Source of the DNA: Alphaproteobacteria bacterium
Lineage (GTDB): Bacteria > Pseudomonadota > Alphaproteobacteria > DSM-16000 > Inquilinaceae
Direction of reading: 5' to 3'
Length of the DNA stretch: 64,000 nucleotides
Assembly (NCBI GenBank): GCA_028281925.1
Contig: JANQIX010000055.1
Coordinates: forward strand, 124,001 to 188,000
In this document: positions 1 through 64,000 of the stretch, in pieces
How the letters are laid out: each line of letters starts with the position of its first letter
Numbering within the stretch: the first letter of the stretch is position 1
Position numbers and translations under genes: made by a program
Notes under the pieces: model-generated
Database searches by the model: none
Seen by the model: the letters and a program-made list of their open reading frames with translations, nothing else
What the model was told of the DNA's origin: nothing

Positions 1-2213
1 TTCGCCTGCGGGCCGAAATTGCTGAAGTTGTCGTCCGACACGATGATCAAAGACTGGCGGCCGTCTTCGAGCATCGGCCCGAGGCTCATGCCCTCGATAT
101 TGTCCAGCACGATGCCGAGGTCGCTGAAGTCCAGCAGCAGCTCTTTCTGCACCACCTCGTCGACATTGACTTCAAGCTCGCCGTCTTCGATCGAAACCGG
201 CAGAGCATCCTCGCCGATCACGTCCGTGGCGCCTTGGGTGCGCACCAGATAGAGCTTGATCGTGTAGCCACGATCGGGGTCGGTGGCGCCCAAGGAAAAT
301 GACCGTTCCAGCGCCAGCAGCGTGCCTTGATTGTCCAGCGCCAGCAGTTCCACCAAGCCGCTGTCCGCGAACCCGTCGACCGGATCGGGCACGACGGCGA
401 TCGGGTCGACCTCGTAGACGTACTCAGCGACGGCTTCACCCGTCACAAGGTCGTACTGGAGGATCCGCGCGGCAGAGCCGACATCCACCGTCGAGCGCTC
501 GCCGTCCTGGGCCAGCGCGCTCTCCGTCGCCGTATAGAGTGTCTTCTGGTCCGGCGTGATGGTCAGGCTTTCGAAGCCCAGATTGTTGCGGACGCCGGAG
601 GTCCCGAGCCCGTTCGGCAGGAACTTGTCATCCACCGGCAGTTCGCCGATCTGCCGCCCGCTGCTGTCGAACAAATAGATGGCGGGGTCGCCGCCGAGAT
701 CACGCTCAGAGGAAATGTAGAGCAGACCCGACTGTCCGATGGCGATGCCCTCGGGATCCGGGTTGATGGCATCGAGCGTGGTCGTTCCGTCCGGCAGCGT
801 CAGCGACACGACGTCGAGGAAGGTCACGTCGCCATCGTCGAGCGACCCGTCGCTGAGGTCGATCGACAGCTCGTAGAAGCGCGGCGTGCCATCGTCACCC
901 GCACCGCGATCGTCAGACACGGCCAGGTAGTTTCCGGTCACCGGATCGATGGCGATGCCCGAGAGGCCGCCGATCGTCGTACCGCCGAACTCGGTGCCAC
1001 TGGCAATCTCGGTCGAGCCGAGGAACTCGACACCGCGGACATCGCTGCGGTCCTGGTTAGTCAGCCGCAGGTCCACCGAGACCAGACGGTGGTCGGAGGT
1101 CGGGAACGAGGTGAGCACGAAATCGGGATCCGTGCTTTCCGGCCAGAAAACCTGGCCGTCGAGATAGGCGAAGCCCTCGACCGACGGCAACGCATAGTCG
1201 ACGCGCAGATTACCGGGCGCGTTGTCGGGATTGCCGACGCCGGCGAACCCGAAATCGGCCGTGTCGAAGGCGGGATTGCCAGTGTGCGTGGCGTTGTCAC
1301 CACCTTGCGCGATCGCCTGTTCCGCGCCGCCCGGTCCGTCGGGTGTGATCGCGGGATCGGTGGCAGAACCGATGATCAGCGGATTGTCGAGAAGCTGATC
1401 GATCGCGCCATCGAAGCTGTCGCCGTCGAACGGGTCGGCATTGTAGTCACCGACGATGACGAAGCGTTCGCCTGCGGCAAGGCCGCCCGTCTGCCCGTTG
1501 TCGTCGTAGATGTAGTCCGCACCCTCGACATAGTCCTTCCAGAACCGGATCTCGTCGTGGTTGCGCTTGCCGTTGCGGTCTTCCGCCCCGTCGAACACCG
1601 GCGGCGTCGGGTGCGCCGCAAGAATGTGCACCACTTCGCCATCGACCAGAACCGGCACGTCGACATGGTTCTTCGACGACAGGCGCAGAACGTCGATTTC
1701 TTCCTGGCTGTAGAAATCGGCCAGGTTGTCGGTCGCAGACGGGTCGTTGGTCAGCAGGTTGCCCGGCATGTCCTTCCACAGGAAGTCCTGGAAGGTGCGG
1801 ATATCCTCCTCAACGATTTCGTATTTCGAATAGATGACGAAGCCGAACTGCCCGGGAAAGAAGCCGAAGCCCTGGGCGTCGCCCGGTCCCCCAAGGGTGC
1901 CGTCGTTATCCAGGTCAAAACCGCTGTCGATCCCGGTATTCGACGGCGCGACATACCGGTAGGCGTACTCGATGGGATCCTGGCCGTTCTGGCCGACCGA
2001 GAGGTAGTTGTCCTGGAAAAGCTGCGCCGCCTCGCCTGCGACGTCGAAATCGAACTCGTTGATCAGGATGATGTCGGCGTCGGTTTTCTGGATGATCTCG
2101 GCGATAGACTGCGCCTGAGTGTCCGATCCGTCCGAGAGATTGGCGATCAACTGCCCTTCGCTTGACCGGTTCATCGACGCATTGAAACTCGCCACCCTGA
2201 TCTGGCTGGACAT
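1..2213 (-). CDS. Endonuclease/exonuclease/phosphatase domain protein with C-terminal phytase-esterase-like domain (partial)
   Basis: The gene is read from ATG at 2213 and stays open to the left edge, so the C-terminus is missing (at least 737 codons). The first ~400 residues are an endonuclease/exonuclease/phosphatase (EEP) domain. It starts RVASFNASMNR, with a metal-ligand Glu in INEFDFD, HILAAHPTPP, a VGDYNADPFDGD motif and a terminal SDHRLVS. From about residue 415 (GLSGIAIDP, then SDDRGAGDDG) it matches the 'esterase-like activity of phytase' beta-propeller family, ending at the edge in IVSDDNFSNFG. This EEP plus phytase-like architecture occurs in large secreted bacterial phosphoesterases. 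No signal peptide is visible, which would fit type I export of the missing C-terminus, but that is inference. The SD GAGGGG lies 6 nt before ATG, in the 3' arm of an inverted repeat. Substrate unknown; a phosphodiester or phosphomonoester is likely. Confidence 0.85.
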   Translation of the reverse strand, partial: MSSQIRVASFNASMNRSSEGQLIANLSDGSDTQAQSIAEIIQKTDADIILINEFDFDVAGEAAQLFQDNYLSVGQNGQDPIEYAYRYVAPSNTGIDSGFDLDNDGTLGGPGDAQGFGFFPGQFGFVIYSKYEIVEEDIRTFQDFLWKDMPGNLLTNDPSATDNLADFYSQEEIDVLRLSSKNHVDVPVLVDGEVVHILAAHPTPPVFDGAEDRNGKRNHDEIRFWKDYVEGADYIYDDNGQTGGLAAGERFVIVGDYNADPFDGDSFDGAIDQLLDNPLIIGSATDPAITPDGPGGAEQAIAQGGDNATHTGNPAFDTADFGFAGVGNPDNAPGNLRVDYALPSVEGFAYLDGQVFWPESTDPDFVLTSFPTSDHRLVSVDLRLTNQDRSDVRGVEFLGSTEIASGTEFGGTTIGGLSGIAIDPVTGNYLAVSDDRGAGDDGTPRFYELSIDLSDGSLDDGDVTFLDVVSLTLPDGTTTLDAINPDPEGIAIGQSGLLYISSERDLGGDPAIYLFDSSGRQIGELPVDDKFLPNGLGTSGVRNNLGFESLTITPDQKTLYTATESALAQDGERSTVDVGSAARILQYDLVTGEAVAEYVYEVDPIAVVPDPVDGFADSGLVELLALDNQGTLLALERSFSLGATDPDRGYTIKLYLVRTQGATDVIGEDALPVSIEDGELEVNVDEVVQKELLLDFSDLGIVLDNIEGMSLGPMLEDGRQSLIIVSDDNFSNFGPQA

Positions 2214-2219
2214 GCCGTG

Positions 2220-2255
2220 CCCCTCATTGTTTGCATTGCGACAAATTTTGAGGGG
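2220..2255 (-). promoter_or_regulatory. Inverted repeat masking the SD of the EEP/phytase-like gene
   Basis: Perfect 7-bp arms CCCCTCA (2220-2226) and TGAGGGG (2249-2255) are separated by 22 nt. On the minus-strand transcript the 3' arm contains the SD (GAGGGG) six bases before the ATG at 2213. The stem could therefore block ribosome access or be a dyad operator. Function is inferred. Confidence 0.35.
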
Positions 2256-2369
2256 AACTCTAATTACCATTTGAGTCCGATCCGCATCAGATCGGTAACA
2301 GTTTTGTTGCAGTCGAAAGCGACAGCGCGGCCAGGGTGGCTCGATGCCGCAGGAAAGTGGTTTGCCGCC

Positions 2370-3194
2370 TTACTGGAAGACCGTCAGCGCAGCAGAGACG
2401 ACCGCCTCGGGCGCGTCTTCCTGCATCAGGTGTCCGGCCCCCGCGATCTCACGGAAGTCGCATCCGGGGATCATCGAGGCAAGCTGGCGACCTTGCGCCA
2501 ACGGAATCCAATCGTCTTCCGTGCCCCAGAGGATAGAGACGGGGCATCGGATCTCGCCATAGCGCGGCTCGACCTCGTCGGTATGGCGAAGGTCCATCTG
2601 CGCGATCTGGCGGTAGAAAGCGGGCTGGCCCACCTCACCCAGCCAGGGGGCCAGATAGGGCTCAAGTTCCGCATCCGTCATCTCGCGGCTGATGGCGCCG
2701 CGGATATAGGCGCGCAGAATGGCGCGCTGCAGATAGTAGGGAACCCCAGCAAAGGCCTGTTCATGCTGTCGGACATGCTGCACGAACGGCGAGCCCCAGG
2801 GCCGGACGGCGACCGCATCGAACAGCAGCAGCCTGCGATAGTCGCAGCCGTCGATCAGATGCGCGCGCAGCACCGTCGCACCACCGAAATCATGGGCGAG
2901 GACATCCGGCGTCGCCAGTCCCCAATGGCGCAGCAGCGCGGCAAACAGACCGTTCTGAACGCCGAGAGAGACATCCTGGCCCTCGCGTTTCTCCGACTGA
3001 CCGTAGCCCAGCAGATCGTAGAGGTAGACCGTGTGACGGTGCGCCAGCTCGCGGGCGATGGTGCGCCAGACATAGGACGAAAACGGCGTGCCGTGGACGA
3101 GGACAAGGGGGCTGCCTTCGCCAAAGACGTCATAGGCGACGGATTGCCCCTGATAGTCGAACCGCCGCTCAAGCGACCATTGCCTGTCGATCAT
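2370..3194 (-). CDS. Alpha/beta fold hydrolase with Asp nucleophile (haloalkane dehalogenase / epoxide hydrolase type)
   Basis: A 274-residue alpha/beta hydrolase. The oxyanion motif LVHGTPFS is near residue 33, and the nucleophile elbow is AHDFGGA with Asp102. An acidic loop WGTEDDW lies near 223 and the catalytic His is GAGHLMQED, His255. An Asp nucleophile rather than Ser points to the haloalkane dehalogenase, fluoroacetate dehalogenase or epoxide hydrolase branch, which form a covalent ester intermediate. I cannot tell from sequence which substrate is used. The start MIDRQWSL was preferred over an upstream ATG at 3218, which would add eight residues outside the conserved fold. It is cytoplasmic, with no signal peptide, and stands alone between the EEP gene and the RTX gene. 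Confidence 0.85.
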   Translation of the reverse strand: MIDRQWSLERRFDYQGQSVAYDVFGEGSPLVLVHGTPFSSYVWRTIARELAHRHTVYLYDLLGYGQSEKREGQDVSLGVQNGLFAALLRHWGLATPDVLAHDFGGATVLRAHLIDGCDYRRLLLFDAVAVRPWGSPFVQHVRQHEQAFAGVPYYLQRAILRAYIRGAISREMTDAELEPYLAPWLGEVGQPAFYRQIAQMDLRHTDEVEPRYGEIRCPVSILWGTEDDWIPLAQGRQLASMIPGCDFREIAGAGHLMQEDAPEAVVSAALTVFQ

Positions 3195-3272
3195 GCACCA
3201 CTCCGCTGCCCCTCGCATTGACGGTGGGCAGCGGCGGCGCAGGCGTCAAGGGACGATCGCGAGGGGCAGAGA

Positions 3273-4394
3273 TCAGAACACGAAATCGTCGGCGTTGAGC
3301 GCCCAGGTCGACAGGCCCTCCAACAACAGGCTGTCGCCGTTGCCGAGGTCGATGAAGGTGCCGACGATCGTGTCCCACATGCTTAGGGACTGGAAATCCA
3401 GGCCGAAGCCGGTCAGGTCGATCTGGTCGCCAGCCCTCGCACCGCCCTGGAAGCCGATGATGCGGTCCTGCCCGTCGCCGGGATTGAAGACGAAGGTGTC
3501 GTTGCCGTGGCCGCCCAAAAGGGTGTCATTGCCCAGGCCGCCGGTCAGGACGTCGTCACCGTTGCCGCCCTCCAGACGGTTTGCCTGGTCGTCACCGGTG
3601 ATGCTGTCGGAAAACTTGGAACCCTCGATATTCTCCACATCCGTCAGCAGGTCGCCCGTGGCATGGCCGCCGAACTGGGCGGAGAAGCAGCCGTCGATGT
3701 GATTGGTCAGGTCGATTGTCACGGCACCGTCGGACTGTTCGTAGCTGACGGTATCGATGCCGTCACCACCCAGGATCATGTCGGCACCGGCACCTCCGTC
3801 GATCCAGTCGTCGCCTTTGCCGGTCCAGACGTAGTCGTCGCCGTGCCCGGCAAAGACCGTGTCGTTGCCGACATACTGCATCTTCACCACGGTGCCGTTT
3901 CTGAGCGTCAGGTTGAACCAGCCGTCGGACACGATGTGGTCGTTGCCGAAGCCGCCATGGATCAGGTCGTCACCGCCCTGGCCCCAGAAATGGTCCGCCC
4001 CGTTGCCGCCATGCATCTCGTCATCGCCGAGGCCGCCGTAGAGGTGATCGTTGCCCTGGCCGCCATAGATCGTATCGTCGCCGTCCTCGCCCCGCAGGGT
4101 GTCGTCGCCGTCGCCACCGTCCAGGTGGTCGTCGCCATCCCCACCGACCAGCCGGTCGTTGCCGTCTTCGCCTTTGAGGATGTCATTGCCGGCAGCGCCG
4201 TAGAGACCATCGTTGCCCGTCCCGCCGAACAGGGTGTCGTTGCCGCCCATGCCATAGAGGTTGTCGTCGCCCCCATGGCCGTACATCACGTCGGCGCCGT
4301 CGTCGGCGAATGCCCATTCCTTGTCATTGCCGTTCGTGCCGTGCCAGATGCGGCCGAAAAACAGAGGCGGGATGAACTGGAAGATGCCGGTCAT
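3273..4394 (-). CDS. RTX repeat calcium-binding protein
   Basis: A 373-residue protein made almost wholly of GGxGxDxLxG nonapeptides (RTX / hemolysin-type repeats). About 12 copies run from residue ~35 to ~160 (for example GGDGDDTLRG), with a second block near 200-240 (GKGDDWIDGG) and a third near 300-330 (GGLGNDTLLGG). These repeats bind Ca2+ as a parallel beta-roll outside the cell. There is no N-terminal signal peptide, as expected for a type I secretion substrate whose signal is C-terminal. No catalytic domain is present, so it may be an adhesin, S-layer or matrix component. ATG at 4394 was chosen because GGGAGGG lies 5 nt upstream; 29 extra codons to 4481 are open but look non-native. 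No type I secretion genes are in the window. Confidence 0.9.
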   Translation of the reverse strand: MTGIFQFIPPLFFGRIWHGTNGNDKEWAFADDGADVMYGHGGDDNLYGMGGNDTLFGGTGNDGLYGAAGNDILKGEDGNDRLVGGDGDDHLDGGDGDDTLRGEDGDDTIYGGQGNDHLYGGLGDDEMHGGNGADHFWGQGGDDLIHGGFGNDHIVSDGWFNLTLRNGTVVKMQYVGNDTVFAGHGDDYVWTGKGDDWIDGGAGADMILGGDGIDTVSYEQSDGAVTIDLTNHIDGCFSAQFGGHATGDLLTDVENIEGSKFSDSITGDDQANRLEGGNGDDVLTGGLGNDTLLGGHGNDTFVFNPGDGQDRIIGFQGGARAGDQIDLTGFGLDFQSLSMWDTIVGTFIDLGNGDSLLLEGLSTWALNADDFVF

Positions 4395-4555
4395 GGGCAA
4401 GCCCTCCCAATAGGCGTTTCGGGCCGTGAACGGCGCAGACGCTATCGCGGGGCACTGGTTCGCCGCAGTGACGGCTGGCACAGAGCTGCGCAGGCGGACA
4501 ATGCAGTCAGCCGTGCAGTTGCGCAGTGGGCACTGCCGGTGACACTCTCACACCC

Positions 4556-5335
4556 ATGTGCGAACTGCTTGGCATGAACTGCAACGTTCCGACCGATATC
4601 CGCTTCAGCTTCTCCGGGCTGATTGAGCGTGGCGGGCGCACGGGGCCGCACAAGGATGGCTGGGGCATCGCCTTCTACGAAGGCCGTCGATGCCGCACAT
4701 TCCTGGATGCCAGCCCCGGCTGCGAGAGCGAGATCGCCGGCCTCGTGCGATCGCATTCGGTGAAGAGCCTGAACGTCGTCTGCCACATCCGCAAGGCGAC
4801 CCATGGGCGGGTCTGCCTGGAGAACACGCACCCCTTCGTGCGCGAGCTCTGGGGGCGAAGCTGGAGCTTCGCGCATAACGGGCGCCTGAAGGGCGTGAAG
4901 CGCCGGCCGCTCACGCACTACCGCCCCATGGGCACAACTGACAGCGAGCATGCCTTCTGCTGGATGCTGGACCGCATCCGCGAGCGCTTTCCGGCACCGC
5001 CGAAGCGCGACCGCGATCTGTGGCGGCTGGTGGCCGATCTGGCCAAAGACCTCGATTCCTGCGGCACGTTCAACATGATGCTGAGCGACGCCCGCAGCCT
5101 CTATTGCCACTGCAGCACCCAGCTGTCGTGGTTGACGCGGCGCGCGCCCTTCGGTGAGGCCAGCCTGATCGACGCCGAGATGACGGTGAATTTCGCTCAG
5201 GAGACGACGCCGAACGACATCGTCACCGTGATCGCTACCCGCCCGCTGACGCATCACGAACCCTGGCAGGCGATGGCGCGCGGCAGCCTGATCGTGTTCC
5301 GCGACGGGCTGGAGATGTGGTCGACGGCTGCCTAG
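4556..5335 (+). CDS. Class II glutamine amidotransferase (YafJ-like)
   Basis: A 259-residue Ntn-type glutamine amidotransferase. The start at 4556 places Cys at position 2 (MCELLGMN), the nucleophile after removal of Met. Other expected motifs are DGWGIAFYEG, HIRKATHG, FAHNGRL and TTDSEHAF. This domain hydrolyses glutamine to glutamate and ammonia. As in the YafJ family, no synthetase domain is attached, so the ammonia acceptor is unknown. The upstream in-frame ATG at 4526 would bury the catalytic Cys and is rejected. The stop codon is shared with the LysR gene on the other strand (CTAG at 5332-5335). Confidence 0.9.
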   Translation: MCELLGMNCNVPTDIRFSFSGLIERGGRTGPHKDGWGIAFYEGRRCRTFLDASPGCESEIAGLVRSHSVKSLNVVCHIRKATHGRVCLENTHPFVRELWGRSWSFAHNGRLKGVKRRPLTHYRPMGTTDSEHAFCWMLDRIRERFPAPPKRDRDLWRLVADLAKDLDSCGTFNMMLSDARSLYCHCSTQLSWLTRRAPFGEASLIDAEMTVNFAQETTPNDIVTVIATRPLTHHEPWQAMARGSLIVFRDGLEMWSTAA

Positions 5336-6231
5336 CGGCCCAGCGCCCGATCGCGCAGGGCCTTGGTGATGAAGTCGATGAACACCCGCAGTTTCGGCGG
5401 CTCGAACGGCGTTGGCGGCCGCACCAGACTGAGCGTGACGTGATAGGTCTCGTAGTCCTGTAGCACGGCCACCAATCGCCCGGCGTCCAGGTCATCGCGT
5501 ACGTTCAAGACCGGCATGACAGCCACGCCCAGGCCCCTGACGGCAGCGTCGCGCGCCCCTGTGTGGCTGCTCATCAGCAGGCGGGGCCGGATCGGCACGG
5601 TGATCCGGGCGTCCCCTTTGGTGAAGGTCCATTGGGTGCCGCCAAGCACATCGCGCCAATTGATGCAGTCATGTTCGGAGATATCTTCCGGCCGCAACGG
5701 CGTCCCGCAGCGGCTCAGATATTCCGGACTTGCGCACACCACATAGTCGATCTCGGTAATCCGGTGCGCGATCAGGGAAGAGGTCGTCAAGGCGCCGGCG
5801 CGGATGGCGGCATCGAACCCCTCCGCCACCAGATCGACCAGACGCTCGGACATTTCGAGTTCGACATCGATGCCCGGATAGGCTTCGACGAAATCGACCA
5901 CCAGAGGCACGATCCAGCTGTTGCCGATCGCCGGCGGGGCCGTGATCCGCAGCTTGCCCTTTGGTGTCGTATCGGTGGCACCGATCTCTGCATTGAGATG
6001 GTCGATCTCTTCCAGGATGGCAGCGGCACGCGGCAGGTAGCGCGCACCGGCCTCCGTCGGGCTGAGGTGCCTCGTCGACCGACGCAGCAACGTGACGCCC
6101 AGCATCTGCTCCAAGTCCGCGACATGCCGGCTCACGGCCGTGGTCGACATCGCGAGCTTGCGCGCGGCTTTGGCGAAGCTGCCGGCTTCAGCGACCTCGA
6201 CGAACACCGTCATCGCGAGCTGGGAGTTCAT
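5332..6231 (-). CDS. LysR family transcriptional regulator
   Basis: A 299-residue LysR-type regulator. The N-terminal winged HTH is MTVFVEVAEAGSFAKAARKL then STTAVSRHVADLE. The effector domain begins near residue 90 (GKLRITAPPAIG) and has the substrate-domain motif VAEGFDAAIR. Start 6231 (MNSQLAM) fits the family; the open frame extends to 6342 but adds 37 residues not seen in LysR proteins. It is transcribed divergently from a small gene at 6341, and the 109-bp space holds a TATATC/GATATA dyad. LysR proteins usually control the divergent gene and themselves. It converges on the amidotransferase gene with a 4-bp overlap. Confidence 0.92.
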   Translation of the reverse strand: MNSQLAMTVFVEVAEAGSFAKAARKLAMSTTAVSRHVADLEQMLGVTLLRRSTRHLSPTEAGARYLPRAAAILEEIDHLNAEIGATDTTPKGKLRITAPPAIGNSWIVPLVVDFVEAYPGIDVELEMSERLVDLVAEGFDAAIRAGALTTSSLIAHRITEIDYVVCASPEYLSRCGTPLRPEDISEHDCINWRDVLGGTQWTFTKGDARITVPIRPRLLMSSHTGARDAAVRGLGVAVMPVLNVRDDLDAGRLVAVLQDYETYHVTLSLVRPPTPFEPPKLRVFIDFITKALRDRALGR

Positions 6232-6244
6232 GGCGATTGTCCCA

Positions 6245-6272
6245 TATATCGGGATAAGCATTCCCAGATATA
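6245..6272. promoter_or_regulatory. Candidate LysR operator (TATATC-N16-GATATA)
   Basis: The perfect 6-bp arms TATATC (6245-6250) and GATATA (6267-6272) enclose a second dyad, GGGA/TCCC. The element starts 14 bp upstream of the LysR start and ~70 bp upstream of the divergent small gene, where a LysR recognition site would be expected. The local sequence is AT-rich against its surroundings. Confidence 0.4.
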
Positions 6273-6340
6273 CAGTATTATCCTGATTACCGCCGGACAC
6301 TAAGCTCTCTCCATCGTCATTCGAACGGTTGGAGGAAGCC

Positions 6341-6628
6341 ATGTCTCACACGGACATCCTGTTTCGGGATCGCAGAGTCGCCGCCGGACAGCCCCGCTTG
6401 GGGGCGATAGAGAGGATCGTCAGATTCGTTTTCGGATTTGTCCGTCGGCATGGGGAAAGCCGTCCGACGGCGGGAATGCTCTCCATGGAGACGGGGCGAG
6501 ATATCGGCGCGCGGCACGATGTGCTGGACTATGCGCCCGTTGCCGATCTGACGGGCGGATCGCACCACCACCTGCACCGGATCGCCGAAACGGTCCGCTG
6601 GACGTCACCCCCCTGTGACCGGATATGA
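6341..6628 (+). CDS. Small hypothetical protein divergent from LysR regulator
   Basis: A 95-residue frame starting ATG at 6341, with a strong SD (GGAGGA) 5 nt upstream. The product is basic and His/Arg-rich, with a short amphipathic stretch (AIERIVRFVFGFVRRHG) near residue 25. I do not recognise a family. Its position opposite a LysR gene across a dyad suggests it is the regulated target. The frame could be fortuitous; the case rests on the SD and the context. Confidence 0.45.
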   Translation: MSHTDILFRDRRVAAGQPRLGAIERIVRFVFGFVRRHGESRPTAGMLSMETGRDIGARHDVLDYAPVADLTGGSHHHLHRIAETVRWTSPPCDRI

Positions 6629-6873
6629 AGCATGGCTCGCGATCGGGACCAGCCTCGGAGATCGACCGCCGCGAATTTCGCGAGCTTTATTGCGATTGAG
6701 TTGATTAGCCCGCTCACCAGATTTGCGCGCTGGCATCCGCTGTCCGATCACAGTGGGCGGGCGCTCAGAATCCGCCACAAGACCGGCCATTCCGGTGTCG
6801 ACTGTCACAGCGCCGGGACGCCAAATGGGCCAACGTCTCGGCGCACTGCCGCCTGCTCGCCTGAGGACAACCC

Positions 6874-7365
6874 ATGTCAGTTTCCTATACGCTTGAAATC
6901 GATACGGAGTTGGAGGCCGAGAAATTGATCGACAGGCTCGTCCAACAGTCAGGCTTTCGCAGACCCGGTGCGGATGAGCCCGGGGGCGCAAGCCGATCAA
7001 TCGCCACCGGCCCAGGACTGCGGATTGTCGCCTCACCGGCAGATCAAGAAGACGTAGATCTGGCGATGCGCACGTTCGGCTTCAGACCGACCGCATCCGT
7101 CTCGTTCATCGACACAGGAAGGGATGTGACGGACGAAATCCGTTACCCCGAGATGATCGCGGCCGTTGTGCGCGTGCTCGCTTCGGGTAAGGGCGATGCG
7201 GTGATGCACTTCGAGGATTCCATGGTGCTCTTTCGGCGGCGCGACGGGCAGGTCACCATCAATACGAAATGGGACGACGACCAATGGCCCGATGGCGCAA
7301 AGGGCCGCGGCCTCTTACGCCGGTCAATGCCCTCGGCCGGAGCTGAGGCTCTGGCCGATTTGTAG
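6874..7365 (+). CDS. SitI3-like small protein (possible immunity protein)
   Basis: A 163-residue soluble protein preceded by GAGGACA at SD distance. It opens with a beta-strand-like VSYTLEIDTELEAEKLIDRL. Later it has GKGDAVMHFEDSMVLFRRRDG followed by VTINTKW. This N-terminal 'LEI..EL' plus C-terminal 'GDAV..f....vl.RRdG...N' layout resembles the SitI3 immunity family described with the Myxococcus Sit toxin exchange system. That is recognition from memory, not a search. No toxin-like gene is adjacent, so immunity function is only a suggestion. Confidence 0.6.
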   Translation: MSVSYTLEIDTELEAEKLIDRLVQQSGFRRPGADEPGGASRSIATGPGLRIVASPADQEDVDLAMRTFGFRPTASVSFIDTGRDVTDEIRYPEMIAAVVRVLASGKGDAVMHFEDSMVLFRRRDGQVTINTKWDDDQWPDGAKGRGLLRRSMPSAGAEALADL

Positions 7366-7404
7366 GTGCCTAGCCCGATTTCCGGGGAGAGGTCAGCCCA
7401 CCGG

Positions 7405-8829
7405 TTACCCGAACCGCGCCAGGAAGCGTACGATCTTCGCGGTACGGTCGCTGAACAGGGACGGCGTGTAATAGCTGCCGGCCGCGCGCTTGGTCACCTC
7501 GCTCAAAGTCGGATAGGGGGCGATCAGGGTCGCCAATGCGCCGATCTTCAGGCCCTTCGACACGGCCAGCACCCAGGGCAGGATCAGCTCACCCGCATGC
7601 GGGCCGACGATGCTCGCACCAAGCACCTTGCCGCGGCGGGTGGTGATCGCCTTGACCGTGCCCTCGGTTTGACGTTCCGCCTGGGCGCGGTCGTTTTCGT
7701 GGAAGCTCCAGCGCAATGTGCGGATGCCGCCATGGCGCTCCCGCGCCTGGGCCTCCGTCAGGCCGACCTGGGCCAGTTCGGGATCGGTGAAGGTCACCCA
7801 GGGCAGAGCCCGCATGTCGACTTTGGCCGGCATGCGGAACAGCGCGTTCTTCAGAACGATGCTGGCATGGTAGCTGGCGAGATGCGTGAAATACGGGCCG
7901 CCGGCCGCATCGCCGATCACGAAGACGTGGCGATTGCTGGTCCTCAGCCTCCGATCGACCTGGATGCCGGTGCTGCCGACCGCGATCCCTGCGGCTTGCA
8001 GGTCGAGATCCTCGACATTCGGCCTGCGGCCGACCGCAACCAGCAGATGGCTGCCCTCCACCCGATCTTCGTGCCCATTGCGGGCGAAAACCACGGCGAC
8101 GCCGGCATCGGTGCGTTCGACGCGCACCACCTTCGCGCCCTCGCGCAGGTCGACCCCTTCGTCCACCAGCGCCCGGCGCACGGTCTCGACCAGATCGTCG
8201 TCATCCTTCGGCAGAATCGAGTACTGCTCCACCACCGTCACCCGGCTGCCCAGGCGGCGATGGGCCTGTGCCATCTCAAGACCGATCGGGCCGCCGCCAA
8301 TGATCACGAGATGGGCCGGCGCCTCACGGTTCTCGAAGATCGTCTCGTTCGTGAAGAAGGGCAGGTCCGCAAGACCGGGGATCGGCGGCACGGCGGGCCG
8401 CGATCCCGTGGCGATCACGATGCGTCGGGCGTGCACCTCGTGCTCGCCGGCCAGGACCGAGCGAGGCCCGGTGAAGCGTGCGGCCGCTGCGATCACGCGA
8501 ACGCCCAGGCTTTCGAACCGCTCGCGGCTGTCCATCGGTTCGATTGCGCCGATCACACCGTGCACGTGGTCGTTCACCTGTGCGAAATCGATCACCGGCT
8601 CCGGCACCTCGATGCCGAAGCGGGAGGCACGGCGCGCATCATGGGCCGCCTGCGCCGCCGCGATCAGCGCTTTCGAGGGCACACAGCCGGTGTTCAGACA
8701 TTCGCCGCCCATCTTCCCGCGCTCGATCAGCACGGTGTCGGCGCCCATCTGGCTGGCGCCGGCCGCCACGGTCAGGCCGCCGGAGCCAGCACCGATAACG
8801 CAGATGTCGGTGTCGATGCGTGTTGCCAT
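7405..8829 (-). CDS. Mercuric-reductase-like FAD-dependent pyridine nucleotide-disulfide oxidoreductase
   Basis: A 474-residue class I flavoprotein disulfide reductase. FAD-binding GAGSGG is at residues 13-18, the redox-active pair is GGECLNTGCVPSK (Cys44/Cys49), and a second nucleotide-binding motif IIGGGPIGLEMA is near 180. VFVIGDAAGG precedes the dimerisation domain. In place of the His-Glu dyad of lipoamide dehydrogenase it reads YPTLSE (Tyr for His), as in MerA-like proteins. The N-terminal HMA domain and C-terminal Cys-Cys of true MerA are absent, so mercury reduction is unlikely. It probably uses NAD(P)H on an unknown disulfide, quinone or thiol substrate. It is 25 nt downstream of a TVP38-type membrane protein; that pairing recurs in bacteria and suggests a membrane partner. 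Confidence 0.9.
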   Translation of the reverse strand: MATRIDTDICVIGAGSGGLTVAAGASQMGADTVLIERGKMGGECLNTGCVPSKALIAAAQAAHDARRASRFGIEVPEPVIDFAQVNDHVHGVIGAIEPMDSRERFESLGVRVIAAAARFTGPRSVLAGEHEVHARRIVIATGSRPAVPPIPGLADLPFFTNETIFENREAPAHLVIIGGGPIGLEMAQAHRRLGSRVTVVEQYSILPKDDDDLVETVRRALVDEGVDLREGAKVVRVERTDAGVAVVFARNGHEDRVEGSHLLVAVGRRPNVEDLDLQAAGIAVGSTGIQVDRRLRTSNRHVFVIGDAAGGPYFTHLASYHASIVLKNALFRMPAKVDMRALPWVTFTDPELAQVGLTEAQARERHGGIRTLRWSFHENDRAQAERQTEGTVKAITTRRGKVLGASIVGPHAGELILPWVLAVSKGLKIGALATLIAPYPTLSEVTKRAAGSYYTPSLFSDRTAKIVRFLARFG

Positions 8830-8854
8830 GTCGGTGGAGCCTGAGGCCGGCCGT

Positions 8855-9580
8855 TCAGTCGCCCCGGCGCGCCCGAAGCCTCTTGTAGACGACCGGAAGC
8901 ATGGCCAGCAGGCCAAGACCGATCAGCGGCAGCAGGATCGTAGGTTCGAAGATGATGCCGAGATCAGGCTGCTGCCCGCTGTCCAGCGTCGCGCCGAGAC
9001 CGTTGCCGACGGCGACATAGACGATGGTGCCCGGAATGATGCCGACAAGCGTAGTCAGGGTGTAAGTCAACAGCGACACGCCCAGAAATGCTGGCACCAG
9101 ATTGACCAGCCAGAACGGCACCAGCGGGATCAGGCGCAGTGTCAGCATGTAGCTGACGGCGTCGCGACGGAATCCCGCTTCCAGCCGGCCGACCCATGGC
9201 CCGGCCCGGCGCCGCAACGAGTCCCCCAGCGCCGTGCGCGCCGCAAGGAAAACCGCCACGGCACCCACCGTCGCTCCCCCGATCACCAGAATGCTGGCCC
9301 AGACGAGGCCGAACAGAAACCCGCCAACCAGCGTCAACAGAGCACCGCCGGGCACCGACAGTGCGGTCATCGCCGCATAGCTGACGAAATAGATGAGGCC
9401 CGCGGCAACCGCATTCTCCGCGACGAAGCCGTTTAGCGCTTCGCGGTTGTCACTGAGTGCGGAGAAGCTGACATACTGATCGAACCCAAGCAGAAAAAAC
9501 CCGCCGAGACCGGCAAGCAAGAGCCCCAACGGCACGAACCGGCGCAGATTGAACCCGCGTGTCCGGCCGTCGACCGTCAT
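8855..9580 (-). CDS. TVP38/TMEM64 family (VTT/DedA-fold) inner-membrane protein
   Basis: About 241 residues with five or six hydrophobic helices. A first TM near residue 10 is followed by the VTT/SNARE-assoc domain: a re-entrant SVPGGALLTLVGGFLFG stretch, then LRLIPLVPFWLVNLVPAFLG. These Gly/Pro-rich helices and the conserved Arg-Leu-Ile-Pro are typical of TVP38/TMEM64 proteins, related to lipid scramblases and DedA transporters. Start 9580 (MTVDGRTRG) has AAGGGG about 6 nt upstream; ATG at 9610 is an alternative. It is first in a two-gene operon with the flavoprotein. The substrate is unknown. Confidence 0.85.
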   Translation of the reverse strand: MTVDGRTRGFNLRRFVPLGLLLAGLGGFFLLGFDQYVSFSALSDNREALNGFVAENAVAAGLIYFVSYAAMTALSVPGGALLTLVGGFLFGLVWASILVIGGATVGAVAVFLAARTALGDSLRRRAGPWVGRLEAGFRRDAVSYMLTLRLIPLVPFWLVNLVPAFLGVSLLTYTLTTLVGIIPGTIVYVAVGNGLGATLDSGQQPDLGIIFEPTILLPLIGLGLLAMLPVVYKRLRARRGD

Positions 9581-9610
9581 GACCGCCCCTTCGGCATTGT
9601 GTCCGCTCAT

Positions 9611-10191
9611 GCCCGTCCAGACGCCTGCTTGGTTGGTGACGAAGGCCTGCCTTCCGCCGACGCGGATCGACCTGCCATGCGCGACGCGCCAATGGAATAC
9701 ATGAGATGTAGCGAGCGCCCGCCTCACCCTCCATTCACCTTCTGGTGAGTGCAGAATAGACGGTGCCGGCACCGGCGAACAGCCCGGGGCCGAAGGTCCT
9801 CGTACCGACTGCGCATGGAGTAATCAACTATAAAGAAGAGCCTGATGACCTGGCTCACCTTACCGTCTTTGCAGCTCTGCGTGACCCCTGTAGCACTGGG
9901 CCGACTTCACCTCTTGGGATGGTGCGGAGAGGTCCATCGGGAACCGCCACCACTACCGGCGACCAGCCCGCCTGTCCCCGGTCGGTCGATATCTGGACCC
10001 CGGCTGCCAACTGCGAACCGCCATCACCCGCTGCGATTTTCGCAGTTTCGGTTAACGAACGGTAAGGATGTGAAAGCTACCATCAACACACGTATCCGGC
10101 TGGCCCGATGCCATGCAAACAGTGTGGGGCTTCGCCAACCGTATCCGGCGGCAGCCATGACCTGCCGATTGTGTGGAGTGGCCCAACTTCG
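9611..10191. other. Intergenic region between TVP38 gene and ercA-like gene
   Basis: 581 bp with no credible gene; short open frames on both strands lack SD and domain support. It carries the divergent promoters. It also has a perfect 12-bp palindrome GGTGCCGGCACC at 9762-9773 and a small TCACC-TTCT-GGTGA hairpin just before it. Either could be an operator for the TVP38/flavoprotein operon. An AT-richer stretch near 9820-9840 could hold a promoter. Confidence 0.5.
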
Positions 10192-11358
10192 ATGACGCCA
10201 GCGCCCGCCGCAGCGCTCAGGAAATTCGTGGCGCCTGAGATTGTCTTCGGCCCAGGGGCACGGTTCATGGTCGGCCGATACGCCCAGAATCTGTTCGCCA
10301 GCCATGCGATGATCGTGACCGATCCCAACGTGATCCAGGCCGGCTGGGTCGCCGACGTGGAAGCGGAACTCACGCGGCACGGCATTACCGTCACCATCGA
10401 AGACAAGGTCAGCCCGAACCCGCGCGCGGAAGAGGTCATGGCGGCCGCCGACAGGTTCACACGGTGCGGCTGCGATCTGGTCGTGGCGGTCGGCGGCGGA
10501 AGTCCGATCGATCTGGCGAAGGGTGTGGGCATCGTTCATGCCAACGGACAGCATGTGCTGATCCATGAAGGTGTCGATCAGGTAGCCCTGCCGGGACCCC
10601 CATTGCTGTGCGTTCCGACGACGGCCGGATCGGGCGCCGATATCTCACAGTTCGCCATCATCACCGACACTGCCCAGCACCGGAAAGTCGCCATCATCAG
10701 CAAGACGGTGGTACCGGACGCCGCACTGATCGACCCCGAGCCCACCCGCACGATGGACGCCCACCTCACGGCGTGCACCGGCATCGATGTCCTGGCTCAC
10801 GCCATCGAGGCGTTTCTGTCGAAGGCACGTTCGGCTCTGACGGACCTGCATGCGGTGGAAGCGATCCGTCTTGTCGCTGCCAACCTTCCGGCCGCCGTTG
10901 CCGATCCGCACGATATGGATGCCCGCGAAAAGATGATGCAGGCGAGCATGCATGCCGGCCTTGCCTTCTCGAACGCCAGCCTGGGCGCGGTCCATGCCAT
11001 GGCCCACAGCCTGGGAGGTCTTCTCGACCTGGCACACGGCGAGTGCAATGCCATGCTGCTGGACGCCGTTCTGCAGAGAAATAAACGCGACGCGGCGGAG
11101 AGGTGCCGAACCATCGACGGCATTCTGCGGGAGCAGGGGAGCCTTTCGGATACCGATGCAAACGGCCGGGACATCGTGAGCACGGTTCGCGCCCTGAAAT
11201 CCCAAGTCGGCATTACGTCATCGCTGTCTGAGCGTGGCGTTGCGCCGTCCGATATCGCCGCACTGGCGGAAAAGGCGTCTCGCGATCCCTGCATGATCAC
11301 CAACCCGCGCCCGCTGGGCCGCCGAGACCTGGAAGAAATCTATGGTATGGCCCTCTGA
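10192..11358 (+). CDS. ercA: ErcA-like iron-containing alcohol dehydrogenase (regulatory type)
   Basis: A 388-residue group III (iron-dependent) alcohol dehydrogenase. NAD-binding GGGSPIDLAKG and PTTAGSGADIS are present. Metal ligands appear complete: GIDVLAHAIE supplies Asp and His, and HAMAHSLGGLLDLAHGE supplies two further His. The N-terminus LRKFVAPEIVFGPGA closely fits ErcA, an ADH-like protein that in Pseudomonas belongs to the Erb regulatory network for ethanol oxidation and is encoded beside an ErcS-type kinase. Here too the next gene is such a kinase, starting 2 nt after the stop codon, which strongly supports the ErcA call. Start 10192 (MTPAPAAALRKF) matches the family length; ATG at 10108 adds 28 unlikely residues. 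No strong SD is seen at either start. Confidence 0.82.
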   Translation: MTPAPAAALRKFVAPEIVFGPGARFMVGRYAQNLFASHAMIVTDPNVIQAGWVADVEAELTRHGITVTIEDKVSPNPRAEEVMAAADRFTRCGCDLVVAVGGGSPIDLAKGVGIVHANGQHVLIHEGVDQVALPGPPLLCVPTTAGSGADISQFAIITDTAQHRKVAIISKTVVPDAALIDPEPTRTMDAHLTACTGIDVLAHAIEAFLSKARSALTDLHAVEAIRLVAANLPAAVADPHDMDAREKMMQASMHAGLAFSNASLGAVHAMAHSLGGLLDLAHGECNAMLLDAVLQRNKRDAAERCRTIDGILREQGSLSDTDANGRDIVSTVRALKSQVGITSSLSERGVAPSDIAALAEKASRDPCMITNPRPLGRRDLEEIYGMAL

Positions 11359-11359
11359 T

Positions 11360-13171
11360 ATGGACGACGCCAATCGGCGGCAGCTTGAGGCCGTGATCGG
11401 CCTCGGCGAGCGTTCCATCAAGAAGAGCTATTATCCGGAACTCCGGCGGCGCCTGAACGAACTGGAACGGTTTCGGAGCCTGCTCAATCAGATCGGCGAG
11501 ATGATCTTTGTTCTTTCGTTGCCGGACTGCCGGATCGTCGACATCAATGGGACGGTGCTGCAGTTGATGCGATGCGACCGGGGCGAGATCATCGGACGGG
11601 CATTTCCCGATGTGCTGGCGCCGGAACCGCGGATCGATCTCGCCCGGGCGTTCGACGCCGACGGAACCGAAGACGATGCGCCGTCGACAACCATTCAGAC
11701 TAGGCTTACCGGCTGCGGCTGCTGTGACATCACGGTCGAGCTTTCGCTGCGCCAGCGCCGATTTCACTCCACCAGCTACGGGATCGTCGTCGCACGGGAC
11801 ATTCGCCGGCAGATCGAGGCGGAACGGAGTGCGAGAAACGCGCATCAACGCTTGATCGATGCCATAGAAAGCCTGCCGGACGCCTTTGCCATCTACGACG
11901 CTGAGGACCGGCTGGTCGTCTACAACAGCAAGTATCCGGAGACTTATGCCGCCTCCCGCGCCGCCATTGCGCCCGGCCAGCCCTTCCTATCAATCCTCAA
12001 AGAGGGCTTGGCTAACGGGCAGTATCCAGAGGCTGTGGGCCGGGAAGAGGAGTGGCTGGCCGAACGCCTGGCCAAGCACCGGGACCCGCATGGCGCCGTA
12101 GAACAGCCCCTGCCGGACGGTCGATGGGTGCTGGTGCGCGAACGGCGGACACAGAGCGGCGAGACCGTCGGCGAGCGCACGGACATCACGGAGCTCAAAC
12201 GCCGGGAACATGATCTGATTGCCGCCAAACGCCGGATCGAGGACCAAGCCAACGACCTGCGCCGGCTGGCCGAAGACCTTCGTCAGGCCCACGACCGTGC
12301 GGAAGTCGCCCGACAGACGGCAGAGAGAGCAAGCCGAGCCAAGAGCGAGTTCCTGGCGATGATGAGCCACGAGCTCAGAACCCCGCTGAATGCGATCATC
12401 GGCTTCTCAGACATGATGGTCAGCCGGTGCTTCGGCGCTTTGGGCGACGCCCATTACGGCGACTACGCCGTATCAATCCGTGATAGCGGCCAGCACCTTT
12501 TGTCCATCATCAACTCCATCCTCGATCTGGCGAAGATGGAGGTGGGCAAGTACGAATTGCGGGAAGAGCAGGTGGCCCTGGGCGATGTCGTCGCCGGCAG
12601 CCTGGTGCTGCTCCAGCCGACGGCCGGTCAGCGCAACGTCGCCATGATCAGATGCGTCGACCCCACCTTGCCTGTGCTGCTGGCGGACCGCGGGCTGATC
12701 GACCTTATTGTCACCAACCTGGTCTCCAACGCCGTCAAGTTCACACGCGGCGGCGGGCGGGTGGTCGTCGCCGCCAGACATGGCCCCGGCGGCGGCATCG
12801 ACCTTGTCGTCGCGGATACCGGCATCGGCATGGCGCCGGAGGATATTCCGAAGGCGTTGAAACCCTTCGAGCAGCTCGACCAATCGGTGGCCCGCTGCTA
12901 TCCCGGAACCGGCCTCGGCCTGCCACTGGCCCAGTTCTCCGCCGAATTGCACGATGCCGGCATCGACATCGAGAGCCACGTGGGACAGGGAACGCGGATC
13001 ACCGTTTCGTTCCCGGCGAACCGGGTTTCGGCCGCCGCACCGGCCGCGGGACCGGAGCCCACGACGCAGAATGGCGGGGCGGTGGACGTCTGCCCCGGGC
13101 GCCCACATCCGTGCACACTCGATCACATTATGGATTGGCAAACGCCCTGCAGCACCCATCGGCACAGGTGA
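11360..13171 (+). CDS. PAS_7-containing sensor histidine kinase (ErcS-like), copy 1
   Basis: A 603-residue soluble kinase. It opens with the signature IGLGERSIKKSYYPELRRRL and then ERFRSLLNQIGEM, leading into PAS domain 1 (~residues 40-150). A PAS_7 domain (~165-280) follows (IESLPDAFAIYDAEDRLVV), ending GERTDITELKRRE. A coiled-coil linker precedes HisKA with H-box MMSHELRTPLNAIIGFSD (phospho-acceptor His337). HATPase_c has N-box NLVSNAVKF, G1 DTGIGM and G2 GTGLGLP. There are no TM segments and no receiver domain. The odd C-terminal tail has three Cys and ends in a His/Arg-rich stretch. ATG at 11360 begins one base after the ercA stop; a frame-consistent ATG at 11342 would overlap ercA. It is a tandem paralogue of the next kinase, probably co-transcribed with ercA. 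Confidence 0.88.
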   Translation: MDDANRRQLEAVIGLGERSIKKSYYPELRRRLNELERFRSLLNQIGEMIFVLSLPDCRIVDINGTVLQLMRCDRGEIIGRAFPDVLAPEPRIDLARAFDADGTEDDAPSTTIQTRLTGCGCCDITVELSLRQRRFHSTSYGIVVARDIRRQIEAERSARNAHQRLIDAIESLPDAFAIYDAEDRLVVYNSKYPETYAASRAAIAPGQPFLSILKEGLANGQYPEAVGREEEWLAERLAKHRDPHGAVEQPLPDGRWVLVRERRTQSGETVGERTDITELKRREHDLIAAKRRIEDQANDLRRLAEDLRQAHDRAEVARQTAERASRAKSEFLAMMSHELRTPLNAIIGFSDMMVSRCFGALGDAHYGDYAVSIRDSGQHLLSIINSILDLAKMEVGKYELREEQVALGDVVAGSLVLLQPTAGQRNVAMIRCVDPTLPVLLADRGLIDLIVTNLVSNAVKFTRGGGRVVVAARHGPGGGIDLVVADTGIGMAPEDIPKALKPFEQLDQSVARCYPGTGLGLPLAQFSAELHDAGIDIESHVGQGTRITVSFPANRVSAAAPAAGPEPTTQNGGAVDVCPGRPHPCTLDHIMDWQTPCSTHRHR

Positions 13172-13470
13172 CGCCGAAACCAGCGGCCCGCTGTGGTCCG
13201 ACGGCTTCAGATGCTGTCAATATACCGATGCCACTACCACATAGTAATGTCACTTAACAAACTGCCGTGCTAGACTCCGAACTGCGGCAGAGCTCTGGAA
13301 GAATTTCGCAGCTTAAGATTTCAGTCTGCGGACTGGATCGAAGACCAATCAGGGAGAAGAATCGCGGTTGCGCACTTCAACGTCGTCGGATCCACAGATG
13401 CTGTATCCCGCAGCAATCCGACGATGGTGCAACATGCGACCAATAGACCGTCGCGACGTGGACGTTATCC

Positions 13471-15303
13471 ATGGCCCGAACTTCAGATACGACCAACGGT
13501 GGTTCCCAGAACTTCGAAACCGTCATCGGTCTCGGAGAACGGTCGATTATGAAGAGCCCATACCCCGAACTGCGGCGACAGCTGAACGAGGCGGAGCGGT
13601 TCCGCAGCCTGCTCAATCAGATCGGGGAGATGATCTTCGTCCTGTCGCTGCCGGATTGCCGGATCGTAGACGTCAACGAGACAGCAGCCCGTCTCTTGCG
13701 CTGCGAGAAGCGGGCGCTCATCGGCAAGCTCTTCTTTGAACTGGTCGTGGAGGTGCCGCAGCCACTTCATCTGCGGACTGCTCTGACGGCGCGGGACGAC
13801 GACACCGAACCGGCGCCCGAGATCGTTCAGACGCAGCTTGCGTACCACGCCGATCGGCCCGTGATCGTGGAGGTGTCACTGCGGCGCAGGCAGTTCGACA
13901 ACGCCGACTATGGGATTGTCGTTGCCAGGGATGTCGGCGCCCAGATCATGGCGGAACAGGTTGCCAATCGGGCAAATCAACGCCTCGTCGATGCCATAGA
14001 GAGCCTGCCAGACGCTTTCGCCATCTACGATGCGGACGACCGTCTCGCGCTCTACAACAGCACGTATCTCGAGACCTATGAGATGAGCCGGCAGGCGATC
14101 CAACTGGGCCGGACGTTCGAGGAAATCCTGCGCGCAGGCGTCGAAAGAGGTCAGTATCCCCAGGCCATCGGCCGGGAAGAGGAATGGGTCGCCGAGCGCA
14201 TGGCCATCCACCGCGACCCGCACGGCGAATTCGAACTGGAGCTGTCGAACGGGCGCTGGGTGCTGGTCCGCGAAAGGCGCACACAGCACGGCGAAACGGT
14301 CGGCGAGCGAACTGACATCACAGAGCTGAAACACCGCGAGCATGCCCTGATCGCCGCCAACCGGCGCATCGAAGAGCAAGCCGACGACCTTCGACGGTTC
14401 GCCGACGACCTTCGCGCAGCACACGATCGCGCCGACACCGCCCGCAAGGCCGCAGAAGGCGCCAACCGCGCAAAGAGCAACTTCCTGGCCATGATGAGCC
14501 ACGAGCTCCGGACGCCGCTCAATGCGATCATCGGTTTCGCTGAGATGATGACGCAGGGGTACTTCGGAGCCTTGGGGAACCCGCATTACGAAGACTACGC
14601 CTCGTCAATCCGCGACAGCGGCCAACACCTGTTGTCGATCATCAACTCCATCCTCGATCTGGCGAAGATGGAAGCCGGCAAGTACGCCGTCCAAGACGAT
14701 GCCATCGACGTCGCCGACGTCATCGCCAGGACCTTCGTCTTGCTGAGACCGACGGCGGCTCAGCGGGGCGTCGAGATGGTCCAGTGTGTCGACCCCGGCC
14801 TTCCCACGCTGACAGCCGATCGGGGTCTGGTGGATCTGATCCTCACCAACCTGACCTCCAACGCGGTGAAGTTCACGCCGGACGGCGGCAAGGTCTCCGT
14901 AGCGGCCAGACGAAACCGGCAGAGAGGCGTCGAGATTGTCGTCGCCGACACAGGCATTGGCATGGCCGCCGACGACATCTTGAGGGCCTTGAGACCCTTC
15001 GAGCAGGTCGATCAGTCGATGTCGCGTCGGTTCAGCGGTACCGGTCTCGGGCTGCCGTTGGTCCATTTCGCCGTGACCCTGCACGGGGGCACCTTGGGTG
15101 TGGAAAGCGAGCCGGGTCGGGGAACGCGGTTTACGGTCGCCTTTCCGCCGGAAAGAGTTCCAGTGCAGGCCGCGACAGGCGGGCCTGACAATGCTGGCGC
15201 CTCTGGATGGCCGTCTGACGGCTGCGCCGGCCGACGATGCCTCTGCAACGAAGCGCTCGGCATGGAATGGCCGGTGCCGCCGAGGACAGCCAGCGTCGGC
15301 TAA
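13471..15303 (+). CDS. PAS_7-containing sensor histidine kinase, copy 2 (tandem paralogue)
   Basis: A 610-residue soluble kinase with the same domain order as its neighbour. Signature IGLGERSIMKSPYPELRRQL is followed by PAS 1, PAS_7 (IESLPDAFAIYDADDRLAL), a coiled-coil linker, HisKA (MMSHELRTPLNAIIGFAEM, His344) and HATPase (NLTSNAVKF, DTGIGM, GTGLGLP). Long stretches are identical to copy 1, such as FRSLLNQIGEMIFVLSLPDC and VLVRERRTQ-GETVGERTDIT, so this is a tandem duplication. PAS 1 and the C-terminal tail have diverged most, suggesting different ligands or outputs. The tail again holds several Cys but shares no sequence. 299 bp separate the copies with no gene, so it may have its own promoter. 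Confidence 0.88.
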   Translation: MARTSDTTNGGSQNFETVIGLGERSIMKSPYPELRRQLNEAERFRSLLNQIGEMIFVLSLPDCRIVDVNETAARLLRCEKRALIGKLFFELVVEVPQPLHLRTALTARDDDTEPAPEIVQTQLAYHADRPVIVEVSLRRRQFDNADYGIVVARDVGAQIMAEQVANRANQRLVDAIESLPDAFAIYDADDRLALYNSTYLETYEMSRQAIQLGRTFEEILRAGVERGQYPQAIGREEEWVAERMAIHRDPHGEFELELSNGRWVLVRERRTQHGETVGERTDITELKHREHALIAANRRIEEQADDLRRFADDLRAAHDRADTARKAAEGANRAKSNFLAMMSHELRTPLNAIIGFAEMMTQGYFGALGNPHYEDYASSIRDSGQHLLSIINSILDLAKMEAGKYAVQDDAIDVADVIARTFVLLRPTAAQRGVEMVQCVDPGLPTLTADRGLVDLILTNLTSNAVKFTPDGGKVSVAARRNRQRGVEIVVADTGIGMAADDILRALRPFEQVDQSMSRRFSGTGLGLPLVHFAVTLHGGTLGVESEPGRGTRFTVAFPPERVPVQAATGGPDNAGASGWPSDGCAGRRCLCNEALGMEWPVPPRTASVG

Positions 15304-15412
15304 CGGCGCACCCGAGCAGCCACCGATCAGTCATTACAGTCGCCCCAACGGCCGTGACCGGTCATGATGCACGATCATCCGCGGCATTCGCCGCGCCTCA
15401 GGAACATCGGTC

Positions 15413-16987
15413 ATGAGTGTCAATCAGAGCCGGGGACAGACGGTCATCAAACCGGCTGTCGAAAGTGGCAGCGGCATCGTCGTGTCGCAGAGCCGCGTTG
15501 CTGCGGAGGCCGGAGCGAACGTCCTCTGCGCAGGCGGCAACGCTGTCGATGCGGCTGTCGTTACGGCCCTTGCGCTCGGCGTGACGGAGCCTTGGATGAG
15601 CGGCCTCGGCGGCGGCGGCGCCATGCTGATCGCCCAGCCCGGCGACGGCCGCGTCGAGGCTATCGATTTCGGGATGGTGGCCCCCCAGCGCCTCGATCCC
15701 ACCGACTACCCGCTTGCCGGCGGCGTGAGCCAGGACCTGTTCGGCTGGCCCAGGGTCGCTGACGACAGAAACCTCTTGGGCGGAACGGCGATCGCAGTTC
15801 CCGGCCAGGTGGCGGGGCTATCGCTGGCGCTGGAACGCTTCGGCACCTGGCCCTGGCATCGCACGCTGGAACCCGCAATCGCGCTTGCCGAACAGGGGCT
15901 ATCCGTCGACTGGTACGCCGCGTTGATGGTTGCAACCTCGGCCCGCGACCTCGACCGCTTCGCATCGAGCCGCGCCGTCTATCTGCCCGACGGCTACCCC
16001 CCTGCCCCGGCCTGGGTGGCACGACCGGCCAGCGAGCCACTGATCCGGCAGCCCGTATTGGCGCGGACCTTGCGGCGTCTCGCCGACGCCGGACCGCGAG
16101 ACTTCTATGACGGCGAGACGGCAAGGGCCATCGCCTCGGACGTCCAGGCGGCCGGCGGCGCCCTGTCGGACGAGGACCTCAATCGCTATCGCGCCCGTCA
16201 GATCGAGCCGCAGACCCAGACCTATCGTACGGCGAAACTGCATGTCGTACCGCCACTGACCGGCGGTCCGACGCTCTTGCGGGCGCTGGCCAAATTGGCC
16301 GAAGGCCCGCAGCCGGGCGCAGCGCCCGACCCCTCCACCTATGTCGGCTACGCCGAAGCGATGCGCGAGGCCTTTGCCCACCGCTTCCGCACGATGGGCG
16401 ACAGCGGGGCCGGCGACGGCGCGGAGTGCACCAGCCATCTGGCGGTGGTCGACCGAAACGGCATGATGGTCACCCTGACCCAGACCCTGCTCTCTGTCTT
16501 TGGCAGCAAGTTGGTGCTGCCGTCGACCGGCATCCTGATGAACAACGGTCTCTACTGGTTCGACCCGGAACCGGGTCGGCCCAACAGCCTGGGGCCCGGC
16601 AAGCGCTGCCTGGCCAACTATTGCCCGCTGATCGGCCAGACTGCCGATGGCGGTTTTGCGCTCGGTGCCTCGGGCGGACGCAAGATTATTCCGGCAGTCC
16701 TACAGCTCACGTCGTTCCTCGTCGATTTCCGCATGGGCCTGGACGAAGCCTTCCACCGGCCCCGTATCGATGTGAGCGGTACCGATCTTGTGGTGTCGGA
16801 CGATGCTCTTGATGCGGAGGTGCGCGCGGCCCTCTGCGACCGGTTCGGCGCCATCGACGCGCGGCGCGCGGCCTTCCCCTACCACTTCGCCTGCGCCGGC
16901 GGCGTACAGCGCCGCGGCGGCCGCAACTACGGCGCCAACGAAAAGATGTCGGCCTGGGGCGATGCTGTGGCCGAGACCACCGTGTGA
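15413..16987 (+). CDS. Gamma-glutamyltransferase family protein
   Basis: A 524-residue Ntn-hydrolase of the gamma-glutamyltranspeptidase family. It has the N-terminal pattern SRVAAEAGANVLCAGGNAVDAAV and GVTEPWMSGLGGGGAML. Precursor self-cleavage would occur before Thr340 in ECTSHLAVVD, equivalent to the TTH motif. GPGKRCLANYCP and GASGGRKIIP follow in the small subunit. The enzyme cleaves gamma-glutamyl bonds of glutathione or related compounds. No signal peptide is visible, unlike E. coli Ggt, which fits the cytoplasmic or YwrD-like branch. It lies 109 bp after kinase copy 2 in the same direction; co-regulation is possible but not shown. Confidence 0.88.
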   Translation: MSVNQSRGQTVIKPAVESGSGIVVSQSRVAAEAGANVLCAGGNAVDAAVVTALALGVTEPWMSGLGGGGAMLIAQPGDGRVEAIDFGMVAPQRLDPTDYPLAGGVSQDLFGWPRVADDRNLLGGTAIAVPGQVAGLSLALERFGTWPWHRTLEPAIALAEQGLSVDWYAALMVATSARDLDRFASSRAVYLPDGYPPAPAWVARPASEPLIRQPVLARTLRRLADAGPRDFYDGETARAIASDVQAAGGALSDEDLNRYRARQIEPQTQTYRTAKLHVVPPLTGGPTLLRALAKLAEGPQPGAAPDPSTYVGYAEAMREAFAHRFRTMGDSGAGDGAECTSHLAVVDRNGMMVTLTQTLLSVFGSKLVLPSTGILMNNGLYWFDPEPGRPNSLGPGKRCLANYCPLIGQTADGGFALGASGGRKIIPAVLQLTSFLVDFRMGLDEAFHRPRIDVSGTDLVVSDDALDAEVRAALCDRFGAIDARRAAFPYHFACAGGVQRRGGRNYGANEKMSAWGDAVAETTV

Positions 16988-17321
16988 CCCGATACGGCCG
17001 CGGCGCTGCATAACCAAGCATGCGCTTGCACAAACGCTGCAACGAAAACTACAGTGATGTGACGCGCGGATAAGGCGGGACGGTCGCGTTTGCCGATTGG
17101 AATCGGGCGGATGGCTGTTCTTTGCTTGAGGTCGATGCTCAGCACGAACCGGCCGCGCCGCAGAAGCCGCACGATGATCGGAAAGGGTGACGTCTACCCA
17201 CCGAAGGGGCGGGCGCCGTCTGACGACCGCGGTGGTGACCAACGCTGCTTGGCAGGGCCAATGCTGGCCCGTGCCGGGGGGTGCCGATACGGCGAACCGG
17301 GAGGATCGGGATACCCATTCG
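16988..17321. other. Intergenic region upstream of large PAS kinase
   Basis: 334 bp with no convincing gene. Open frames reach into this region from the downstream kinase but lack a good SD. It contains the promoter of the 17322 kinase, with a dyad AAGC-ATGC-GCTT near 17018. Confidence 0.4.
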
Positions 17322-20120
17322 ATGCCGGCTCTGAAGACCGCCATCTTTTCGATCGTCGCGGGCCTCATCCTGGGGGTACTGGTCATCGCGGACATATCGC
17401 GCGACCAAGATGTGAAAGCGACCATGACCCGCGGCCTTGCCGAGCTCGCGGCAGAACGAGCGGCCCGGACGTTTCGCGAAACGACGCTGGTGCTGCGTGC
17501 CGTTGCCAGCGATCTGGAGATGAACTGGAGCCTCGGCAACGCTCTGGATGAGAGTTTCGACGGTTCGTCACTGGACATCGCTCCGGAAGAGGTCGAGCGC
17601 ATTTTGTTCGTCCCCGTCGGTGACGAAGCGGAGGAGACGACAGCGGCCGTCCTTTACGGCCCGTCCGATCAGGACCGAATTTCCGGTGCGTTCTTCCCCG
17701 TCACGCATCTGCGTGAAACCGAAGTCTTTCTCTGGGAGATGATGCCGCTTGAAGGCGCACTTGCCGTCCGGTTCGGCCTTGGGACCGAGCTGCACCAGAT
17801 ACACGGATCGACGGCCGGCTACCTGCTGGCACAGCTGGATACCGGAACCTTCGGACGGTACTTCGATCGTCAGCTCCATTCCCTGGGTGGCGGCATCGCA
17901 CTTGCCCATGTCGATGGGCTGGTCTTCTCCACGTCTTCTCGGTTCTGCCGCCAGATCGACTGCACCAGCGACCGGCTGAGTGCCGAAGTCATGTCTCTCG
18001 GCTACCAGGGCGATCGCGACGCGGTCGAGCTTCAAACAGCAGTGTCGGGCAGCATAACGGCCTCGGTTGCGCCCGTACCCGGTTTCGGCGTCTACGCCGT
18101 CGCCGTGGCACCCGGCGCGCCCTCGCTGGGCAGCCTGATCGTCCTCGAATACCTGCTGATCTGGGGCCTGCTCTCGCTGCTGGCCGGACTGTACTTCCTG
18201 GCCAGACATCGGCAGCGGACGATCCAGAGCCGATCACAGTCCGCGATTAGAGAAAGCGAGCGCCGCCTTCGGGCGATCTTCGATGGTGCGGGCGTCGGCA
18301 TCGCCGCGCTTTCCCCGAACGGCACCATCAGCGTCGCCAATGCCGCGCTCGGCCGCATCCTGGGCATTGCGCCGGAGGAACTGGCCGGCCAGAGCCTTCT
18401 CGACCTGGTCCATTCCGGCGATGCGGCCGAACTTCGTCAGGGCGAGGTCCGGCTGCGCCGCCGCTGCGGAGATACGGTCTGGGTCTCGCAGACCGTCACG
18501 GCACGGGAGGGAAGCGAGCCGCACCAACGCGGATGGTTCTATATCGCGGAAGACATCACAGCGCGCAAACAGACACAGGAGGCGTTGCGCGAGTCAAAGC
18601 AGATGCTGCAGCTCGTGCTCGACTCCATCCCGGTGCGGGTATCCTGGAAAGACAAAAGACTGGCCTACATTGGGTGCAATCGGCAATTCGCCCGCGACGC
18701 CGGACTGTCCGATCCGGCGGAGGTCGCCGGCAAGACCGACCTCGATCTCGCCTGGGCGGGTCATGCCGACCTGCACCGCGAGATCGATCGGCGCGTGATC
18801 ATCAGCGGCGAACCTCAGTTCAACATAGAGGGCCCCTTGGATCGCCAAGGCATGGACCGCCGCTGGCTGAGAACCAGCAAGGTCCCGCTGCCCAACGCCG
18901 AGGGGGAGACCATCGGTGTCTTGAGCTGTTATGAGGACATCACCGAGATCCGTCGGGCACAGGAGGCCCTTCGGGAAAGCGAAGAGCTCTATCGCGGTAT
19001 TGCCGACAACTCACCCGCCGTCATCTGCCTGAAGGACGCAAGGGGCACCTATTTCCGTGTCAATCGCGAGTTCGAGAGGATTCATGGGCTGAGTGCGGCC
19101 GACGTCATCGGCAGAACCGCAGCCGAAGTACTGCCGCCCGAGCTTGCCCGCCGGGTGGAAGAGCACGACGGACGCGTGCTGGAGCACCTGACCGCCATCT
19201 CGCACGAGCAGACCTTCAAGACTGTCGATGGCGAGCGCACCTATCTCGACATCCGGTTTCCGCTGACCGACGACTTGAGGCGCCGCATCCTGATCGGGGT
19301 CATCAGTTCCGACATCACCGGATTGAAGGAGGCCGAGCGCAAGATGTTCGAGGCTAAGAGCCTCGCCGAGCAGGCCAGCCACGCCAAGTCCAGCTTCCTG
19401 GCGGCGATGAGCCATGAGTTGCGAACGCCGCTCAACTCGGTCATCGGCTTTGCGGAGATGATCGAGACGGAGTCCCTGGCCCCCGATCCGGAGCACTGCG
19501 CGGAGTATGCGGGCGACATCCGCGAGGCAGGCCGGCACCTTCTTTCGCTGATCAACGATATGCTGGACATCGCGCGGATCGAAGCCGGGCGCATGCCGAT
19601 CGAGCTGCGGCTGCTGGACCTGCGCGAGAGCGTGACCGCAGCTGCCCGGTTCCTGAGAGAGGCGACGGACAAGAAAGCGATTTCCATCGATCTCCGGCTG
19701 GGGGACCAGCCTCTTTATGTCCATGGCGACGAACGGGCGCTGCGACAGGTGTTCCTGAACCTGTTGTCGAACTCCGTGAAATTCACCCCGGACCACGGCT
19801 CCATCGCCGTGGACATATGCCGCAACAGGCCCGGCATCCTGGAGATCGAAGTCCAAGATACCGGTATCGGCATTCCGGCCGGAGATCTTGATCGGGTCCT
19901 GCAGCCATTCGAGCAGGTTGGCAGCCATTACACTCGGGCGTCAGGCGGCTCCGGTCTCGGCCTTGCCCTGGCGCGATCCCTGATGGAGTTGCAAGGCGGC
20001 GAAATGAAGCTGGAAAGCCAACTCGGCTCAGGCACCACCGTGCGGATCTCGATGCGCGAGAGGACGGCGGCGGACGCTGGCCTGCTGGAAGTTCCAGAAC
20101 GCTGGGGCATGGCAGGCTGA
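17322..20120 (+). CDS. Membrane-bound sensor histidine kinase with three PAS domains
   Basis: A 932-residue kinase. TM1 is near residues 7-24 (IFSIVAGLILGVLVIADI). An extracytoplasmic sensor of ~240 residues follows, then TM2 near 269-292 (IVLEYLLIWGLLSLLAGLYF). PAS domains lie at roughly 310-420 (IFDGAGVGIAALSPNGTIS), 425-545 (VLDSIPVRVSWKDKRLAYI) and 550-670 (IADNSPAVICLKDARGTYF). HisKA has MSHELRTPLNSVIGFAEM with His698, and HATPase_c has NLLSNSVKF, DTGIGIPAG and GLGLALA. No receiver domain is present, so a separate response regulator is needed; none is nearby. The start at 17322 sits just before TM1; an upstream in-frame ATG at 17187 adds 45 residues that do not look native. Its stop lies 3 nt from the stop of the convergent thioesterase gene. 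Confidence 0.88.
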   Translation: MPALKTAIFSIVAGLILGVLVIADISRDQDVKATMTRGLAELAAERAARTFRETTLVLRAVASDLEMNWSLGNALDESFDGSSLDIAPEEVERILFVPVGDEAEETTAAVLYGPSDQDRISGAFFPVTHLRETEVFLWEMMPLEGALAVRFGLGTELHQIHGSTAGYLLAQLDTGTFGRYFDRQLHSLGGGIALAHVDGLVFSTSSRFCRQIDCTSDRLSAEVMSLGYQGDRDAVELQTAVSGSITASVAPVPGFGVYAVAVAPGAPSLGSLIVLEYLLIWGLLSLLAGLYFLARHRQRTIQSRSQSAIRESERRLRAIFDGAGVGIAALSPNGTISVANAALGRILGIAPEELAGQSLLDLVHSGDAAELRQGEVRLRRRCGDTVWVSQTVTAREGSEPHQRGWFYIAEDITARKQTQEALRESKQMLQLVLDSIPVRVSWKDKRLAYIGCNRQFARDAGLSDPAEVAGKTDLDLAWAGHADLHREIDRRVIISGEPQFNIEGPLDRQGMDRRWLRTSKVPLPNAEGETIGVLSCYEDITEIRRAQEALRESEELYRGIADNSPAVICLKDARGTYFRVNREFERIHGLSAADVIGRTAAEVLPPELARRVEEHDGRVLEHLTAISHEQTFKTVDGERTYLDIRFPLTDDLRRRILIGVISSDITGLKEAERKMFEAKSLAEQASHAKSSFLAAMSHELRTPLNSVIGFAEMIETESLAPDPEHCAEYAGDIREAGRHLLSLINDMLDIARIEAGRMPIELRLLDLRESVTAAARFLREATDKKAISIDLRLGDQPLYVHGDERALRQVFLNLLSNSVKFTPDHGSIAVDICRNRPGILEIEVQDTGIGIPAGDLDRVLQPFEQVGSHYTRASGGSGLGLALARSLMELQGGEMKLESQLGSGTTVRISMRERTAADAGLLEVPERWGMAG

Positions 20121-20123
20121 CCG

Positions 20124-20549
20124 TCAGCCGCCGTTCATGCCCACCATGTGCCGTTCGGCCTCGCGCCGAAATGCGTCCGGCAACGCGATGGCTTTGCGGG
20201 CGGCGAGGTCGAAGAACACCGATACGGCCTGCATTGTGGCATGCAGAACGCTGTCGTTCTCGCCGCTTATCATCTCATGCCGAAAGGTCACCGACCGCCC
20301 CCCCAGCGCCACGATTCCAGTCCTGACAAAGAATGCGCGGCCGAGCGGGATTTCGGCCTTGTATTCGATCTCCGCCTTGATGTCGGCCCAAGACTGCTTT
20401 TGCGCCTGCAGAACGTCGCACGGCTCGCCCAGCGCGTCGAAGAACCGGAAGCTGGCATCGTCGAAGACGTTGAAGTAGCTGCGCGTATTCAGGTGCCCGA
20501 GGCTGTCGCAGAGCGACGGATGGGCGATGCCGCGGAACGTCTCGATCAT
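20124..20549 (-). CDS. Acyl-CoA thioesterase (4HBT hotdog family)
   Basis: A 141-residue hotdog-fold protein of the 4-hydroxybenzoyl-CoA thioesterase / YbgC type. It has the diagnostic active-site region VSxD-like HPSLCDSLGHLNTRSYF, with Asp, Gly-His and Asn at the expected spacing. These enzymes hydrolyse acyl-CoA thioesters in the cytoplasm. Start MIETFRG at 20549 follows GGGGGAG by a few bases; a further 13 codons upstream are open but unlikely. It is immediately downstream (45 nt) of a small exported-protein gene and the SDR gene on the same strand, so it may end that operon. Confidence 0.85.
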   Translation of the reverse strand: MIETFRGIAHPSLCDSLGHLNTRSYFNVFDDASFRFFDALGEPCDVLQAQKQSWADIKAEIEYKAEIPLGRAFFVRTGIVALGGRSVTFRHEMISGENDSVLHATMQAVSVFFDLAARKAIALPDAFRREAERHMVGMNGG

Positions 20550-20594
20550 GCTCCCCCGCCCCGGCGGGTGTGGTCCGAGTGGCAGCACTGACGG

Positions 20595-20942
20595 TCAGTC
20601 ATAGGCCGGCAGCCCGTCGACCAGGCAATCCCCTTGCGTATAGCTCTGCCGGACACGGCAGAATTGGTCCATTTCGACCCGAACCCAGCCAGTGCAGCCG
20701 GAAAGCCGCGCACCCGCCTGGTACCCGACAATGCGATCGTCGCCGTTCCCGATGGTCAGACGGCGCCGCGGAACCGATTCGATCAGCGTAACCTGCTTAC
20801 CACCGAGATCGAGCTGCTGCAGCAGACCTTCGACCGCGCCACGGCAGTTGTCGATCTGCTGGTAGGTCGCCGCGGACGGGTCCGGACCGGCAGCGACTCC
20901 GAACGCAAGAACCGCCGCGGCTGCGGCAACGCGCCTAAACAT
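20595..20942 (-). CDS. Small exported protein
   Basis: A 115-residue protein with a clear Sec signal peptide: basic MFRR, hydrophobic VAAAAAVLAFGVAAG, and likely cleavage after SAA. The mature part has four Cys that could form disulfides (DNCRG, SGCTGW, DQFCRV, GDCLV). I do not recognise a family. It overlaps the end of the upstream SDR gene by 8 bp, so the two are translationally linked, and it is followed by the thioesterase gene. Confidence 0.7.
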   Translation of the reverse strand: MFRRVAAAAAVLAFGVAAGPDPSAATYQQIDNCRGAVEGLLQQLDLGGKQVTLIESVPRRRLTIGNGDDRIVGYQAGARLSGCTGWVRVEMDQFCRVRQSYTQGDCLVDGLPAYD

Positions 20943-21717
20943 GCTGGCCACCGTTGATGTGGATCTCTGCGCCATTGATGTAGCCGCCCACATCGGTGGC
21001 AAGCGCGTGGATCACCGCCGCCACCTCTTCCGGCTGGCCAAGCCGCCGCATTGGGATCTCGCGTTCCACCAGTTCATCGGTGCCCGGCGACAGAATAGAG
21101 GTGGCGATCTCGCCCGGTGCGATGGCATTCACCCGAATGCCCAGCGGCCCGAAATCGTTGGCCATCTCGCGCGTCAGTGCCGCCAGTGCCGCCTTCGATG
21201 TGGCATAGGCCGCGCCTGCAAACGGATGGACGCGTGAACCGGCGATCGACGTGATGTTGAGAATGCAGCCCTGCGCCTCCTGCAGCTCTGCGATCAGACC
21301 GCGGGCCAGCAGGATGGGCGCGAAGAAATTCACGTTGAACACCTGCTGCCAGAGCGGCAGGCTGGTCGTCAAGGTGCCCAGGCGTTGTCCGTCTTGACCC
21401 TTCGGCGAGATGCCGGCGTTGTTCACCAGCGCCCGCAGCTTTGAGCCCTTCAGCTTGGCGCGCAACATCTCGATACCGCCGGCAAGACCCACCAGATCGG
21501 CCAAGTCTATCTGGACATGGTTCTGGGCACCCTGCTCCCACGGGCAGGCTGTGTCGAACGGGTGGCGGGAGATGGTGATGACGCGCCAGCCGGCCTGGCT
21601 GAAATACTTGACCGCGGCATGTCCGATGCCGCGGCTTGCCCCGGTCAACACCAGTGTGCGTTCAAGCTTGGACGCCTCGTCCACCCGCACGCCGGTTACC
21701 GGACAGACCTTGTCCAT
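20935..21717 (-). CDS. Short-chain dehydrogenase/reductase (SDR)
   Basis: A 260-residue classical SDR. The Rossmann motif TGASRGIG is at residues 25-32 and NNAGIS marks the central strand. The catalytic Ser is in ITSIAGS, with Tyr and Lys in YATSKAA. The C-terminal VGGYINGAEIHINGG is the usual end. It is an NAD(P)H-dependent oxidoreductase of unknown substrate. The start MDKVCPVTG at 21717 has AGGAACC just upstream. The N-terminus is about 15 residues longer than typical and has a Cys. It heads an operon with the small exported protein and probably the thioesterase. Confidence 0.88.
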   Translation of the reverse strand: MDKVCPVTGVRVDEASKLERTLVLTGASRGIGHAAVKYFSQAGWRVITISRHPFDTACPWEQGAQNHVQIDLADLVGLAGGIEMLRAKLKGSKLRALVNNAGISPKGQDGQRLGTLTTSLPLWQQVFNVNFFAPILLARGLIAELQEAQGCILNITSIAGSRVHPFAGAAYATSKAALAALTREMANDFGPLGIRVNAIAPGEIATSILSPGTDELVEREIPMRRLGQPEEVAAVIHALATDVGGYINGAEIHINGGQHV

Positions 21718-21885
21718 TGCAGGTTCCTGCTGCTGGCCTCGTGCGATGTGGCTCCATAGTGCCTGAAATCGGTCCATTGAGCACGTGCAACCTTCAACCC
21801 TGCCGCGCAGACCGCCTGAGCGTCAGGTTTCGACGATCCTGCCTCTGGGCTATGCTCACGGCGGACCAGCGATTCGGATGAAGAC

Positions 21886-22392
21886 ATGATGCGATACCTG
21901 CTGCTGACGGTCTCGGCCTGCCTTGCCGTCGCCGCGTGCGGACCGAAGACCGTCGAGGGTTACACTGCGGCCAGGTCGTTCACTGGCAACCCCGCCTATT
22001 CCGTCCACGGCTTCACTCAGCCGGGAGAACGCAATCCAGCGTTCGGTGAAGTCTACGCGCGAGCCTTTGCCCAACAGATCTGTCCGGGGCCGGCCACGGT
22101 CGTGGACGTCTATACGACACCGTCTCGCAATATGTTCGCTGAATTTCTTCGCTGGGACGCAGTCATCGAATGCGTCGATCCCAGCGCTCTTTCGGCCCCC
22201 ACCGATATGGACGCCGAAGTAGCCCCAGCGATACCGGCACCGCCACCGGCCGCCGCGGTGGAAGATCCGGGGCGGGTCACGCCGTCACCGTCGACCGGCA
22301 GCACGCCCGGCCAGCCGCTGCCGCTGGCGCCGACAACCGGCGGAGACACAGGGGCACCGTTGCCCTTGACCCCGACCAGCGAAGGCTCGTGA
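21886..22392 (+). CDS. Small lipoprotein with Pro-rich tail
   Basis: A 168-residue predicted lipoprotein. MMRYLLLTVSACLAVAAC has the lipobox LAVAAC with Cys18 as lipid attachment site. The mature domain (~20-105) contains two further Cys (QQICPG, IECVDP). The last ~60 residues are a low-complexity Pro/Ala/Thr tail that could span periplasm or peptidoglycan. Family unknown. It is divergent from the SDR operon and ends 23 nt before deoC, so it may share that transcript by position only. Confidence 0.75.
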   Translation: MMRYLLLTVSACLAVAACGPKTVEGYTAARSFTGNPAYSVHGFTQPGERNPAFGEVYARAFAQQICPGPATVVDVYTTPSRNMFAEFLRWDAVIECVDPSALSAPTDMDAEVAPAIPAPPPAAAVEDPGRVTPSPSTGSTPGQPLPLAPTTGGDTGAPLPLTPTSEGS

Positions 22393-22415
22393 CAGCGGAA
22401 GAGGAGAGGCCGCCG

Positions 22416-23246
22416 ATGCCTTCTATGGACCTGCCCGCGGATCTTGCCGGCGCAATCGACGCCGCGACGGCGGCACCAGCCGACACTGTCGCCGCCCGGG
22501 GCACGCTGGCGATCCTCGACCTCACCAGCCTGAACGATGACGACGACGAGGCGCGCATCACCGCGCTGTGCGAGCGCGCGGTCACCCCCCATGGGCCGGT
22601 CGCCGCCGTCTGCGTCTATCCGCCCTTTGCCAGTTTGGTCCGCCGTCTGGTGACCGGCACGCCCGTCAGGGTCGCAGCGGTCGCCAACTTCCCTGACGGC
22701 GACGCCGACATGGACCGAGCGGTCCGAGAGGCGGCAGACGCGGCAGCGGATGGGGCCGGGGAGATCGATGTGGTCTTCCCCTATCGTGCCGCCATGGCCG
22801 GTGAAGAGGCACAAGCAGGCGCGCTGATCGCTGCCTGCCGCCGTGCGCTCGCCGACGACATCACGCTGAAGGTCATCCTGGAAACCGGTCTACTGCCCGA
22901 TGCCGCGACCGTCACGCGGTGCGCCCGCATCGCAGTCGACGAAGGGGCGAACTTCCTGAAGACATCGACAGGCAAGCGCGGCCCCGGCGCAAGCCTCTCC
23001 GCCATCGCGCTGTTCTGCGAGACAATCCGCCACAGCGGCCGACCGGTGGGCTGCAAGGCGTCCGGAGGCATTCGCACAGTTGCCGAGGCGGCCCCGTATC
23101 TCGACCTCGTCGGCCGCCTGCTTGGCCCCGATGCGGTAGGGCCGGACAGGCTTCGCGTCGGGGCAAGCTCGCTTCTCGACGATGTTCTGACTATCCTTGA
23201 CGGCGGCCACGGCGCCGATACGGCCGGACCCCAGTCCGGGTACTAA
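22416..23246 (+). CDS. deoC: Deoxyribose-phosphate aldolase
   Basis: A 276-residue class I aldolase that splits 2-deoxyribose-5-phosphate into glyceraldehyde-3-phosphate and acetaldehyde. LDLTSLNDDD opens the barrel, CVYPPF and VANFPDGD follow, and GEIDVVFPY holds the catalytic Asp. LKTSTGKRGPGAS supplies the Schiff-base Lys and KASGGIRT the second Lys. The long Gly/Asp version fits the E. coli-type DeoC. Start 22416 (MPSMDLPAD) has GGAGAGG upstream. First gene of the deoC-deoA-EamA-add operon, with 12 nt to deoA. Confidence 0.93.
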   Translation: MPSMDLPADLAGAIDAATAAPADTVAARGTLAILDLTSLNDDDDEARITALCERAVTPHGPVAAVCVYPPFASLVRRLVTGTPVRVAAVANFPDGDADMDRAVREAADAAADGAGEIDVVFPYRAAMAGEEAQAGALIAACRRALADDITLKVILETGLLPDAATVTRCARIAVDEGANFLKTSTGKRGPGASLSAIALFCETIRHSGRPVGCKASGGIRTVAEAAPYLDLVGRLLGPDAVGPDRLRVGASSLLDDVLTILDGGHGADTAGPQSGY

Positions 23247-23258
23247 GAGCAAGACCCC

Positions 23259-24578
23259 ATGCTGACCCAAGAGATCATCCGCCGGAAGCGGGACGGCGAG
23301 GTATTGAGCCGCGAGGCGATCGAGACCTTCATCACCGGCGTGGCCGAGAACCGCGTGAGCGACGCGCAGATCGCCGCTTTCACCATGGCCGTGCTGCTGA
23401 ACCGGCTGACGATGGACGAACGGGTCACGCTGACCGAGGCCATGACCCGGTCCGGCCGGGTGCTCGACTGGTCGGCCAGCGGCTTCGACGGCCCTGCATT
23501 GGACAAGCATTCCACCGGCGGCATCGGCGACAATGTCAGCCTGATCCTGGCCCCTGCGATCGCCGCCTGCGGCGGCGTCGTTCCCATGGTCTCGGGCCGC
23601 GGCCTCGGCCATACCGGCGGCACGCTGGACAAGCTTGAGAGCATCCCCGGCTATCGCACGATGGTCGACGCCGATCACGTGACGGCGACGGTGCGGACCG
23701 CCGGCTGCGCGATCGTCGGCGCAACGGAGGACATCGCCCCTGCGGACCGGCGCATCTATGCCGTGCGCGATGTCACGGCGACGGTGGTATCGATCGACCT
23801 GATCACCGCTTCCATCCTCTCAAAGAAGCTGGCGGCGGGGCTCGATGCTCTGGTGCTGGACGTGAAGACAGGCAGTGGCGCGTTCGCGGCCAGCCGGCAG
23901 GAGGCTGATGCCCTTGCCGAAAGCCTGGTCGCCGTCGCACACGGCGCCGGTTTGAACACGCGTGCGCTGATCACCGACATGGATCAGCCACTGGCAGACG
24001 CCGCCGGCAATGCGGTTGAGGTCCGGGTCGCGGCGGCCATCCTGGCCGGCACCGCATGGCCGCCACGGCTGATGGACGTCACTCTGGCCCTGGGCGCCAC
24101 CTTGCTGCGCCAGGCCGGTTTGGCGGAAACCGAGGCCGAGGCGAAATCGCGGCTGGAAGCTGCCATCCGCGACGGGCGCGCGGCGGAACGGTTTCAGCGC
24201 ATGGTCGCCATTCTCGGCGGACCGGACGATTTCCTCGATCGGGTCCCCGACTACCTGCCTGAGGCGCCGATCGTGCGGCCGGTTTGGCCGCTGAAGTCCG
24301 GTGTCGTTTCCGGCGTAGACGCGCGGGCGATCGGCCTTGCGGTCGTTGCGATGGGCGGCGGGCGCCGGCGGGCCGGCGACCCCATCGATCCGAGCGTCGG
24401 CTTCAGCGGTATCGCCGAAATCGGAGACGCCGTCGGGCCCAAGGACAGGCCCCTCGCCAAGGTCCATGCCGCCAGCGCTGCATCGGCCGATCAGGCCACT
24501 GAAGCCCTGATTGCGGCCATGGCTGTTGCCGAACACGCCGCACCGGCTCCGTCGCCGGTGCTGGCGGCCATCGACTGA
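23259..24578 (+). CDS. deoA: Thymidine phosphorylase
   Basis: A 439-residue protein, the same length as E. coli DeoA. It has the family signature around residues 80-130: DKHSTGGIGDNVSLILAP, then MVSGRGLGHTGGTLDKLES. The phosphate and pyrimidine sites include SIDLITASILSKKLA. The enzyme phosphorolyses thymidine or deoxyuridine to the base plus 2-deoxyribose-1-phosphate, feeding DeoC after a mutase. No phosphopentomutase gene is in the window. The start follows a weak SD. Confidence 0.95.
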   Translation: MLTQEIIRRKRDGEVLSREAIETFITGVAENRVSDAQIAAFTMAVLLNRLTMDERVTLTEAMTRSGRVLDWSASGFDGPALDKHSTGGIGDNVSLILAPAIAACGGVVPMVSGRGLGHTGGTLDKLESIPGYRTMVDADHVTATVRTAGCAIVGATEDIAPADRRIYAVRDVTATVVSIDLITASILSKKLAAGLDALVLDVKTGSGAFAASRQEADALAESLVAVAHGAGLNTRALITDMDQPLADAAGNAVEVRVAAAILAGTAWPPRLMDVTLALGATLLRQAGLAETEAEAKSRLEAAIRDGRAAERFQRMVAILGGPDDFLDRVPDYLPEAPIVRPVWPLKSGVVSGVDARAIGLAVVAMGGGRRRAGDPIDPSVGFSGIAEIGDAVGPKDRPLAKVHAASAASADQATEALIAAMAVAEHAAPAPSPVLAAID

Positions 24579-24591
24579 AGCCTGCTCCGTC

Positions 24592-25497
24592 ATGGCTGCC
24601 GCTGATGAGGCCGCGCCAGCGCGCGCCATCCTGCATGGCATCGGTGCGTTCGTCCTGGCGATATCGGTGCTTGCCGTCATGGACGCCATGATCAAATGGC
24701 TGTCCGCCGACTATCCGACCCCGCAGATCCTGTTCTTCCGCAGCCTGTTCGGCCTGGTGCCGCTGGGCGTTCTGGTGTGGCGTGGCGGGCTCAACGTTCT
24801 GCGCGCCCGCAGCCCCGGGGCTCTGGCCGCACGGGGCGTCATCCATGTGATCGCGGCAATGGCCTTCTTTTATGCGCTGCGGTTCCTGCCCTTGGCCGAC
24901 GCCTATGCGATCGCGTTCACGGCGCCGCTGTTCCTGACCGCGCTGTCCGTCCCGCTGTTGGGGGAACAGGTCGGCATGCGGCGTTGGGGTGCTGTTATTG
25001 TGGGCTTCGGCGGTGTCCTGATCATGCTGCGGCCCGGAAGTGCAGCAGCGGACATTCACTGGCTGGGCTATGGTGCTGCGCTCACCGGCGCCTTCTTCTA
25101 CGCGCTGATGCACGTCTACACCCGCAAGCTCAGCCGCACCGAAAGCAACGGCGCGATCGTGCTCTACGCCACCATCACCATGACGCTGGTCAGCGGCGCT
25201 ATGCTGCCCTTCGGCTTCGTGATGCCGTCGTTAGGCGACTTCGCACTGCTGGCTCTGGTCGGTCTCTTGGGCGGAAGCTCTCTTTTGATCATGACGCAGG
25301 CCTTTCGCCTGGCACCGGTCGCCGTGCTGGCGCCGTTCGAATACACAGCGATGATCTGGGGCGTGCTGTTGGGCGTGATGGTCTTCGGCGACCTGCCCGA
25401 TGCGTGGATCCTGTCCGGCGCGGCCGTCGTCGCAGCCAGCGGGCTCTACATTCTGCATCGCGAGGCGATGAAGCGCCGGGAGCCCCCGCGGCCATGA
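24592..25497 (+). CDS. EamA/DMT family transporter
   Basis: A 301-residue inner-membrane protein with about ten hydrophobic helices in two EamA repeats. The first repeat includes LAVMDAMIKWLSADYPTPQI and FFRSLFGLVPLG, the second SLLIMTQAFRLAPVAVLAPFEYTAMIWG. It is likely a metabolite exporter or importer. Position between deoA and an adenosine-deaminase-like gene suggests a nucleoside, base or deoxyribose-derived substrate; this is inference. Start 24592 (MAAADEAAPAR) is 13 nt after deoA, and the stop overlaps the next ATG (ATGA). Confidence 0.88.
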   Translation: MAAADEAAPARAILHGIGAFVLAISVLAVMDAMIKWLSADYPTPQILFFRSLFGLVPLGVLVWRGGLNVLRARSPGALAARGVIHVIAAMAFFYALRFLPLADAYAIAFTAPLFLTALSVPLLGEQVGMRRWGAVIVGFGGVLIMLRPGSAAADIHWLGYGAALTGAFFYALMHVYTRKLSRTESNGAIVLYATITMTLVSGAMLPFGFVMPSLGDFALLALVGLLGGSSLLIMTQAFRLAPVAVLAPFEYTAMIWGVLLGVMVFGDLPDAWILSGAAVVAASGLYILHREAMKRREPPRP

Positions 25498-26477
25498 CAG
25501 TGCCGAAGGCCGAGCTGCACAATCATCTGGAAGGCACAGCACCGCCGGCACTGATCGCGACCTTGGCGGCCCGGAACGGCATCGCCTTGCCGACCGGCCT
25601 TATCCGCGGTGACGCCTTCGGCTGGACCGGTTTCGCCGGTTTCCTGCAGGCCTATGACCAGGCCAGCACGGCCATCCGGCGTGCCGAAGACTACCGCGAC
25701 GTGACCGTCGCCTACCTTGAAGCCTGCGCCGGCGACGGGGCCATTTATGTTGAGCTTGCCGCATCCCCCGACCATGCCGCCGCCAACGGGCTCGACTACC
25801 CCGGCATGGTCGCCGGCATTGCCGAAGGGATCGCTGCGGCCCGGGCGGCCACCGGGATAGAGGCGCGCATCCTGATCACCGCCGTGCGCCATCATGGGGA
25901 GGAGCGCGTTGCCACCGTGGCACAGCTAGCTGCGGCGCACCCCCATCCGCTGGTCACCGGCTTTGGCCTGGCCGGCGACGAGGCCCATATTCCCGCCAGC
26001 CGCATGGCGAAGGCCTTTCAAATTGCGACCGGGGACGCGGGCCTGGGCGCCACCGTACATGCCGGTGAATCCGCAGGCGCCGACAGCGTCGCCGACGCGC
26101 TGACTCTGCCGGTCACCCGGATCGGCCACGGTGTGCGCGCCGTCGAGAACGATGCGGTTCTTGCCCGCCTGATCGAGAGGGGCACCGTTCTGGAAGTGTG
26201 TCCGACCAGCAATGTGGCGACCGGCGTCTATCCGACGCTGGATCACCACCCGCTGCCGCGTCTGCTGAAGGCAGGCGTCCGGGTCACGCTGAACAGCGAT
26301 GATCCCCCGTACTTCCGCACCTCCATCGGGCACGAATATGCGCTTGCGGCCAGCACATGGGGGCTGGCCGACAAAACTCTGACCGCGATCACCCGGGCCG
26401 CCGTGGAAGCGGCCTTCGTCGATGAGGAGACCCGCGCACAACTGCTGGCGCGGATACCCCAACCTACCGACGGTTAG
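25494..26477 (+). CDS. add: Adenosine deaminase family protein
   Basis: A 327-residue amidohydrolase-superfamily deaminase. Metal ligands appear in ELHNHLEG; ATVHAGESAG holds a catalytic Glu region, VTRIGHGVRA the His, and TLNSDDPPYF the catalytic Asp. Adenosine deaminase and adenine deaminase are close relatives, and the SDDPPYF wording is shared by both branches. Adenosine is favoured because the gene is translationally coupled (ATGA overlap) to a deoC-deoA-transporter operon for nucleosides. It converges on the DUF2934 gene with a 4-bp stop overlap (26474-26477). Confidence 0.85.
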   Translation: MTVPKAELHNHLEGTAPPALIATLAARNGIALPTGLIRGDAFGWTGFAGFLQAYDQASTAIRRAEDYRDVTVAYLEACAGDGAIYVELAASPDHAAANGLDYPGMVAGIAEGIAAARAATGIEARILITAVRHHGEERVATVAQLAAAHPHPLVTGFGLAGDEAHIPASRMAKAFQIATGDAGLGATVHAGESAGADSVADALTLPVTRIGHGVRAVENDAVLARLIERGTVLEVCPTSNVATGVYPTLDHHPLPRLLKAGVRVTLNSDDPPYFRTSIGHEYALAASTWGLADKTLTAITRAAVEAAFVDEETRAQLLARIPQPTDG

Positions 26478-26794
26478 GCCTTCTTCGTCGTCGACCTTGG
26501 CTTCGCCGGTGCCTTTGTCGTGGTCGTCGATTTCGCCTTCGTCGTCTTGGCCGGCGCCGCATCCGCATTGGCTGCGGGTGCCGCCTTTGCCTTGGTCGTC
26601 CGCCGCGTGGTCTTCGGCTTTTCCGAAGCGTCCGCTGCCTTGCCTGCCTCCGCACTGCCATTCTTGGCGGCGGATTCGTTCATGAGTTCCCAATGGGCCT
26701 GCAACCAGTGTTCGAGGTTCCGGCCATGCGGCTGGCCCTCGCGCTCCCAAATCTCGTAAGCGCGGTTGCGGATCTGTTCCTCAGTGATTTCCAT
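26474..26794 (-). CDS. DUF2934 protein with Lys/Ala-rich histone H1-like tail
   Basis: A 106-residue protein. The first ~35 residues are a DUF2934 module (ITEEQIRNRAYEIWEREGQP then HGRNLEHWLQAHWEL). After that comes a Lys/Ala/Thr-rich low-complexity tail with repeats such as TKAKAAPAA and TTTTKAPAK. Such tails resemble bacterial H1-like DNA-binding proteins and may bind nucleic acid. The function of DUF2934 is unknown. Start 26794 (MEITEEQ) matches the domain start; ATG at 26833 is a less likely alternative. Confidence 0.8.
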   Translation of the reverse strand: MEITEEQIRNRAYEIWEREGQPHGRNLEHWLQAHWELMNESAAKNGSAEAGKAADASEKPKTTRRTTKAKAAPAANADAAPAKTTKAKSTTTTKAPAKPRSTTKKA

Positions 26795-26847
26795 GCGCGT
26801 CGACCCTGTGACTTCTTGACGGTGCTTGTTCACGGTGCTTGCACGAA

Positions 26848-26872
26848 ATCGCCGGCCCGGACGGCCGGCGAT
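26848..26872 (-). terminator. Strong hairpin, probable terminator of the peroxiredoxin transcript
   Basis: A perfect 10-bp GC-rich stem (ATCGCCGGCC / GGCCGGCGAT) with a 5-nt loop. On the minus strand it is followed by TTTCG, a weak U tract. It lies ~145 nt after the peroxiredoxin stop and just before the DUF2934 gene. Confidence 0.5.
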
Positions 26873-27017
26873 CCCGCGATTGCAGGAGAAAACACAGATG
26901 GCGCTAGAAATTCAAGCGGCCAACTTCTCTTCAGTGTGAATGGTTCCGGTATTGGCATGAATGGATGCGTCGGCCAGCACCATTGCACGCACGGCCTGCC
27001 TGTCGCTCCCCTCGCAA

Positions 27018-27557
27018 TCACGCTACGCGCAGCTGAGCCCTGTGCTGCCGCAAACCGCAGCGACGACGGTCTTCGGCTTGCAGGCTGTCAAGCGCACGCA
27101 ACGTCTCGCGCGGATCGCGGCACTCTCGAAGGCCGTTCACTGAGACGAACCGGACCATCCTGTAAGGATCCATGATGTAGGTCGCCCGCAAAACGACGCC
27201 CTCATCCCCATCGACGATGTTGAGCGCCCTTGCCAGCTTGCCATCGACATCCGCCAGCATCGGAAAAGGGAAGTCCCGCAGGCTGGCATGCAGTCGCCGC
27301 CAAGCACGGTAGACCGTCTCACTCTCTGTGCCGACGCAGTAAACCGCTGCGCCTCGCGCCTCGAAGGCATCCTTCAGTCGGCCCAGTTCGGGCATCTCGG
27401 ACGGGCACACGAAGGAAAAGTCGATCGGCCAGAAGAACAGAACCGTCCATTGCCCCGCCGCACTATCGCGTCCGACATCGATGAATGCGCTGTCTTCGTC
27501 GATCGAGATCACGGCCTTGAGTCGGAATTCGGGAAAGATATTACCGGTCATCAGCAT
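27018..27557 (-). CDS. Peroxiredoxin (AhpC/TSA family)
   Basis: A 179-residue thioredoxin-fold peroxidase that reduces hydroperoxides. The peroxidatic Cys is in FSFVCPSEM (family form F-T-F-V-C-P-T-E), followed by GRLKDAFEARGAAVY and a DPYRMVRFVSVNGL region. The C-terminus is odd. After LRALDSLQAE, where 2-Cys enzymes have a resolving Cys with Cys-Pro, it reads DRRRCGLRQHRAQL, so one Cys remains but the motif is lost. It may be a 1-Cys type or have a degraded end. Start 27557 (MLMTGN) has GAGGA upstream; MTGN at 27551 is an alternative. No reductase (AhpF/AhpD) is adjacent. Confidence 0.85.
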   Translation of the reverse strand: MLMTGNIFPEFRLKAVISIDEDSAFIDVGRDSAAGQWTVLFFWPIDFSFVCPSEMPELGRLKDAFEARGAAVYCVGTESETVYRAWRRLHASLRDFPFPMLADVDGKLARALNIVDGDEGVVLRATYIMDPYRMVRFVSVNGLRECRDPRETLRALDSLQAEDRRRCGLRQHRAQLRVA

Positions 27558-27568
27558 CTGATTGCATT

Positions 27569-27596
27569 CCTCAGATATCTAACTAGTCCTCTGAGG
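27569..27596 (-). promoter_or_regulatory. Inverted repeat masking the SD of the peroxiredoxin gene
   Basis: Perfect 7-bp arms CCTCAGA (27569-27575) and TCTGAGG (27590-27596) with a 14-nt spacer, starting 12 bp upstream of the peroxiredoxin ATG. On the transcript the 3' arm contains the SD (GAGG). It could act as an RNA switch or as a redox-regulator operator; neither is shown. Confidence 0.4.
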
Positions 27597-27700
27597 TATG
27601 GGAACGGAAGCAATCGTTCAAATTGATTGTGCAAACCGATGCGATAGGATCTGCCTATGGTGAATGTCTGAGTACCCGCGCAACCGTTTGACCGATTCGG

Positions 27701-29203
27701 CTAGGACGGTGAAGGAATGACCGCCTTTGCAGGGATAGCGATCCAGAACCTGCTGCCGTCGCCTGGGCGGCTGTCGACGCCGATCTCACCCCCCATCGAC
27801 TGGACGAGACGCCGGCCGATGCTAAGGCCCAGACCGATCCCATCATGATGCCGACTCTCACTGCTGTCGGCTTGCGAGAAGGGATCGAAGATCGTGTTCA
27901 GCCTGTCGGCCGGGATGCCGGCACCGGTATCTTCGATTTCGATCCGCAAACTGTGGTCTGAAGCAGTCGCGGTTTCCGCCGACATCCTTATATGAATGCG
28001 GCCGGCATCCGTGAACTTGACCGCGTTTCGCAGCAGAAGCAGCAGCGTCTGCCGCAGTCGTCCCCGATCCGCAATGACGGCTTCCGGTACAGCCCGGTCG
28101 ACGTTCGACTCGATCGCGATCGGCTTGCCGCTCAGGACCTCGCAGCAGACTGCAACCGCATCCTCGACGAGGGCGCGCGGATCGAACGGGTATTCGTCCA
28201 GATCCGCTTCGCCGCCTTCCAGCCGCGAGAACTCCAAGATCTCCGCGATCAGCCCGTCCAACGCTCGCGCGTGTTGCTCAATTGATTGGAAATACGTCTC
28301 CGCCGTACCGCTGCCGCCGTGATGCGCGCCGAGTTGGGCGAGCCCCAGGACGGACTGCATCGGGGTCCGCAACTCGTGGCTCATGACCGACAGGAATCGC
28401 GATTTTGCGCGATCACCCGCCTCGGCCAAGTCCTTGGCCTCCACCAGCTCATCCTCCTTTCGTTTGCGCTCCGTGATGTCCATCGTGATCGACAGCACGC
28501 CAAGCAGTTCGCCATCCGGCCGGAACAGCGGAACGCGGTTGTTAAGAAGCGTGCGGTCGTCGCCGGTGCGGTCGATGTAGTGTTCTTCATGATTGTGGAT
28601 GCCGGCACCGGTCGTCAGTACATGCTGATCGCGGTCACGGATGTCGCCTCCATACCTGCCAATGTTTCCGGCATCGACAGTCGTAGGCGTCAGGTCTTCG
28701 AACCGTCGCCCGATCACGCGTTCGCGGGAGATACCGGCGAAAGTCTCCCAGTACCGGTTGACGAAAAGGTAGCGCCGTTCGGTGTCCTTGATGCTGAGCG
28801 TCGCCGGGACCCAGTCGATGACGTCCTGCAGCAGCGTTTCAAGCTCTGTCTTCAGCCCCGACAGCTGTGGCTTGGGCTCATACAGTCCGATCGTCAGCCG
28901 ACAAGATCCGTCGTCCAGCGTCTCCACCGTAACGAGCAGATGCCCCAGCCCGTGCTCTGCAAACACGGCCTGCCGGATCGGCGCGTCATCTGCTTGCCCG
29001 ATCAGGGCCTGAATATCGGGATGGGATGGCAGGCCTCCGACACCGCCTGCAATGCCGAAGCGCTCGAGCACGGCCACCAGGTCAGGCTCATGGATCGGAG
29101 CCTCTGCCGCGCGCCCCCCATCGGCGGGAACGACATCTCCGCTCGGCGTTGTTGGCCCGCCGCCGGGGACGGCAAGCCTGGCCAGTATCTTCACCGGTGC
29201 CAT
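27701..29203 (-). CDS. Soluble PAS-domain sensor histidine kinase
   Basis: A 500-residue kinase without TM segments. The N-terminal ~120 residues have no recognised domain. A PAS domain spans ~125-250 (VIDWVPATLSIKDTERRYLFV, ending VLSITMDITERKRKE). HisKA follows with MSHELRTPMQSVLGLAQ (His276). HATPase_c has LLLRNAVKF, DTGAGIPAD and GIGLGLSIGRR. There is no receiver domain. It stands alone; the upstream gene on the other strand is a small exported protein. The cognate regulator is not in the window. Confidence 0.88.
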   Translation of the reverse strand: MAPVKILARLAVPGGGPTTPSGDVVPADGGRAAEAPIHEPDLVAVLERFGIAGGVGGLPSHPDIQALIGQADDAPIRQAVFAEHGLGHLLVTVETLDDGSCRLTIGLYEPKPQLSGLKTELETLLQDVIDWVPATLSIKDTERRYLFVNRYWETFAGISRERVIGRRFEDLTPTTVDAGNIGRYGGDIRDRDQHVLTTGAGIHNHEEHYIDRTGDDRTLLNNRVPLFRPDGELLGVLSITMDITERKRKEDELVEAKDLAEAGDRAKSRFLSVMSHELRTPMQSVLGLAQLGAHHGGSGTAETYFQSIEQHARALDGLIAEILEFSRLEGGEADLDEYPFDPRALVEDAVAVCCEVLSGKPIAIESNVDRAVPEAVIADRGRLRQTLLLLLRNAVKFTDAGRIHIRMSAETATASDHSLRIEIEDTGAGIPADRLNTIFDPFSQADSSESRHHDGIGLGLSIGRRLVQSMGGEIGVDSRPGDGSRFWIAIPAKAVIPSPS

Positions 29204-29436
29204 GGGGATTATCGACGTTGGTGTCGGCAGAGCCTTGACGGCGCGATCGGGTGTAAAAGGTCAAGAGCCATTTAGGCACATTCAGTAAGTATCACAACTG
29301 ATATAGAACCCTGTTCTCGTAAGATCACGTTGGCGCGACCCGCGACACTGAATTGGGGGCAGACCGCCGCATCGCCACCATATGAATCATGGGGCGTAGG
29401 CACGCTTCAGCAGCCCGAACCCAGGGAGGGTGACTG

Positions 29437-29781
29437 ATGACAAAGACCAAGATCATGATCCTTGCCGGCGCGATCGTCGCGGCGCTGCCGTCGGCCGTTG
29501 CCCAGTCCCATCCGATCGCGCCTGCGACCGCGACCGGCCTTGTGATCCTCGCGGACGGCCCGGGTCAGAGCCTGACGACACCTGGTGCGAACGCGAGTAC
29601 GTATGTCCATCGCTTCGGTCGGCTGCACGACCTGCGAAGGCTCGACAACGCACCGTCACCGGGCGCCCCGCAGCATCGATTCGGGCTGCCGGACAGCCTT
29701 CAGATACCGGGGCGGTTCGTCAGGCCGGATCGGATCGGCCCCTTCAATCGCCGGCTGGTGCCGAGGCTGCTGGACGATTGA
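29437..29781 (+). CDS. Small exported protein
   Basis: A 114-residue protein with a strong SD (GGGAGGG, 7 nt before ATG) and a clear signal peptide (MTKTKIMILAGAIVAALPSA, cleavage after VAQ or AVA). The mature part is Arg/Pro-rich (RFGRLHDLRRL, FNRRLVPRLLDD) with no Cys and no recognised family. It lies upstream of the RND efflux genes with a 144-bp gap. Confidence 0.7.
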   Translation: MTKTKIMILAGAIVAALPSAVAQSHPIAPATATGLVILADGPGQSLTTPGANASTYVHRFGRLHDLRRLDNAPSPGAPQHRFGLPDSLQIPGRFVRPDRIGPFNRRLVPRLLDD

Positions 29782-29860
29782 TTGCACCGGATGCACATCG
29801 CCGCGCGGTCCGCTGACTGCTTGTGCTGTATGTCGCTGTGTCGCATTGTCCCCAGGATCA

Positions 29861-29877
29861 AGGTAGCGTCTCTACCT
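29861..29877. promoter_or_regulatory. Candidate operator for the RND efflux operon
   Basis: Perfect inverted repeat AGGTAG-CGTCT-CTACCT, 49 bp upstream of the membrane-fusion-protein start. The position fits a repressor site of the TetR/MarR type, but no such regulator gene is adjacent. Confidence 0.35.
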
Positions 29878-29925
29878 CTAGACGACTGACGTCGTTCATC
29901 CGTTCCTTTTGGGGTATTGCCGAAA

Positions 29926-31080
29926 ATGGGTCTGAGGCCGGTCATCGCGGCATCGGGCATTCTGGTGTCGCTGGCGCTCGCCGGCTGCAATCCCGGCGAG
30001 GATGAGACCGCGGCTCAGGCGCCGCCGCCGCCACCCGTGACCGTCTCGCCGCCGCTGCAGCAGAGCATCGTCGAATGGGACGAGTATGTCGGACGCTTCC
30101 AGGCGGTCGACCATGTGGAGGTGCGGGCACGGGTCAGCGGTTATCTCCAGTCCATTGAGTTCGAAGACGGCGATCTGGTCGAGGTGGGCGAGGTGCTGTT
30201 CGTCATCGATCCTCGCCCGTTCCACATTGCCGTGGAGCAGGCGCGCGCAACGCTGGAGCAGGCGGAGACCCGACTGACGCTGGCTGAGCAGGAGCTGGAG
30301 CGGGCGCAACCGCTTTTGTCCCGTGGCAACATCTCCCAAAGCGCCTTCGACGAACGCGTCCAGGAGCAACAGGAGGGCCAGGCAAGCGTGCGCCTGGCCG
30401 AAGCCAACCTGAACGCTGCGCTGCTGGATCTCGAATTCACCAATGTGCGAGCGCCGATCTCGGGACGTGTCTCACGCAACCTGGTCAGCGTCGGCAATCT
30501 GGTCACGGGCAGCAGCGTCAACGCCACGCCTTTGACCACGATCGTGTCGATCGACCCCATCCACTTCTATTTCGACGTCAGTGAGGCCGATCATCTGAAG
30601 TACATCCGCCTCGCCCGCTCCGGCGATCGACCCTCGTCCCGCGAGAACCCCAATCCGGTGGAACTGGCCCTGATGGACGAGGACGAGTTTATGCACGAAG
30701 GCCGGATGGACTTCGTCGACAACGTGATCGATTTCGACAGCGGCACCGTGACGGGTCGCGCCATCCTGCCCAATCCGGATCAGGTCTTCGTGCCGGGCAT
30801 GTTCGCCCGCGTCCGCCTGATCGGCAGCGGGCGATATGATGCGTTGCTGGTGCCGGAAACGGCCATCGGCACCGACCAGAGCCGGCGTTTCGTCTATGTC
30901 GTGGACGCGGACAACATCGCCCATCTTCGGGCCGTAGAACTGGGGCCGCTGCTGGACGAGCTGCGCGTGATCCGCGAAGGGCTGGCGCCGGAAGACCTCG
31001 TGATCATCAACGGCGTCCAGCGCGCGCGGCCGGGTGCGCCGGTGACGCCCGAACAGGGCCAGATCGCAACACTGCAGTAA
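29926..31080 (+). CDS. RND efflux periplasmic adaptor (membrane fusion protein), lipoprotein
   Basis: A 384-residue adaptor of the AcrA/MexA family. The signal peptide ends in lipobox LALAGC, anchoring it to the inner membrane. The barrel-sandwich hybrid begins ARVSGYLQSIEFEDGDLVE and continues after a coiled-coil hairpin (QARATLEQAETRLTLAEQEL). The second lipoyl half reads APISGRVSRNLVSVGNLV. It links an RND pump to an outer-membrane channel. ATG at 29926 is used rather than TTG at 29917. The pump gene follows after 16 nt. Confidence 0.93.
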   Translation: MGLRPVIAASGILVSLALAGCNPGEDETAAQAPPPPPVTVSPPLQQSIVEWDEYVGRFQAVDHVEVRARVSGYLQSIEFEDGDLVEVGEVLFVIDPRPFHIAVEQARATLEQAETRLTLAEQELERAQPLLSRGNISQSAFDERVQEQQEGQASVRLAEANLNAALLDLEFTNVRAPISGRVSRNLVSVGNLVTGSSVNATPLTTIVSIDPIHFYFDVSEADHLKYIRLARSGDRPSSRENPNPVELALMDEDEFMHEGRMDFVDNVIDFDSGTVTGRAILPNPDQVFVPGMFARVRLIGSGRYDALLVPETAIGTDQSRRFVYVVDADNIAHLRAVELGPLLDELRVIREGLAPEDLVIINGVQRARPGAPVTPEQGQIATLQ

Positions 31081-31096
31081 GCCGGGACAGCATCCC

Positions 31097-34000
31097 TTGC
31101 GCTTCGCCCATTTCTTCATCGACCGCCCCATCTTCGCGATGGTGCTGTCGATCTTCGTGCTGATCGTCGGCTCGCTCGCCTATCTCGGGCTGCCCGTCGC
31201 CCAGTATCCGGAGATCGCGCCACCGACCATCGTTGTCGAAGCGAGCTTCCCCGGCGCCAGCGCCGAAACCATCGCCGACACGGTTGCCACGCCGCTGGAG
31301 CAGGAAATCAACGGCGTGGAGAACATGCTCTACATGTTCTCGCAGTCCACCAGCGCCGGCACGATGCAGCTAACCGTGACGTTCGAGCTCGGCACTGACC
31401 TGGAACAAGCACAGGTGCTGGTGCAGAACCGCGTGGCGATCGCGGAGCCGCGCCTGCCGGAAGAGGTGCGCCGGCTCGGCGTCACCACGCGCAAGAGCTC
31501 TCCGGACCTTCTGCTGGTCATCCACATGCTGTCGCCCGACGACACGTTCGACCAGCTCTACATCAGCAATTACGCGCTGTTGCAGGTGCGCGACGTGCTG
31601 GCGCGCGTCGACGGCGTCGGCAACATCCAGATGTTCGGCGCGCGCGACTACAGCATGCGCATCTGGCTGGACCCCGACCGTCTCGCGGCGCTGGAGCTGA
31701 CGCCGGGCGAGGTGATCGGCGCGCTCAGGGCGGAGAACATTCAGGTCGCTGGCGGAACGCTGGGCCAGCAGCCCATGGCCGGGCCGGTCGCGTTCGAGAC
31801 CAGCCTGCAGTTGCAGGGCCGGCTGACCGCCGTCGAGCAGTTCGAGGACATCATCGTCAAGACCACGCCGGAAGGCCGGATCACCCGCGTGCGGGACGTG
31901 GCGCGGGTCGAATTGGGGGCGCGGGAATACTCGACCAACAGCTATCTCAGCGGCGCACCGGCAGTGGCACTCGCGGTCTCCCAACGCCCGGGGTCGAACG
32001 CGCTGGATACGGCAGAGGCGGTGCTGGCCGAAATCGAAGCGCTTTCTGAGGTGTTCCCCCAAGGCCTGGAATACCGCGTCATCTACAATCCGACGGAGTT
32101 CATCGCGGAATCGATCGACGAGCTGATCAAGACGATCTTCGAAGCCGTCTTCCTGGTCGTGCTGGTCGTTCTCGTATTCCTGCAGTCGTGGCGGGTGTCG
32201 ATCATCCCCATCCTGGCCATCCCGGTGTCGCTGATCGGCACCTTTGCCGTGATGTCGGCTTTCGGCTTCTCCATCAACAACCTGACGCTGTTCGGCCTGG
32301 TGCTGGCGGTCGGCATCGTGGTCGATGACGCCATCGTGGTGGTGGAGAATGTCGAGCGGAACCTGCGCAACTGCCTCAGCCCGCGAGAGGCCACACGCCG
32401 GACCATGGAAGAGGTGGGCGGTGCGCTCATCTCCATGGCCCTGGTCTTGTCGGCCGTGTTCATCCCGACAGCGTTCCTCGGCGGCATTTCCGGCCAGTTC
32501 TATCAGCAGTTCGCCCTGACCATCGCCGTCTCGACAATCATCTCGGTGTTCAACTCTCTGACCTTGAGCCCAGCGCTCGCAGCGATGCTGTTGAAGCCGC
32601 ACGGGTCCGGGGGGCAGGGCCGGTTGGCCTGGATCGGTGCGCCGGTGCGCTGGTTCTTCGACGCCTTCAACCGGGTGTTCGACCGACTGATTAAGGCTTA
32701 CGGACGGCTGGTCGGCATCCTCGTTCGGATCGGCCTGGTCATGCTGGTGGTCTATGCCAGCCTGATCGCACTGACCGTCTGGGGTTTCTCGCGCGTGCCC
32801 GCCGGCTTCATTCCGCAGCAGGATCAAGGCTATCTGATCACCGTGGTCCAGCTGCCGCCGGGCGCCTCGCTGGCGCGCACCGATGCCGTGATCGCCGATG
32901 CCGAACAGATCCTGCTGGACACGCCCGGCATCGTCGACACCGCGACCTTCGCCGGCTTCAACGGCGCGACCTTCACGACGGCGTCGAACGCAGGCGCGAT
33001 TTTCGCCGTGCTGGCACCATTCGAAGAGCGTGTTGCCGAGGGCCTGACCGCCGGTGCCGTGCTGGGCGATGCACAAGCCCGGCTGATGCAGATCCAGGAA
33101 GGCTTCATCTTCGTCATCCCGCCGCCATCGGTGCGGGGCATCGGCAATGCCGGCGGCTTCAAGATGATGGTGCAGGACCTGCGCGGCCGCGGCATCGGCG
33201 TGTTGAACGAAGCCGTCGGTGAGATGCTGGCAGCAGCCAACGCCCATCCCGACCTGGTCGGCGTCTTCACGCCGTTCCAGGCCGGCTCGCCGCAGCTGTT
33301 CGTCGATGTGGACCGGACCAAGGCCCAGCAGTTGAACGTGCCGCTGGAGCGGGTGTTCGAGACGCTGGAGGTCTATCTGGGGTCCGTCTTTGTCAACGAT
33401 TTCAACCTGTTCGGCCGCACCTACCGCGTGACGGCCCAGGCCGACGCGCCGCACCGCCTAACGGAAGAGGATATCGGCAATCTGCGCACGCGCAGCTCAG
33501 ACGGCGCCATGGTGCCGCTTGGAACGCTGGTGGAGTTCGAAGACACCGCCGGGCCCGATCGCGTGCCCCGCCACAACCTCTACACCGCAGCTGAGGTGCA
33601 AGGCAGCACCATGCCCGGCGTCAGCTCGGGCGAGTCGCTGGACATCATGGAGGGGCTGGCCGAGCGCATCCTGCCCTACGGCCTTGGCTTCGAATGGACG
33701 GAGCTCAGCTTCCAGGAAGCCAATGCCGCCAACACGGCGGCGCTGATCTTCCCCTTGTGCGTGCTGTTCGTCTTCCTGGTGCTGGCGGCGCAGTACGAAA
33801 GCTGGTCGCTGCCGCTGGCCATCATCCTGATCGTGCCCATGTGCCTGTTGTCGGCCATCGGCGGCGTGGCCTTGCGCGGCATGGACAACAACATCCTGAC
33901 CCAGGTCGGGTTCGTCGTGCTGGTGGGGTTGGCCAGCAAGAACGCGATTCTGATCGTGGAGTTTGCCCGCCAGCTTGAAGACCGCGGCATGGACCGCATG

Positions 34001-34279
34001 GCCGCGGCGGTGGAGGCCTGCCGCCTGCGCCTACGGCCGATCTTGATGACGTCCTTCGCCTTCATCCTCGGCGTCGTGCCGCTGTTGATTGCATCCGGCG
34101 CAGGCGCGGAGATGCGCCAGGCCCTGGGCACGGCAGTCTTCTTCGGCATGCTGGGCGTCACCATGTTCGGCCTTCTGTTCACGCCGGTCTTCTATGTCCT
34201 GATCCGCCGCCTGGCGGGCCGCACCAAGTCGGGCGCGACGGAACCGGCTGCCGAGGCTTCCGGCGCCACTGGCGAGTAG
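31097..34279 (+). CDS. RND multidrug efflux permease (HAE1 family)
   Basis: A 1060-residue AcrB/MexB-type inner-membrane pump driven by protons. It has 12 predicted TM helices with two large periplasmic loops. TM4 carries the proton-relay pair in VVDDAIVVVENVER, and TM10 carries the Lys in GLASKNAILIVEF. Porter-domain motifs such as YPEIAPPTIVVEASFPGAS are canonical. The reading frame begins with TTG (RFAHFFIDRPIFA follows exactly as in the family), so a non-ATG start is likely real. No outer-membrane factor gene follows; the channel must be encoded elsewhere. Confidence 0.95.
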   Translation: MRFAHFFIDRPIFAMVLSIFVLIVGSLAYLGLPVAQYPEIAPPTIVVEASFPGASAETIADTVATPLEQEINGVENMLYMFSQSTSAGTMQLTVTFELGTDLEQAQVLVQNRVAIAEPRLPEEVRRLGVTTRKSSPDLLLVIHMLSPDDTFDQLYISNYALLQVRDVLARVDGVGNIQMFGARDYSMRIWLDPDRLAALELTPGEVIGALRAENIQVAGGTLGQQPMAGPVAFETSLQLQGRLTAVEQFEDIIVKTTPEGRITRVRDVARVELGAREYSTNSYLSGAPAVALAVSQRPGSNALDTAEAVLAEIEALSEVFPQGLEYRVIYNPTEFIAESIDELIKTIFEAVFLVVLVVLVFLQSWRVSIIPILAIPVSLIGTFAVMSAFGFSINNLTLFGLVLAVGIVVDDAIVVVENVERNLRNCLSPREATRRTMEEVGGALISMALVLSAVFIPTAFLGGISGQFYQQFALTIAVSTIISVFNSLTLSPALAAMLLKPHGSGGQGRLAWIGAPVRWFFDAFNRVFDRLIKAYGRLVGILVRIGLVMLVVYASLIALTVWGFSRVPAGFIPQQDQGYLITVVQLPPGASLARTDAVIADAEQILLDTPGIVDTATFAGFNGATFTTASNAGAIFAVLAPFEERVAEGLTAGAVLGDAQARLMQIQEGFIFVIPPPSVRGIGNAGGFKMMVQDLRGRGIGVLNEAVGEMLAAANAHPDLVGVFTPFQAGSPQLFVDVDRTKAQQLNVPLERVFETLEVYLGSVFVNDFNLFGRTYRVTAQADAPHRLTEEDIGNLRTRSSDGAMVPLGTLVEFEDTAGPDRVPRHNLYTAAEVQGSTMPGVSSGESLDIMEGLAERILPYGLGFEWTELSFQEANAANTAALIFPLCVLFVFLVLAAQYESWSLPLAIILIVPMCLLSAIGGVALRGMDNNILTQVGFVVLVGLASKNAILIVEFARQLEDRGMDRMAAAVEACRLRLRPILMTSFAFILGVVPLLIASGAGAEMRQALGTAVFFGMLGVTMFGLLFTPVFYVLIRRLAGRTKSGATEPAAEASGATGE

Positions 34280-34306
34280 CCGGAATCTGCGCGTATCGTC
34301 TTGGCC

Positions 34307-34780
34307 ATGCGCCTTGAGATACGCGATGCCCGGCCGGACGATACGGCGACGCTGATCGGCTTCATTGCCGATCTGCAGGACGCGGAATGTGCCTTACATC
34401 CAAGCCGGCGACCGGGAGCAGACGTCGCGGCATCCTGCTTCGATCGGCTGGCCGACAAACAGGCGCAGATCCTGATGGCAGAGGCTGGCGGCCGACCGGC
34501 CGGCTTCGTCGCCGGCTGGATCGCCATGGATCCAGACTGGCTGCAAACACCTGACTGGCGTCATCACGGGTGGATTTCCGATCTCTATGTCGTTCCCGGG
34601 CACCGTGGCGAACGCATCGCCGGCCGTCTGCTCCATGCAGTGGCAAACCGACTGAGCAGTATGGGTGCCCAGCGCTTGCGCATCGGCTCGCTTTCCAGCA
34701 ACGGGCCCGCTCTCGCGGCCTACCGGCGGTTCGGCTTCCAGCCCTTCGAGATCACGCTGGACATGGAGCTGCCGGATTAA
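34307..34780 (+). CDS. GNAT family N-acetyltransferase
   Basis: A 157-residue GNAT protein. It starts IRDARPDDTATLIGFIADLQ. The acetyl-CoA site is LYVVPGHRGERIAGRLLHA (the R/Q-x-x-G-x-G/A motif). The C-terminal ALAAYRRFGFQPFE is the usual 'y.k.GF' end. The substrate (an amine or protein N-terminus) is unknown. It is 27 nt after the RND gene in the same direction and so may be co-transcribed, though a functional link is not evident. Confidence 0.9.
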   Translation: MRLEIRDARPDDTATLIGFIADLQDAECALHPSRRPGADVAASCFDRLADKQAQILMAEAGGRPAGFVAGWIAMDPDWLQTPDWRHHGWISDLYVVPGHRGERIAGRLLHAVANRLSSMGAQRLRIGSLSSNGPALAAYRRFGFQPFEITLDMELPD

Positions 34781-34825
34781 GCCGAAGTGCGAGTCTTGGG
34801 TCCCTCTAATTCGATTGTGGATAGA

Positions 34826-34862
34826 GCGAGCCGGCACCAAGGCGGATTAGGTGCCGGCTTGC
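34826..34862. terminator. Bidirectional terminator between convergent genes
   Basis: A 13-bp stem (GCGAGCCGGCACC with GGTGCCGGCTTGC, one G-T wobble) and an 11-nt loop in the 99-bp space between the GNAT gene and the convergent 555-residue gene. There is no T run on either side, so termination strength is uncertain. Confidence 0.6.
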
Positions 34863-34879
34863 GAGAGCCGATGCCCTGA

Positions 34880-36547
34880 TCAGACCTCTTGAGGATTGGC
34901 CACCAGCAGAACGCGGTGCCGCACCTGGTACTGTCCTGGCAACTGCGTCAGTGTTTCGCCGCTGCTGGTTCTGGCGGCGTCGAACTGTTGCAGCACGACG
35001 GGCCGGTTTCTGTAGATGGAGTCCGGCGGCAGAAGCGACTGTATTGCCGTGCCTGACTCAAGGGTCTGCCTTACTCCAAGCGTGTTCGTCGACTGGGGAT
35101 CGAAGATCCGGAACTCAAGGTTCATGTTCCAGCTTGGGGGTGCAGTGTCCCCGCCGTTGCTCGGATTGACGAACACGCCCTTGACCTTGTACCCGAGCAA
35201 GGTTTCCGGCGCCAAAGCCCGGGCCAACAGGCCAGCCAGACCCTCCAGCGAGCGCACGGCATTGTCCGGCACCAGCCCGCTGTCGATCAGCATCTGAATG
35301 GCGCTGCGGAAGGCTTCCGGCGTATTAGCCGACGCAACCAGCGCCCGGAACCTGGTCACCGCGACCGAAAGACCAAGCCAGACCAGCAGATCGACGACCT
35401 GGGCGATCGCGTTGGCAAGCTCCGCGGATGTGAGGTCGGCTTCCGTCGGCGTGATCGTGCCCTCAAACTCTGTCCGAGCCCCCTTGGTGGCGTTGATCGG
35501 AAAATCGAACAGCTTCTTGTTTGCGTTCCTTGAGGTACCGGTATCGAACTGCCCCATATAGGTTTCAGCCTCGACCTGCGTTGTAGATGCGAGTCTGCCG
35601 AAGCGATCGAACAGTTTGACTGTGGCACGCCCCCGCAGCTCGAAATCATCCGTTCCAAGGAATGTGCCCAGAATGTCATCCGGCGTTTCCTGGACGCAGG
35701 TGATGTCTACGGCGAAGAAGCGACAGGAGTAATTCGAGACGTCGCTGATCGTGCCGATCTCCTCGGCACAGGGAAACAAGGTGAACCCCTCATCCAAGCA
35801 GGGAACGAGCGACAGGGTGTCGAATACAAGGCGCTCGCGCCACAGCTCCGGCTCGTTCAGCACATGATCCGTGGATGCCAGTCCCAGCTCCCCGATCGCG
35901 GCCCAGCTTGCGTATTGCAGGTAGCCGTCATCGCCGAGTTCGCATCGCGTGTTTCGCCCCCGGAAATTGCGGAAGATGAACTCGCCGAGCTCGTGCATGA
36001 CCTCGTCCATCCGGCCCCGCGGATCCTTGACGAAGGGATTCAGCGCGAAGGCGGCCTCGCCGAGGTCGCGGTAGGACGCCAGCGCGGCCATGACGTCGGG
36101 ATCGCCTTTGCCCTGTATCGCAAGAAGGATCTCGTCGACGGCCGCCAGTGCTATGGAGTCTATGACGTCATCGATCGCCGTCCTCCGGTCCGACGGGGAA
36201 ACCAACGGGGGCTGGTCGGGATCGACCGCCGGCTTCTCCAGGCCTCCCAGAAAGATCTCGGGCGGCAGACGCGAGAACGATCCGATCTGCGGCCCGCAGA
36301 GCTTTTCATCGGCTGATGCATGCTGTTGCACAACGGGCTCGATCGGCGGCGTCCCCTTGGTGTTGCCTCGAGACATCGGCGCGGCACCGCGATTGACGTT
36401 GGCGATTTCCGACAGCCGGTCGACGATCATGCGCGCGTCCGCAGGGGCATCGAACGATGTCGATTGCGGGACGCCCCGCGTCTTGCGACCGCGAACGGCA
36501 GAACGCGACTCTTCCGTTTCCGGGCAGATCTTGATGGTCTTGGACAT
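34880..36547 (-). CDS. Unrecognised 555-residue protein
   Basis: A long frame with a good SD (GAGGAG) before ATG at 36547 and normal codon use, so it is very likely real. I do not recognise a family. There is no signal peptide and no TM helix except a weak hydrophobic stretch near 395 (VVDLLVWLGLSVAV). Near residue 185 is MHELGEFIFRN, an HELGE string resembling a zincin HExxH with the second His replaced by Glu. Eight or more Cys are spread through residues 8-290 (PCLDEGFTLFPC, SCRFFAVDITC). The N-terminal ~120 residues look disordered. The middle (~290-370) has beta-rich segments and the end reads QYQVRHRVLLVANPQ. It stands alone, upstream of a 734-bp gene-free region. Confidence 0.75.
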   Translation of the reverse strand: MSKTIKICPETEESRSAVRGRKTRGVPQSTSFDAPADARMIVDRLSEIANVNRGAAPMSRGNTKGTPPIEPVVQQHASADEKLCGPQIGSFSRLPPEIFLGGLEKPAVDPDQPPLVSPSDRRTAIDDVIDSIALAAVDEILLAIQGKGDPDVMAALASYRDLGEAAFALNPFVKDPRGRMDEVMHELGEFIFRNFRGRNTRCELGDDGYLQYASWAAIGELGLASTDHVLNEPELWRERLVFDTLSLVPCLDEGFTLFPCAEEIGTISDVSNYSCRFFAVDITCVQETPDDILGTFLGTDDFELRGRATVKLFDRFGRLASTTQVEAETYMGQFDTGTSRNANKKLFDFPINATKGARTEFEGTITPTEADLTSAELANAIAQVVDLLVWLGLSVAVTRFRALVASANTPEAFRSAIQMLIDSGLVPDNAVRSLEGLAGLLARALAPETLLGYKVKGVFVNPSNGGDTAPPSWNMNLEFRIFDPQSTNTLGVRQTLESGTAIQSLLPPDSIYRNRPVVLQQFDAARTSSGETLTQLPGQYQVRHRVLLVANPQEV

Positions 36548-37281
36548 TTGCGGCTCCTCTGGCCGGCCGTAGCCGACAGTCGGGGCAGGTACTCACCCGA
36601 TCGCTGGCAGGACTGCAGGGAAACCGTCGCGGCCATCATGGTGTTGCCCATTTCCGGACGCTCGTCTTTTCCCAATCATCCATGACTTTGCGCCGCGGGT
36701 CGGTCGACGTTCCCGATGCCCCGTGGGTTGCGTTCGCGGGAGAGCGTGAAGCCTTTGTCCCGCGGCAAGCCGGCTCGGCCGACCTACATGACCCTCTACC
36801 GGCCACGTTGCCGAAACAGATGCGCGCGCCAGCGAATTATCCTGGAGGCCGATGTAGGACAGACCCCGGACCCATTGGCGCCGGCGGTAACAGATCTCCG
36901 TTCCTCGCCGAAGGCAGTGAACACACGGCACCATTCTTTTGACAGATTGGTGTCCAAGAAAGACCGGTGCCTGATCACGCGCCCGGTACGGCATCTCTTT
37001 CGTGTCAATGGGTCTAACGGACGAGAGATGTGCCTACGAATATCCCAAGCGAGGCGCCCGCCGCATGGACCACCCCTCTGAGTTCGGAAGTCGGATCAAG
37101 ACGATGAATGGGCGAGAGTGCGGCTCGAATCCGCCGCGTTTGGGAATCGACGGACTCGCGATTGTCCAATAAGGCTCCGACCGGCAGTCCGCCGTTGCCG
37201 GGTGCAGCATCCATCAGGCCGAAAGGCGCGACGGGGTCACGCCTGCAACTGCATCAACAAGAAGACAGGAGAACACGATCC
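36548..37281. other. 734-bp gene-free region
   Basis: This holds the divergent promoters of the 555-residue gene (minus) and the small exported protein (plus). Short open frames of 60-130 codons exist on both strands, but none has a signal peptide, recognised domain and SD together. I saw no RNA gene or strong inverted repeat. It may once have held a gene. Confidence 0.45.
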
Positions 37282-37683
37282 ATGGTCCTTCCCATCCGCT
37301 CAGCCCTTCTCGGCACCCTCCTTACGGCGATGGTTGCAGGTAGCCTCGCCGAGGTTCAGGCCCAGGACCGTCCCCGGTTCAACCGCGAAGACGCCGTTTC
37401 TTCCGCCGAGATTGCCTCATCTGAGAGGGGCTATCTGCTGACGCTGTCGGACGGTACCGAGGTCCGCATCACGGGTGCACGCGCCGACGAAAGCCCCCGT
37501 CGGGAGTGCCTCGTCCACGTTCCGAGCCTGACCCGGCTGATCGAACAGGGATTGCGCGGCGGCGCCCTCGAGCCGATCGGCACGGCGGCACAGCAGGTGA
37601 GCCTTCAGGTACGCCAAGACCCGACGACGGGTGAGCTGTGGTGCGGCGGTGCCGGATCGGGCTGTACGATCATCATCCAGTAA
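37282..37683 (+). CDS. Small exported protein with two C-terminal Cys
   Basis: A 133-residue protein. SD AGGAGA lies before ATG at 37282. The signal peptide is LLGTLLTAMVAGSLAEVQA, cleaved before QDRPRF. The mature part is beta-rich (GYLLTLSDGTEVRITGA) and ends WCGGAGSGCTIIIQ, where two Cys could bond. Family unknown. It is followed by a strong hairpin, so it is probably a single-gene transcript. Confidence 0.72.
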   Translation: MVLPIRSALLGTLLTAMVAGSLAEVQAQDRPRFNREDAVSSAEIASSERGYLLTLSDGTEVRITGARADESPRRECLVHVPSLTRLIEQGLRGGALEPIGTAAQQVSLQVRQDPTTGELWCGGAGSGCTIIIQ

Positions 37684-37695
37684 CGGCATATATGA

Positions 37696-37731
37696 GGGGC
37701 TCCGCCGGGACGAAGGTCCCGCTGGAGCCCC
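37696..37731 (+). terminator. Hairpin downstream of small exported protein
   Basis: GGGGCTCC (37696-37703) pairs with GGAGCCCC (37724-37731), and inner GGGAC/GTCCC closes a 4-nt loop. It begins 12 nt after the stop codon. Only CTTCG follows, not a T run, so it could be a weak terminator or a 3'-end stabiliser. Confidence 0.65.
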
Positions 37732-37804
37732 TTCGTCAAGGTACGGTGCTTGGACGCCTGGGCTCGAGCGCCGGCGACCGTGTCTGGCCTGTCGGGATGT
37801 CGGA

Positions 37805-38848
37805 ATGATTGCTTCGCGCGTGTTCGCAGGATGCCTTGCCATCGGCCTTGCCGTCTGCGGCTGTTCCGGCGCTTCGCCACCGACTCCGGCCCTGGCGTCG
37901 GCCCCGGTCACACCGGCGGCACCGGCCGCACCCGCAGCAGTGCCGGGACCTTTGCCCCCGCCACCCAGCGAATCGCCGATCATTGTCGCCTCGGCGCTTT
38001 CGCAGTCTGCCCCCGCTGCCGCGACCGCCGGCTGCCCCGCGCCCGAAATCCGAGCCTACGAAATTGCGGAGGATCTTGGTGGTCTTTCCGGCATCGCGCC
38101 GGCGGACCAGCCCAACGAGTTCGTCGCCATCAGCGATGCCGGCGGCGTCTACACTCTGTCACTGGGCGACGGTGGCGCGCAGCTGACGTCCCAGGGCCGG
38201 CTGGCCGGGCTTGAGACCGCCACCAATTCCGACCGCGACGCCGAGGCGTTGCTGCGTCTGCCCGACGGGCGCTGGCTGGTCAGCTTCGAACGTTCTCACC
38301 GGCTGGTCGTCTTCCCACCCGGTCTGAGCGGCCTGACCGGCGGTCCGGCAACGGTCGTCGCCGTGCCGGACGCGTGGCGAGCCCTCGACTGGAATCGGGG
38401 CGTCGAGGCCCTGGCCTTGGCCGGCGACGGGCGTATCGTCGCGATTGAGGAGGGTGTGCCGTTGCAGCTGGCCAGCCGCACTGCGTGGCGGTTCGACCCG
38501 CCAACGGGCTCATCACTGGATGCGACATCCGTAACCTACAGCACCGGATTCGCCGTCGCGCCCGGCGATGCCGCCGGCGGTAACGACGGCCGGATCTACG
38601 TGCTGGAGCGAGAGATCACCGGGCTCGGCCTATCCGCGCGAATTGCGCGCGTTACCGAAGCCGCCGACGGCAGTCTTTCGGTAGAGACCACCCTTGACCT
38701 TAGCGGCAGTCTGCCGGCCGCAAACTATGAAGGCATGACGGTCGACCCGTACCGATCCGAAGGGCGGCGATTCGTGCTGGTCTCCGACGGCGATGACGGG
38801 GCCCGGTCGATCATCGTCGACATCGTCACCGCAGACTGCGCGTTCTGA
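37805..38848 (+). CDS. Phytase-esterase-like lipoprotein
   Basis: A 347-residue protein. The signal peptide ends in a Cys-rich lipobox-like string (IGLAVCGC). A Pro/Ala linker of ~40 residues follows, then an 'esterase-like activity of phytase' beta-propeller. That domain has GGLSGIAPAD at its start, FVAISDAGGVY, NSDRDAEALLRLPDGRWLVSFE, and NYEGMTVDP near the end, then FVLVSDGDDG. The same domain is at the C-terminus of the truncated gene at the left edge. Substrate unproven; phosphate-ester scavenging is the usual suggestion. Confidence 0.85.
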   Translation: MIASRVFAGCLAIGLAVCGCSGASPPTPALASAPVTPAAPAAPAAVPGPLPPPPSESPIIVASALSQSAPAAATAGCPAPEIRAYEIAEDLGGLSGIAPADQPNEFVAISDAGGVYTLSLGDGGAQLTSQGRLAGLETATNSDRDAEALLRLPDGRWLVSFERSHRLVVFPPGLSGLTGGPATVVAVPDAWRALDWNRGVEALALAGDGRIVAIEEGVPLQLASRTAWRFDPPTGSSLDATSVTYSTGFAVAPGDAAGGNDGRIYVLEREITGLGLSARIARVTEAADGSLSVETTLDLSGSLPAANYEGMTVDPYRSEGRRFVLVSDGDDGARSIIVDIVTADCAF

Positions 38849-38903
38849 CGCGGTCACCCTCGCTTCTTCGTGTCGTCATGGATTGACATCGCCTCAGCTT
38901 TTG

Positions 38904-38937
38904 CATAACCATATCGTTATGGAACAGATTGGTTATG
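38904..38937. promoter_or_regulatory. ArsR autoregulatory operator with three half-sites
   Basis: CATAACC (38904-38910) and GGTTATG (38931-38937) form a perfect 7-bp inverted repeat. A third half-site GTTATG (38916-38921) pairs with CATAAC at 6-nt spacing. The start codon of the ArsR gene lies within the element (38919), so bound repressor would block the promoter and start region. Confidence 0.55.
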
Positions 38938-39287
38938 AAGCAAACCCTCAGAGCCTCGATGCGGTCTTTGCCGCGCTGGCCGATCCGACGCGGCGGGCGA
39001 TCCTGACCCGGCTGGCCACGGGCGAGGCATCGGTGATCGAGATCGCTGCGCCGTTCGAGATGAGCCAGCCGGCAGTGTCGAAGCATCTGAAGGTGCTGGA
39101 ACGGGCGGGGTTGATCGAGCGGGATGTCGATCGACAGCGCCGCCCGGCGCGGCTGAAGGCCGAATCGATGGCAGCAGCGGTGCGGTGGCTTGAAGAGTTC
39201 AGGCAATTCTGGTCGTCGAGCTTCGATCAGCTCGATGGGCTGCTGGAGGAATTGAAGAAGGCAGGAACAACAGGGGGGCCGAAATGA
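38919..39287 (+). CDS. ArsR family transcriptional regulator (SRPBCC-associated type)
   Basis: A 122-residue winged-helix repressor. ALADPTRRAILTRL opens the family; the recognition helix is FEMSQPAVSKHLKVLERAG. It lacks the Cys-x-Cys metal motif of arsenic or cadmium sensors, so the signal is unlikely to be a metal. The stop overlaps the ATG of a SRPBCC gene (ATGA), a very common ArsR pairing. A start at 38919 is favoured; it lies inside the operator-like repeat. Confidence 0.92.
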   Translation: MEQIGYEANPQSLDAVFAALADPTRRAILTRLATGEASVIEIAAPFEMSQPAVSKHLKVLERAGLIERDVDRQRRPARLKAESMAAAVRWLEEFRQFWSSSFDQLDGLLEELKKAGTTGGPK

Positions 39288-39778
39288 GCGATCTGCCGAC
39301 TTATGTGCTGGAGCGTGTCTTCGATGCACCGCGGGCACTGGTCTGGAAGGCGTGGACCGATCCGGCTCTGTTGCCGCGCTGGTACGGGCCGAGGGTGGAG
39401 ACGATTGTCCACCGCCATGAACTGAAGCCCGGCGGCCTATGGCTTGGCGAGATGCGGTGGGGCGGCAACTCCCACTATCAGCGCGTCGAATTCACCGAAG
39501 TGACACCGCCGGAGCGGCTGGTCTGGCTGCATTCCGTTTCAGATGGAGATTGGACCATCATCGCCAATCCCATGATGGCGGACTGGCCGCGGGTTCTGCT
39601 GACGACGGTGACGTTTGCAGAAGAGGACGGTCAGACACGGCTGCGCCTGACCTGGGTCCCGCATGAGGCGAGCGAGGCGGAGATTGCCTGCTTCTCCGCC
39701 GCGATGGCGGGCATGGACAAGGGTTGGGGCGCGGGTATGGACCTGCTGGCGGAGTTGCTGACCGAGCTGAAGGCTTGA
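39284..39778 (+). CDS. SRPBCC (AHSA1-like) domain protein
   Basis: A 164-residue START/Bet v1-fold protein. It begins YVLERVFDAPRALVWKAWTD, then PALLPRWYGP, the hallmark of the AHSA1/CalC group. It ends AGMDKGWGAGMDLLAELL. It probably binds a hydrophobic ligand in a deep cavity. It is translationally coupled to the ArsR gene and likely repressed by it. It converges on ttuC with 11 bp between stops. Confidence 0.9.
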   Translation: MSDLPTYVLERVFDAPRALVWKAWTDPALLPRWYGPRVETIVHRHELKPGGLWLGEMRWGGNSHYQRVEFTEVTPPERLVWLHSVSDGDWTIIANPMMADWPRVLLTTVTFAEEDGQTRLRLTWVPHEASEAEIACFSAAMAGMDKGWGAGMDLLAELLTELKA

Positions 39779-39789
39779 GACCGCCCGTC

Positions 39790-40860
39790 CTACGCCACAG
39801 CCGCCGCCACCGCCCGGCCGCACGCGACCGTATCGGCGGTACCGCCGAGATCGCGGGTCCGCAAACCCGGTTCGACCAGCACGGTTTCGATGGCGCGCAT
39901 CACCGCTGCCGCTGCATCGGCTTCGCCCAGATGTTCCAGCATCTGTGCCGCACACCAGATGGTCGCCACGGGATTGGCGATGCCCTGGCCGGCGATGTCC
40001 GGCGCGCTGCCATGCACCGGCTCGAACATCGAGGGATACTCGCGCTCCGGATTGATGTTGGCCGCCGGCGCGATGCCGATCGACCCGGCGACCGCCGGGC
40101 CAAGGTCCGACAGGATGTCGCCGAACAGGTTGGAGCCGACGACGACGTCGAACCAATCCGGATGCTGCACGAAATGGGCGGTCAGGATGTCGATGTGGAA
40201 CTGGGCCGTGGCCACATCGGGATAGTCGGCGGCCATGCGCTCGAATCGTTCGTCCCAGAACGGCATGGTGTGGACAATGCCGTTGGATTTGGTGGCCGAG
40301 GTCAGATGTTTGCGCGGCCGCGTGCGCGCCACATCGAACGCGTATTTCAGGATCCGGTCGACACCGCGACGGGTGAACACGGCTTCCTGGATCACCGTCT
40401 CGTCATCCGTGCCGGCATAGATGCGTCCACCGATCTCGGAATACTCACCCTCATTGTTCTCGCGCACGACCACGAAATCGATGTCGTCCGGCCCCCGCCC
40501 CGCCAGCGGCGAGGTGATGCCCTTCAGAAGGCGCACGGGCCGGACATTGACGTACTGCTTCAGTTCCCGCCGCAGCGGGATCAAGAGGCCCCATAAGGAC
40601 ACGTGATCGGGCACGCCCGGAAAGCCGACCGCCCCCAGCAGGATGGCGTCGAACCCCGCCACCTGGGCCACGCCGTCTTCCGGCATCAGCCGGCCGGTCT
40701 TGTGATAGCGCTCGCAAGACCAGTCGAACTCGGCCCACTCAAAGGCGAATCCGTACGCTTTGGCGGCCGCCTCCAGCACACGCACGCCTTCCGGCACGAC
40801 CTCACAGCCGATGCCATCGCCCGGGATCAGGGCGATCCGATAGGTCCTTGGGCCGGACAT
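39790..40860 (-). CDS. ttuC: Tartrate dehydrogenase/decarboxylase or D-malate dehydrogenase
   Basis: A 356-residue member of the isocitrate/isopropylmalate dehydrogenase family. It starts IALIPGDGIGCEVVPEG. LRRELKQYVNVRPVRLLKG is the wording of the tartrate/D-malate branch rather than LeuB. VRENNEGEYSEIGG and the metal/NAD region GSNLFGDILSDLGPA follow, with FEPVHGSAPDIAG near the end. It oxidatively decarboxylates tartrate or D-malate with NAD+. Start 40860 follows GGGGGAG. It is last in an operon with NUDIX and CMD genes. Confidence 0.88.
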   Translation of the reverse strand: MSGPRTYRIALIPGDGIGCEVVPEGVRVLEAAAKAYGFAFEWAEFDWSCERYHKTGRLMPEDGVAQVAGFDAILLGAVGFPGVPDHVSLWGLLIPLRRELKQYVNVRPVRLLKGITSPLAGRGPDDIDFVVVRENNEGEYSEIGGRIYAGTDDETVIQEAVFTRRGVDRILKYAFDVARTRPRKHLTSATKSNGIVHTMPFWDERFERMAADYPDVATAQFHIDILTAHFVQHPDWFDVVVGSNLFGDILSDLGPAVAGSIGIAPAANINPEREYPSMFEPVHGSAPDIAGQGIANPVATIWCAAQMLEHLGEADAAAAVMRAIETVLVEPGLRTRDLGGTADTVACGRAVAAAVA

Positions 40861-40874
40861 GATTTCTCCCCCGA

Positions 40875-41318
40875 CTATACCTGACCGCGACCGCGCATCT
40901 CCGCAGCCAGGCGGATGACACGACGCGTCTCGGACCAGGCCACCAGATCGTCGATCTCTTCCAGCTCCGCCCAACGGACGGCAGCGGCGTCGTCACCGGC
41001 CACAGCCTCTCCGGCCGGCGCCTCGGCCAGGATCTCAACCAGCGTGAAATGGCGGCGAATCGCGCCATCCGCGTCGCGGTTGATCGCGTCGACGACCGTG
41101 ATGATCCCTTTCGGCTCTATGACGAGACCGGTTTCTTCACGCGATTCGCGCACCGCGGTCTCGATCACAGTCTCCCCCAATTCCTGATGGCCGCCGGGCA
41201 GGCTCCATTCGCCTGCACGCGGAGGATGCGCACGGCGGATCAGCAGTACGCGGCTATCGCGCCAGATGACGACCCCGATGCCAACGACCGGCCGGGCCGG
41301 AACGCCCGACACGCTCAC
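40875..41318 (-). CDS. NUDIX hydrolase
   Basis: A 147-residue protein with a complete NUDIX box (GGHQELGETVIETAVRES then REETGL). The N-terminal VGIGVVIWRDSRVLLIRRAHPP and overall length resemble ADP-ribose or nucleotide-sugar pyrophosphatases. It removes nucleoside diphosphates linked to another moiety; the substrate cannot be read from sequence. ATGA overlap with the upstream CMD gene, 14 nt before ttuC. Confidence 0.92.
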   Translation of the reverse strand: MSVSGVPARPVVGIGVVIWRDSRVLLIRRAHPPRAGEWSLPGGHQELGETVIETAVRESREETGLVIEPKGIITVVDAINRDADGAIRRHFTLVEILAEAPAGEAVAGDDAAAVRWAELEEIDDLVAWSETRRVIRLAAEMRGRGQV

Positions 41319-41722
41319 GATGCCGGCGGTCCTTCGAACTGCTCGTCGACCGGCACGCGGTACGCCTGGACCACTCGGTTCAGCTGCGTGGCAAGTCCGG
41401 CGACGGCGATCAACTCACCATGCGCCGCCTCGCTCATGCCCTTGGCGCGGGCAGCCGCGGTGTGGCTTGCAATGCAGTAGTCACAGCCATTGGCGATGCT
41501 GACCGCCAGATAGATCATCTCCTTCGTCAGTGGGTCGAGCGCACCCGGCGCCATCACGTGCTTCAGGCGCTGCCACGTGTCGGCAAGCAGGTCCGGATGG
41601 TTGGCGAGCGCCTTCCAGAAATTGTTGACCCAGTCGATACCGCGGGTGGCCATGATGTCGTCATAGACAGCACGCACCTCCGGGGACGCGTCTTCGTACT
41701 CGACCAGCGGAACCGTAGGCAT
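41315..41722 (-). CDS. Carboxymuconolactone decarboxylase family protein (AhpD-like)
   Basis: A 135-residue all-helical protein with the AhpD-type redox motif NGCDYCIASHTA (Cys-x-x-Cys and downstream His). This suggests peroxidase or disulfide-reductase activity rather than ring-cleavage chemistry. It heads the operon CMD-NUDIX-TtuC. A link to the peroxiredoxin at 27018 is possible but distant. Confidence 0.9.
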   Translation of the reverse strand: MPTVPLVEYEDASPEVRAVYDDIMATRGIDWVNNFWKALANHPDLLADTWQRLKHVMAPGALDPLTKEMIYLAVSIANGCDYCIASHTAAARAKGMSEAAHGELIAVAGLATQLNRVVQAYRVPVDEQFEGPPAS

Positions 41723-41899
41723 CGCCGTTGTCCCTCAACTGCCTTACCGAAGAAGCGGCACGATAGTCACGCGCACGCCCTCAGGCCATCATGCGACGAC
41801 CAAACAAGCGATGTCGCCAGACCGGCGACACCCGTGCGGAGATCGACAACGGGAAACAGGGGCGCCGCAGCGGCGCCCACACAAGAAGACGCGAAACGG

Positions 41900-42583
41900 C
41901 TACTTCGCCTGTGCGGCCGTTTCCTTGACGGCCTCGGACGGTGCGTCCTCGGTCTTCGCTGCCGCTTCCGCCTTCGCCGACTCGGTCAACTGCTTCATCG
42001 TCCGGATCTGGGCCTGCAATTCGTCGAGACGCGCCTGCAGCTCTTTCGCAGTCGCGTCGGCGGCTGCTGGCTGGATGGCTTCGGTCGCCTTGCCCGATGG
42101 AAGCGAACCACCGCCCGCCGCAGCGAACGGCGAGAACATCCGCATCGCCCGCTCGAACATGGCAACGTTCTGCTTGCCCATCTCCTCGAACGCGCCGAAC
42201 GGGAACAGCCCGCTGACCGTCTCCTGGAAATAGGCGCGCATCTGCTCCTGATTCCGGGCGAAGACCTGCATGGAGTATTCCAGGTACCGAGGCACCATCC
42301 ACTGCATGTTGTCGCCGTAGAGGCTGATCAGCTGCCTGAGGAAGCCGATGGGCAGCATGTTGTGCCCCTTGGCCTCCTCCTCCACGATGATGTGGGTCAG
42401 CACCGATCGGGTGATGTCCGCGCCGGTCTTGGCGTCGTAGACGACGAAATCGGCACCGTCCTTGACCATCTGGCAAAGGTGATCGAGCGTCACATAGCTG
42501 CTGGTCGCGGTGTTGTATAGGCGCCGATTGGCATACTTCTTGATCGTGATAGGCGCGCTGTCGCCGGTATCTTTGTCGCTCAT
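41900..42583 (-). CDS. phaR: Polyhydroxyalkanoate synthesis repressor PhaR
   Basis: A 227-residue protein. The N-terminal PhaR DNA-binding domain reads ITIKKYANRRLYNTATSSYVT. Then come DGADFVVYDAKTGADITRSV and the PHB-accumulation regulatory domain (LPIGFLRQLISLYGDNMQW). A coiled-coil and Ala/Glu-rich tail ends the protein. PhaR represses phasin and PHA genes and leaves DNA when it binds PHA granules. Start 42583 follows AGGAGCG. It is divergent from the coiled-coil/PHA-synthase-like pair, a likely target. Confidence 0.93.
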   Translation of the reverse strand: MSDKDTGDSAPITIKKYANRRLYNTATSSYVTLDHLCQMVKDGADFVVYDAKTGADITRSVLTHIIVEEEAKGHNMLPIGFLRQLISLYGDNMQWMVPRYLEYSMQVFARNQEQMRAYFQETVSGLFPFGAFEEMGKQNVAMFERAMRMFSPFAAAGGGSLPSGKATEAIQPAAADATAKELQARLDELQAQIRTMKQLTESAKAEAAAKTEDAPSEAVKETAAQAK

Positions 42584-42740
42584 CGCTCCTGCCTCGCGGG
42601 TACGCGCAGAGCCGCAGCCTTGCAACCCTTACACTTGGTAGCGGATCGCGGCGGTGCAGCGCAAGTACTTGGACATGGTCGGGTGCCCGGACCAACTCTG
42701 TCCTAGGCAACGGATCATACCGTTCGATATAGTTGGAAAC

Positions 42741-43181
42741 ATGTCTGAGAGCCGGGATATGGCCGATCTGGCCCGCCGATACCTCGATCTGTGGCAGGAA
42801 CAGTGGACGGCCATGGCTGTCGATCCGGAGTCGTCCGAGGCCTTGGGTCGCATGGTCGGTCTGTTCAATCAACAGATGGCGGCGCTGGCACCTCTGATGC
42901 AGGTGCCGTTCTGGCCACTGGCTGCCGCCACGCGACGGGAGGCCGAGGATGACAGCGCCGGCCACGCATCTGCCCAGACAGGGACCGAGGCCGCTGGCGC
43001 TGCATCTGATGCTGGCGCAGACGGCGTGGCTGAGCTCACTCGCCGCATTGCCGCGCTTGAGCAACGGCTCGAGCGACTGGAGGCTGCCGGGACCGCCGGC
43101 CAATCCGGAACTGACGCAGACGGCAAACGCCCTGCTCGCCCGCGAAGCCGAAGGCGTTCCGGCCCTTCTGCGGGAGATTAA
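42741..43181 (+). CDS. PhaE-like coiled-coil protein
   Basis: A 146-residue protein. The N-terminus ADLARRYLDLWQEQWTAMA resembles the start of small PhaE-type or phasin-like partners of PHA synthases. It is followed by a Gln/Met-rich helix, an Ala/Gly/Asp linker, and a coiled coil near residues 97-115 (ELTRRIAALEQRLERLE). The end is a basic Arg/Lys tail (KRPARPRSRRRSG), unusual and possibly DNA- or granule-binding. The last 233 bp overlap, in another frame, the PHA-synthase-like gene. No strong SD is seen; start 42741 is chosen on conserved-looking sequence. The PhaE assignment is an inference. Confidence 0.65.
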   Translation: MSESRDMADLARRYLDLWQEQWTAMAVDPESSEALGRMVGLFNQQMAALAPLMQVPFWPLAAATRREAEDDSAGHASAQTGTEAAGAASDAGADGVAELTRRIAALEQRLERLEAAGTAGQSGTDADGKRPARPRSRRRSGPSAGD

Positions 43182-44181
43182 CCGCCGCTTCGCCCTGTTG
43201 CATCAGGGCCTCGCGTGCTATCGCCATCACGCCTATCGCCGGACACTGCCCGATCCGCCAACCCTCTGGCAGGAAGGGAACACGCGGCTCTTGGACTATC
43301 GGCCCGAAGGCGGGCCGGCCGTGCTGTTCATCCCCTCGCTCGTCAACCGCAGCTATATTCTCGATCTGTCGGCGGACCGAAGCTTCCTGCGCTGGCTCGC
43401 CGGCCAGGGGTTCCGGCCGCTGCTGGTCGACTGGGGGCGGCCGGATGAGGCGGCGCGCGGCTTCACGCTGACCGGCTACATCGCCGGGCGGTTGGATCGC
43501 GCGTTCGACGCGGCCCTGCATTACGCACATGGCGCCATGCCGGTGGCGGGTTACTGCATGGGCGGCCTGCTGGCAGTCGCCCTGGCGCAACGGCGGCGCG
43601 ATGCGGTCAGTGCCCTGTTGCTGCTGGCCACGCCCTGGGACTTTCATGCCGAGGCAGCGGGCCAGGCCAGACGGCTGGGGGCACTTGCCACCTTTCTTGC
43701 GCCGATGCTCAGCACTTGGGGCGAGTTGCCGGTGGACGTGCTGCAGACCTGCTTTGCCGCTCTCGACCCGTTGCTGGCGGCGAAGAAGTTCACTGCCTTT
43801 GCCCGCGGCTCAGGCACTGGCGAGAAGGCCGATGCCTTCGTGGCGCTGGAAGACTGGCTGAACGACGGCGTGCCGCTGGCCGGCCCCGTGGCGACGGAGT
43901 GCTTGGCCGGCTGGTACGGTGAGAACACGCCCGCGCGCGGGATCTGGCGCGTCGCCCATCGGCCGGTGCGGCCCGCAGCGATCGGCCGGCCGAGCCTGCA
44001 CCTGATCCCGGCACAAGACCGAATCGTACCGCCGTCAAGCTCCAAAGCCCTTGCTGCAGAGATGCCCGGCGCGCAGGTGCTGGAGCCGAGCCTTGGGCAT
44101 ATCGGCATGATGGTCGGCGGTGGTGCCCCGACCGAGGTGTGGCAACCCGTCGCGAACTGGCTCGAGGCAAGAGCCGGCTGA
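42949..44181 (+). CDS. PHA-synthase-like alpha/beta hydrolase (PhaC family)
   Basis: A 410-residue alpha/beta hydrolase with a Cys nucleophile in the PhaC lipase-like box AGYCMGGLLA (Cys203). The acidic residue is in HLIPAQDRIVPP (Asp357) and the His in SLGHIGMM (His384). The N-terminal half has FIPSLVNRSYILDL, also PhaC-like. It is shorter than class I PhaC (~590) and nearer class III PhaC (~350-400), which needs a PhaE partner. ATG at 42949 has GGGAGG at good distance. The 5' 233 bp overlap the upstream gene out of frame. PhaR lies divergently, supporting a role in polyhydroxyalkanoate synthesis, although an unusual acyl-transfer role is possible. Confidence 0.85.
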   Translation: MTAPATHLPRQGPRPLALHLMLAQTAWLSSLAALPRLSNGSSDWRLPGPPANPELTQTANALLAREAEGVPALLREINRRFALLHQGLACYRHHAYRRTLPDPPTLWQEGNTRLLDYRPEGGPAVLFIPSLVNRSYILDLSADRSFLRWLAGQGFRPLLVDWGRPDEAARGFTLTGYIAGRLDRAFDAALHYAHGAMPVAGYCMGGLLAVALAQRRRDAVSALLLLATPWDFHAEAAGQARRLGALATFLAPMLSTWGELPVDVLQTCFAALDPLLAAKKFTAFARGSGTGEKADAFVALEDWLNDGVPLAGPVATECLAGWYGENTPARGIWRVAHRPVRPAAIGRPSLHLIPAQDRIVPPSSSKALAAEMPGAQVLEPSLGHIGMMVGGGAPTEVWQPVANWLEARAG

Positions 44182-44327
44182 TGCACGCCCTGATGCCGAT
44201 GCCGACAATCGGGCCCCTGGCCGGGGGACCGCCGCACGAACTTGGACACGCCCCCCAGGGCACAGGGACCGTGCCTCGCGCGCCCTCAACGACCTCTCCA
44301 TCGTGACAGCAGAACTGGAAAAGTGAG

Positions 44328-45797
44328 ATGTTCTTTGCGTACATAAGAACATCGAAATTCCGCATCCTCTTGGAGCTAATGGTTTGGAGTACAGTTGCAA
44401 CCATTTTGACGCTATCCGTAGTTTACACGTTTCTTGCTGCCCCCACAGCAGACGATTTCTGCCGAGCGTCAATATCGACGGAAGACGGTGAGTGGCTGGC
44501 CTTCATTGCCGATCGATATCATCACTGGACCGGAAGATGGTCCGCAATGGCCATTTATGGATTGATATTCCCCGCCTTCGATCATACAAGCATAAACTAC
44601 ACTCTATTTATTTCTATATCTTTGCCTCTTTGGATAATTTCATTCTGGTTTGCGATCCGGCTTCTTTGGGGTGACGCGAAAGGACAGATCAGAAATCTGC
44701 TGCTGGCGACCCTCTTGACCGCAGTTTATTGGACGATGCTGCCGGCGCCTGGGCAGACTTGGTATTGGGCAACGGGGCATGTGGAGTATCAACTCCCGTT
44801 CCTGCTTTCCGTCATCTGTCTCTCCGTCCTCGGCACGTACTTTGCCGCTCCAGGGTCTGGGCTGAGAAACGCCATTCTTGCGATCGTGGTGTCAGGGCTG
44901 GCCTTCATCGTGACAGGGCTGAATGAGCTGATCGCCCTTTTCCTGGCCGCATTGTTGGGAATTGGTGCGGTCCTGGCAGCCACGCACCGTCTCCGCGGGA
45001 ACGCGGCCCTGATCGTTCTGATACTCGCGGTGACGGTCATCGGCCTTTACATCAGTACTTCCGCCCCGGGAAACCGGATACGCCTGGACACGGACTTCCC
45101 AAACAGCGGCACCCTTGCAGGCTTCCTTTCGGCGATGACGTACGGACTTGGCCAGTCGGCGCTCCATTGGGTGCTGGACATCAAGGTCTGGGCATTGGCC
45201 GCGATCCTACTGCTGAGCACCGACATCTCCGGATCGTCGCCGGCCTGGGCCCGCAGCCGCCCCCCAAAACCCATGCACTTCTTGCCCTGGTGGGTCATCT
45301 GTCTGGTTGTCACATTGGCCGCAGCTTTCGCCGGCAGGGCGACCGTCGCATATGGCCAGGGATCTCCGCTTCCCGGCCGTGTGTCGAACATCCTGCTTGC
45401 CTGGTTCCTGATAGGCTTGATCGCGACTCTCGCCGCGGTTGGACCTCGCCTCGTTCAGTGGTTCGCCAGGCGGCCGGGTCGGCACCAAGTATATGGCGCC
45501 GCCGCGGGATTGGCGCTGGTCTTCGCTCTCTTGGCAGCTCCCAATTCCCGCTACGCGATTTCCGATCTGTCCGAAACCCTCGCTTGGCGAGACACCGAAG
45601 AGCGTCGGTATGCGCAGATCCGGGACAACATAGCCGCCGGTGAGACCAACATCGTCCTGGCCCCCATAGGTTTTACCCCCCGCCTATTCTTCTGGAGAGA
45701 ACTGTCGGAGGATCCCGATCACTGGCGCAACCAGTGTATGGCGCGGGAGTTCGGCGCGGACACGATCGGGGTGTCGCGACAGGGCGGGACGCCGTGA
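44328..45797 (+). CDS. DUF6056-like polytopic membrane protein
   Basis: A 489-residue protein with about ten TM helices. The first TM is followed by ADDFCRA, then HHWTGRWSA, an AWGHxE-like NELIAL in the middle, and SAPGNRIR after the sixth or seventh TM. These conserved motifs match the DUF6056 family, often near surface-glycan genes and related in layout to GT-C glycosyltransferases. The 5' ~350 bp are clearly AT-richer than the neighbours. ATG at 44328 lacks a strong SD. The C-terminal periplasmic part is short (RLFFWRELSEDPDHWRN). Probably transferred. Confidence 0.75.
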   Translation: MFFAYIRTSKFRILLELMVWSTVATILTLSVVYTFLAAPTADDFCRASISTEDGEWLAFIADRYHHWTGRWSAMAIYGLIFPAFDHTSINYTLFISISLPLWIISFWFAIRLLWGDAKGQIRNLLLATLLTAVYWTMLPAPGQTWYWATGHVEYQLPFLLSVICLSVLGTYFAAPGSGLRNAILAIVVSGLAFIVTGLNELIALFLAALLGIGAVLAATHRLRGNAALIVLILAVTVIGLYISTSAPGNRIRLDTDFPNSGTLAGFLSAMTYGLGQSALHWVLDIKVWALAAILLLSTDISGSSPAWARSRPPKPMHFLPWWVICLVVTLAAAFAGRATVAYGQGSPLPGRVSNILLAWFLIGLIATLAAVGPRLVQWFARRPGRHQVYGAAAGLALVFALLAAPNSRYAISDLSETLAWRDTEERRYAQIRDNIAAGETNIVLAPIGFTPRLFFWRELSEDPDHWRNQCMAREFGADTIGVSRQGGTP

Positions 45798-46309
45798 AAT
45801 ATGCATCTGCCTGCCTGAACGACGCGAAGGCTGCGCCCGCCGGCAGTCAAGCAAGCCTGTCGCGACGGCGCCTGGAATATCGTTGAGGCAGGCTGACATC
45901 CATTGCTGCCGTCACGGCAGGACATTCGTCAGGCCGATACCGGAACGTTACCCTTGAGACGAGGGGATTAGAGCCCCCTTCCTGACCGGATCACGGTCGC
46001 CTCTGCCCCACCCGACGGATTGTGACAGATCAATGCAGTGGCCCTTGCTGCGCTGCAAGATACGCTTGCCCGCCTTACATGGGCAACGATCCAGGGGCAG
46101 GAAGTAGCAACGCCGGCCCCTTACGCCCGTCTGAAGGATGGGGTCGCGAATCTCGCGTCGCAGAGCGTGCGTCGAGGCGAAGGTTCGATGCAAAGAACCG
46201 AGAGGTGGGCACTATCCGGCTTGAATGCCGCCGGGATGGGCGCGATGCCCCTAAAACCCCTATAATCCGTATGGACTTATCCGTCCGCCAAAGAAAGGGA
46301 ATGACGCTC
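45798..46309. other. Gene-free region before 3-hydroxybutyryl-CoA dehydrogenase
   Basis: 512 bp with no credible gene. It contains a TATAAT -10-like hexamer at 46260-46265, 45 bp before the dehydrogenase start, without a clear -35. Open frames here lack SD and domain similarity. Confidence 0.45.
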
Positions 46310-47206
46310 ATGGACATCAACAGCGTCGGGATCGTCGGCTCCGGCACCATGGGCCTGGGTATGGCCCAGACAATGGCCCAGCACGGCGTGAACGTGACTT
46401 TGGTCAAGGCGACGCCGGGATCGACCGACAAGGCGCAGGCAACGCTGAAGAAGAGCTTGGAACGGGCCGTCTCGAAGGGCGCGTTGCGTGAGGAAGAGCT
46501 GGAAGGGGTGCTTGGACGCGTGGCCTTCACCGACCAACTCGACCCGCTCGCTGACTGCTCGCTGATCGTCGAGTCCATCATCGAGGATCTCGAGACCAAG
46601 CAGGACCTGTTCCGTAAGCTGTGCAAGATCGTGCCAGCGGAAACCATCCTGGCCACGAACACGTCGACCTTGTCGGTCACCGCGTTGATGAGCGTCTGCG
46701 AGGCGCGGGCTCGGGTTGCCGGTCTGCACTTCTTCAACCCGGTGCCGTTGATGAGCCTGGCCGAGGTCATCCATGCCTTCGAGACGTCCGATGTCGTCGT
46801 GACCGCGCTGGTCAACTTCTGCCGGCGCATCGGCAAGGAACCGGTGGTGGTGCAAGACACGACCGGCTTCATCGTGAACCGGCTGCTGACACCCTACATC
46901 CTCAACGCCATCCGTCTGTTGGAGCAGGGGACGGGCACAATCGGCGACATCGACAAGGCCATGCGACTCGGTGCCTCGCACCCGATGGGGCCATTTGCGC
47001 TCGCAGACTATATCGGCCTGGATGTGGTCAACGCCATGGCCCAGAACATCTATGAAGATGTGCGCCAGCAATACACGGCCACGCCGCATACGCTGACACG
47101 TCTGGTGTTGCTGGGATACCTGGGCCGCAAGACCGGCAAAGGTTTCTACGACTACACCCAACAGCCGGCGATCCCGAACCCGGATCTGGCCCGCCCGGTC
47201 GCCTGA
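46310..47206 (+). CDS. 3-hydroxybutyryl-CoA dehydrogenase (FadB2/Hbd family)
   Basis: A 298-residue 3-hydroxyacyl-CoA dehydrogenase. The Rossmann motif VGIVGSGTMGLGMA is at residues 5-18. The catalytic His is in AGLHFFNPVPLM, followed by QDTTGFIVNRLL and RLGASHPMGPFALADYIGLD, then GRKTGKGFYDY. It interconverts 3-hydroxybutyryl-CoA and acetoacetyl-CoA. With PhaR and the PhaC-like gene 2-4 kb upstream, it may serve butyrate or PHA metabolism. Start 46310 has AAGGGA 9 nt upstream; ATG at 46301 abuts that SD and is less likely. Confidence 0.93.
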   Translation: MDINSVGIVGSGTMGLGMAQTMAQHGVNVTLVKATPGSTDKAQATLKKSLERAVSKGALREEELEGVLGRVAFTDQLDPLADCSLIVESIIEDLETKQDLFRKLCKIVPAETILATNTSTLSVTALMSVCEARARVAGLHFFNPVPLMSLAEVIHAFETSDVVVTALVNFCRRIGKEPVVVQDTTGFIVNRLLTPYILNAIRLLEQGTGTIGDIDKAMRLGASHPMGPFALADYIGLDVVNAMAQNIYEDVRQQYTATPHTLTRLVLLGYLGRKTGKGFYDYTQQPAIPNPDLARPVA

Positions 47207-47230
47207 CCGCAGGCAGCCACAGGCTTTCGG

Positions 47231-47262
47231 AGAGAGGCTGGCGTCACCGCGCCAGCCTCTCT
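47231..47262 (+). terminator. Strong terminator-like hairpin after hydroxybutyryl-CoA dehydrogenase
   Basis: A perfect 13-bp stem (AGAGAGGCTGGCG with CGCCAGCCTCTCT) and a 6-nt loop begins 24 nt after the stop codon. No T run follows, so it may work with Rho or as an mRNA end stabiliser. Confidence 0.7.
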
Positions 47263-47418
47263 GCCGATGGCCGTAAGATCGATGCGATCTCGAGGCACAT
47301 TTGTTTCAAATTGCCGTGAGGCTTGCCAATCGGTAATCTAATCCTCAAATATATGCGTAGAGTAATCGTGTGAGGCGCGAGCCAGAGTTCTTAATATTGG
47401 TTAACGGAAACGGGTTCC

Positions 47419-47814
47419 GTGATGATATCGGCCATTAACCCTGTTTCGATGACGATCCTGCCGCCTGAGCGGCGAGCAGCCCAACCCTTGGCGCTGCCGG
47501 CGCCTGACACGACGGCGGTACAAGTGACAATTGAGGCCGACACCCGGCCGATCACGCCCGTCCGCGCGGTGGTGGAGGCGTATCGCGAGACTCAGACCCG
47601 CCCGAGCCGCTTCCTGGTCGACGAGCCTGCGGATCAGACCGAACGCTTCGGTGCCCCGCCGCAGAGCCTGCCTAAGGACGGCCTGCTGGCCTTGCACGAT
47701 TTCGCCCAAAGCCCGAGCCTCTCGATCGAGCCGTACGGTCAGGCGGCGCAAGCCTACGCCCAGGTCCAGGGATTGGCCAGCCAGGCTTACCGGGCAGTCG
47801 ATATCAGCGTGTGA
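47419..47814 (+). CDS. Small hypothetical protein
   Basis: A 131-residue frame preceded by an AT-rich stretch (47330-47400) that could be its promoter. No SD is obvious. The product is rich in Ala, Pro and Gln, without signal peptide, TM or recognised domain. The end (AAQAYAQVQGLASQAYRAVD) is an Ala/Gln-rich helix. It converges on the SUMF1-like gene. It is likely but not certain to be real. Confidence 0.5.
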   Translation: MMISAINPVSMTILPPERRAAQPLALPAPDTTAVQVTIEADTRPITPVRAVVEAYRETQTRPSRFLVDEPADQTERFGAPPQSLPKDGLLALHDFAQSPSLSIEPYGQAAQAYAQVQGLASQAYRAVDISV

Positions 47815-47865
47815 CCTGACGGCCCTTTACCGAGCCGGAAACTGTCTACCACTCCCGCGCACGCC

Positions 47866-49653
47866 TCAGCCGTCGCTGTCTTCCCCTGCCCTGCCGACAC
47901 GGATCGCTAGGACCGCGTCGCGCGCCGCCACCGCTTCATCCGCCAGCACCTCAAGGCCAGCGATCTCGGGGAACGGCGCGACATCGTCGACGGCGATCAT
48001 CCGTTCTGCAGGCCCGAACGAGTTCGAGAGCCGCACCTGGACGATGACCTGCTTCAGCTGAGAATCGTCCGGATAGCCCGGGCCCAGCGCCACGAAAGCT
48101 TCCGTTTCCGTGGCATCCTGGCGCTGCCAGACCCGGCGGGCCGCCAATACGTCCTCATAGCCCCAATAGCTCGGCCACTCATCCCCCTCATAGATCAAGA
48201 GGATCGGGATGCGCGACTGCTCGGGCTGCGGGGCCAGCATCTCCACCTGCACACGCACCTCCGGCGCGGGAAACGCTTGTGCCTGTATCTCCGCCAGCAG
48301 CTGAACCAGCGGTCGCATGCGCCGCACCTTGCGCTCCAGCGAGAGGGCGGCGACTTCCGCGAGATCCAGAGACAATTGAGCCTCCAGATCCACCACTGAC
48401 GCCTCGTAGTCTCTCTGGCGTCTTTCGAAGTCCTGTGCCGTCTCGAACGGATCCCGCTCATCGGGAACGATCATCAACTCCAGTATGCGCCGGTAGTCCT
48501 CCTCCAGTTCACGGCGATCTTCTGCAAGGCGCGCGTCTTCTTCCGCTGCAATCGCGGCGAAGGCTGAGCGCAAGATGACGGTGCTCGCCGCGGCCTCTTC
48601 CAGAGTTTCCGGTGGGCGCCAGTGGATCGGATCGAAGGCCGGCTCACGCTCGTCGACAGCTTCGGTGATCGTGGGGCTCGGGGCGCGCCCCTCCGCCTCC
48701 AGCGCCTGGCGGATCTCTGCGATCCGCTGGAAGCTGCTCTGGATCGGCGCCGAAATGGCGAGACGGAAGCCGAAGGTATCGATGCGGGTGGGCGCATTGC
48801 GGGTGGGATCGATATAGAAGTACTCGATCCGCATCGATGTCCTGAGACGCTCCGCCGGTGTCTGGATCGACCCGCCCATGGTCGTGAACCCGCCGACCAA
48901 GCCGCCGACGCGCAATGGGTCGAACACCAGTTCTTCCGCGTTGCCCAGAATGTCATGCAGACCCAGCGGATTGGGCCGCAGCAAGCCGACCGGCCGCATC
49001 CGGCCGTTGGCGGAATCGGCTCCCTGGTACCAGACGTACTGGCTGATCGGTCCGTCCATCGGGAAAAGCCGCTGGCCGAACGCATCCTGAGACACTGCGC
49101 TGCCGCCGCGCGCCGCATACTCCCATTCCGTCGAAGTCGGCAGGCGCAGAAAGCCATATGCCTGGCCCACACGCGGCAGACTGTCGACCGCATTCTCCAA
49201 AAGCCAGAGGGTGTACGCATGCCCGAACGCCACCGCCTCTTGCCAAGACACGTCCGAAGCCGGACGGCTGCCCAGCCGCGTCGGATCCCGGCAGACCGAA
49301 GACTGCACGGCGTTGTACTGATCGATCGTCACCTCGTACTTGCCGAGATAGAACAGCGGCATGTCATCGTCCGCACTGCGGAACGGACCGGCCACATGGG
49401 CAAGATGCTGGGATTCGCCGATCGACGCGCCATAGTCGGCCAAGCCCAGGGATACCTCGACGCCGAACACGTCATTCGCCTGTTCCGGCGTGGCGACCGG
49501 CCGAAAGGCCATGCCGCCGCCGCAGGGCAGCGGCAGCACCAGATCATCGGGCTGGGGATCTGGGTTGAAGCTCTCGCCCGGCCAGTCCTGCGCCCCCACC
49601 CTTGCCGGCCCGGCCAGCAGCAGGAACGATGCGAGTACGATGCGGAAGGCCAT
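47866..49653 (-). CDS. Exported SUMF1/formylglycine-enzyme-fold protein with coiled-coil C-terminal extension
   Basis: A 595-residue protein. The signal peptide is MAFRIVLASFLLLAGPARVGA. A FGE-sulfatase (SUMF1/EgtB/PvdO) fold covers ~60-330. Its markers are LGKYEVTIDQYNAV, PASDVSWQEAVAFGHAYTLW, RLPTSTEWEYAARGGS, GLHDILGNAEELVFDP and DTFGFRLAIS. The usual active-site Cys near the end of the fold (RGGSW...CR) is absent, with no Cys there, so classical formylglycine formation is unlikely. Residues ~340-480 are charged and helical, including a probable coiled coil (EEDARLAEDRRELEEDYRRI). The last ~100 residues are a beta-rich domain. It is divergent from the caspase-like gene across 253 bp. Both are exported, so a joint periplasmic function is likely. 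Confidence 0.82.
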   Translation of the reverse strand: MAFRIVLASFLLLAGPARVGAQDWPGESFNPDPQPDDLVLPLPCGGGMAFRPVATPEQANDVFGVEVSLGLADYGASIGESQHLAHVAGPFRSADDDMPLFYLGKYEVTIDQYNAVQSSVCRDPTRLGSRPASDVSWQEAVAFGHAYTLWLLENAVDSLPRVGQAYGFLRLPTSTEWEYAARGGSAVSQDAFGQRLFPMDGPISQYVWYQGADSANGRMRPVGLLRPNPLGLHDILGNAEELVFDPLRVGGLVGGFTTMGGSIQTPAERLRTSMRIEYFYIDPTRNAPTRIDTFGFRLAISAPIQSSFQRIAEIRQALEAEGRAPSPTITEAVDEREPAFDPIHWRPPETLEEAAASTVILRSAFAAIAAEEDARLAEDRRELEEDYRRILELMIVPDERDPFETAQDFERRQRDYEASVVDLEAQLSLDLAEVAALSLERKVRRMRPLVQLLAEIQAQAFPAPEVRVQVEMLAPQPEQSRIPILLIYEGDEWPSYWGYEDVLAARRVWQRQDATETEAFVALGPGYPDDSQLKQVIVQVRLSNSFGPAERMIAVDDVAPFPEIAGLEVLADEAVAARDAVLAIRVGRAGEDSDG

Positions 49654-49906
49654 GCTGCCGACCCATGGCGGTCTCGGATAATGCGCCGCGTATTCTTGGG
49701 GAAGATGGCGTCGGGCGCCACAGGCCATTCGCATGGTTGCGCGCCGGCACGCCCTGCTGCGGCCTTGATCGGCCCGCGCGCGGACATGCCGCTGCCCGAT
49801 TGCAGACAGATCCTGCCAGTATTTTGGCACACCGGGCCGGTTGCCGCCGGCACGGCTTGAGGCTCGATGCCGCGCCCAGGGTACCGGTCGCGGATGTGGA
49901 GGTTGA

Positions 49907-52378
49907 ATGGGATCTGCGATGCGTTGGCTTCCGATCGTCTCGTGGCTGCTTGCCTGCTGCGCCTTCGCCGCACCGGCGCTCGGGCAGGACCGCGTTGCGC
50001 TGTTGATCGGCAACCAGAATTATCCGCACGCGACGGATCTGGAGTCGCCGATCGCAGACATTCGGGCCGTTGCCGCGCGCTTGTCGGAGATCGGGTTCTC
50101 CGTCGCCACGCTGGAGAACGCCACACTGTCATCGATGTCGCAGTCGCTGGCTGACTTTCGCGAGCGCGCGCAGTCGGCTGAAGTGGCGATCGTCTATTTC
50201 GCGGGCCATGGCCGGCAGTTCCGGCGAAACAACTATCTGGTGCCCGTCGACGCGGAAATCCGCCGACCCGGCGACATCCACGCCTTCTCGCTGCCCGTCG
50301 ATGACGTGATCCGTCAGCTTGCCACAAGCGGAACGGAGCGTGGGCTGGTCATCCTGGATGCTTGGCGCAACGACCCTGAGGTCGGCGACCGCCTGGAGGC
50401 CGAAGCCCGGCGACAGGGTCGGCAACCGGCGCTGACCGAGAGCTATTCCCGCATCGACGGGCTACCGGCGAATATCGTCCTCTGGATGCCGGTGGCACCC
50501 GGAGAGATCGCGGGTGGTGAGCCTGCCGGATCACCCGACGCGTTCGCTTCGGCGCTCCTGGCGGCGCTGGAAACGCCGGGCGCCGCCAGCGCCGTCGTGT
50601 TCCGAGACCTCGCCGCCCGCGTACGGGGCGCCACATCTGACGCCCAGGTTCCGCAGTCGATCGGAGACTTCGCGGACGACATCGTCCTCGTGCCCTGGCC
50701 CGCAGCGGACCCAGACAACCTTCCGCCAGTGGTGCCTGGGACCGAGGCGATCGTGTTCCATCCGATCCCGCTCGGCTTGCCGCAGCCGACCGATCCCGAT
50801 GGCGACCCGCTGACCGTCACGGTCCGATCCGTCCCGGACCGCGGCTTGGTCGCCCTACCGGACAGCGGTTCGCTTTCGCCGGGAGACCGCATCGAGCCTA
50901 CGGATCTTGAGCGTCTTGCGTACTTCCCCGATCTGACCGGCCCGGCGTCACCCGATGTCGGCATGCTGGAACTCGCAGTCAGCGACGGCCGTGGGGGCGA
51001 GACGCTCTGGCGCATTCCTCTTGAACAGGCTCCGACCCCGCCGCCCGGTGCGGCGACCGATGCGAACCGTCCCCGCCTTACGCCTGAGGACCTTGAACGG
51101 CGTCTGCTCGAACCTTTTCTCCAGATCGCCGAGATCTTCGCCGGCATGGTCGCGGCAACGGCACGTACTCAGATCGTCGTGCAGCAACCGGCCGCTCCGG
51201 CCGACAGCGTTGCGGATGCGGAGACAGCCGAACCCGATCAAGGCCGGCTGGAGGGCGAACGTCCGACATTGGATCCCGCTCTTGCGCGTGCCGAAGAGGT
51301 CCCCCCGCACGACCGGCAGATCGCGCTCAGAGAACTGGGCCATTACGGCGGCGCCATCGACGGCCTGATCGGCCGCGGTTCGCGTGCGGGCATCCGGGCC
51401 TTCCAGCGCGAACGCGGCGATCCCGAGACAGGAGAATTGACGCCGGAGCAGATCGTCGCCCTCATCACGGCGGCAGCCGAAGCCGGCGATCCGGACAGCC
51501 AGAACATGCTCGCCATCATGTATGGCGACGGCATCGGGGTGGCGCAGGATGACGCGCAGGCACTCGACTGGTTCCGGCGATCGGCCGAACAGGACAACGC
51601 CCATGCGCCCTATAACCTCGCGCTGCACTTCCGCGACGGCCGCGGTGTTCCCGTCGATACCGACGAAGCTGCAAGGCTGTTGGCGGAGGCGCGCGAACGC
51701 GGACATCCCGACGCGGAAGGCTCGCTGGAGGATCTGCCGGACGATTACACCGCTTGGGTGCCGGAGGACGACGAACCGGCAGAGCCGGATGAACCGCCGG
51801 CGACGCCCCCTGTGGCGTTGATCGGAAATGATAGCTGCTCTTGGGCCAATGACGGCTTCTGCGACGACAGCGGTTTTTACGGCAACGACACCGCGGCCTG
51901 TCCCCACGGCACGGACGCCAGCGATTGCCAAGGACGCACCGCACGCCCAGTCTCCGTGATGGTCGGCAACAGCTGCCAATGGGCGTTTGATTTCGAATGC
52001 GACGAACCCGGGATCGGCACCGGCGTGTGCGCCAGCGGCACCGACGCCAGCGATTGCGGCCCGGTCGCCGCTGCCGCCGAACCGGCGGCGACGCCGGCAC
52101 CCGTCCGACAGGGCAACAACACTTGCCGGTGGGCGTTCGACGGGGAATGCGACGACAGCCGCTACATCGGCTATCACACCAGTGCCTGTGCCCACCGGAC
52201 GGACGAGGCCGACTGCAGCCGGCTGCAGCTCCGCCCGGCCTCCACGCTGGCCGGCAACACTTGCCGCTATGCGTTCAACGGCCAGTGTGACGAGAACCGG
52301 TACGTCAACTATGTCAGCGGTTCCTGCCCTTACGGCACGGACCAGGCCGATTGTGCCGGCCTGCCGCTGCGGCGCTGA
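49907..52378 (+). CDS. Exported caspase-family pseudoenzyme with peptidoglycan-binding, Sel1 and Cys-rich repeats
   Basis: An 823-residue protein with signal peptide (SWLLACCAFAAPALGQ). The caspase (peptidase C14) domain spans ~28-270: VALLIGNQNYPHATDL, then YFAGHGRQF with the His101 dyad residue. Where caspases have DACRxxP it reads LDAWRNDP, so the nucleophile is Trp153 (TGG at 50363-50365). A Pro-rich, cadherin-like beta part (~285-375) follows. A peptidoglycan-binding domain is near 465-525 (LGHYGGAIDGLIGRGSRAGI) and Sel1 repeats near 525-605 (AIMYGDGIGVAQDDAQALDW). Four C-terminal Cys-rich repeats (from residue ~643) share the form Cys-x6-Cys-Asp-x(n)-Cys-x-x-Gly-Thr-Asp-x2-Asp-Cys. SD GGAGG precedes ATG at 49907. 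It is probably proteolytically dead. Confidence 0.85.
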   Translation: MGSAMRWLPIVSWLLACCAFAAPALGQDRVALLIGNQNYPHATDLESPIADIRAVAARLSEIGFSVATLENATLSSMSQSLADFRERAQSAEVAIVYFAGHGRQFRRNNYLVPVDAEIRRPGDIHAFSLPVDDVIRQLATSGTERGLVILDAWRNDPEVGDRLEAEARRQGRQPALTESYSRIDGLPANIVLWMPVAPGEIAGGEPAGSPDAFASALLAALETPGAASAVVFRDLAARVRGATSDAQVPQSIGDFADDIVLVPWPAADPDNLPPVVPGTEAIVFHPIPLGLPQPTDPDGDPLTVTVRSVPDRGLVALPDSGSLSPGDRIEPTDLERLAYFPDLTGPASPDVGMLELAVSDGRGGETLWRIPLEQAPTPPPGAATDANRPRLTPEDLERRLLEPFLQIAEIFAGMVAATARTQIVVQQPAAPADSVADAETAEPDQGRLEGERPTLDPALARAEEVPPHDRQIALRELGHYGGAIDGLIGRGSRAGIRAFQRERGDPETGELTPEQIVALITAAAEAGDPDSQNMLAIMYGDGIGVAQDDAQALDWFRRSAEQDNAHAPYNLALHFRDGRGVPVDTDEAARLLAEARERGHPDAEGSLEDLPDDYTAWVPEDDEPAEPDEPPATPPVALIGNDSCSWANDGFCDDSGFYGNDTAACPHGTDASDCQGRTARPVSVMVGNSCQWAFDFECDEPGIGTGVCASGTDASDCGPVAAAAEPAATPAPVRQGNNTCRWAFDGECDDSRYIGYHTSACAHRTDEADCSRLQLRPASTLAGNTCRYAFNGQCDENRYVNYVSGSCPYGTDQADCAGLPLRR
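51834..52371 (+). repeat. Four tandem Cys-rich (LNR-like) repeat units
   Basis: Four in-frame units encode SCSWANDGFCDD, SCQWAFDFECDE, TCRWAFDGECDD and TCRYAFNGQCDE, each ending TDxxDC after ~15-20 residues. Each has four Cys and acidic residues, as in calcium-binding LNR or LDL-receptor-like modules. They are separated by short Ala/Pro linkers. Confidence 0.8.
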
Positions 52379-53335
52379 CTATCGACGGCGCGCCGTCAGC
52401 ACCCGGACCATGCCGACGGTCACGGCTGCAGCCCCCAGCAGCTCCGGCCAGCCCGGCGTTTCACCCAGTACGGGTACGGCCAGCAGGACCGCGATCGGCG
52501 GGACGAGCGCGGAGAACACAGCGCCACGCCCGGCCCCGAGGATCGCGACGGCCCGGGTGTAGAACACCAGCGCCAGGATGGCGGTCAAGACACCCTGAAA
52601 TGCCGCCTGAAACGCAATCTCGGAGATCGGGGCCGAAAACAGCGCCGTCCCGCCGAGGATGAGATAGGCCGGCCCGTAGACCGCCAGCGACAGGACGGCG
52701 ACGAGCGCCGTTGCGTGGAACGGATCGACGGACCAGGCCCGCGACGCCACGGTGTAGGTCGCCCAGCAGAACCCGCCGGCAACGAACAGAAGATGGCCGA
52801 TCCATTCCTGCCCATCACCGCGCCCCAGGGCGCCCTGGCCAACAAGAAAGACCCCGCAGAGGACCGCCGCCAGGCCGGTTAGCCGCGCTGCGGTCGGCCG
52901 GTCGCCCAACACCAGCCATCCGCCGAGCGTGGAGAAGATCAGCATGCTGCTCGGGCCGATCACGCCGGCATGGCCGGCCGGCGCAAAGGACAGCCCGACC
53001 ACCATCGTCAGCGCATACGGAACGCCGGCCCCACAGGCCAGCACACAGGCGCGCGTCCAACCGAGACCCGCGGCCCCTCTTCGCCAAACGATCGGCAGCA
53101 GGACCACGCCGGCTACCGCGAACCTGAGGGCCGTGATGTCGTAGGCCGACAGTGTCTGCTGGACACCGAGCCGGGAGACGACGGGCCACGCACCCCAGAT
53201 CAAGGCCGCGATCAGGCCGCATGAGAGGCCCGTGACAAGCGTGTCGTTTCGGGTTGCTGATGCGGTCGACAAAGCGTGGGTCTCCGGGCGCCGTAGTCGT
53301 TCATCGTGATGGGCTTCACGAATGCTACGGCGCAC
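52379..53335 (-). CDS. EamA/DMT family transporter
   Basis: A 318-residue frame with about ten TM helices in two EamA repeats (LIAALIWGAWPVVSRLGV in the first, FYTRAVAILGAGRGAVFSAL and VPVLGETPGWPELLGAA in the second). It probably exports an amino acid or metabolite. It is divergent from an Lrp/AsnC gene, the classic arrangement for Lrp-controlled exporters. The start is uncertain: GTG at 53335 is the longest, while a TTG at 53272 (STASATRND follows) is closer to the first TM. Its stop abuts the stop of the caspase-like gene. Confidence 0.85.
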   Translation of the reverse strand: MRRSIREAHHDERLRRPETHALSTASATRNDTLVTGLSCGLIAALIWGAWPVVSRLGVQQTLSAYDITALRFAVAGVVLLPIVWRRGAAGLGWTRACVLACGAGVPYALTMVVGLSFAPAGHAGVIGPSSMLIFSTLGGWLVLGDRPTAARLTGLAAVLCGVFLVGQGALGRGDGQEWIGHLLFVAGGFCWATYTVASRAWSVDPFHATALVAVLSLAVYGPAYLILGGTALFSAPISEIAFQAAFQGVLTAILALVFYTRAVAILGAGRGAVFSALVPPIAVLLAVPVLGETPGWPELLGAAAVTVGMVRVLTARRR

Positions 53336-53419
53336 CCATCAGCGATGACGCGCAAAGATGGGCGTTACTACGCAGAGATTCCGCGTGAAGCGTTCTCTGC
53401 TTGCGGATAATCTGCAGGC

Positions 53420-53881
53420 ATGTTGACGCTGGATTCCCTCGACCTGGCCATTCTGCGGCGCCTGCAGCAGAGCACGCGCGAGACGTCGGAGACGATTGCC
53501 GAAGCTGTGGGGCTGTCGCCCTCCGCCTGTCAGCGCCGCATCAAGCGGCTGCGCGAGTCAGGGGCGATCGCATCGGAAATCGCGGTTCTCGACCCTGGGA
53601 TCGCGGGCAGCCGGCTGACGCTGATTGTCGAGGTCGTGCTGGCCGGCGGTCGGGCCGATCTGGTCGACCGCTTCAAACGGATGGTCCGGGACGTTCCCGA
53701 AGTGCAGCAATGCTATTACGTTACCGGCAACACGGACTTTATTCTGGTGATCACGGCAAAGGACATGGCCGACTATGAACGGCTGACCCGGCTCTTGTTC
53801 TTCGACAAGCGGGACATCCACAAATTCCACACCAATGTGGTGATGGACACGGTCAAGCTGGGGCTGGAGATCCCCATCTAG
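53420..53881 (+). CDS. Lrp/AsnC family transcriptional regulator
   Basis: A 153-residue Lrp-type protein. The HTH reads LDLAILRRLQQSTRETSETIAEAVGLSPSACQRRIKRL. The RAM effector domain includes VPEVQQCYYVTGNTDFILVI. Such regulators sense amino acids. It is divergent from the EamA transporter across ~84 bp and probably controls it. The next gene starts 8 nt downstream. Confidence 0.93.
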   Translation: MLTLDSLDLAILRRLQQSTRETSETIAEAVGLSPSACQRRIKRLRESGAIASEIAVLDPGIAGSRLTLIVEVVLAGGRADLVDRFKRMVRDVPEVQQCYYVTGNTDFILVITAKDMADYERLTRLLFFDKRDIHKFHTNVVMDTVKLGLEIPI

Positions 53882-53889
53882 CAGGCATC

Positions 53890-54732
53890 ATGCTGAGCGA
53901 AGAACGCAGACGCGAAATCGGCCAGTTCCTGCGCACGCGCCGGGCGCGCCTGCAGCCGGAGGATGTCGGCATCCTGCGCGGCCTGCGGCGGCGTACGCCG
54001 GGATTGCGCCGTGAAGAGGTGGCGTCGCTCGCCCAGGTCAGCATCGAATGGTACACGTGGCTGGAACAGGCGCGCGATGTCCGCGCTTCGCCCGCCACGC
54101 TGCGCAGCATCGCCGACGCACTGCGGCTGGAGCCCAGCGAACGCACCCACCTGCTGCGGCTGGCCGGCCACCCGCCTGACCCGGACAATGGCGGCAATGG
54201 CGAACCGCGCGCCCTAGGGGCCAACCTGCAGCGTCTGATCGACCAGCTCGACTGCTGCCCAAGCTGGGTCCTGGGCAGCCGGTGGGACTATCTCGCCTGG
54301 AATGCTGCGGCTGAGATCATCACCGGCGATATCGGCCAGCTGACAGGCATCGAGCGTAACGGTCTCTACCAGATGTATCTCAACCCCAGGATGCGCGAGA
54401 TGCTGGTGGATTGGGAGCATCACGCGCGCGGCATCGTCGGGCTGCTGCGCGCGCGTTACGCGGCGTCGGTCGACGACCCCTGGTTCCGCGAACTGATCGA
54501 CCTGCTGCTCGACCGCAGCCCGCCGTTTGCCGCCTGGTGGGACAATCACGAGATCAAGGGCTATCAGGATGGCGAGAAGCACTACGACCACGCGGAAGCC
54601 GGCCGCCTATCCTTCGAATACACGGCCCTGAACGTGGCCGATGAGCGGTTCCGCGAGTTGACGCTGATCACCTATGTGCCCATGGACGGCACGGGAACGC
54701 GCGAGAAAGTCAGGCAGCTGCTGGGCCACTGA
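53890..54732 (+). CDS. MmyB-like XRE-type transcriptional regulator
   Basis: A 280-residue regulator. The N-terminal HTH (RTPGLRREEVASLAQVSIEW then YTWLEQARDVRASPATL) is followed by an MmyB-like ligand-binding domain (SRWDYLAWNAAAEI, then DPWFRELIDLL). The signature RTPGLRREEVA is typical of the family in actinobacteria and proteobacteria. It lies 8 nt after the Lrp gene, so co-transcription is likely. Target genes are unknown. Confidence 0.92.
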   Translation: MLSEERRREIGQFLRTRRARLQPEDVGILRGLRRRTPGLRREEVASLAQVSIEWYTWLEQARDVRASPATLRSIADALRLEPSERTHLLRLAGHPPDPDNGGNGEPRALGANLQRLIDQLDCCPSWVLGSRWDYLAWNAAAEIITGDIGQLTGIERNGLYQMYLNPRMREMLVDWEHHARGIVGLLRARYAASVDDPWFRELIDLLLDRSPPFAAWWDNHEIKGYQDGEKHYDHAEAGRLSFEYTALNVADERFRELTLITYVPMDGTGTREKVRQLLGH

Positions 54733-54850
54733 CGCGCGCTGGCACTCTTCGCCATGTCAGCGTTAACAGGCTGCTAATCGCCGCGTGCTATCGCTGCCGA
54801 AGCTGGCGAAGGCGGGTCGACCGACCCGTGGGCCGAACCTGGAAGCGCGC

Positions 54851-56104
54851 ATGGGAACGCTGAACGCGTCCGCAGGCACTGACCTGCCCACGCAAGCCGG
54901 CGCGGACGGCGGTCTGGACCTTCGGCCGCCGGTGTGGGCGATCCTGGGGATCGTGCTCAGTCTCGCGCTTGCAGTGCCCTACTACGCCAGCGTCGACGGC
55001 CTTCTGGACTTTGCGAAGCATGCCGTCGGCCGCGACTTCGTGAACCTTTGGACGGCTGGCGCACTGATCGGCCAGGGCAGGCCGGTTGACATCTTCGACC
55101 CGCAGACCTTCGGGGCCGCCCAGCGTGCGCTGATGGGGGCGGACTTTCCCCTGCACTTCTGGTCGTATCCGCCTACCACCTTGTTCTTTGCTGCGCCATT
55201 CGCCGGCATTCCCTACCTGGCAGCCTACGCGATTTGGACAGCACTCACGCTGGCGGCCCTGGTGGCGGCCGCCCGGGCGCTGTTCAAGAACTGGTGTGCC
55301 GTGCTGGTCCTGGTCGTCGCGCCGTCGACGGTGGTCAACCTGATGCTGGGTCAGAACGGCTATCTGACCTGCGCGCTGATGATCGGCGGCTTTGCTATCC
55401 TGCACCGGCGGCCGGTGCTGGCCGGCGTCCTGTTCGGCCTGCTGACCTTCAAACCGCATCTCGGCATCATGATCCCGATCGCGCTGATCGCACTTGGCAA
55501 GTGGCGCACGATCCTTGCGGCCGCGGCGACGGGTGTGGCCTTCGCGGCGGGCAGCGTCGCGGTGTTCGGTTGGGAAACCTGGATCGCGTTCCTGGATCTG
55601 ACGATGCCCTATCAGCTCGCATTCATGGCCGACGGCACGGGACCATTCACCTGGATGATGCCGACGCTCTATATGAGCGGGCGCCTCTTGGGCCTGCCGT
55701 CGGACGTGGCCTATGCGCTGCAGCTGATCCTGGGGGCGGCTGTTGCGGTCATCGTGTTCGTCGCCTTCCGGCGGGGCGGGGACTGGCGGCTCTTGTCGGC
55801 GCTTGCGTTCACAGCACCGATCGTCGCCAGCCCGCAGGCCTTCAACTACGACATGGGCCTGATCAGCGTGGCCGTCCTGCTGCTGGCGATACCCGCCGGA
55901 ACCGACGGTTTCGGCCGGCTCGAGCGACTGGCTGTCGCCTTCGCCTGGTGCCTGCCGATCCTGGTCATGGTCCTGAACGCTGCGGGTCTGCCCGTCGCGC
56001 CGCTTGCCCTGGCTGCCCTGATGGCCGTGCCGATTCTTCGGCTGCGGCGCCAATGGACCCCGTCGTCTCCGGCCGTAGATGCCTTAGCTCAACGCCGGCC
56101 GTGA
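54851..56104 (+). CDS. Glycosyltransferase family 87-like (DUF2029) membrane protein
   Basis: A 417-residue protein with ~10 TM helices and the GT-C-type acidic loop VGRDFVNLWTAG after TM1. HFWSYPPTTLFFAAP and VAPSTVVNLMLGQNGYLTCAL are typical of GT87 mannosyl- or arabinosyl-type transferases that use polyprenyl-phosphate sugars. Start 54851 has CTGGAAG upstream; an in-frame GTG at 54785 would add 22 residues. First gene of the glycan cluster, 102 bp before the GT2 gene. Confidence 0.8.
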   Translation: MGTLNASAGTDLPTQAGADGGLDLRPPVWAILGIVLSLALAVPYYASVDGLLDFAKHAVGRDFVNLWTAGALIGQGRPVDIFDPQTFGAAQRALMGADFPLHFWSYPPTTLFFAAPFAGIPYLAAYAIWTALTLAALVAAARALFKNWCAVLVLVVAPSTVVNLMLGQNGYLTCALMIGGFAILHRRPVLAGVLFGLLTFKPHLGIMIPIALIALGKWRTILAAAATGVAFAAGSVAVFGWETWIAFLDLTMPYQLAFMADGTGPFTWMMPTLYMSGRLLGLPSDVAYALQLILGAAVAVIVFVAFRRGGDWRLLSALAFTAPIVASPQAFNYDMGLISVAVLLLAIPAGTDGFGRLERLAVAFAWCLPILVMVLNAAGLPVAPLALAALMAVPILRLRRQWTPSSPAVDALAQRRP

Positions 56105-56206
56105 CGGGTCCGCCGGTTCTCTCATCAGACCAAATCCCTTTCGGTTAGCTAAGTGTTTACAGGTCCGTGGCTAATGTCGGGCCTATTGCGGACATGAGGG
56201 TCGGCC

Positions 56207-57541
56207 ATGGACACGACCGCGACTGGGGGCGTCACGGAACCCAGCGAAGCTCAACCGGATGGGCGTACCCAGGACAAGCCGTCCGAGCCATTGACGGCAA
56301 CGGATCCGGCGGTGGATGTGACGATCGTTCTGCCGTGCCTGAACGAGGTGGCCACGCTGCCACACTGTATCCGCAACGCTGGCAACGCCCTTCGGCAGCT
56401 GGCGATGGACGGATTAAGCGGTGAAATCCTGATCGCCGACAACGGTAGCACCGATGGCAGTCAAGCTCTGGCCCGGGACCTTGGGGCGCGTGTCGTCCCC
56501 GTCGCCCAGCGCGGCTACGGCAGTGCATTGCGCGGCGGCATCGCCGCTGCCCACGGCCGGTACATCGTCATGGGAGATTGTGACGGCTCTTACGATTTCG
56601 AAGAGTCCGTGCCCATGGTGCGCCGTCTGTTGGAAGGCTACGAGCTGTGCATGGGCTCACGCCTGCGCGGACGCATCATGCCGGGCGCCATGCCCTGGAA
56701 GAACCGCCACATCGGCAACCCCGTGCTGACGGGGATTCTGAACCTGCTGTTCCGTTCCGGTCTTTCGGACGCACATTGCGGGCTGCGTGCCTTCACCCGG
56801 GACGCGGCCCAGCGCCTCAATCTCACCTCGGAGGGGATGGAGTTCGCCAGCGAGATGGTCATCAAGGCCGCGCTGATCGGCCTGAAGCGAACCGAGGTGC
56901 CAATCACGCTGCATCCGGACCTGCGCAACCGTCCTCCCCATCTGCGCCCCTGGCGGGATGGCTGGCGACACCTGCGCTACCTCTTCATGCTCAGCCCCAC
57001 CGGCCTGTTTCATGTGCCGGCGGCGGTGCTGGGGAGCCTCGGCGTTCTGATCTTCGCATTGCTGCTCTTGAAGCCGGGCAGCGAAGTCGTCCACGTCGGC
57101 CCCCTCTGGATGGGCGATCATTGGGTGATCCTCGCCAGCGGCATGCTGGCGCTCGCCCATCAGCTCTGGCTGCTGGGTCTGGCCACGACCCTGCACGGCG
57201 TACAAAGCGGCTACCGAAAACTGCCGACGAGCGGATTCGCATCGTATCGCCGCATCCGCCTGGAAAACATGCTGGTGGCCGGACTGCTGCTTATCGGCAT
57301 CGGCGCTGCGGCGTTCCTATGGATCTCGATCTCCTGGTCGCTCGACGGGTTCGGACCGCTCGACCGACTGCGCGAGGTAGCCTTCTCCACGACACTGATC
57401 GTCATTGGCCTGCAGAACGTGTTCGGAGGGTTCATCATCTCGATCGTCTGCGGCAACCATGCGGAGATCGTTCCCGCGTCTGCACCGGAACAGGGTGCTG
57501 TAGAGGCCCCACGGCTCATGCCGGAGGCCGCCAATCAATGA
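56207..57541 (+). CDS. GT2 polyprenyl-phosphate-sugar synthase-like glycosyltransferase
   Basis: A 444-residue GT-A glycosyltransferase. The N-terminal ~40 residues are polar. VDVTIVLPCLNEVATLPHCI, ILIADNGSTDGSQ, RGYGSALRGGIAAAHG and MGDCDGSYDF follow, close to dolichol-phosphate mannose synthases. Four C-terminal TM helices follow. It likely loads a sugar onto a polyprenyl phosphate, supplying the GT-C enzymes of the cluster. Starts from ATG at 56207; the stop overlaps the next ATG (ATGA). Confidence 0.9.
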   Translation: MDTTATGGVTEPSEAQPDGRTQDKPSEPLTATDPAVDVTIVLPCLNEVATLPHCIRNAGNALRQLAMDGLSGEILIADNGSTDGSQALARDLGARVVPVAQRGYGSALRGGIAAAHGRYIVMGDCDGSYDFEESVPMVRRLLEGYELCMGSRLRGRIMPGAMPWKNRHIGNPVLTGILNLLFRSGLSDAHCGLRAFTRDAAQRLNLTSEGMEFASEMVIKAALIGLKRTEVPITLHPDLRNRPPHLRPWRDGWRHLRYLFMLSPTGLFHVPAAVLGSLGVLIFALLLLKPGSEVVHVGPLWMGDHWVILASGMLALAHQLWLLGLATTLHGVQSGYRKLPTSGFASYRRIRLENMLVAGLLLIGIGAAAFLWISISWSLDGFGPLDRLREVAFSTTLIVIGLQNVFGGFIISIVCGNHAEIVPASAPEQGAVEAPRLMPEAANQ

Positions 57542-58611
57542 CCGCGACGGCTGCATTGCCTCCGGTGCGCGTGGCCGTCGTCGGCACAGGCTGGGTGGCC
57601 ACGCACCGCCACATCCCGGTTATCCAATCGCTCGGCAAGCTGTTCAAGCTGATCGGTGTCGTTGACCGGCGGGCGGACCGTGCCGCGAGCCTTGGCCGCA
57701 AGCTGGGCGTTCACTTCGCCGAGACCGAACAGCTGGGTACCGTCCCGTGGCTTGACGAGGCGGACGCGGTGGTCGTCGCGACGTCGCCGATGGCCCACCA
57801 TTCTGCCGTCAGCCAGGCGATCGACGCGGGCAAGCACGTGCTGACGGAAAAGCCCTTCGCCATGAACGTGCCGGAGGGCGAAGCCCTGGTGCAGAAGGCG
57901 ATCGATGCCGGCAAGACGCTGGCGATCGTTCACAACTTCCAGTTCTCGCGGTCGTTCAGTGCCCTGCGCCGGGACCTGGACGCCGGCCGCCTGGGTGACA
58001 TCCGCTCAGTCGCGGCGACGCAGTTTGGCAATCCGGACCGGCGGCTGCCTGAGTGGTACGAAAGCCTGCCGATGGGCCTGTTCTATGACGAGAGCCCCCA
58101 CCTTCTGTACCTCTTGAGATCGGTATCCGGCGGGCCGATCTCGCTCAGACAAGCCTCCGTCGTGCCGAGCAGCAACGGCAGCCGGACACCGGCAATGGTC
58201 GATGCCGTTTTCAGCTGCCGCGGGGCCAATGGCGAGATCCCGCTTACACTCCGGTGCAATTTCGAATGCCCGGTCAGCGAGTGGTTCCTTGTCGTCCAGG
58301 GATCCCGCCGCATGGCCGCAGTCGACATCTTCCGCGACATCTATGTGACCCTGCCGAACGACCGCAGCCATACGACTACCACCGTGCTTCGCACCAGCGT
58401 TGCCGCGACGTGGCAGCATTGGTGGCAACATGTGCCCAACGGCGTGCGCCATCTGGCCGGGCGACTGTTCTACGGCAACGAAGAGGTCTATCGGCGCCTG
58501 GCCCATGCCATCGCCAGCCGGAAACCGCCGGCCGATATCGGCCCCGACGACGCTCTGGCCGTACTGTCCCTGCAACACTCCGTCTTGTCGGCCGCGAGGC
58601 CGCTGTGGTGA
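57538..58611 (+). CDS. Gfo/Idh/MocA family oxidoreductase
   Basis: A 357-residue NAD(P)-dependent oxidoreductase. The Rossmann region VRVAVVGTGWVATHRHIPVI and LTEKPFAMNVPEG are diagnostic (catalytic Lys in EKP). The C-terminal domain includes YDESPHLLYLLR. It probably modifies a nucleotide sugar (for example a keto or deoxy sugar), as often in glycan clusters. ATGA overlap with the GT2 gene and 5 nt before the methyltransferase ATG. Confidence 0.9.
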   Translation: MTATAALPPVRVAVVGTGWVATHRHIPVIQSLGKLFKLIGVVDRRADRAASLGRKLGVHFAETEQLGTVPWLDEADAVVVATSPMAHHSAVSQAIDAGKHVLTEKPFAMNVPEGEALVQKAIDAGKTLAIVHNFQFSRSFSALRRDLDAGRLGDIRSVAATQFGNPDRRLPEWYESLPMGLFYDESPHLLYLLRSVSGGPISLRQASVVPSSNGSRTPAMVDAVFSCRGANGEIPLTLRCNFECPVSEWFLVVQGSRRMAAVDIFRDIYVTLPNDRSHTTTTVLRTSVAATWQHWWQHVPNGVRHLAGRLFYGNEEVYRRLAHAIASRKPPADIGPDDALAVLSLQHSVLSAARPLW

Positions 58612-58616
58612 CGAAG

Positions 58617-59459
58617 ATGAACCATCGTCTTCTGAAAGACTTCGTGCGCGCCTATCCCTTTCAGCCGGCGACCGCGTTCTGGCGCGCGGTGGAAATCGGC
58701 GTGCTGGTCGATCAGGAACTGCCGCCGGGGCGCTATCTCGACATGGGTTGCGGCGACGGAAAACTGACGCGGATCATCATGGATCGCATCGGGCCGCGGC
58801 CGATCGTCGGCGTCGATCCCGACCCCGAGGAAACCCGCATGGCAGAGACCATCGGGCTCTATGACGCCGTGCACACGGCACCGGGCGACCGCGTGCCAGA
58901 GCCGGACGAGAGCTTCGATGTGGCGATCTCCAATTCGGTTCTGGAGCATATCGACGATCTGTCCCCGGTCCTTCAGGAAACCGCGCGCCTGCTTCGCCCC
59001 GGCGGCAAGTTCTACTTCACGGTCCCCAGCAGCGACTTCCATGCCTGCCTGCGTGGACCGCTTTCGCCACTCGGACGGCGGGATCGGTATCTGAGCGAGC
59101 TCGACCGGCGGCTGGCCCATGTCCACTATCTGAGCGTAGACGCATGGGAAGATCGGCTGGGCCGGGCCGGCCTTCGCCTGGACCGGGCGGAGCCATACTT
59201 CTCCGCACCGCAGGTCCGCCGTTGGGAGACGCTGTCGCGGTTCACGGCCGGCCTGCTCTATGCCCTGTTCCTGCGCCGAACCCACCCCATCCGCATCCAG
59301 CGCCGGCTCGGTCTGAGACAGGCGCAAGCGCGCTGGAAACTGCCGGACGCCCTGACCTCTTTCATTGCGTGGCTCTCTGATCTGGGCATGCGGCGACGTT
59401 CGGACGGCGACGCCGCCGGCAATCCATTCGGTTGCGTGCTGCTTGTCGGAAGCAAGTGA
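58617..59459 (+). CDS. Class I SAM-dependent methyltransferase
   Basis: A 280-residue methyltransferase. SAM motif I is LDMGCGDGKLT, motif II region VVGVDPDPEE-like (IVGVDPDPEE), and SFDVAISNSVLEHIDD plus ARLLRPGGKFYFTVPS complete the fold. Its C-terminal ~90 residues are family-specific. It probably O-methylates a sugar of the glycan or a lipid. A GTG at 58608, overlapping the previous stop, is an alternative start. The stop overlaps the next gene's ATG. Confidence 0.9.
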   Translation: MNHRLLKDFVRAYPFQPATAFWRAVEIGVLVDQELPPGRYLDMGCGDGKLTRIIMDRIGPRPIVGVDPDPEETRMAETIGLYDAVHTAPGDRVPEPDESFDVAISNSVLEHIDDLSPVLQETARLLRPGGKFYFTVPSSDFHACLRGPLSPLGRRDRYLSELDRRLAHVHYLSVDAWEDRLGRAGLRLDRAEPYFSAPQVRRWETLSRFTAGLLYALFLRRTHPIRIQRRLGLRQAQARWKLPDALTSFIAWLSDLGMRRRSDGDAAGNPFGCVLLVGSK

Positions 59460-60709
59460 TGCACGTCGTCCAGATCTCCGGTTACTTCGCGTCGCATCGC
59501 GGGGGTATCGAGATCGTCGCCGACCATGTGGCCGAGCGGCTGGCGCGCGACCACGACGTCTCGGTGACCTGGCTGGCCAGCGCAGCCGGACACACAGGGG
59601 ACCCAGCCCCCACGCCCAGGCTCACACGCATCGCAGTCCCGGCCAATAACGCCATTGAGCGCAAACTGGGACTGCCGCTGCCGGTATGGGCGCCCGGCGG
59701 GATGATCAGACTCTGGCAGTCGATCGGAGCGGCCGATGCGGTCTTGCTGCATGACTGCCTTTACATCAGCAACATCGCCGCGTTCCTCTTCGCCAAGATC
59801 CGGCGACGACCGGTTGTCGTCGTCCAGCACATCGGTCTGGTGCCGTACCGCCAGCCGCTGATCCGCTTCGTCATGACAGCGGCCAACAGATTGATCGCCG
59901 GACCGATGCTGTCCCGCGCACAGCAAGCTGTCTTCATCAGCGAGACGACGCGCCGGTACTTCCGGCGGTTCGTCCGGTTCCGCCGGCCCGAGCGCCTTAT
60001 CTTCAACGGCGTCGATACCGACGTCTTCAGACCCTGCGCCGAGAGCGAGCGCGAGAGGCTACGCCGGAGCATCGGGGTCGGGGACGAGACGAAGCTCTAC
60101 CTCTTCGTCGGCCGGTTCACGGAGAAGAAAGGCCTGTCGGTGATCAGACGGCTGGCCGAAGCGACGCCCGATGCGCAGTGGATCTTGGCTGGCTGGGGGG
60201 CCATCGCCCCGGAGAGCTGGAATTTGGCCAATGTCCGGGTGGAGCGCGGCCGCAGCGGCGCGACCCTGGCCGAACTCTATCGGGCAGCCGACCTGCTGGT
60301 CCTGCCCAGCGTCGGCGAGGGCTTCCCGTTGGTCGTTCAGGAGGCCATGGCCTGCGGCACGCCTGCGCTTGTCGGCACGGAAACCGCCATGGCCGATCCG
60401 GAGGCAGCCCGCCTGCTGTGCGCCGCATCCGTCGACCCGGACGATGTACCCGGCACGGGTCAGGTTTGGACCGAGGCCCTCGCAGCTTGCTCCACCGATG
60501 TGAGGCAACCGGCCGGTCACCGCGCGAAGCTTGCCGCGTTCGCCGCTGAGCGCTGGTCCTGGAAAGCGAGCGCGCAGGCGTATGTGTCACTGCTGGCGTC
60601 GCTCGCCACCGATGCTACGGCAGAGATCGGCCGGCGGTGCCGTCCCGACCGCGTCCTGGCCGCCGAACCGCCCCCGCAAGCTACGGTCGGACGGATCCTT
60701 CGGCGATGA
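59459..60709 (+). CDS. GT4 family glycosyltransferase
   Basis: A 416-residue GT-B retaining glycosyltransferase. The N-terminal donor/acceptor half begins VVQISGYFASHRGGIEIVAD. The C-terminal half has FVGRFTEKKGLSVIRRL and the GT4 signature PSVGEGFPLVVQEAMACGTP (E-x7-E). It transfers a sugar from NDP or lipid donors. ATG at 59459 shares one base with the preceding stop. The stop overlaps the next ATG. Confidence 0.92.
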   Translation: MHVVQISGYFASHRGGIEIVADHVAERLARDHDVSVTWLASAAGHTGDPAPTPRLTRIAVPANNAIERKLGLPLPVWAPGGMIRLWQSIGAADAVLLHDCLYISNIAAFLFAKIRRRPVVVVQHIGLVPYRQPLIRFVMTAANRLIAGPMLSRAQQAVFISETTRRYFRRFVRFRRPERLIFNGVDTDVFRPCAESERERLRRSIGVGDETKLYLFVGRFTEKKGLSVIRRLAEATPDAQWILAGWGAIAPESWNLANVRVERGRSGATLAELYRAADLLVLPSVGEGFPLVVQEAMACGTPALVGTETAMADPEAARLLCAASVDPDDVPGTGQVWTEALAACSTDVRQPAGHRAKLAAFAAERWSWKASAQAYVSLLASLATDATAEIGRRCRPDRVLAAEPPPQATVGRILRR

Positions 60710-61704
60710 AGTTGCGGACGCTCGGCCTGCTTGCCTCCGGCGTCCTTGCCGCAGTGCTGATCGTCGGACTGGTGCACTTCGCCGACCTGCCGATGGAGCG
60801 GTTCCGCGGCCTCGTCAACCAGTTGAACGCCGGCGCGCTGGTTTTGGTGGTGGCGACGACACTGGCGCACATGTTCATCGGCGGCTGGAAATGGCAGCTC
60901 GTGACCCGCTGGTACCAACGCGATCTGGACCGGGGTCTCGGCATCCACTTCTACACGTTGACGACCTGCTACGGCTCGCTGCTGGGCCACTTCCTGCCGA
61001 TGCACCTCACCGTCATGGCGGCCCGCAGCTTTGCGTTGCGAATGCAGGCCAAGGCATCGATCGGCGCCGGCGCTGCGACCTCGCTGGTGGAGCAGGTGTT
61101 CGACCTGGTCGTGCCAGTGCTCTTGCTGCTGCCGGCAGCCGCGCTCATCTTCGGCGTTGCCGACCTTACCGTGACTGCGGTCGCCGCCGCCCTATTGCTG
61201 GTTGGCTTCGCTGCACTCCTCGGCGCCTCCGGACCATCGGTGGTCTTGTGGCTCGTCGGGCTGATCGGCACGGTTAAGGGCTGGTTCGGCATGCCCTCGG
61301 ACCGGCAGGACGACGCGCTTCTTGGCAGGCGGAAGGCGCGGAGGTTGCTGCTCAGCCTCTATGGGCTCTCCCTTGTCCGCTTCGCCAACCTGGTTTTGCT
61401 GTCCGTGGCCATTGCCTGGGCGCTTGGGCTGCCGATTTCCGGACAGCAGATCTTCGTGGCCATGCCCATCGTTCAGCTCTCGTTCGCCGTGCCGATCACA
61501 CCGGGAAGCCTTGGCGTCGCGGAATGGACATGGTCGACGGCACTTGTCCTTCAGGGTGTGGGACCAACCGTCGCCGGTGAATACGCCTTGGCAAGCCGCC
61601 TGCTGATCATCGCCGCGGTCGTGGTTTCGCTTGCGATCCTCTGTCTGCCGATCCTGGCGGCAAGGCTGACCGCTGCTCGGCCCCTATCGGAGGGCCGGTC
61701 ATGA
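60706..61704 (+). CDS. Lysylphosphatidylglycerol-synthase TM-domain family (UPF0104) protein
   Basis: A 332-residue protein with ~8 TM helices. It is a flippase/synthetase-TM type protein (LPG_synthase_TM), with LGHFLPMHLTVMAARSFAL near residue 100 and a conserved FAVPITPGSLGVAEW near 265 (the PGGLG-type motif). In glycan clusters this fold often has a flippase-like or lipid-presenting role. Four-base ATGA overlaps on both sides place it firmly in the operon. Confidence 0.85.
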   Translation: MKLRTLGLLASGVLAAVLIVGLVHFADLPMERFRGLVNQLNAGALVLVVATTLAHMFIGGWKWQLVTRWYQRDLDRGLGIHFYTLTTCYGSLLGHFLPMHLTVMAARSFALRMQAKASIGAGAATSLVEQVFDLVVPVLLLLPAAALIFGVADLTVTAVAAALLLVGFAALLGASGPSVVLWLVGLIGTVKGWFGMPSDRQDDALLGRRKARRLLLSLYGLSLVRFANLVLLSVAIAWALGLPISGQQIFVAMPIVQLSFAVPITPGSLGVAEWTWSTALVLQGVGPTVAGEYALASRLLIIAAVVVSLAILCLPILAARLTAARPLSEGRS

Positions 61705-63557
61705 AAGTCGCCGTCGGCCGGCTGCGGACACTTCTTGCAGCCTCTCGCCGGGGCGACGCCGATACCGAACTCCGATGGGCTCTGCCGGATGCTGCCAGGC
61801 GGATGCTCCACATCTTCCTAGCCGGTGGCCTGTTCGCGGCGTTTCTCGCCGCAATGCAAGGCGGGCAGGTCCTGCATGAGGGGCACCTGCCCATCCACCT
61901 GTTCATCGTTCAGGACCTGCCCTGGTTCATCCTCGCCGCTCTCGTTGCCGCGGCCCTGATGTCCCGTGCCATCAGCGCGCGACTACAGGCGGGGGCGGAC
62001 GCGGCCGTCGGGCAGGTCTTCCGTTCAGCCGGCTGGTCGGTCGCAGTACTGGCCGGCTTTGTCTTTGCGGTCGCCGCGATTGGCACGTTTGTCGTGTATC
62101 ACCAGTACCCGCTCGCCATGGACGAGTTCATGGCGGACTTCCAGACGAAGATCCTGCAGCGCGGCGCTATTCTGGCTCCCGTCGACGAAGCCTGGCGCGG
62201 GCTGATCACCGCCTTGCAGCCTAACTTCACGTACCAATCGGCTGATGGTTCCGTGTGGGGGGCGCTCTACCTGCCGGTGGCGTCGGCCTTCCGGGCTCTG
62301 CTGTCGCCCGTGGGACTGGAGTCGGTGACCAGCGCGGTGTTGACGGCCGCCTCCGTCGTGTTGGCCGCCGCCGTCGCCGGCCAACTCTGGCCTGGCCGCG
62401 GCGATGTTCGCGTCATCGCCGCCGCAGGTGTGGCGTTGTCGGCGCAGGCGCTGATCACGGCCATGACCCCCTATGCCATGCCAGGGCATCTCTTTCTTAA
62501 CCTGGCCTGGCTCTATCTTTTCTTTCGGGATGACCGCCTGGGCCATGCCTTTGCACCCTGGATCGGCATTGCGGCCGTCGGCCTTCATCAGATGCATGCG
62601 CACGCATTGTTCGTGATGCCCTTCATGCTGTCGCTGCTGTTCGAACGACGCTGGAGACTGGCTGCGTACTATGCGGTCCTGTACGGGGTCGGGCATTTCG
62701 CCTGGCTGCACTGGTACGACATCGCGGAATTGATCACCCATGGTCCGCAAGCGGCCACCCAGGCGGTGGGCGAAGGGGGCCTGTTCCTGGACCGGCTACA
62801 GGAAATCGTGCAGATGCCGGGTGCCGGCGCCATCATCATGATGGCGGTGAACCTGCTGCGGTTCCTTGCCTGGCAGGACGTCGCGATCTGCATCCTCGTC
62901 GCGCTTGCCATCGGCAACTGGCGCCAATGTCCATCGCGCGTGCGACTGCTGGCCTGGAGCATCGCGTTCTCCGTCATCCCCTACCTGCTGATCATGCCGT
63001 CCCAGGGGCACGGCTGGGGTTATCGGTACCTCCATGGCCTGATAGGGAATTTCGGACTGATCGCGGCCTGTGGATGGACTCTTGCCGTGGCCAGTCTGCC
63101 GGATCGCGCGAGAGCACTGCAGCCGGCGACGCTGGTGGCTGTTTCGTTCGCTATAACGCTTGCCGTGGCCCTTCCGCTCCGAGCATGGCAGGCGGAACGG
63201 TTCGTCGGACCTTATGCGACAGCATCGGAACACATCGCCGCAATCGATGCCGACATCGTGGTGATCGACCACGCGGGAACCCTGTTCGGGGTGGATCTCG
63301 TCCGCAACGAGCCCTTCCTGAACAATCGGCCGCTGGTGCTGAGCCTCTGGGACCTGGAGCCCGAGCAACTCGGTCCGCTGTGCCGCGATCATTCCGTTGC
63401 TGTTGTCAACCGCGACGACTTGGCCGCCCTGGGTCTGTCGGACTCGCGCAAGCGCGTTGCCACCAACGATGAGCAGGCCGCCCTCTCTGACGCCCTGGCG
63501 CGTTGTGCGGTTGCGCAGAGCTCGGCGATCCCCATCGTACCCGTGCAGGCGCCTTAA
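61701..63557 (+). CDS. Large GT-C-like integral membrane protein
   Basis: A 618-residue polytopic membrane protein with ~11-12 TM helices. The first luminal loop has YPLAMDEFMADFQTKILQRG, with Asp-Glu like the GT-C catalytic DE loop, and the C-terminal ~110 residues are periplasmic (IDADIVVIDHAGTLFGVDLV). This suggests a polyprenyl-phosphate-sugar-dependent transferase related to GT39/GT83. The donor is probably made by the GT2 enzyme. Last gene of the operon. Confidence 0.8.
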   Translation: MKVAVGRLRTLLAASRRGDADTELRWALPDAARRMLHIFLAGGLFAAFLAAMQGGQVLHEGHLPIHLFIVQDLPWFILAALVAAALMSRAISARLQAGADAAVGQVFRSAGWSVAVLAGFVFAVAAIGTFVVYHQYPLAMDEFMADFQTKILQRGAILAPVDEAWRGLITALQPNFTYQSADGSVWGALYLPVASAFRALLSPVGLESVTSAVLTAASVVLAAAVAGQLWPGRGDVRVIAAAGVALSAQALITAMTPYAMPGHLFLNLAWLYLFFRDDRLGHAFAPWIGIAAVGLHQMHAHALFVMPFMLSLLFERRWRLAAYYAVLYGVGHFAWLHWYDIAELITHGPQAATQAVGEGGLFLDRLQEIVQMPGAGAIIMMAVNLLRFLAWQDVAICILVALAIGNWRQCPSRVRLLAWSIAFSVIPYLLIMPSQGHGWGYRYLHGLIGNFGLIAACGWTLAVASLPDRARALQPATLVAVSFAITLAVALPLRAWQAERFVGPYATASEHIAAIDADIVVIDHAGTLFGVDLVRNEPFLNNRPLVLSLWDLEPEQLGPLCRDHSVAVVNRDDLAALGLSDSRKRVATNDEQAALSDALARCAVAQSSAIPIVPVQAP

Positions 63558-63582
63558 CGGGTCCGCTCAGCCTCTGCACCGA

Positions 63583-64000
63583 TCATGAGGGGCGGTACCT
63601 GGCACAACCATAGAGGTAGAAATCCTGCACCGGCGCAGCCGGGATGCCCCGCATCAGCGCCTGGATGTCATACTTCGGTGCCGGCGCGCGCCAATGCATA
63701 TCGTATCCGCCGTCCGCAATGCTGGTCAGCACCACGTAGTCGAGGCCCGGCAGATTGAGACAGGCGTCACCCAATTCCTGCGGACCAATCTCGGACTGGG
63801 CTGCGAACAGCTCATCGCCGTCCGCGAAGAAGTTCAGCATCTCACGGCCGGTGATCGCCTGGACCACGCCGGCACGCTCGCGGTAGGCCATGGCCATGTC
63901 GCGAGAGAATACGGCTGCAGCGCCGTGTTCCACCATCACAGCGCTCGCCCGCCTCAGTAGCAGCCAGGCGCCGCGGATATCCCGCTCCCACAGCACGGTC
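63583..64000 (-). CDS. C-terminal part of an unidentified protein (partial)
   Basis: The frame stays open through the right edge, so the true N-terminus lies outside. The visible ~139 residues contain WERDIRGAWLLLRRAS, YRERAGVVQAITGREML, DACLNLPGLDYVVLTS and end DFYLYGCARYRPS. The layout resembles the soluble C-terminal domain of a large membrane protein such as a GT-C enzyme. The converging stop is 25 bp from the previous gene. Family unknown. Confidence 0.6.
   Translation of the reverse strand, partial: TVLWERDIRGAWLLLRRASAVMVEHGAAAVFSRDMAMAYRERAGVVQAITGREMLNFFADGDELFAAQSEIGPQELGDACLNLPGLDYVVLTSIADGGYDMHWRAPAPKYDIQALMRGIPAAPVQDFYLYGCARYRPS

Follow-up and report, generated by a model that had tools for sequence, protein, structure and literature searches.

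A 233-nt overlap between the genes of a predicted small helical protein and a putative PHA synthase in Alphaproteobacteria

Gene content and annotation of the locus

The window, a stretch of 64,000 nucleotides from an alphaproteobacterial genome, carries two genes, here called E and C, that overlap out of frame next to a divergently transcribed phaR gene (Table 1). Both ORFs proved to be open with the boundaries that the initial annotation gave them. The third base of each C codon is the first base of an E codon, residue m of E lies opposite residue m-70 of C, and C covers only about half of E.

Table 1. Features of the E/C locus (window coordinates)
Feature	Position	Strand	Basis or remarks
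phaR, repressor of PHA synthesis, transcribed away from E/C	41900..42625	-	Among the listed ORFs; probable ATG start near 42583
Promoter of E, TAGGCA - 18 nt - TATAGT	42704..42733	+	Ends 7 nt before E ATG; 1 found vs 0.2 expected in shuffles; position conserved
Gene E	42741..43181	+	146 aa; ATG 42741, stop 43179-43181; small and helical; carries a LARRYLDLWQ motif, a coiled coil and a basic tail
E residues 4-53, predicted hairpin of two helices (4-27 and 29-53), coded by E only	42750..42899	+	Model; conserved LDLWQ motif, W18 invariant
GGGAGG, SD-like site for C, inside E	42937..42942	+	6 nt before C ATG; SD-like signal in relatives
Gene C	42949..44181	+	410 aa; ATG 42949, stop 44179-44181; class III-like PHA synthase (putative), invariant C203 (GYCMGG), D357, H384
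Dual-coding E/C overlap	42949..43181	+	233 nt, E stop included; frame openness, selection in both frames
C residues 16-36, N-terminal helix inside overlap	42994..43056	+	Predicted structure and conservation
E residues 92-119, coiled-coil helix wholly within overlap	43014..43097	+	Model and shuffle test; most constrained dual-coding stretch

The usual gene order among relatives is phaR transcribed divergently from E/C-phaA-phaB: phaR lies upstream in 78/78 named loci with enough flanking sequence, and phaA and phaB lie downstream in 59 and 53 of 68 loci, respectively. In the window itself, a long membrane-protein-like ORF (44328-45797, plus strand) lies 3′ of C, where relatives carry phaA and phaB. 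Elsewhere in the same genome (G000), contig C19 carries a separate canonical class III phaE-phaC pair on the minus strand (locus L198, 188-2616; PF09712 E-value 1.1e-38), of which the phaE frame (1372-2616) and the phaC frame (188-1297) do not overlap. Two larger PhaC-like frames are found on contigs C71 and C77.

E appears to be an upstream gene that has gone undescribed and was overlooked in annotation. In seven PLSDB records of Azospirillum plasmids, the sole feature under the E match is a hydrolase gene, which is C, and no gene is listed for E, with the qualification that the PLSDB gene table is incomplete and the original records for this region could differ. The open-access literature that was searched describes no gene overlapping phaC in these bacteria.

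The synthase-like protein C

The C protein scores 151.8 bits against the TIGR01836 PHA synthase model, under the curated cut-off of 365.3, and by this comparison is related to PhaC yet outside the curated TIGR01836 subfamily. Its cysteine C203 (in GYCMGG), D357 and H384 are invariant across 58 aligned rows of relatives. Among solved structures, its predicted structure (mean pLDDT 92) is matched best by full-length Aeromonas caviae PhaC (Z 32.1, 309 aligned residues, rmsd 2.9 A), and C thus combines the PhaC alpha/beta fold, as predicted, with the Cys-Asp-His triad. C may be tentatively annotated as a class III-like PHA synthase, a putative polymerase.

In the model of the C N-terminus, residues 16-36 form a helix and residues 53-92 a long one, joined by a loop (38-50) that is predicted poorly. 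C also has an extra N-terminal region that is missing from the gammaproteobacterial PhaC matches; over the N-terminal 90 residues the structural matches gave no informative range, save one row from residue 25. Conservation within the C family begins at residue 10 with RxGPRPLxLHL, which bears out the family-like N-terminus attributed to the protein initially. The contrary outcome, that homologues of C begin only after position 43181, was looked for and did not hold; their conservation starts well before that point.

Distribution of E among relatives

Relatives of C were collected from genomes belonging to its own family and class and from 80 named loci (Azospirillum, Nitrospirillum, Stella and Pelagibius among them). 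Sequences sharing their first 600 nt entered the count as one locus, giving 173 non-identical C loci; three PhaC paralogue loci (L002-L004) were left out of the counts, and 60 further loci were picked by hand from search hits not yet represented by a locus, with low identities favoured. The presence of E was called with an E profile, an earlier step with tblastn and a regular expression for the motif having missed 21/173 loci, eight of which show E by eye.

By the profile, E is present in the same relative frame in 161/173 loci, and the contrary outcome of an upstream frame broken in relatives did not hold either. By C identity, E is present in all 114 loci at 50% or more, 31/33 at 45-50%, 11/15 at 40-45% and 5/11 at 30-40%. 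The E frame overlaps the aligned start of C in 159 of the 161; in L184 and L190, no part of C aligns before residue 75-78, and the end of E lies shortly upstream of that point. E is absent or undetected in 12/173 loci, namely L033, L142 (where the sole profile match is on the minus strand) and ten without a match, among them L171, which has an E-like N-terminus by eye. L033 encodes the first half of E with an LDLWE motif and no coiled coil, stopping before C, a natural escape from the overlap. L181, L187, L192 and L194 form a small clade of C homologues in which E is undetected, offering a natural E-less comparison. Since L169, L181, L187 and L188 retain the C N-terminus with E undetected, C can do without E in some lineages.

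A tree built quickly from 172 C sequences requires at least seven changes to account for the pattern of E presence and absence, and the earliest-branching sequences (L191, L186 and L193, on a tree rooted on one distant PhaC, so that the rooting is uncertain) carry E; both observations suggest that E is old and has been lost repeatedly.

Some labels of the collected records deserve caution. The contig of L034 (JANQQD010000253.1) is labelled as an Anaerolineae MAG and encodes a C protein 98% identical to that of the window, which makes a binning or labelling error probable for this record; several MAG labels of "Rhizobium" and "Asaia" among the C relatives look equally doubtful.

Selection in both reading frames

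Synonymous shuffling of each frame provided the null expectation for the other in 139 representatives (less than 85% identity) of the 165 loci with a full N-terminus, with up to 600 pairs per divergence bin out of 6000 sampled; because the pairs and the sequences are related by descent, the Z values of these tests cannot be read as probabilities. Over C residues 10-62, the E frame is open in 124/139 representatives compared with 84 expected from shuffling, whereas the third frame is open in 15 compared with 30 expected. Openness was set aside as the main proof of coding, being a weak criterion in GC-rich DNA.

Amino acid conservation is more telling. In three divergence bins, the BLOSUM score of the E frame in the overlap was 0.56, 1.22 and 1.71 against -0.20, 0.21 and 0.47 when C was shuffled synonymously, while a downstream control region without E gave much smaller drops (0.25 to 0.12, 0.94 to 0.62 and 1.48 to 0.99), matching those seen in the third frame. 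The E-frame excess is strongest at C residues 26-44, which face E residues 96-114 in the coiled coil, and apart from composition it is gone after about residue 44. Reciprocally, the score of the C frame fell from 1.80 to 0.05, from 2.33 to 0.51 and from 2.86 to 0.87 when E was shuffled synonymously. Fourfold degenerate sites of C were more conserved in residues 10-44 than downstream (0.460/0.376, 0.548/0.468 and 0.626/0.525).

The periodicity of substitutions was computed for 25 disjoint pairs chosen from 88 close pairs (Table 2). In the part coded by E only, the variable position is the third base of E (C position 2), with a change rate of 0.160 compared with 0.085 at E position 1 and 0.046 at E position 2, whereas in the part coded by C only it is the third base of C. 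Within the overlap, variation at the third positions of both E and C is suppressed; in the coiled-coil segment, C third positions change at 0.103 and E third positions at 0.048 (Fisher p about 2e-19 and 6e-19).

Table 2. Change rates by C codon position in 25 close pairs
Part	C1	C2	C3
E only	0.046	0.160	0.085
Coiled-coil overlap	0.023	0.048	0.103
Remaining overlap	0.067	0.110	0.176
C only	0.067	0.039	0.226

Both frames are, on strong evidence, under protein-level selection across the overlap, and the constrained substitution in each frame, together with the periodicity, upholds the dual coding of 42949-43181 first proposed for this DNA. E and C are almost certainly a real dual-coding pair, and one that the tree suggests is old. 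The notion that the E frame arises passively from GC-rich coding in the second frame of C draws on the fact that high GC keeps off-frames open (84/139 by synonymous shuffling alone), but it leaves unexplained the E-frame conservation above the null, the presence of E in nearly all loci including AT-richer ones (such as L180 and L193), the third-position periodicity, the half of E that lies outside C and a promoter placed at the E ATG. The shuffle test and the substitution periodicity refute it, and it retains barely any credibility.

Expression signals

The promoter upstream of E is the sole promoter-like site within 42560-44400. A TATANT hexamer ends 5-10 nt before the E ATG in 106/149 loci, a count in which, among multiple candidate ATGs, one that fits a -10 box was preferred; the loci with a single candidate start, which avoid this preference, have TATANT at 5-10 nt in 76/113, compared with seven sites over the other 74 distances combined. 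A TGGnCA-like element is enriched 18-24 nt 5′ of the -10 box in relatives. With a conserved promoter whose end lies 5-10 nt from the ATG, the spacing expected of leaderless genes, E is probably leaderless, judging from these sequence patterns.

The C start lies 208 nt after the E start and 230 nt before the E stop codon. Termination-reinitiation coupling, in the cited account, requires overlaps of a few nt (PMC10666635). It cannot operate on a start in mid-E, and C must therefore initiate on its own inside E; the earlier suggestion that the overlap fixes the stoichiometry of the synthase and its partner is not supported, for the same reason, the distance being too great for stop-start coupling. 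The GGGAGG noted initially before the C start is indeed present. Across 135 representatives, SD-like 4-mers precede the C start in 62 (random positions: 18%), and the stronger 5-mers do so in 26 (random positions: 3%).

These signals bear on two further explanations of the overlap. If E were a regulatory upstream reading frame controlling access to the C start, with an inert peptide product, ribosomes entering at a probably leaderless E start would have to cross the region of the internal C start, as such a mechanism needs; yet the amino acids of E are conserved, not its openness alone, the variable sites of the E-only region are E third positions, and the E-frame excess peaks in the coiled coil, all of which make this explanation very improbable. 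Fusion of E and C by programmed frameshifting is suggested by two overlapping frames on the same strand and was rejected for want of a conserved slippery site: slippery heptamers in the E phase occur in the overlap of 17/139 representatives with no common place, and C starts have SD-like sites of their own. The chance of such a fusion is slimmer still.

Features of the E protein

E is predicted to fold into three helices (4-27, 29-53 and 92-119), the last of which supports, with block pLDDT up to 97, the coiled coil recognised at the outset; the model as a whole has a pTM of 0.32. W18 is invariant in 71 aligned rows. The basic tail also recognised at the outset is substantiated: the net charge of the last 25 residues is positive in 106/120 loci, and its mean of +5.0 compared with +2.6 in C-synonymous shuffles makes the tail more basic than C coding alone imposes. 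The coiled coil and the tail are nevertheless low-information features. In the models, the two proteins divide the overlap between them: the E coiled coil faces the C loop predicted to be disordered, and the long helix of C faces the disordered tail of E.

Searches of Pfam, NCBIfam and PHROGs placed E in no known family and gave weak matches of coiled-coil type only, and the solved structures that matched were coiled coils only. The initial description of E as PhaE-like is weakly supported. None of 71 E proteins matches PF09712 (PhaE) at an E-value of 0.1 or less, and hhalign of single-sequence E against PhaE gave nothing. Alignment against alignment, hhalign gave scores of 14.7 and 22.6, each exceeding every one of 60 column permutations (single-target P 0.0097 and 0.00035) and too low for a claim of homology, with both ends of E (the LxRxYxxxW motif and the coiled coil) aligning in order with the ends of PhaE. 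What stands is this faint profile similarity; homology to PhaE is not claimed. No solved structure matching the PhaE of the home genome was found, and a search run without a positive control found E in 0/16 genomes carrying a class III-like PhaC.

Proposed role of E

The explanation favoured here, and considered likely, is that E and C are an old, functional pair heading a phaCAB-type PHB operon, in which E is a small synthase partner, PhaE- or PhaM-like in role. Counting against it are the loci in which C retains its N-terminus with E undetected, the truncated E of L033, the want of significant PhaE homology, the low information content of the coiled coil and tail, and the undetectable transcripts of R. 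rubrum phaC1. The computations show retention of the pair through much of the class, with loss or truncation confined to a minority of lineages. Transcription would start at or a few nt from the E ATG, E would be read from a leaderless mRNA, and C would be initiated separately at the site within E. The N-terminal helical hairpin of E may bind C or the granule, its coiled coil may oligomerise and its basic tail may contact nucleic acid or the granule surface; the partner would be encoded by DNA that also specifies the N-terminal helices of C. By analogy with known systems, the best-supported role of E is to act on or with the synthase, which is rather probable. The more specific proposal that the operon synthase requires E as its second subunit or activator, E being a leaderless miniature PhaE with its coiled coil encoded out of frame within the C helices, is tentative, a realistic possibility short of being expected.

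E might instead be translated as a tether between granule and nucleoid or as a regulator, acting for instance on phaR or on how many granules form, rather than as a synthase subunit or activator, the overlap being a locked-in accident. The basic tail and coiled coil would suit a tether, PhaM, PhaF and PhaH being described as doing likewise (PMC13052382), and some lineages keep C without E; a direct partner fits better with the position of E immediately 5′ of C, like that of phaE before phaC in the same genome, and with the single E match in the home genome, where no E locus was found outside C. A tether or regulator of this kind is accordingly rated unlikely.

Long same-strand overlaps are often written off as annotation error. 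The E/C overlap is one with selection in both frames over a whole bacterial class and a promoter at the start of the hidden gene, and it heads the PHB operon of the well-studied, plant-associated Azospirillum, where the seven public records list no E gene. In bacteria that make PHB, this synthase probably has a partner protein that has escaped study. Should E turn out to be such a partner, then in knocking out these synthases or expressing them in other hosts a further protein was changed or left out without anyone being aware of it; if it is an obligate subunit or activator, heterologous tests without E have under-measured their activity. The pair is also a tractable system for studying how two frames divide structure between them.

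Comparison with known systems

Thermus rpmH/rnpA is a classic long same-strand overlap. More than 300 codirectional overlaps longer than 75 bp have been counted in 58 prokaryotic species, according to the cited survey (PMC2174442). E/C shares this genome feature, and differs in that selection has been measured in both frames across a class.

The gene order of E/C loci is that of Rhodospirillum rubrum phaC1-phaA-phaB and Azospirillum brasilense phbCAB, and the cited portions of those accounts make no mention of a gene at the position of E (PMC4026134, PMC10383645). The published R. rubrum phaC1 primers match none of the 217 loci, so the link of phaC1 to these loci rests on the translation of one primer, O280, whose reverse complement encodes VEDWLN, matching the invariant EDW(L)N of C; R. 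rubrum phaC1 thus probably belongs to the C family. Its transcripts are reported as undetectable, with PhaC2 the main synthase, under the conditions tested in the cited study (PMC9999600).

In the sections cited, PhaE is described as part of a two-subunit synthase, and PhaM as an activator of PhaC that ties granules to DNA through its basic C-terminus (PMC9049629, PMC13052382); PhaM, PhaF and PhaH are all described as anchoring granules on the nucleoid by a C-terminus that binds DNA (PMC13052382). By description only, E resembles Cupriavidus necator PhaM in having a candidate N-terminal part for binding the synthase or granule and a basic C-terminal tail, DNA-binding in PhaM; PhaM differs in its size of 32 kDa, and those sections mention no overlap with phaC (PMC9049629, PMC13052382).

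From class III PhaEC, the pair differs in several respects: PhaE has about 340-470 aa compared with 146 in E, which leaves PF09712 unmatched; the phaE and phaC frames of the home genome do not overlap, unlike those of E and C; and C falls well short of the TIGR01836 cut-off and has its extra N-terminal region. In common with PhaE, E has a short tryptophan-containing helix motif near the N-terminus and a coiled coil with an Ala/Lys/Pro-rich tail at the end, E lies directly 5′ of C as PhaE precedes PhaC on contig C19, and C has the predicted PhaC fold with invariant Cys, Asp and His.

Follow-up and report, generated by a model that had tools for sequence, protein, structure and literature searches.

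Can a caspase-fold protein that carries tryptophan in place of its catalytic cysteine be a stable component of the cell and, if so, what would it do? The question is raised by a gene in a window of 64,000 nucleotides, which is the whole stretch of DNA that was analysed (contig JANQIX010000055.1, positions 124,001 to 188,000 of the forward strand; coordinates below are those of the window), from an environmental alphaproteobacterium. A preliminary description of this DNA had left two options, a recent loss of the catalytic residue or a stable pseudoenzyme. We find that the gene probably encodes a selected, exported pseudo-orthocaspase that is unable to cut and acts by binding or scaffolding in the cell envelope.

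The pseudo-orthocaspase gene (49907-52378, + strand, as are all features described here unless stated) is an intact open reading frame of 823 codons with an ATG start, encoding a protein of 823 amino acids, although translation could equally well begin at another ATG, at 49919. It has an orthologue (L047 and L045) in G001, which alone represents the genus besides the window genome among the genomes compared. Inspection of the N-terminus by eye revealed a hydrophobic stretch with an ALG/QD site, near-identical in the G001 orthologue, and residues 1-26 (49907-49984; ...WLLACCAFAAPALG/QD) are accordingly annotated as a putative export signal. Residues 29-250 (49991-50656) form a Peptidase_C14 (caspase) domain that matched the Pfam profile PF00656 with 87.6 bits over a cut-off of 21.4 (E 1.4e-24). 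The regions following this match are Cadherin/Big_9-like; absence of a p10 domain is the criterion that separates orthocaspases from metacaspases. This Cadherin/Ig-like (Cadherin_4 / Big_9-like) stretch, at about residues 270-375 (50714-51031), falls below the Pfam cut-off and was overlooked in the preliminary description, which is corrected here; a similar stretch occurs in the paralogue L054. The remainder of the multi-domain layout first proposed was upheld, with a PG_binding_1 domain at residues 471-519 (51317-51463; E 7e-8) and a Sel1-repeat region at residues 523-607 (51473-51727; Sel1 match at 529-564, E 3e-14), both over the Pfam cut-off, and with four Cys-rich repeats, each containing four Cys, at residues 644-674 (51836-51928), 690-717 (51974-52057), 740-770 (52124-52216) and 786-816 (52262-52354).

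At the active site, the DNA confirms that the catalytic Cys has been replaced. The codon at this position is TGG (50363-50365; Trp153, GLVILDAWRNDP), one base away from a Cys codon as the preliminary description had noted, and the catalytic histidine, His101 of YFAGHG, is kept (CAT, 50207-50209). Inspection of the whole sequence showed the stretch between residues 18 and 644 to be free of Cys, the only cysteines being Cys17 and Cys18 of the export signal and those of the four repeats (644-816). An alternative catalytic Cys, which would have overturned the initial interpretation, is therefore excluded from the sequence alone, and a substitute Cys nucleophile was rejected because the C14 domain is Cys-free. 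With Trp at the nucleophile position and no Cys elsewhere in the domain, Cys-His proteolysis is impossible. Active orthocaspases are recognized by a His-Cys dyad; in both orthologues His101 is present and Trp153 stands for Cys. Pseudo-orthocaspases are defined by a prokaryotic C14 domain of the p20 type whose dyad is substituted (Klemencic et al. 2019, PMC6426788), as is the case here.

The caspase fold is predicted to be retained in spite of this substitution. The C14 domain was modelled using AlphaFold2 with 87 homologues (pLDDT 91.6, pTM 0.90), and a Foldseek search with the model returned the MALT1 paracaspase as the best match (E 6e-16, TM 0.75), with caspases next. The MALT1 match and the profile score over the curated cut-off both place the domain within the C14/caspase (caspase-hemoglobinase) fold. 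MALT1 was also first by sequence in a phmmer search, in which the Trp region was aligned with the LDMCRK motif. Among solved structures MALT1 is thus closest on both counts, but it is an active human protease with Ig domains, and it has Cys in LDMCRK where the pseudocaspase has Trp.

Pseudo-orthocaspases are already known as a class. They amount to 8.6% of orthocaspases and to 18.9% in Alphaproteobacteria (PMC6426788), being especially common in that class and in Cyanobacteria. The window protein resembles the known members, among them SyOC of Synechocystis (PMC7889975), in having a p20-type C14 domain with a broken dyad and a fold predicted to be kept and, if Asp51 and Asp151 are read as the pocket residues, in its pocket Asp. 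It differs in its HW dyad and in the accompanying PG_binding_1, Sel1 and Cys-rich modules; the common alphaproteobacterial pseudo-dyads are YS, YA, FS, QC and HA (PMC6426788), and the cyanobacterial dyad variants in PMC8283722 include no Trp. No description of the HW dyad was found in the literature, although supplementary tables lay outside the search and its absence is unproven, and the domain architecture is likewise without a description found. Dyads were surveyed in 117 aligned C14 rows, most of them from the class of the window organism and a few of them duplicated. HC was found in 109, HW in two, RA in two (one locus twice) and EA, LA, HA and HG in one each, and both HW rows are the Trp pair, the window protein and the G001 orthologue. 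A tree of 114 rows placed this pair, without a resolved sister, at the end of a stem 2.38 changes per column long (support 100/100), and the long shared stem therefore marks it as a separate, strongly diverged lineage. Pseudo-orthocaspases with EA, HA, HG, LA and RA dyads also occur in the class (L036, L041, L042, L044 and L055). L055 and L044 come from the window's own family and cluster with each other in the tree.

The window genome (G000) encodes five further C14 proteins. By sequence, each of these has retained the catalytic Cys, within LDACRDNP in three cases and LDCC in two, and three of the HC paralogues are exported-looking. One of them, G000:C91 (L054, 934 aa), shares C14, Sel1 and PG_binding_1 domains and an apparent export signal with the pseudocaspase; it differs in keeping His-Cys (LDACRDNP), has no Cys-rich repeats and is 32% identical in the C14 domain. 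In the G000:C51 protein, C14 is fused to an FGE-sulfatase domain. Another locus, L053 (G000:C64:21536-24682), is found on the same contig 150 kb upstream and consists of two His-Cys orthocaspases in tandem, with MORN repeats at their C-termini. As the genome encodes three HC paralogues that look exported, one of which has a similar domain set, the pseudocaspase could be a decoy or negative regulator of its active relatives through hetero-association of caspase folds. This would have a mammalian parallel, in that caspase homologues without catalytic residues may negatively regulate caspase activity (Asplund-Samuelsson et al. 2012, PMC3501461). We nevertheless consider such a role rather unlikely, as identity to the paralogues is just 32-35%, the C-terminal modules differ and orthocaspases are not known to pair.

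The surroundings of the dyad have changed as well. Both orthologues carry N156D, G179S, L180Y, A181S, Y194M, D204G, G205E, N210P and W250Q, at positions that are 76-98% conserved among 108 intact-dyad C14 proteins. Asp51, His101 and Asp151 are retained in the Trp pair; the Asp51 and Asp151 columns are 99-100% conserved, and we take the two residues to be equivalents of Asp95 and Asp211 in the specificity pocket of TbMC2. Asp51 and Asp151 are thus kept, whereas other cleft positions (D204, N210) are lost. As read from the alignment, the substrate-side loops have diverged together with the nucleophile and the core is unchanged, and the altered cleft loops make it less likely that classical orthocaspase substrates are simply bound. 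They also bear on the possibility that the protein is active by another route, either with His101 serving a different nucleophile or with the cleft hosting an activity other than proteolysis. The retention of His101, Asp51 and Asp151 is in keeping with such an activity, as is a predicted fold left undisturbed by the exchange of Cys for Trp. We regard it as very improbable, however, given a C14 domain without Cys, a nucleophile position without Ser, Thr or Cys, and the loss in both orthologues of loop positions that are conserved in true orthocaspases.

How old the substitution is can be judged from G001, where the syntenic orthologue is 85% identical and is accompanied, as in the window, by a divergent FGE-domain neighbour with a hydroxyacyl-CoA dehydrogenase-like gene beyond. 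The G001 copy is split over two contigs whose ends correspond to window positions 50817 and 50834; a contig scan gave only L045, on contig C32 of G001, and a distant Muribaculaceae protein. Its active site reads AGHG...LVILDAWHDDP, so that the comparison of orthologues called for in the preliminary description found Trp in both. The Trp codon is again TGG, and the neighbouring codons differ between the two orthologues (GCT TGG CGC versus GCC TGG CAC). The frame was free of stops and frameshifts over all 823 codons of the window gene and in both G001 pieces. Between the window and G001, dN/dS (Nei-Gojobori) was 0.14 in the C14 domain (dS 0.535), 0.14 in residues 308-823 and 0.10 in the Cys-rich tail, values that indicate purifying selection on the whole pseudocaspase gene. 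Most simply, the Trp would predate the split of the two genomes, and the C14 domain would since have been kept by selection. Of the two options originally left open, the stable pseudoenzyme is favoured by the shared TGG, the low dN/dS, the collinearity of the gene and the open frame in the available pieces; the recent loss is contradicted by the same comparison. A TGG codon one base from Cys and the canonical HC paralogues in the same genome might suggest a Cys-less paralogue decaying toward a pseudogene, or a sequencing or assembly error at 50365, but recent inactivation or error is scarcely credible and is already refuted within the genus, as dS is about 0.5 with dN/dS at 0.14 and neither the window gene nor the two G001 pieces contain stops or frameshifts, and an error at this base is excluded because an independent genome also reads TGG, among different neighbouring codons. 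In none of the further family genomes covered by the search was a recognizable pseudocaspase gene present. The G001 contig C32 (L045, JANQQD010000041.1) has been deposited as 'Anaerolineae bacterium isolate IP29b_bin.19'. No 16S gene was found in the assembly, and the class was judged by tmRNA instead: the window genome encodes a two-piece tmRNA of alphaproteobacterial type (RF01849, E 7e-81). As this genome is collinear with G001, the Anaerolineae label looks wrong.

Divergently oriented from the pseudocaspase gene, across an intergenic stretch (49654-49906) that is largely conserved in G001, lies a gene for an exported-looking protein with an FGE-sulfatase domain by Pfam (47866-49653, - strand; 595 aa from a Met at 49653). 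Its counterpart occupies the same place in G001 and is 94.8% identical. Of the domains that accompany C14 in prokaryotes, FGE-sulfatase is one of the more frequent (PMC3501461), which makes this neighbour a reasonable candidate partner. The neighbour contains two Cys only, at residues 44 and 121, outside its C-terminal part. Catalytic FGE cysteines are expected in the C-terminal part, and the neighbour may therefore be non-catalytic too. A PADLOC search for anti-phage caspase systems gave only a weak C14 match (20.9 bits) and left the neighbour unmatched; a known defence system was rejected on these grounds.

The Cys-rich repeats follow the consensus NxCQWAxDGECDEPxxxGTGxCxxGTDxxDC, with four Cys. 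They had been labelled LNR-like, and their short, Cys-rich form and Asp-x-x-Asp-Cys end are indeed superficially like the LNR repeats of Notch. A Notch LNR repeat has six Cys, however, and the present repeat matched no Pfam family and gave no meaningful match among PDB sequences. A two-repeat model (pLDDT 91.2) likewise had no fold match in the PDB by Foldseek, which is weak on very small disulfide-rich folds. The LNR identity is not supported by the Cys count or by these searches. The repeat is rare, with hits at E 1e-5 in 10 of the 385 genomes searched from the class and in 11 of the 399 from a phylum sample. In the window genome it is also borne by trypsin-like proteins (L137, G000:C55; L138, G000:C113), a TPR-CHAT protein (L140, G000:C7), DUF4189 proteins (L136, G000:C75; L139, G000:C46) and two proteins without further Pfam matches (L134, G000:C68; L135, G000:C113), and G001 retains a matching set. 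The repeat-bearing proteins of the window genome are exported-looking and have up to about 10 repeat copies each. In other genomes, trypsin is the commonest repeat partner (L143, L144, L146, L152, L183). The secreted trypsin-like proteins L137, L138, L143, L144, L152 and L183 carry the same 4-Cys repeat family as the pseudocaspase, but with the repeats on the N-terminal side of a trypsin domain that looks intact. A repeat of this kind also occurs once at the C-terminus of an Aspzincin_M35 metallo-endopeptidase (L148, G116:C18), which comes from a different family of the class. Nothing was found in the literature on a Cys-rich repeat associated with trypsin and caspase. In this alphaproteobacterial family the 4-Cys repeat could conceivably be a shared extracytoplasmic docking module that links the trypsin-like, CHAT, DUF4189 and pseudocaspase proteins into a protease network with the pseudocaspase as its non-cutting hub or sensor, although we think this quite doubtful. 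In bacterial conflict systems, intracellular effector-associated domains pair proteases; if the idea were true, the docking repeat would be their envelope counterpart.

The reading that we prefer remains that of a non-cutting envelope protein. Since the Trp is inherited and the gene still selected, the protein probably binds rather than cuts, and we infer that it serves the cell envelope as a binder or scaffold, in a Trp lineage known from two orthologues, one of them split across two contigs. The caspase fold would provide a non-cutting interaction surface, the PG_binding_1 domain would hold the protein in the envelope, and the Sel1 and Cys-rich repeats would serve as additional protein-binding arms. 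The likeliest partners, chosen by adjacency and shared domains, would be exported proteins of the same genome: the FGE neighbour, the paralogue G000:C91 or the repeat-bearing trypsin, CHAT and DUF4189 proteins, which the pseudocaspase may scaffold or restrain. Precedents for function without the dyad are found in the mammalian inactive caspase homologues, as possible negative regulators, and in SyOC, whose deletion in Synechocystis led to a higher tolerance to oxidative stress (PMC7889975).

Pseudo-orthocaspases have so far been mostly a matter of sequence statistics, and here a single-residue loss is seen to be inherited and under purifying selection. The protein combines a dead site with peptidoglycan-binding and Cys-rich modules, and the same genome also holds a similar paralogue with intact His-Cys; the two form a clean pair with which to ask what non-cutting role a caspase fold may have in the envelope. 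The unclassified Cys-rich repeat, present on caspase, CHAT, trypsin and DUF4189 proteins, points to candidate partners for such a role.
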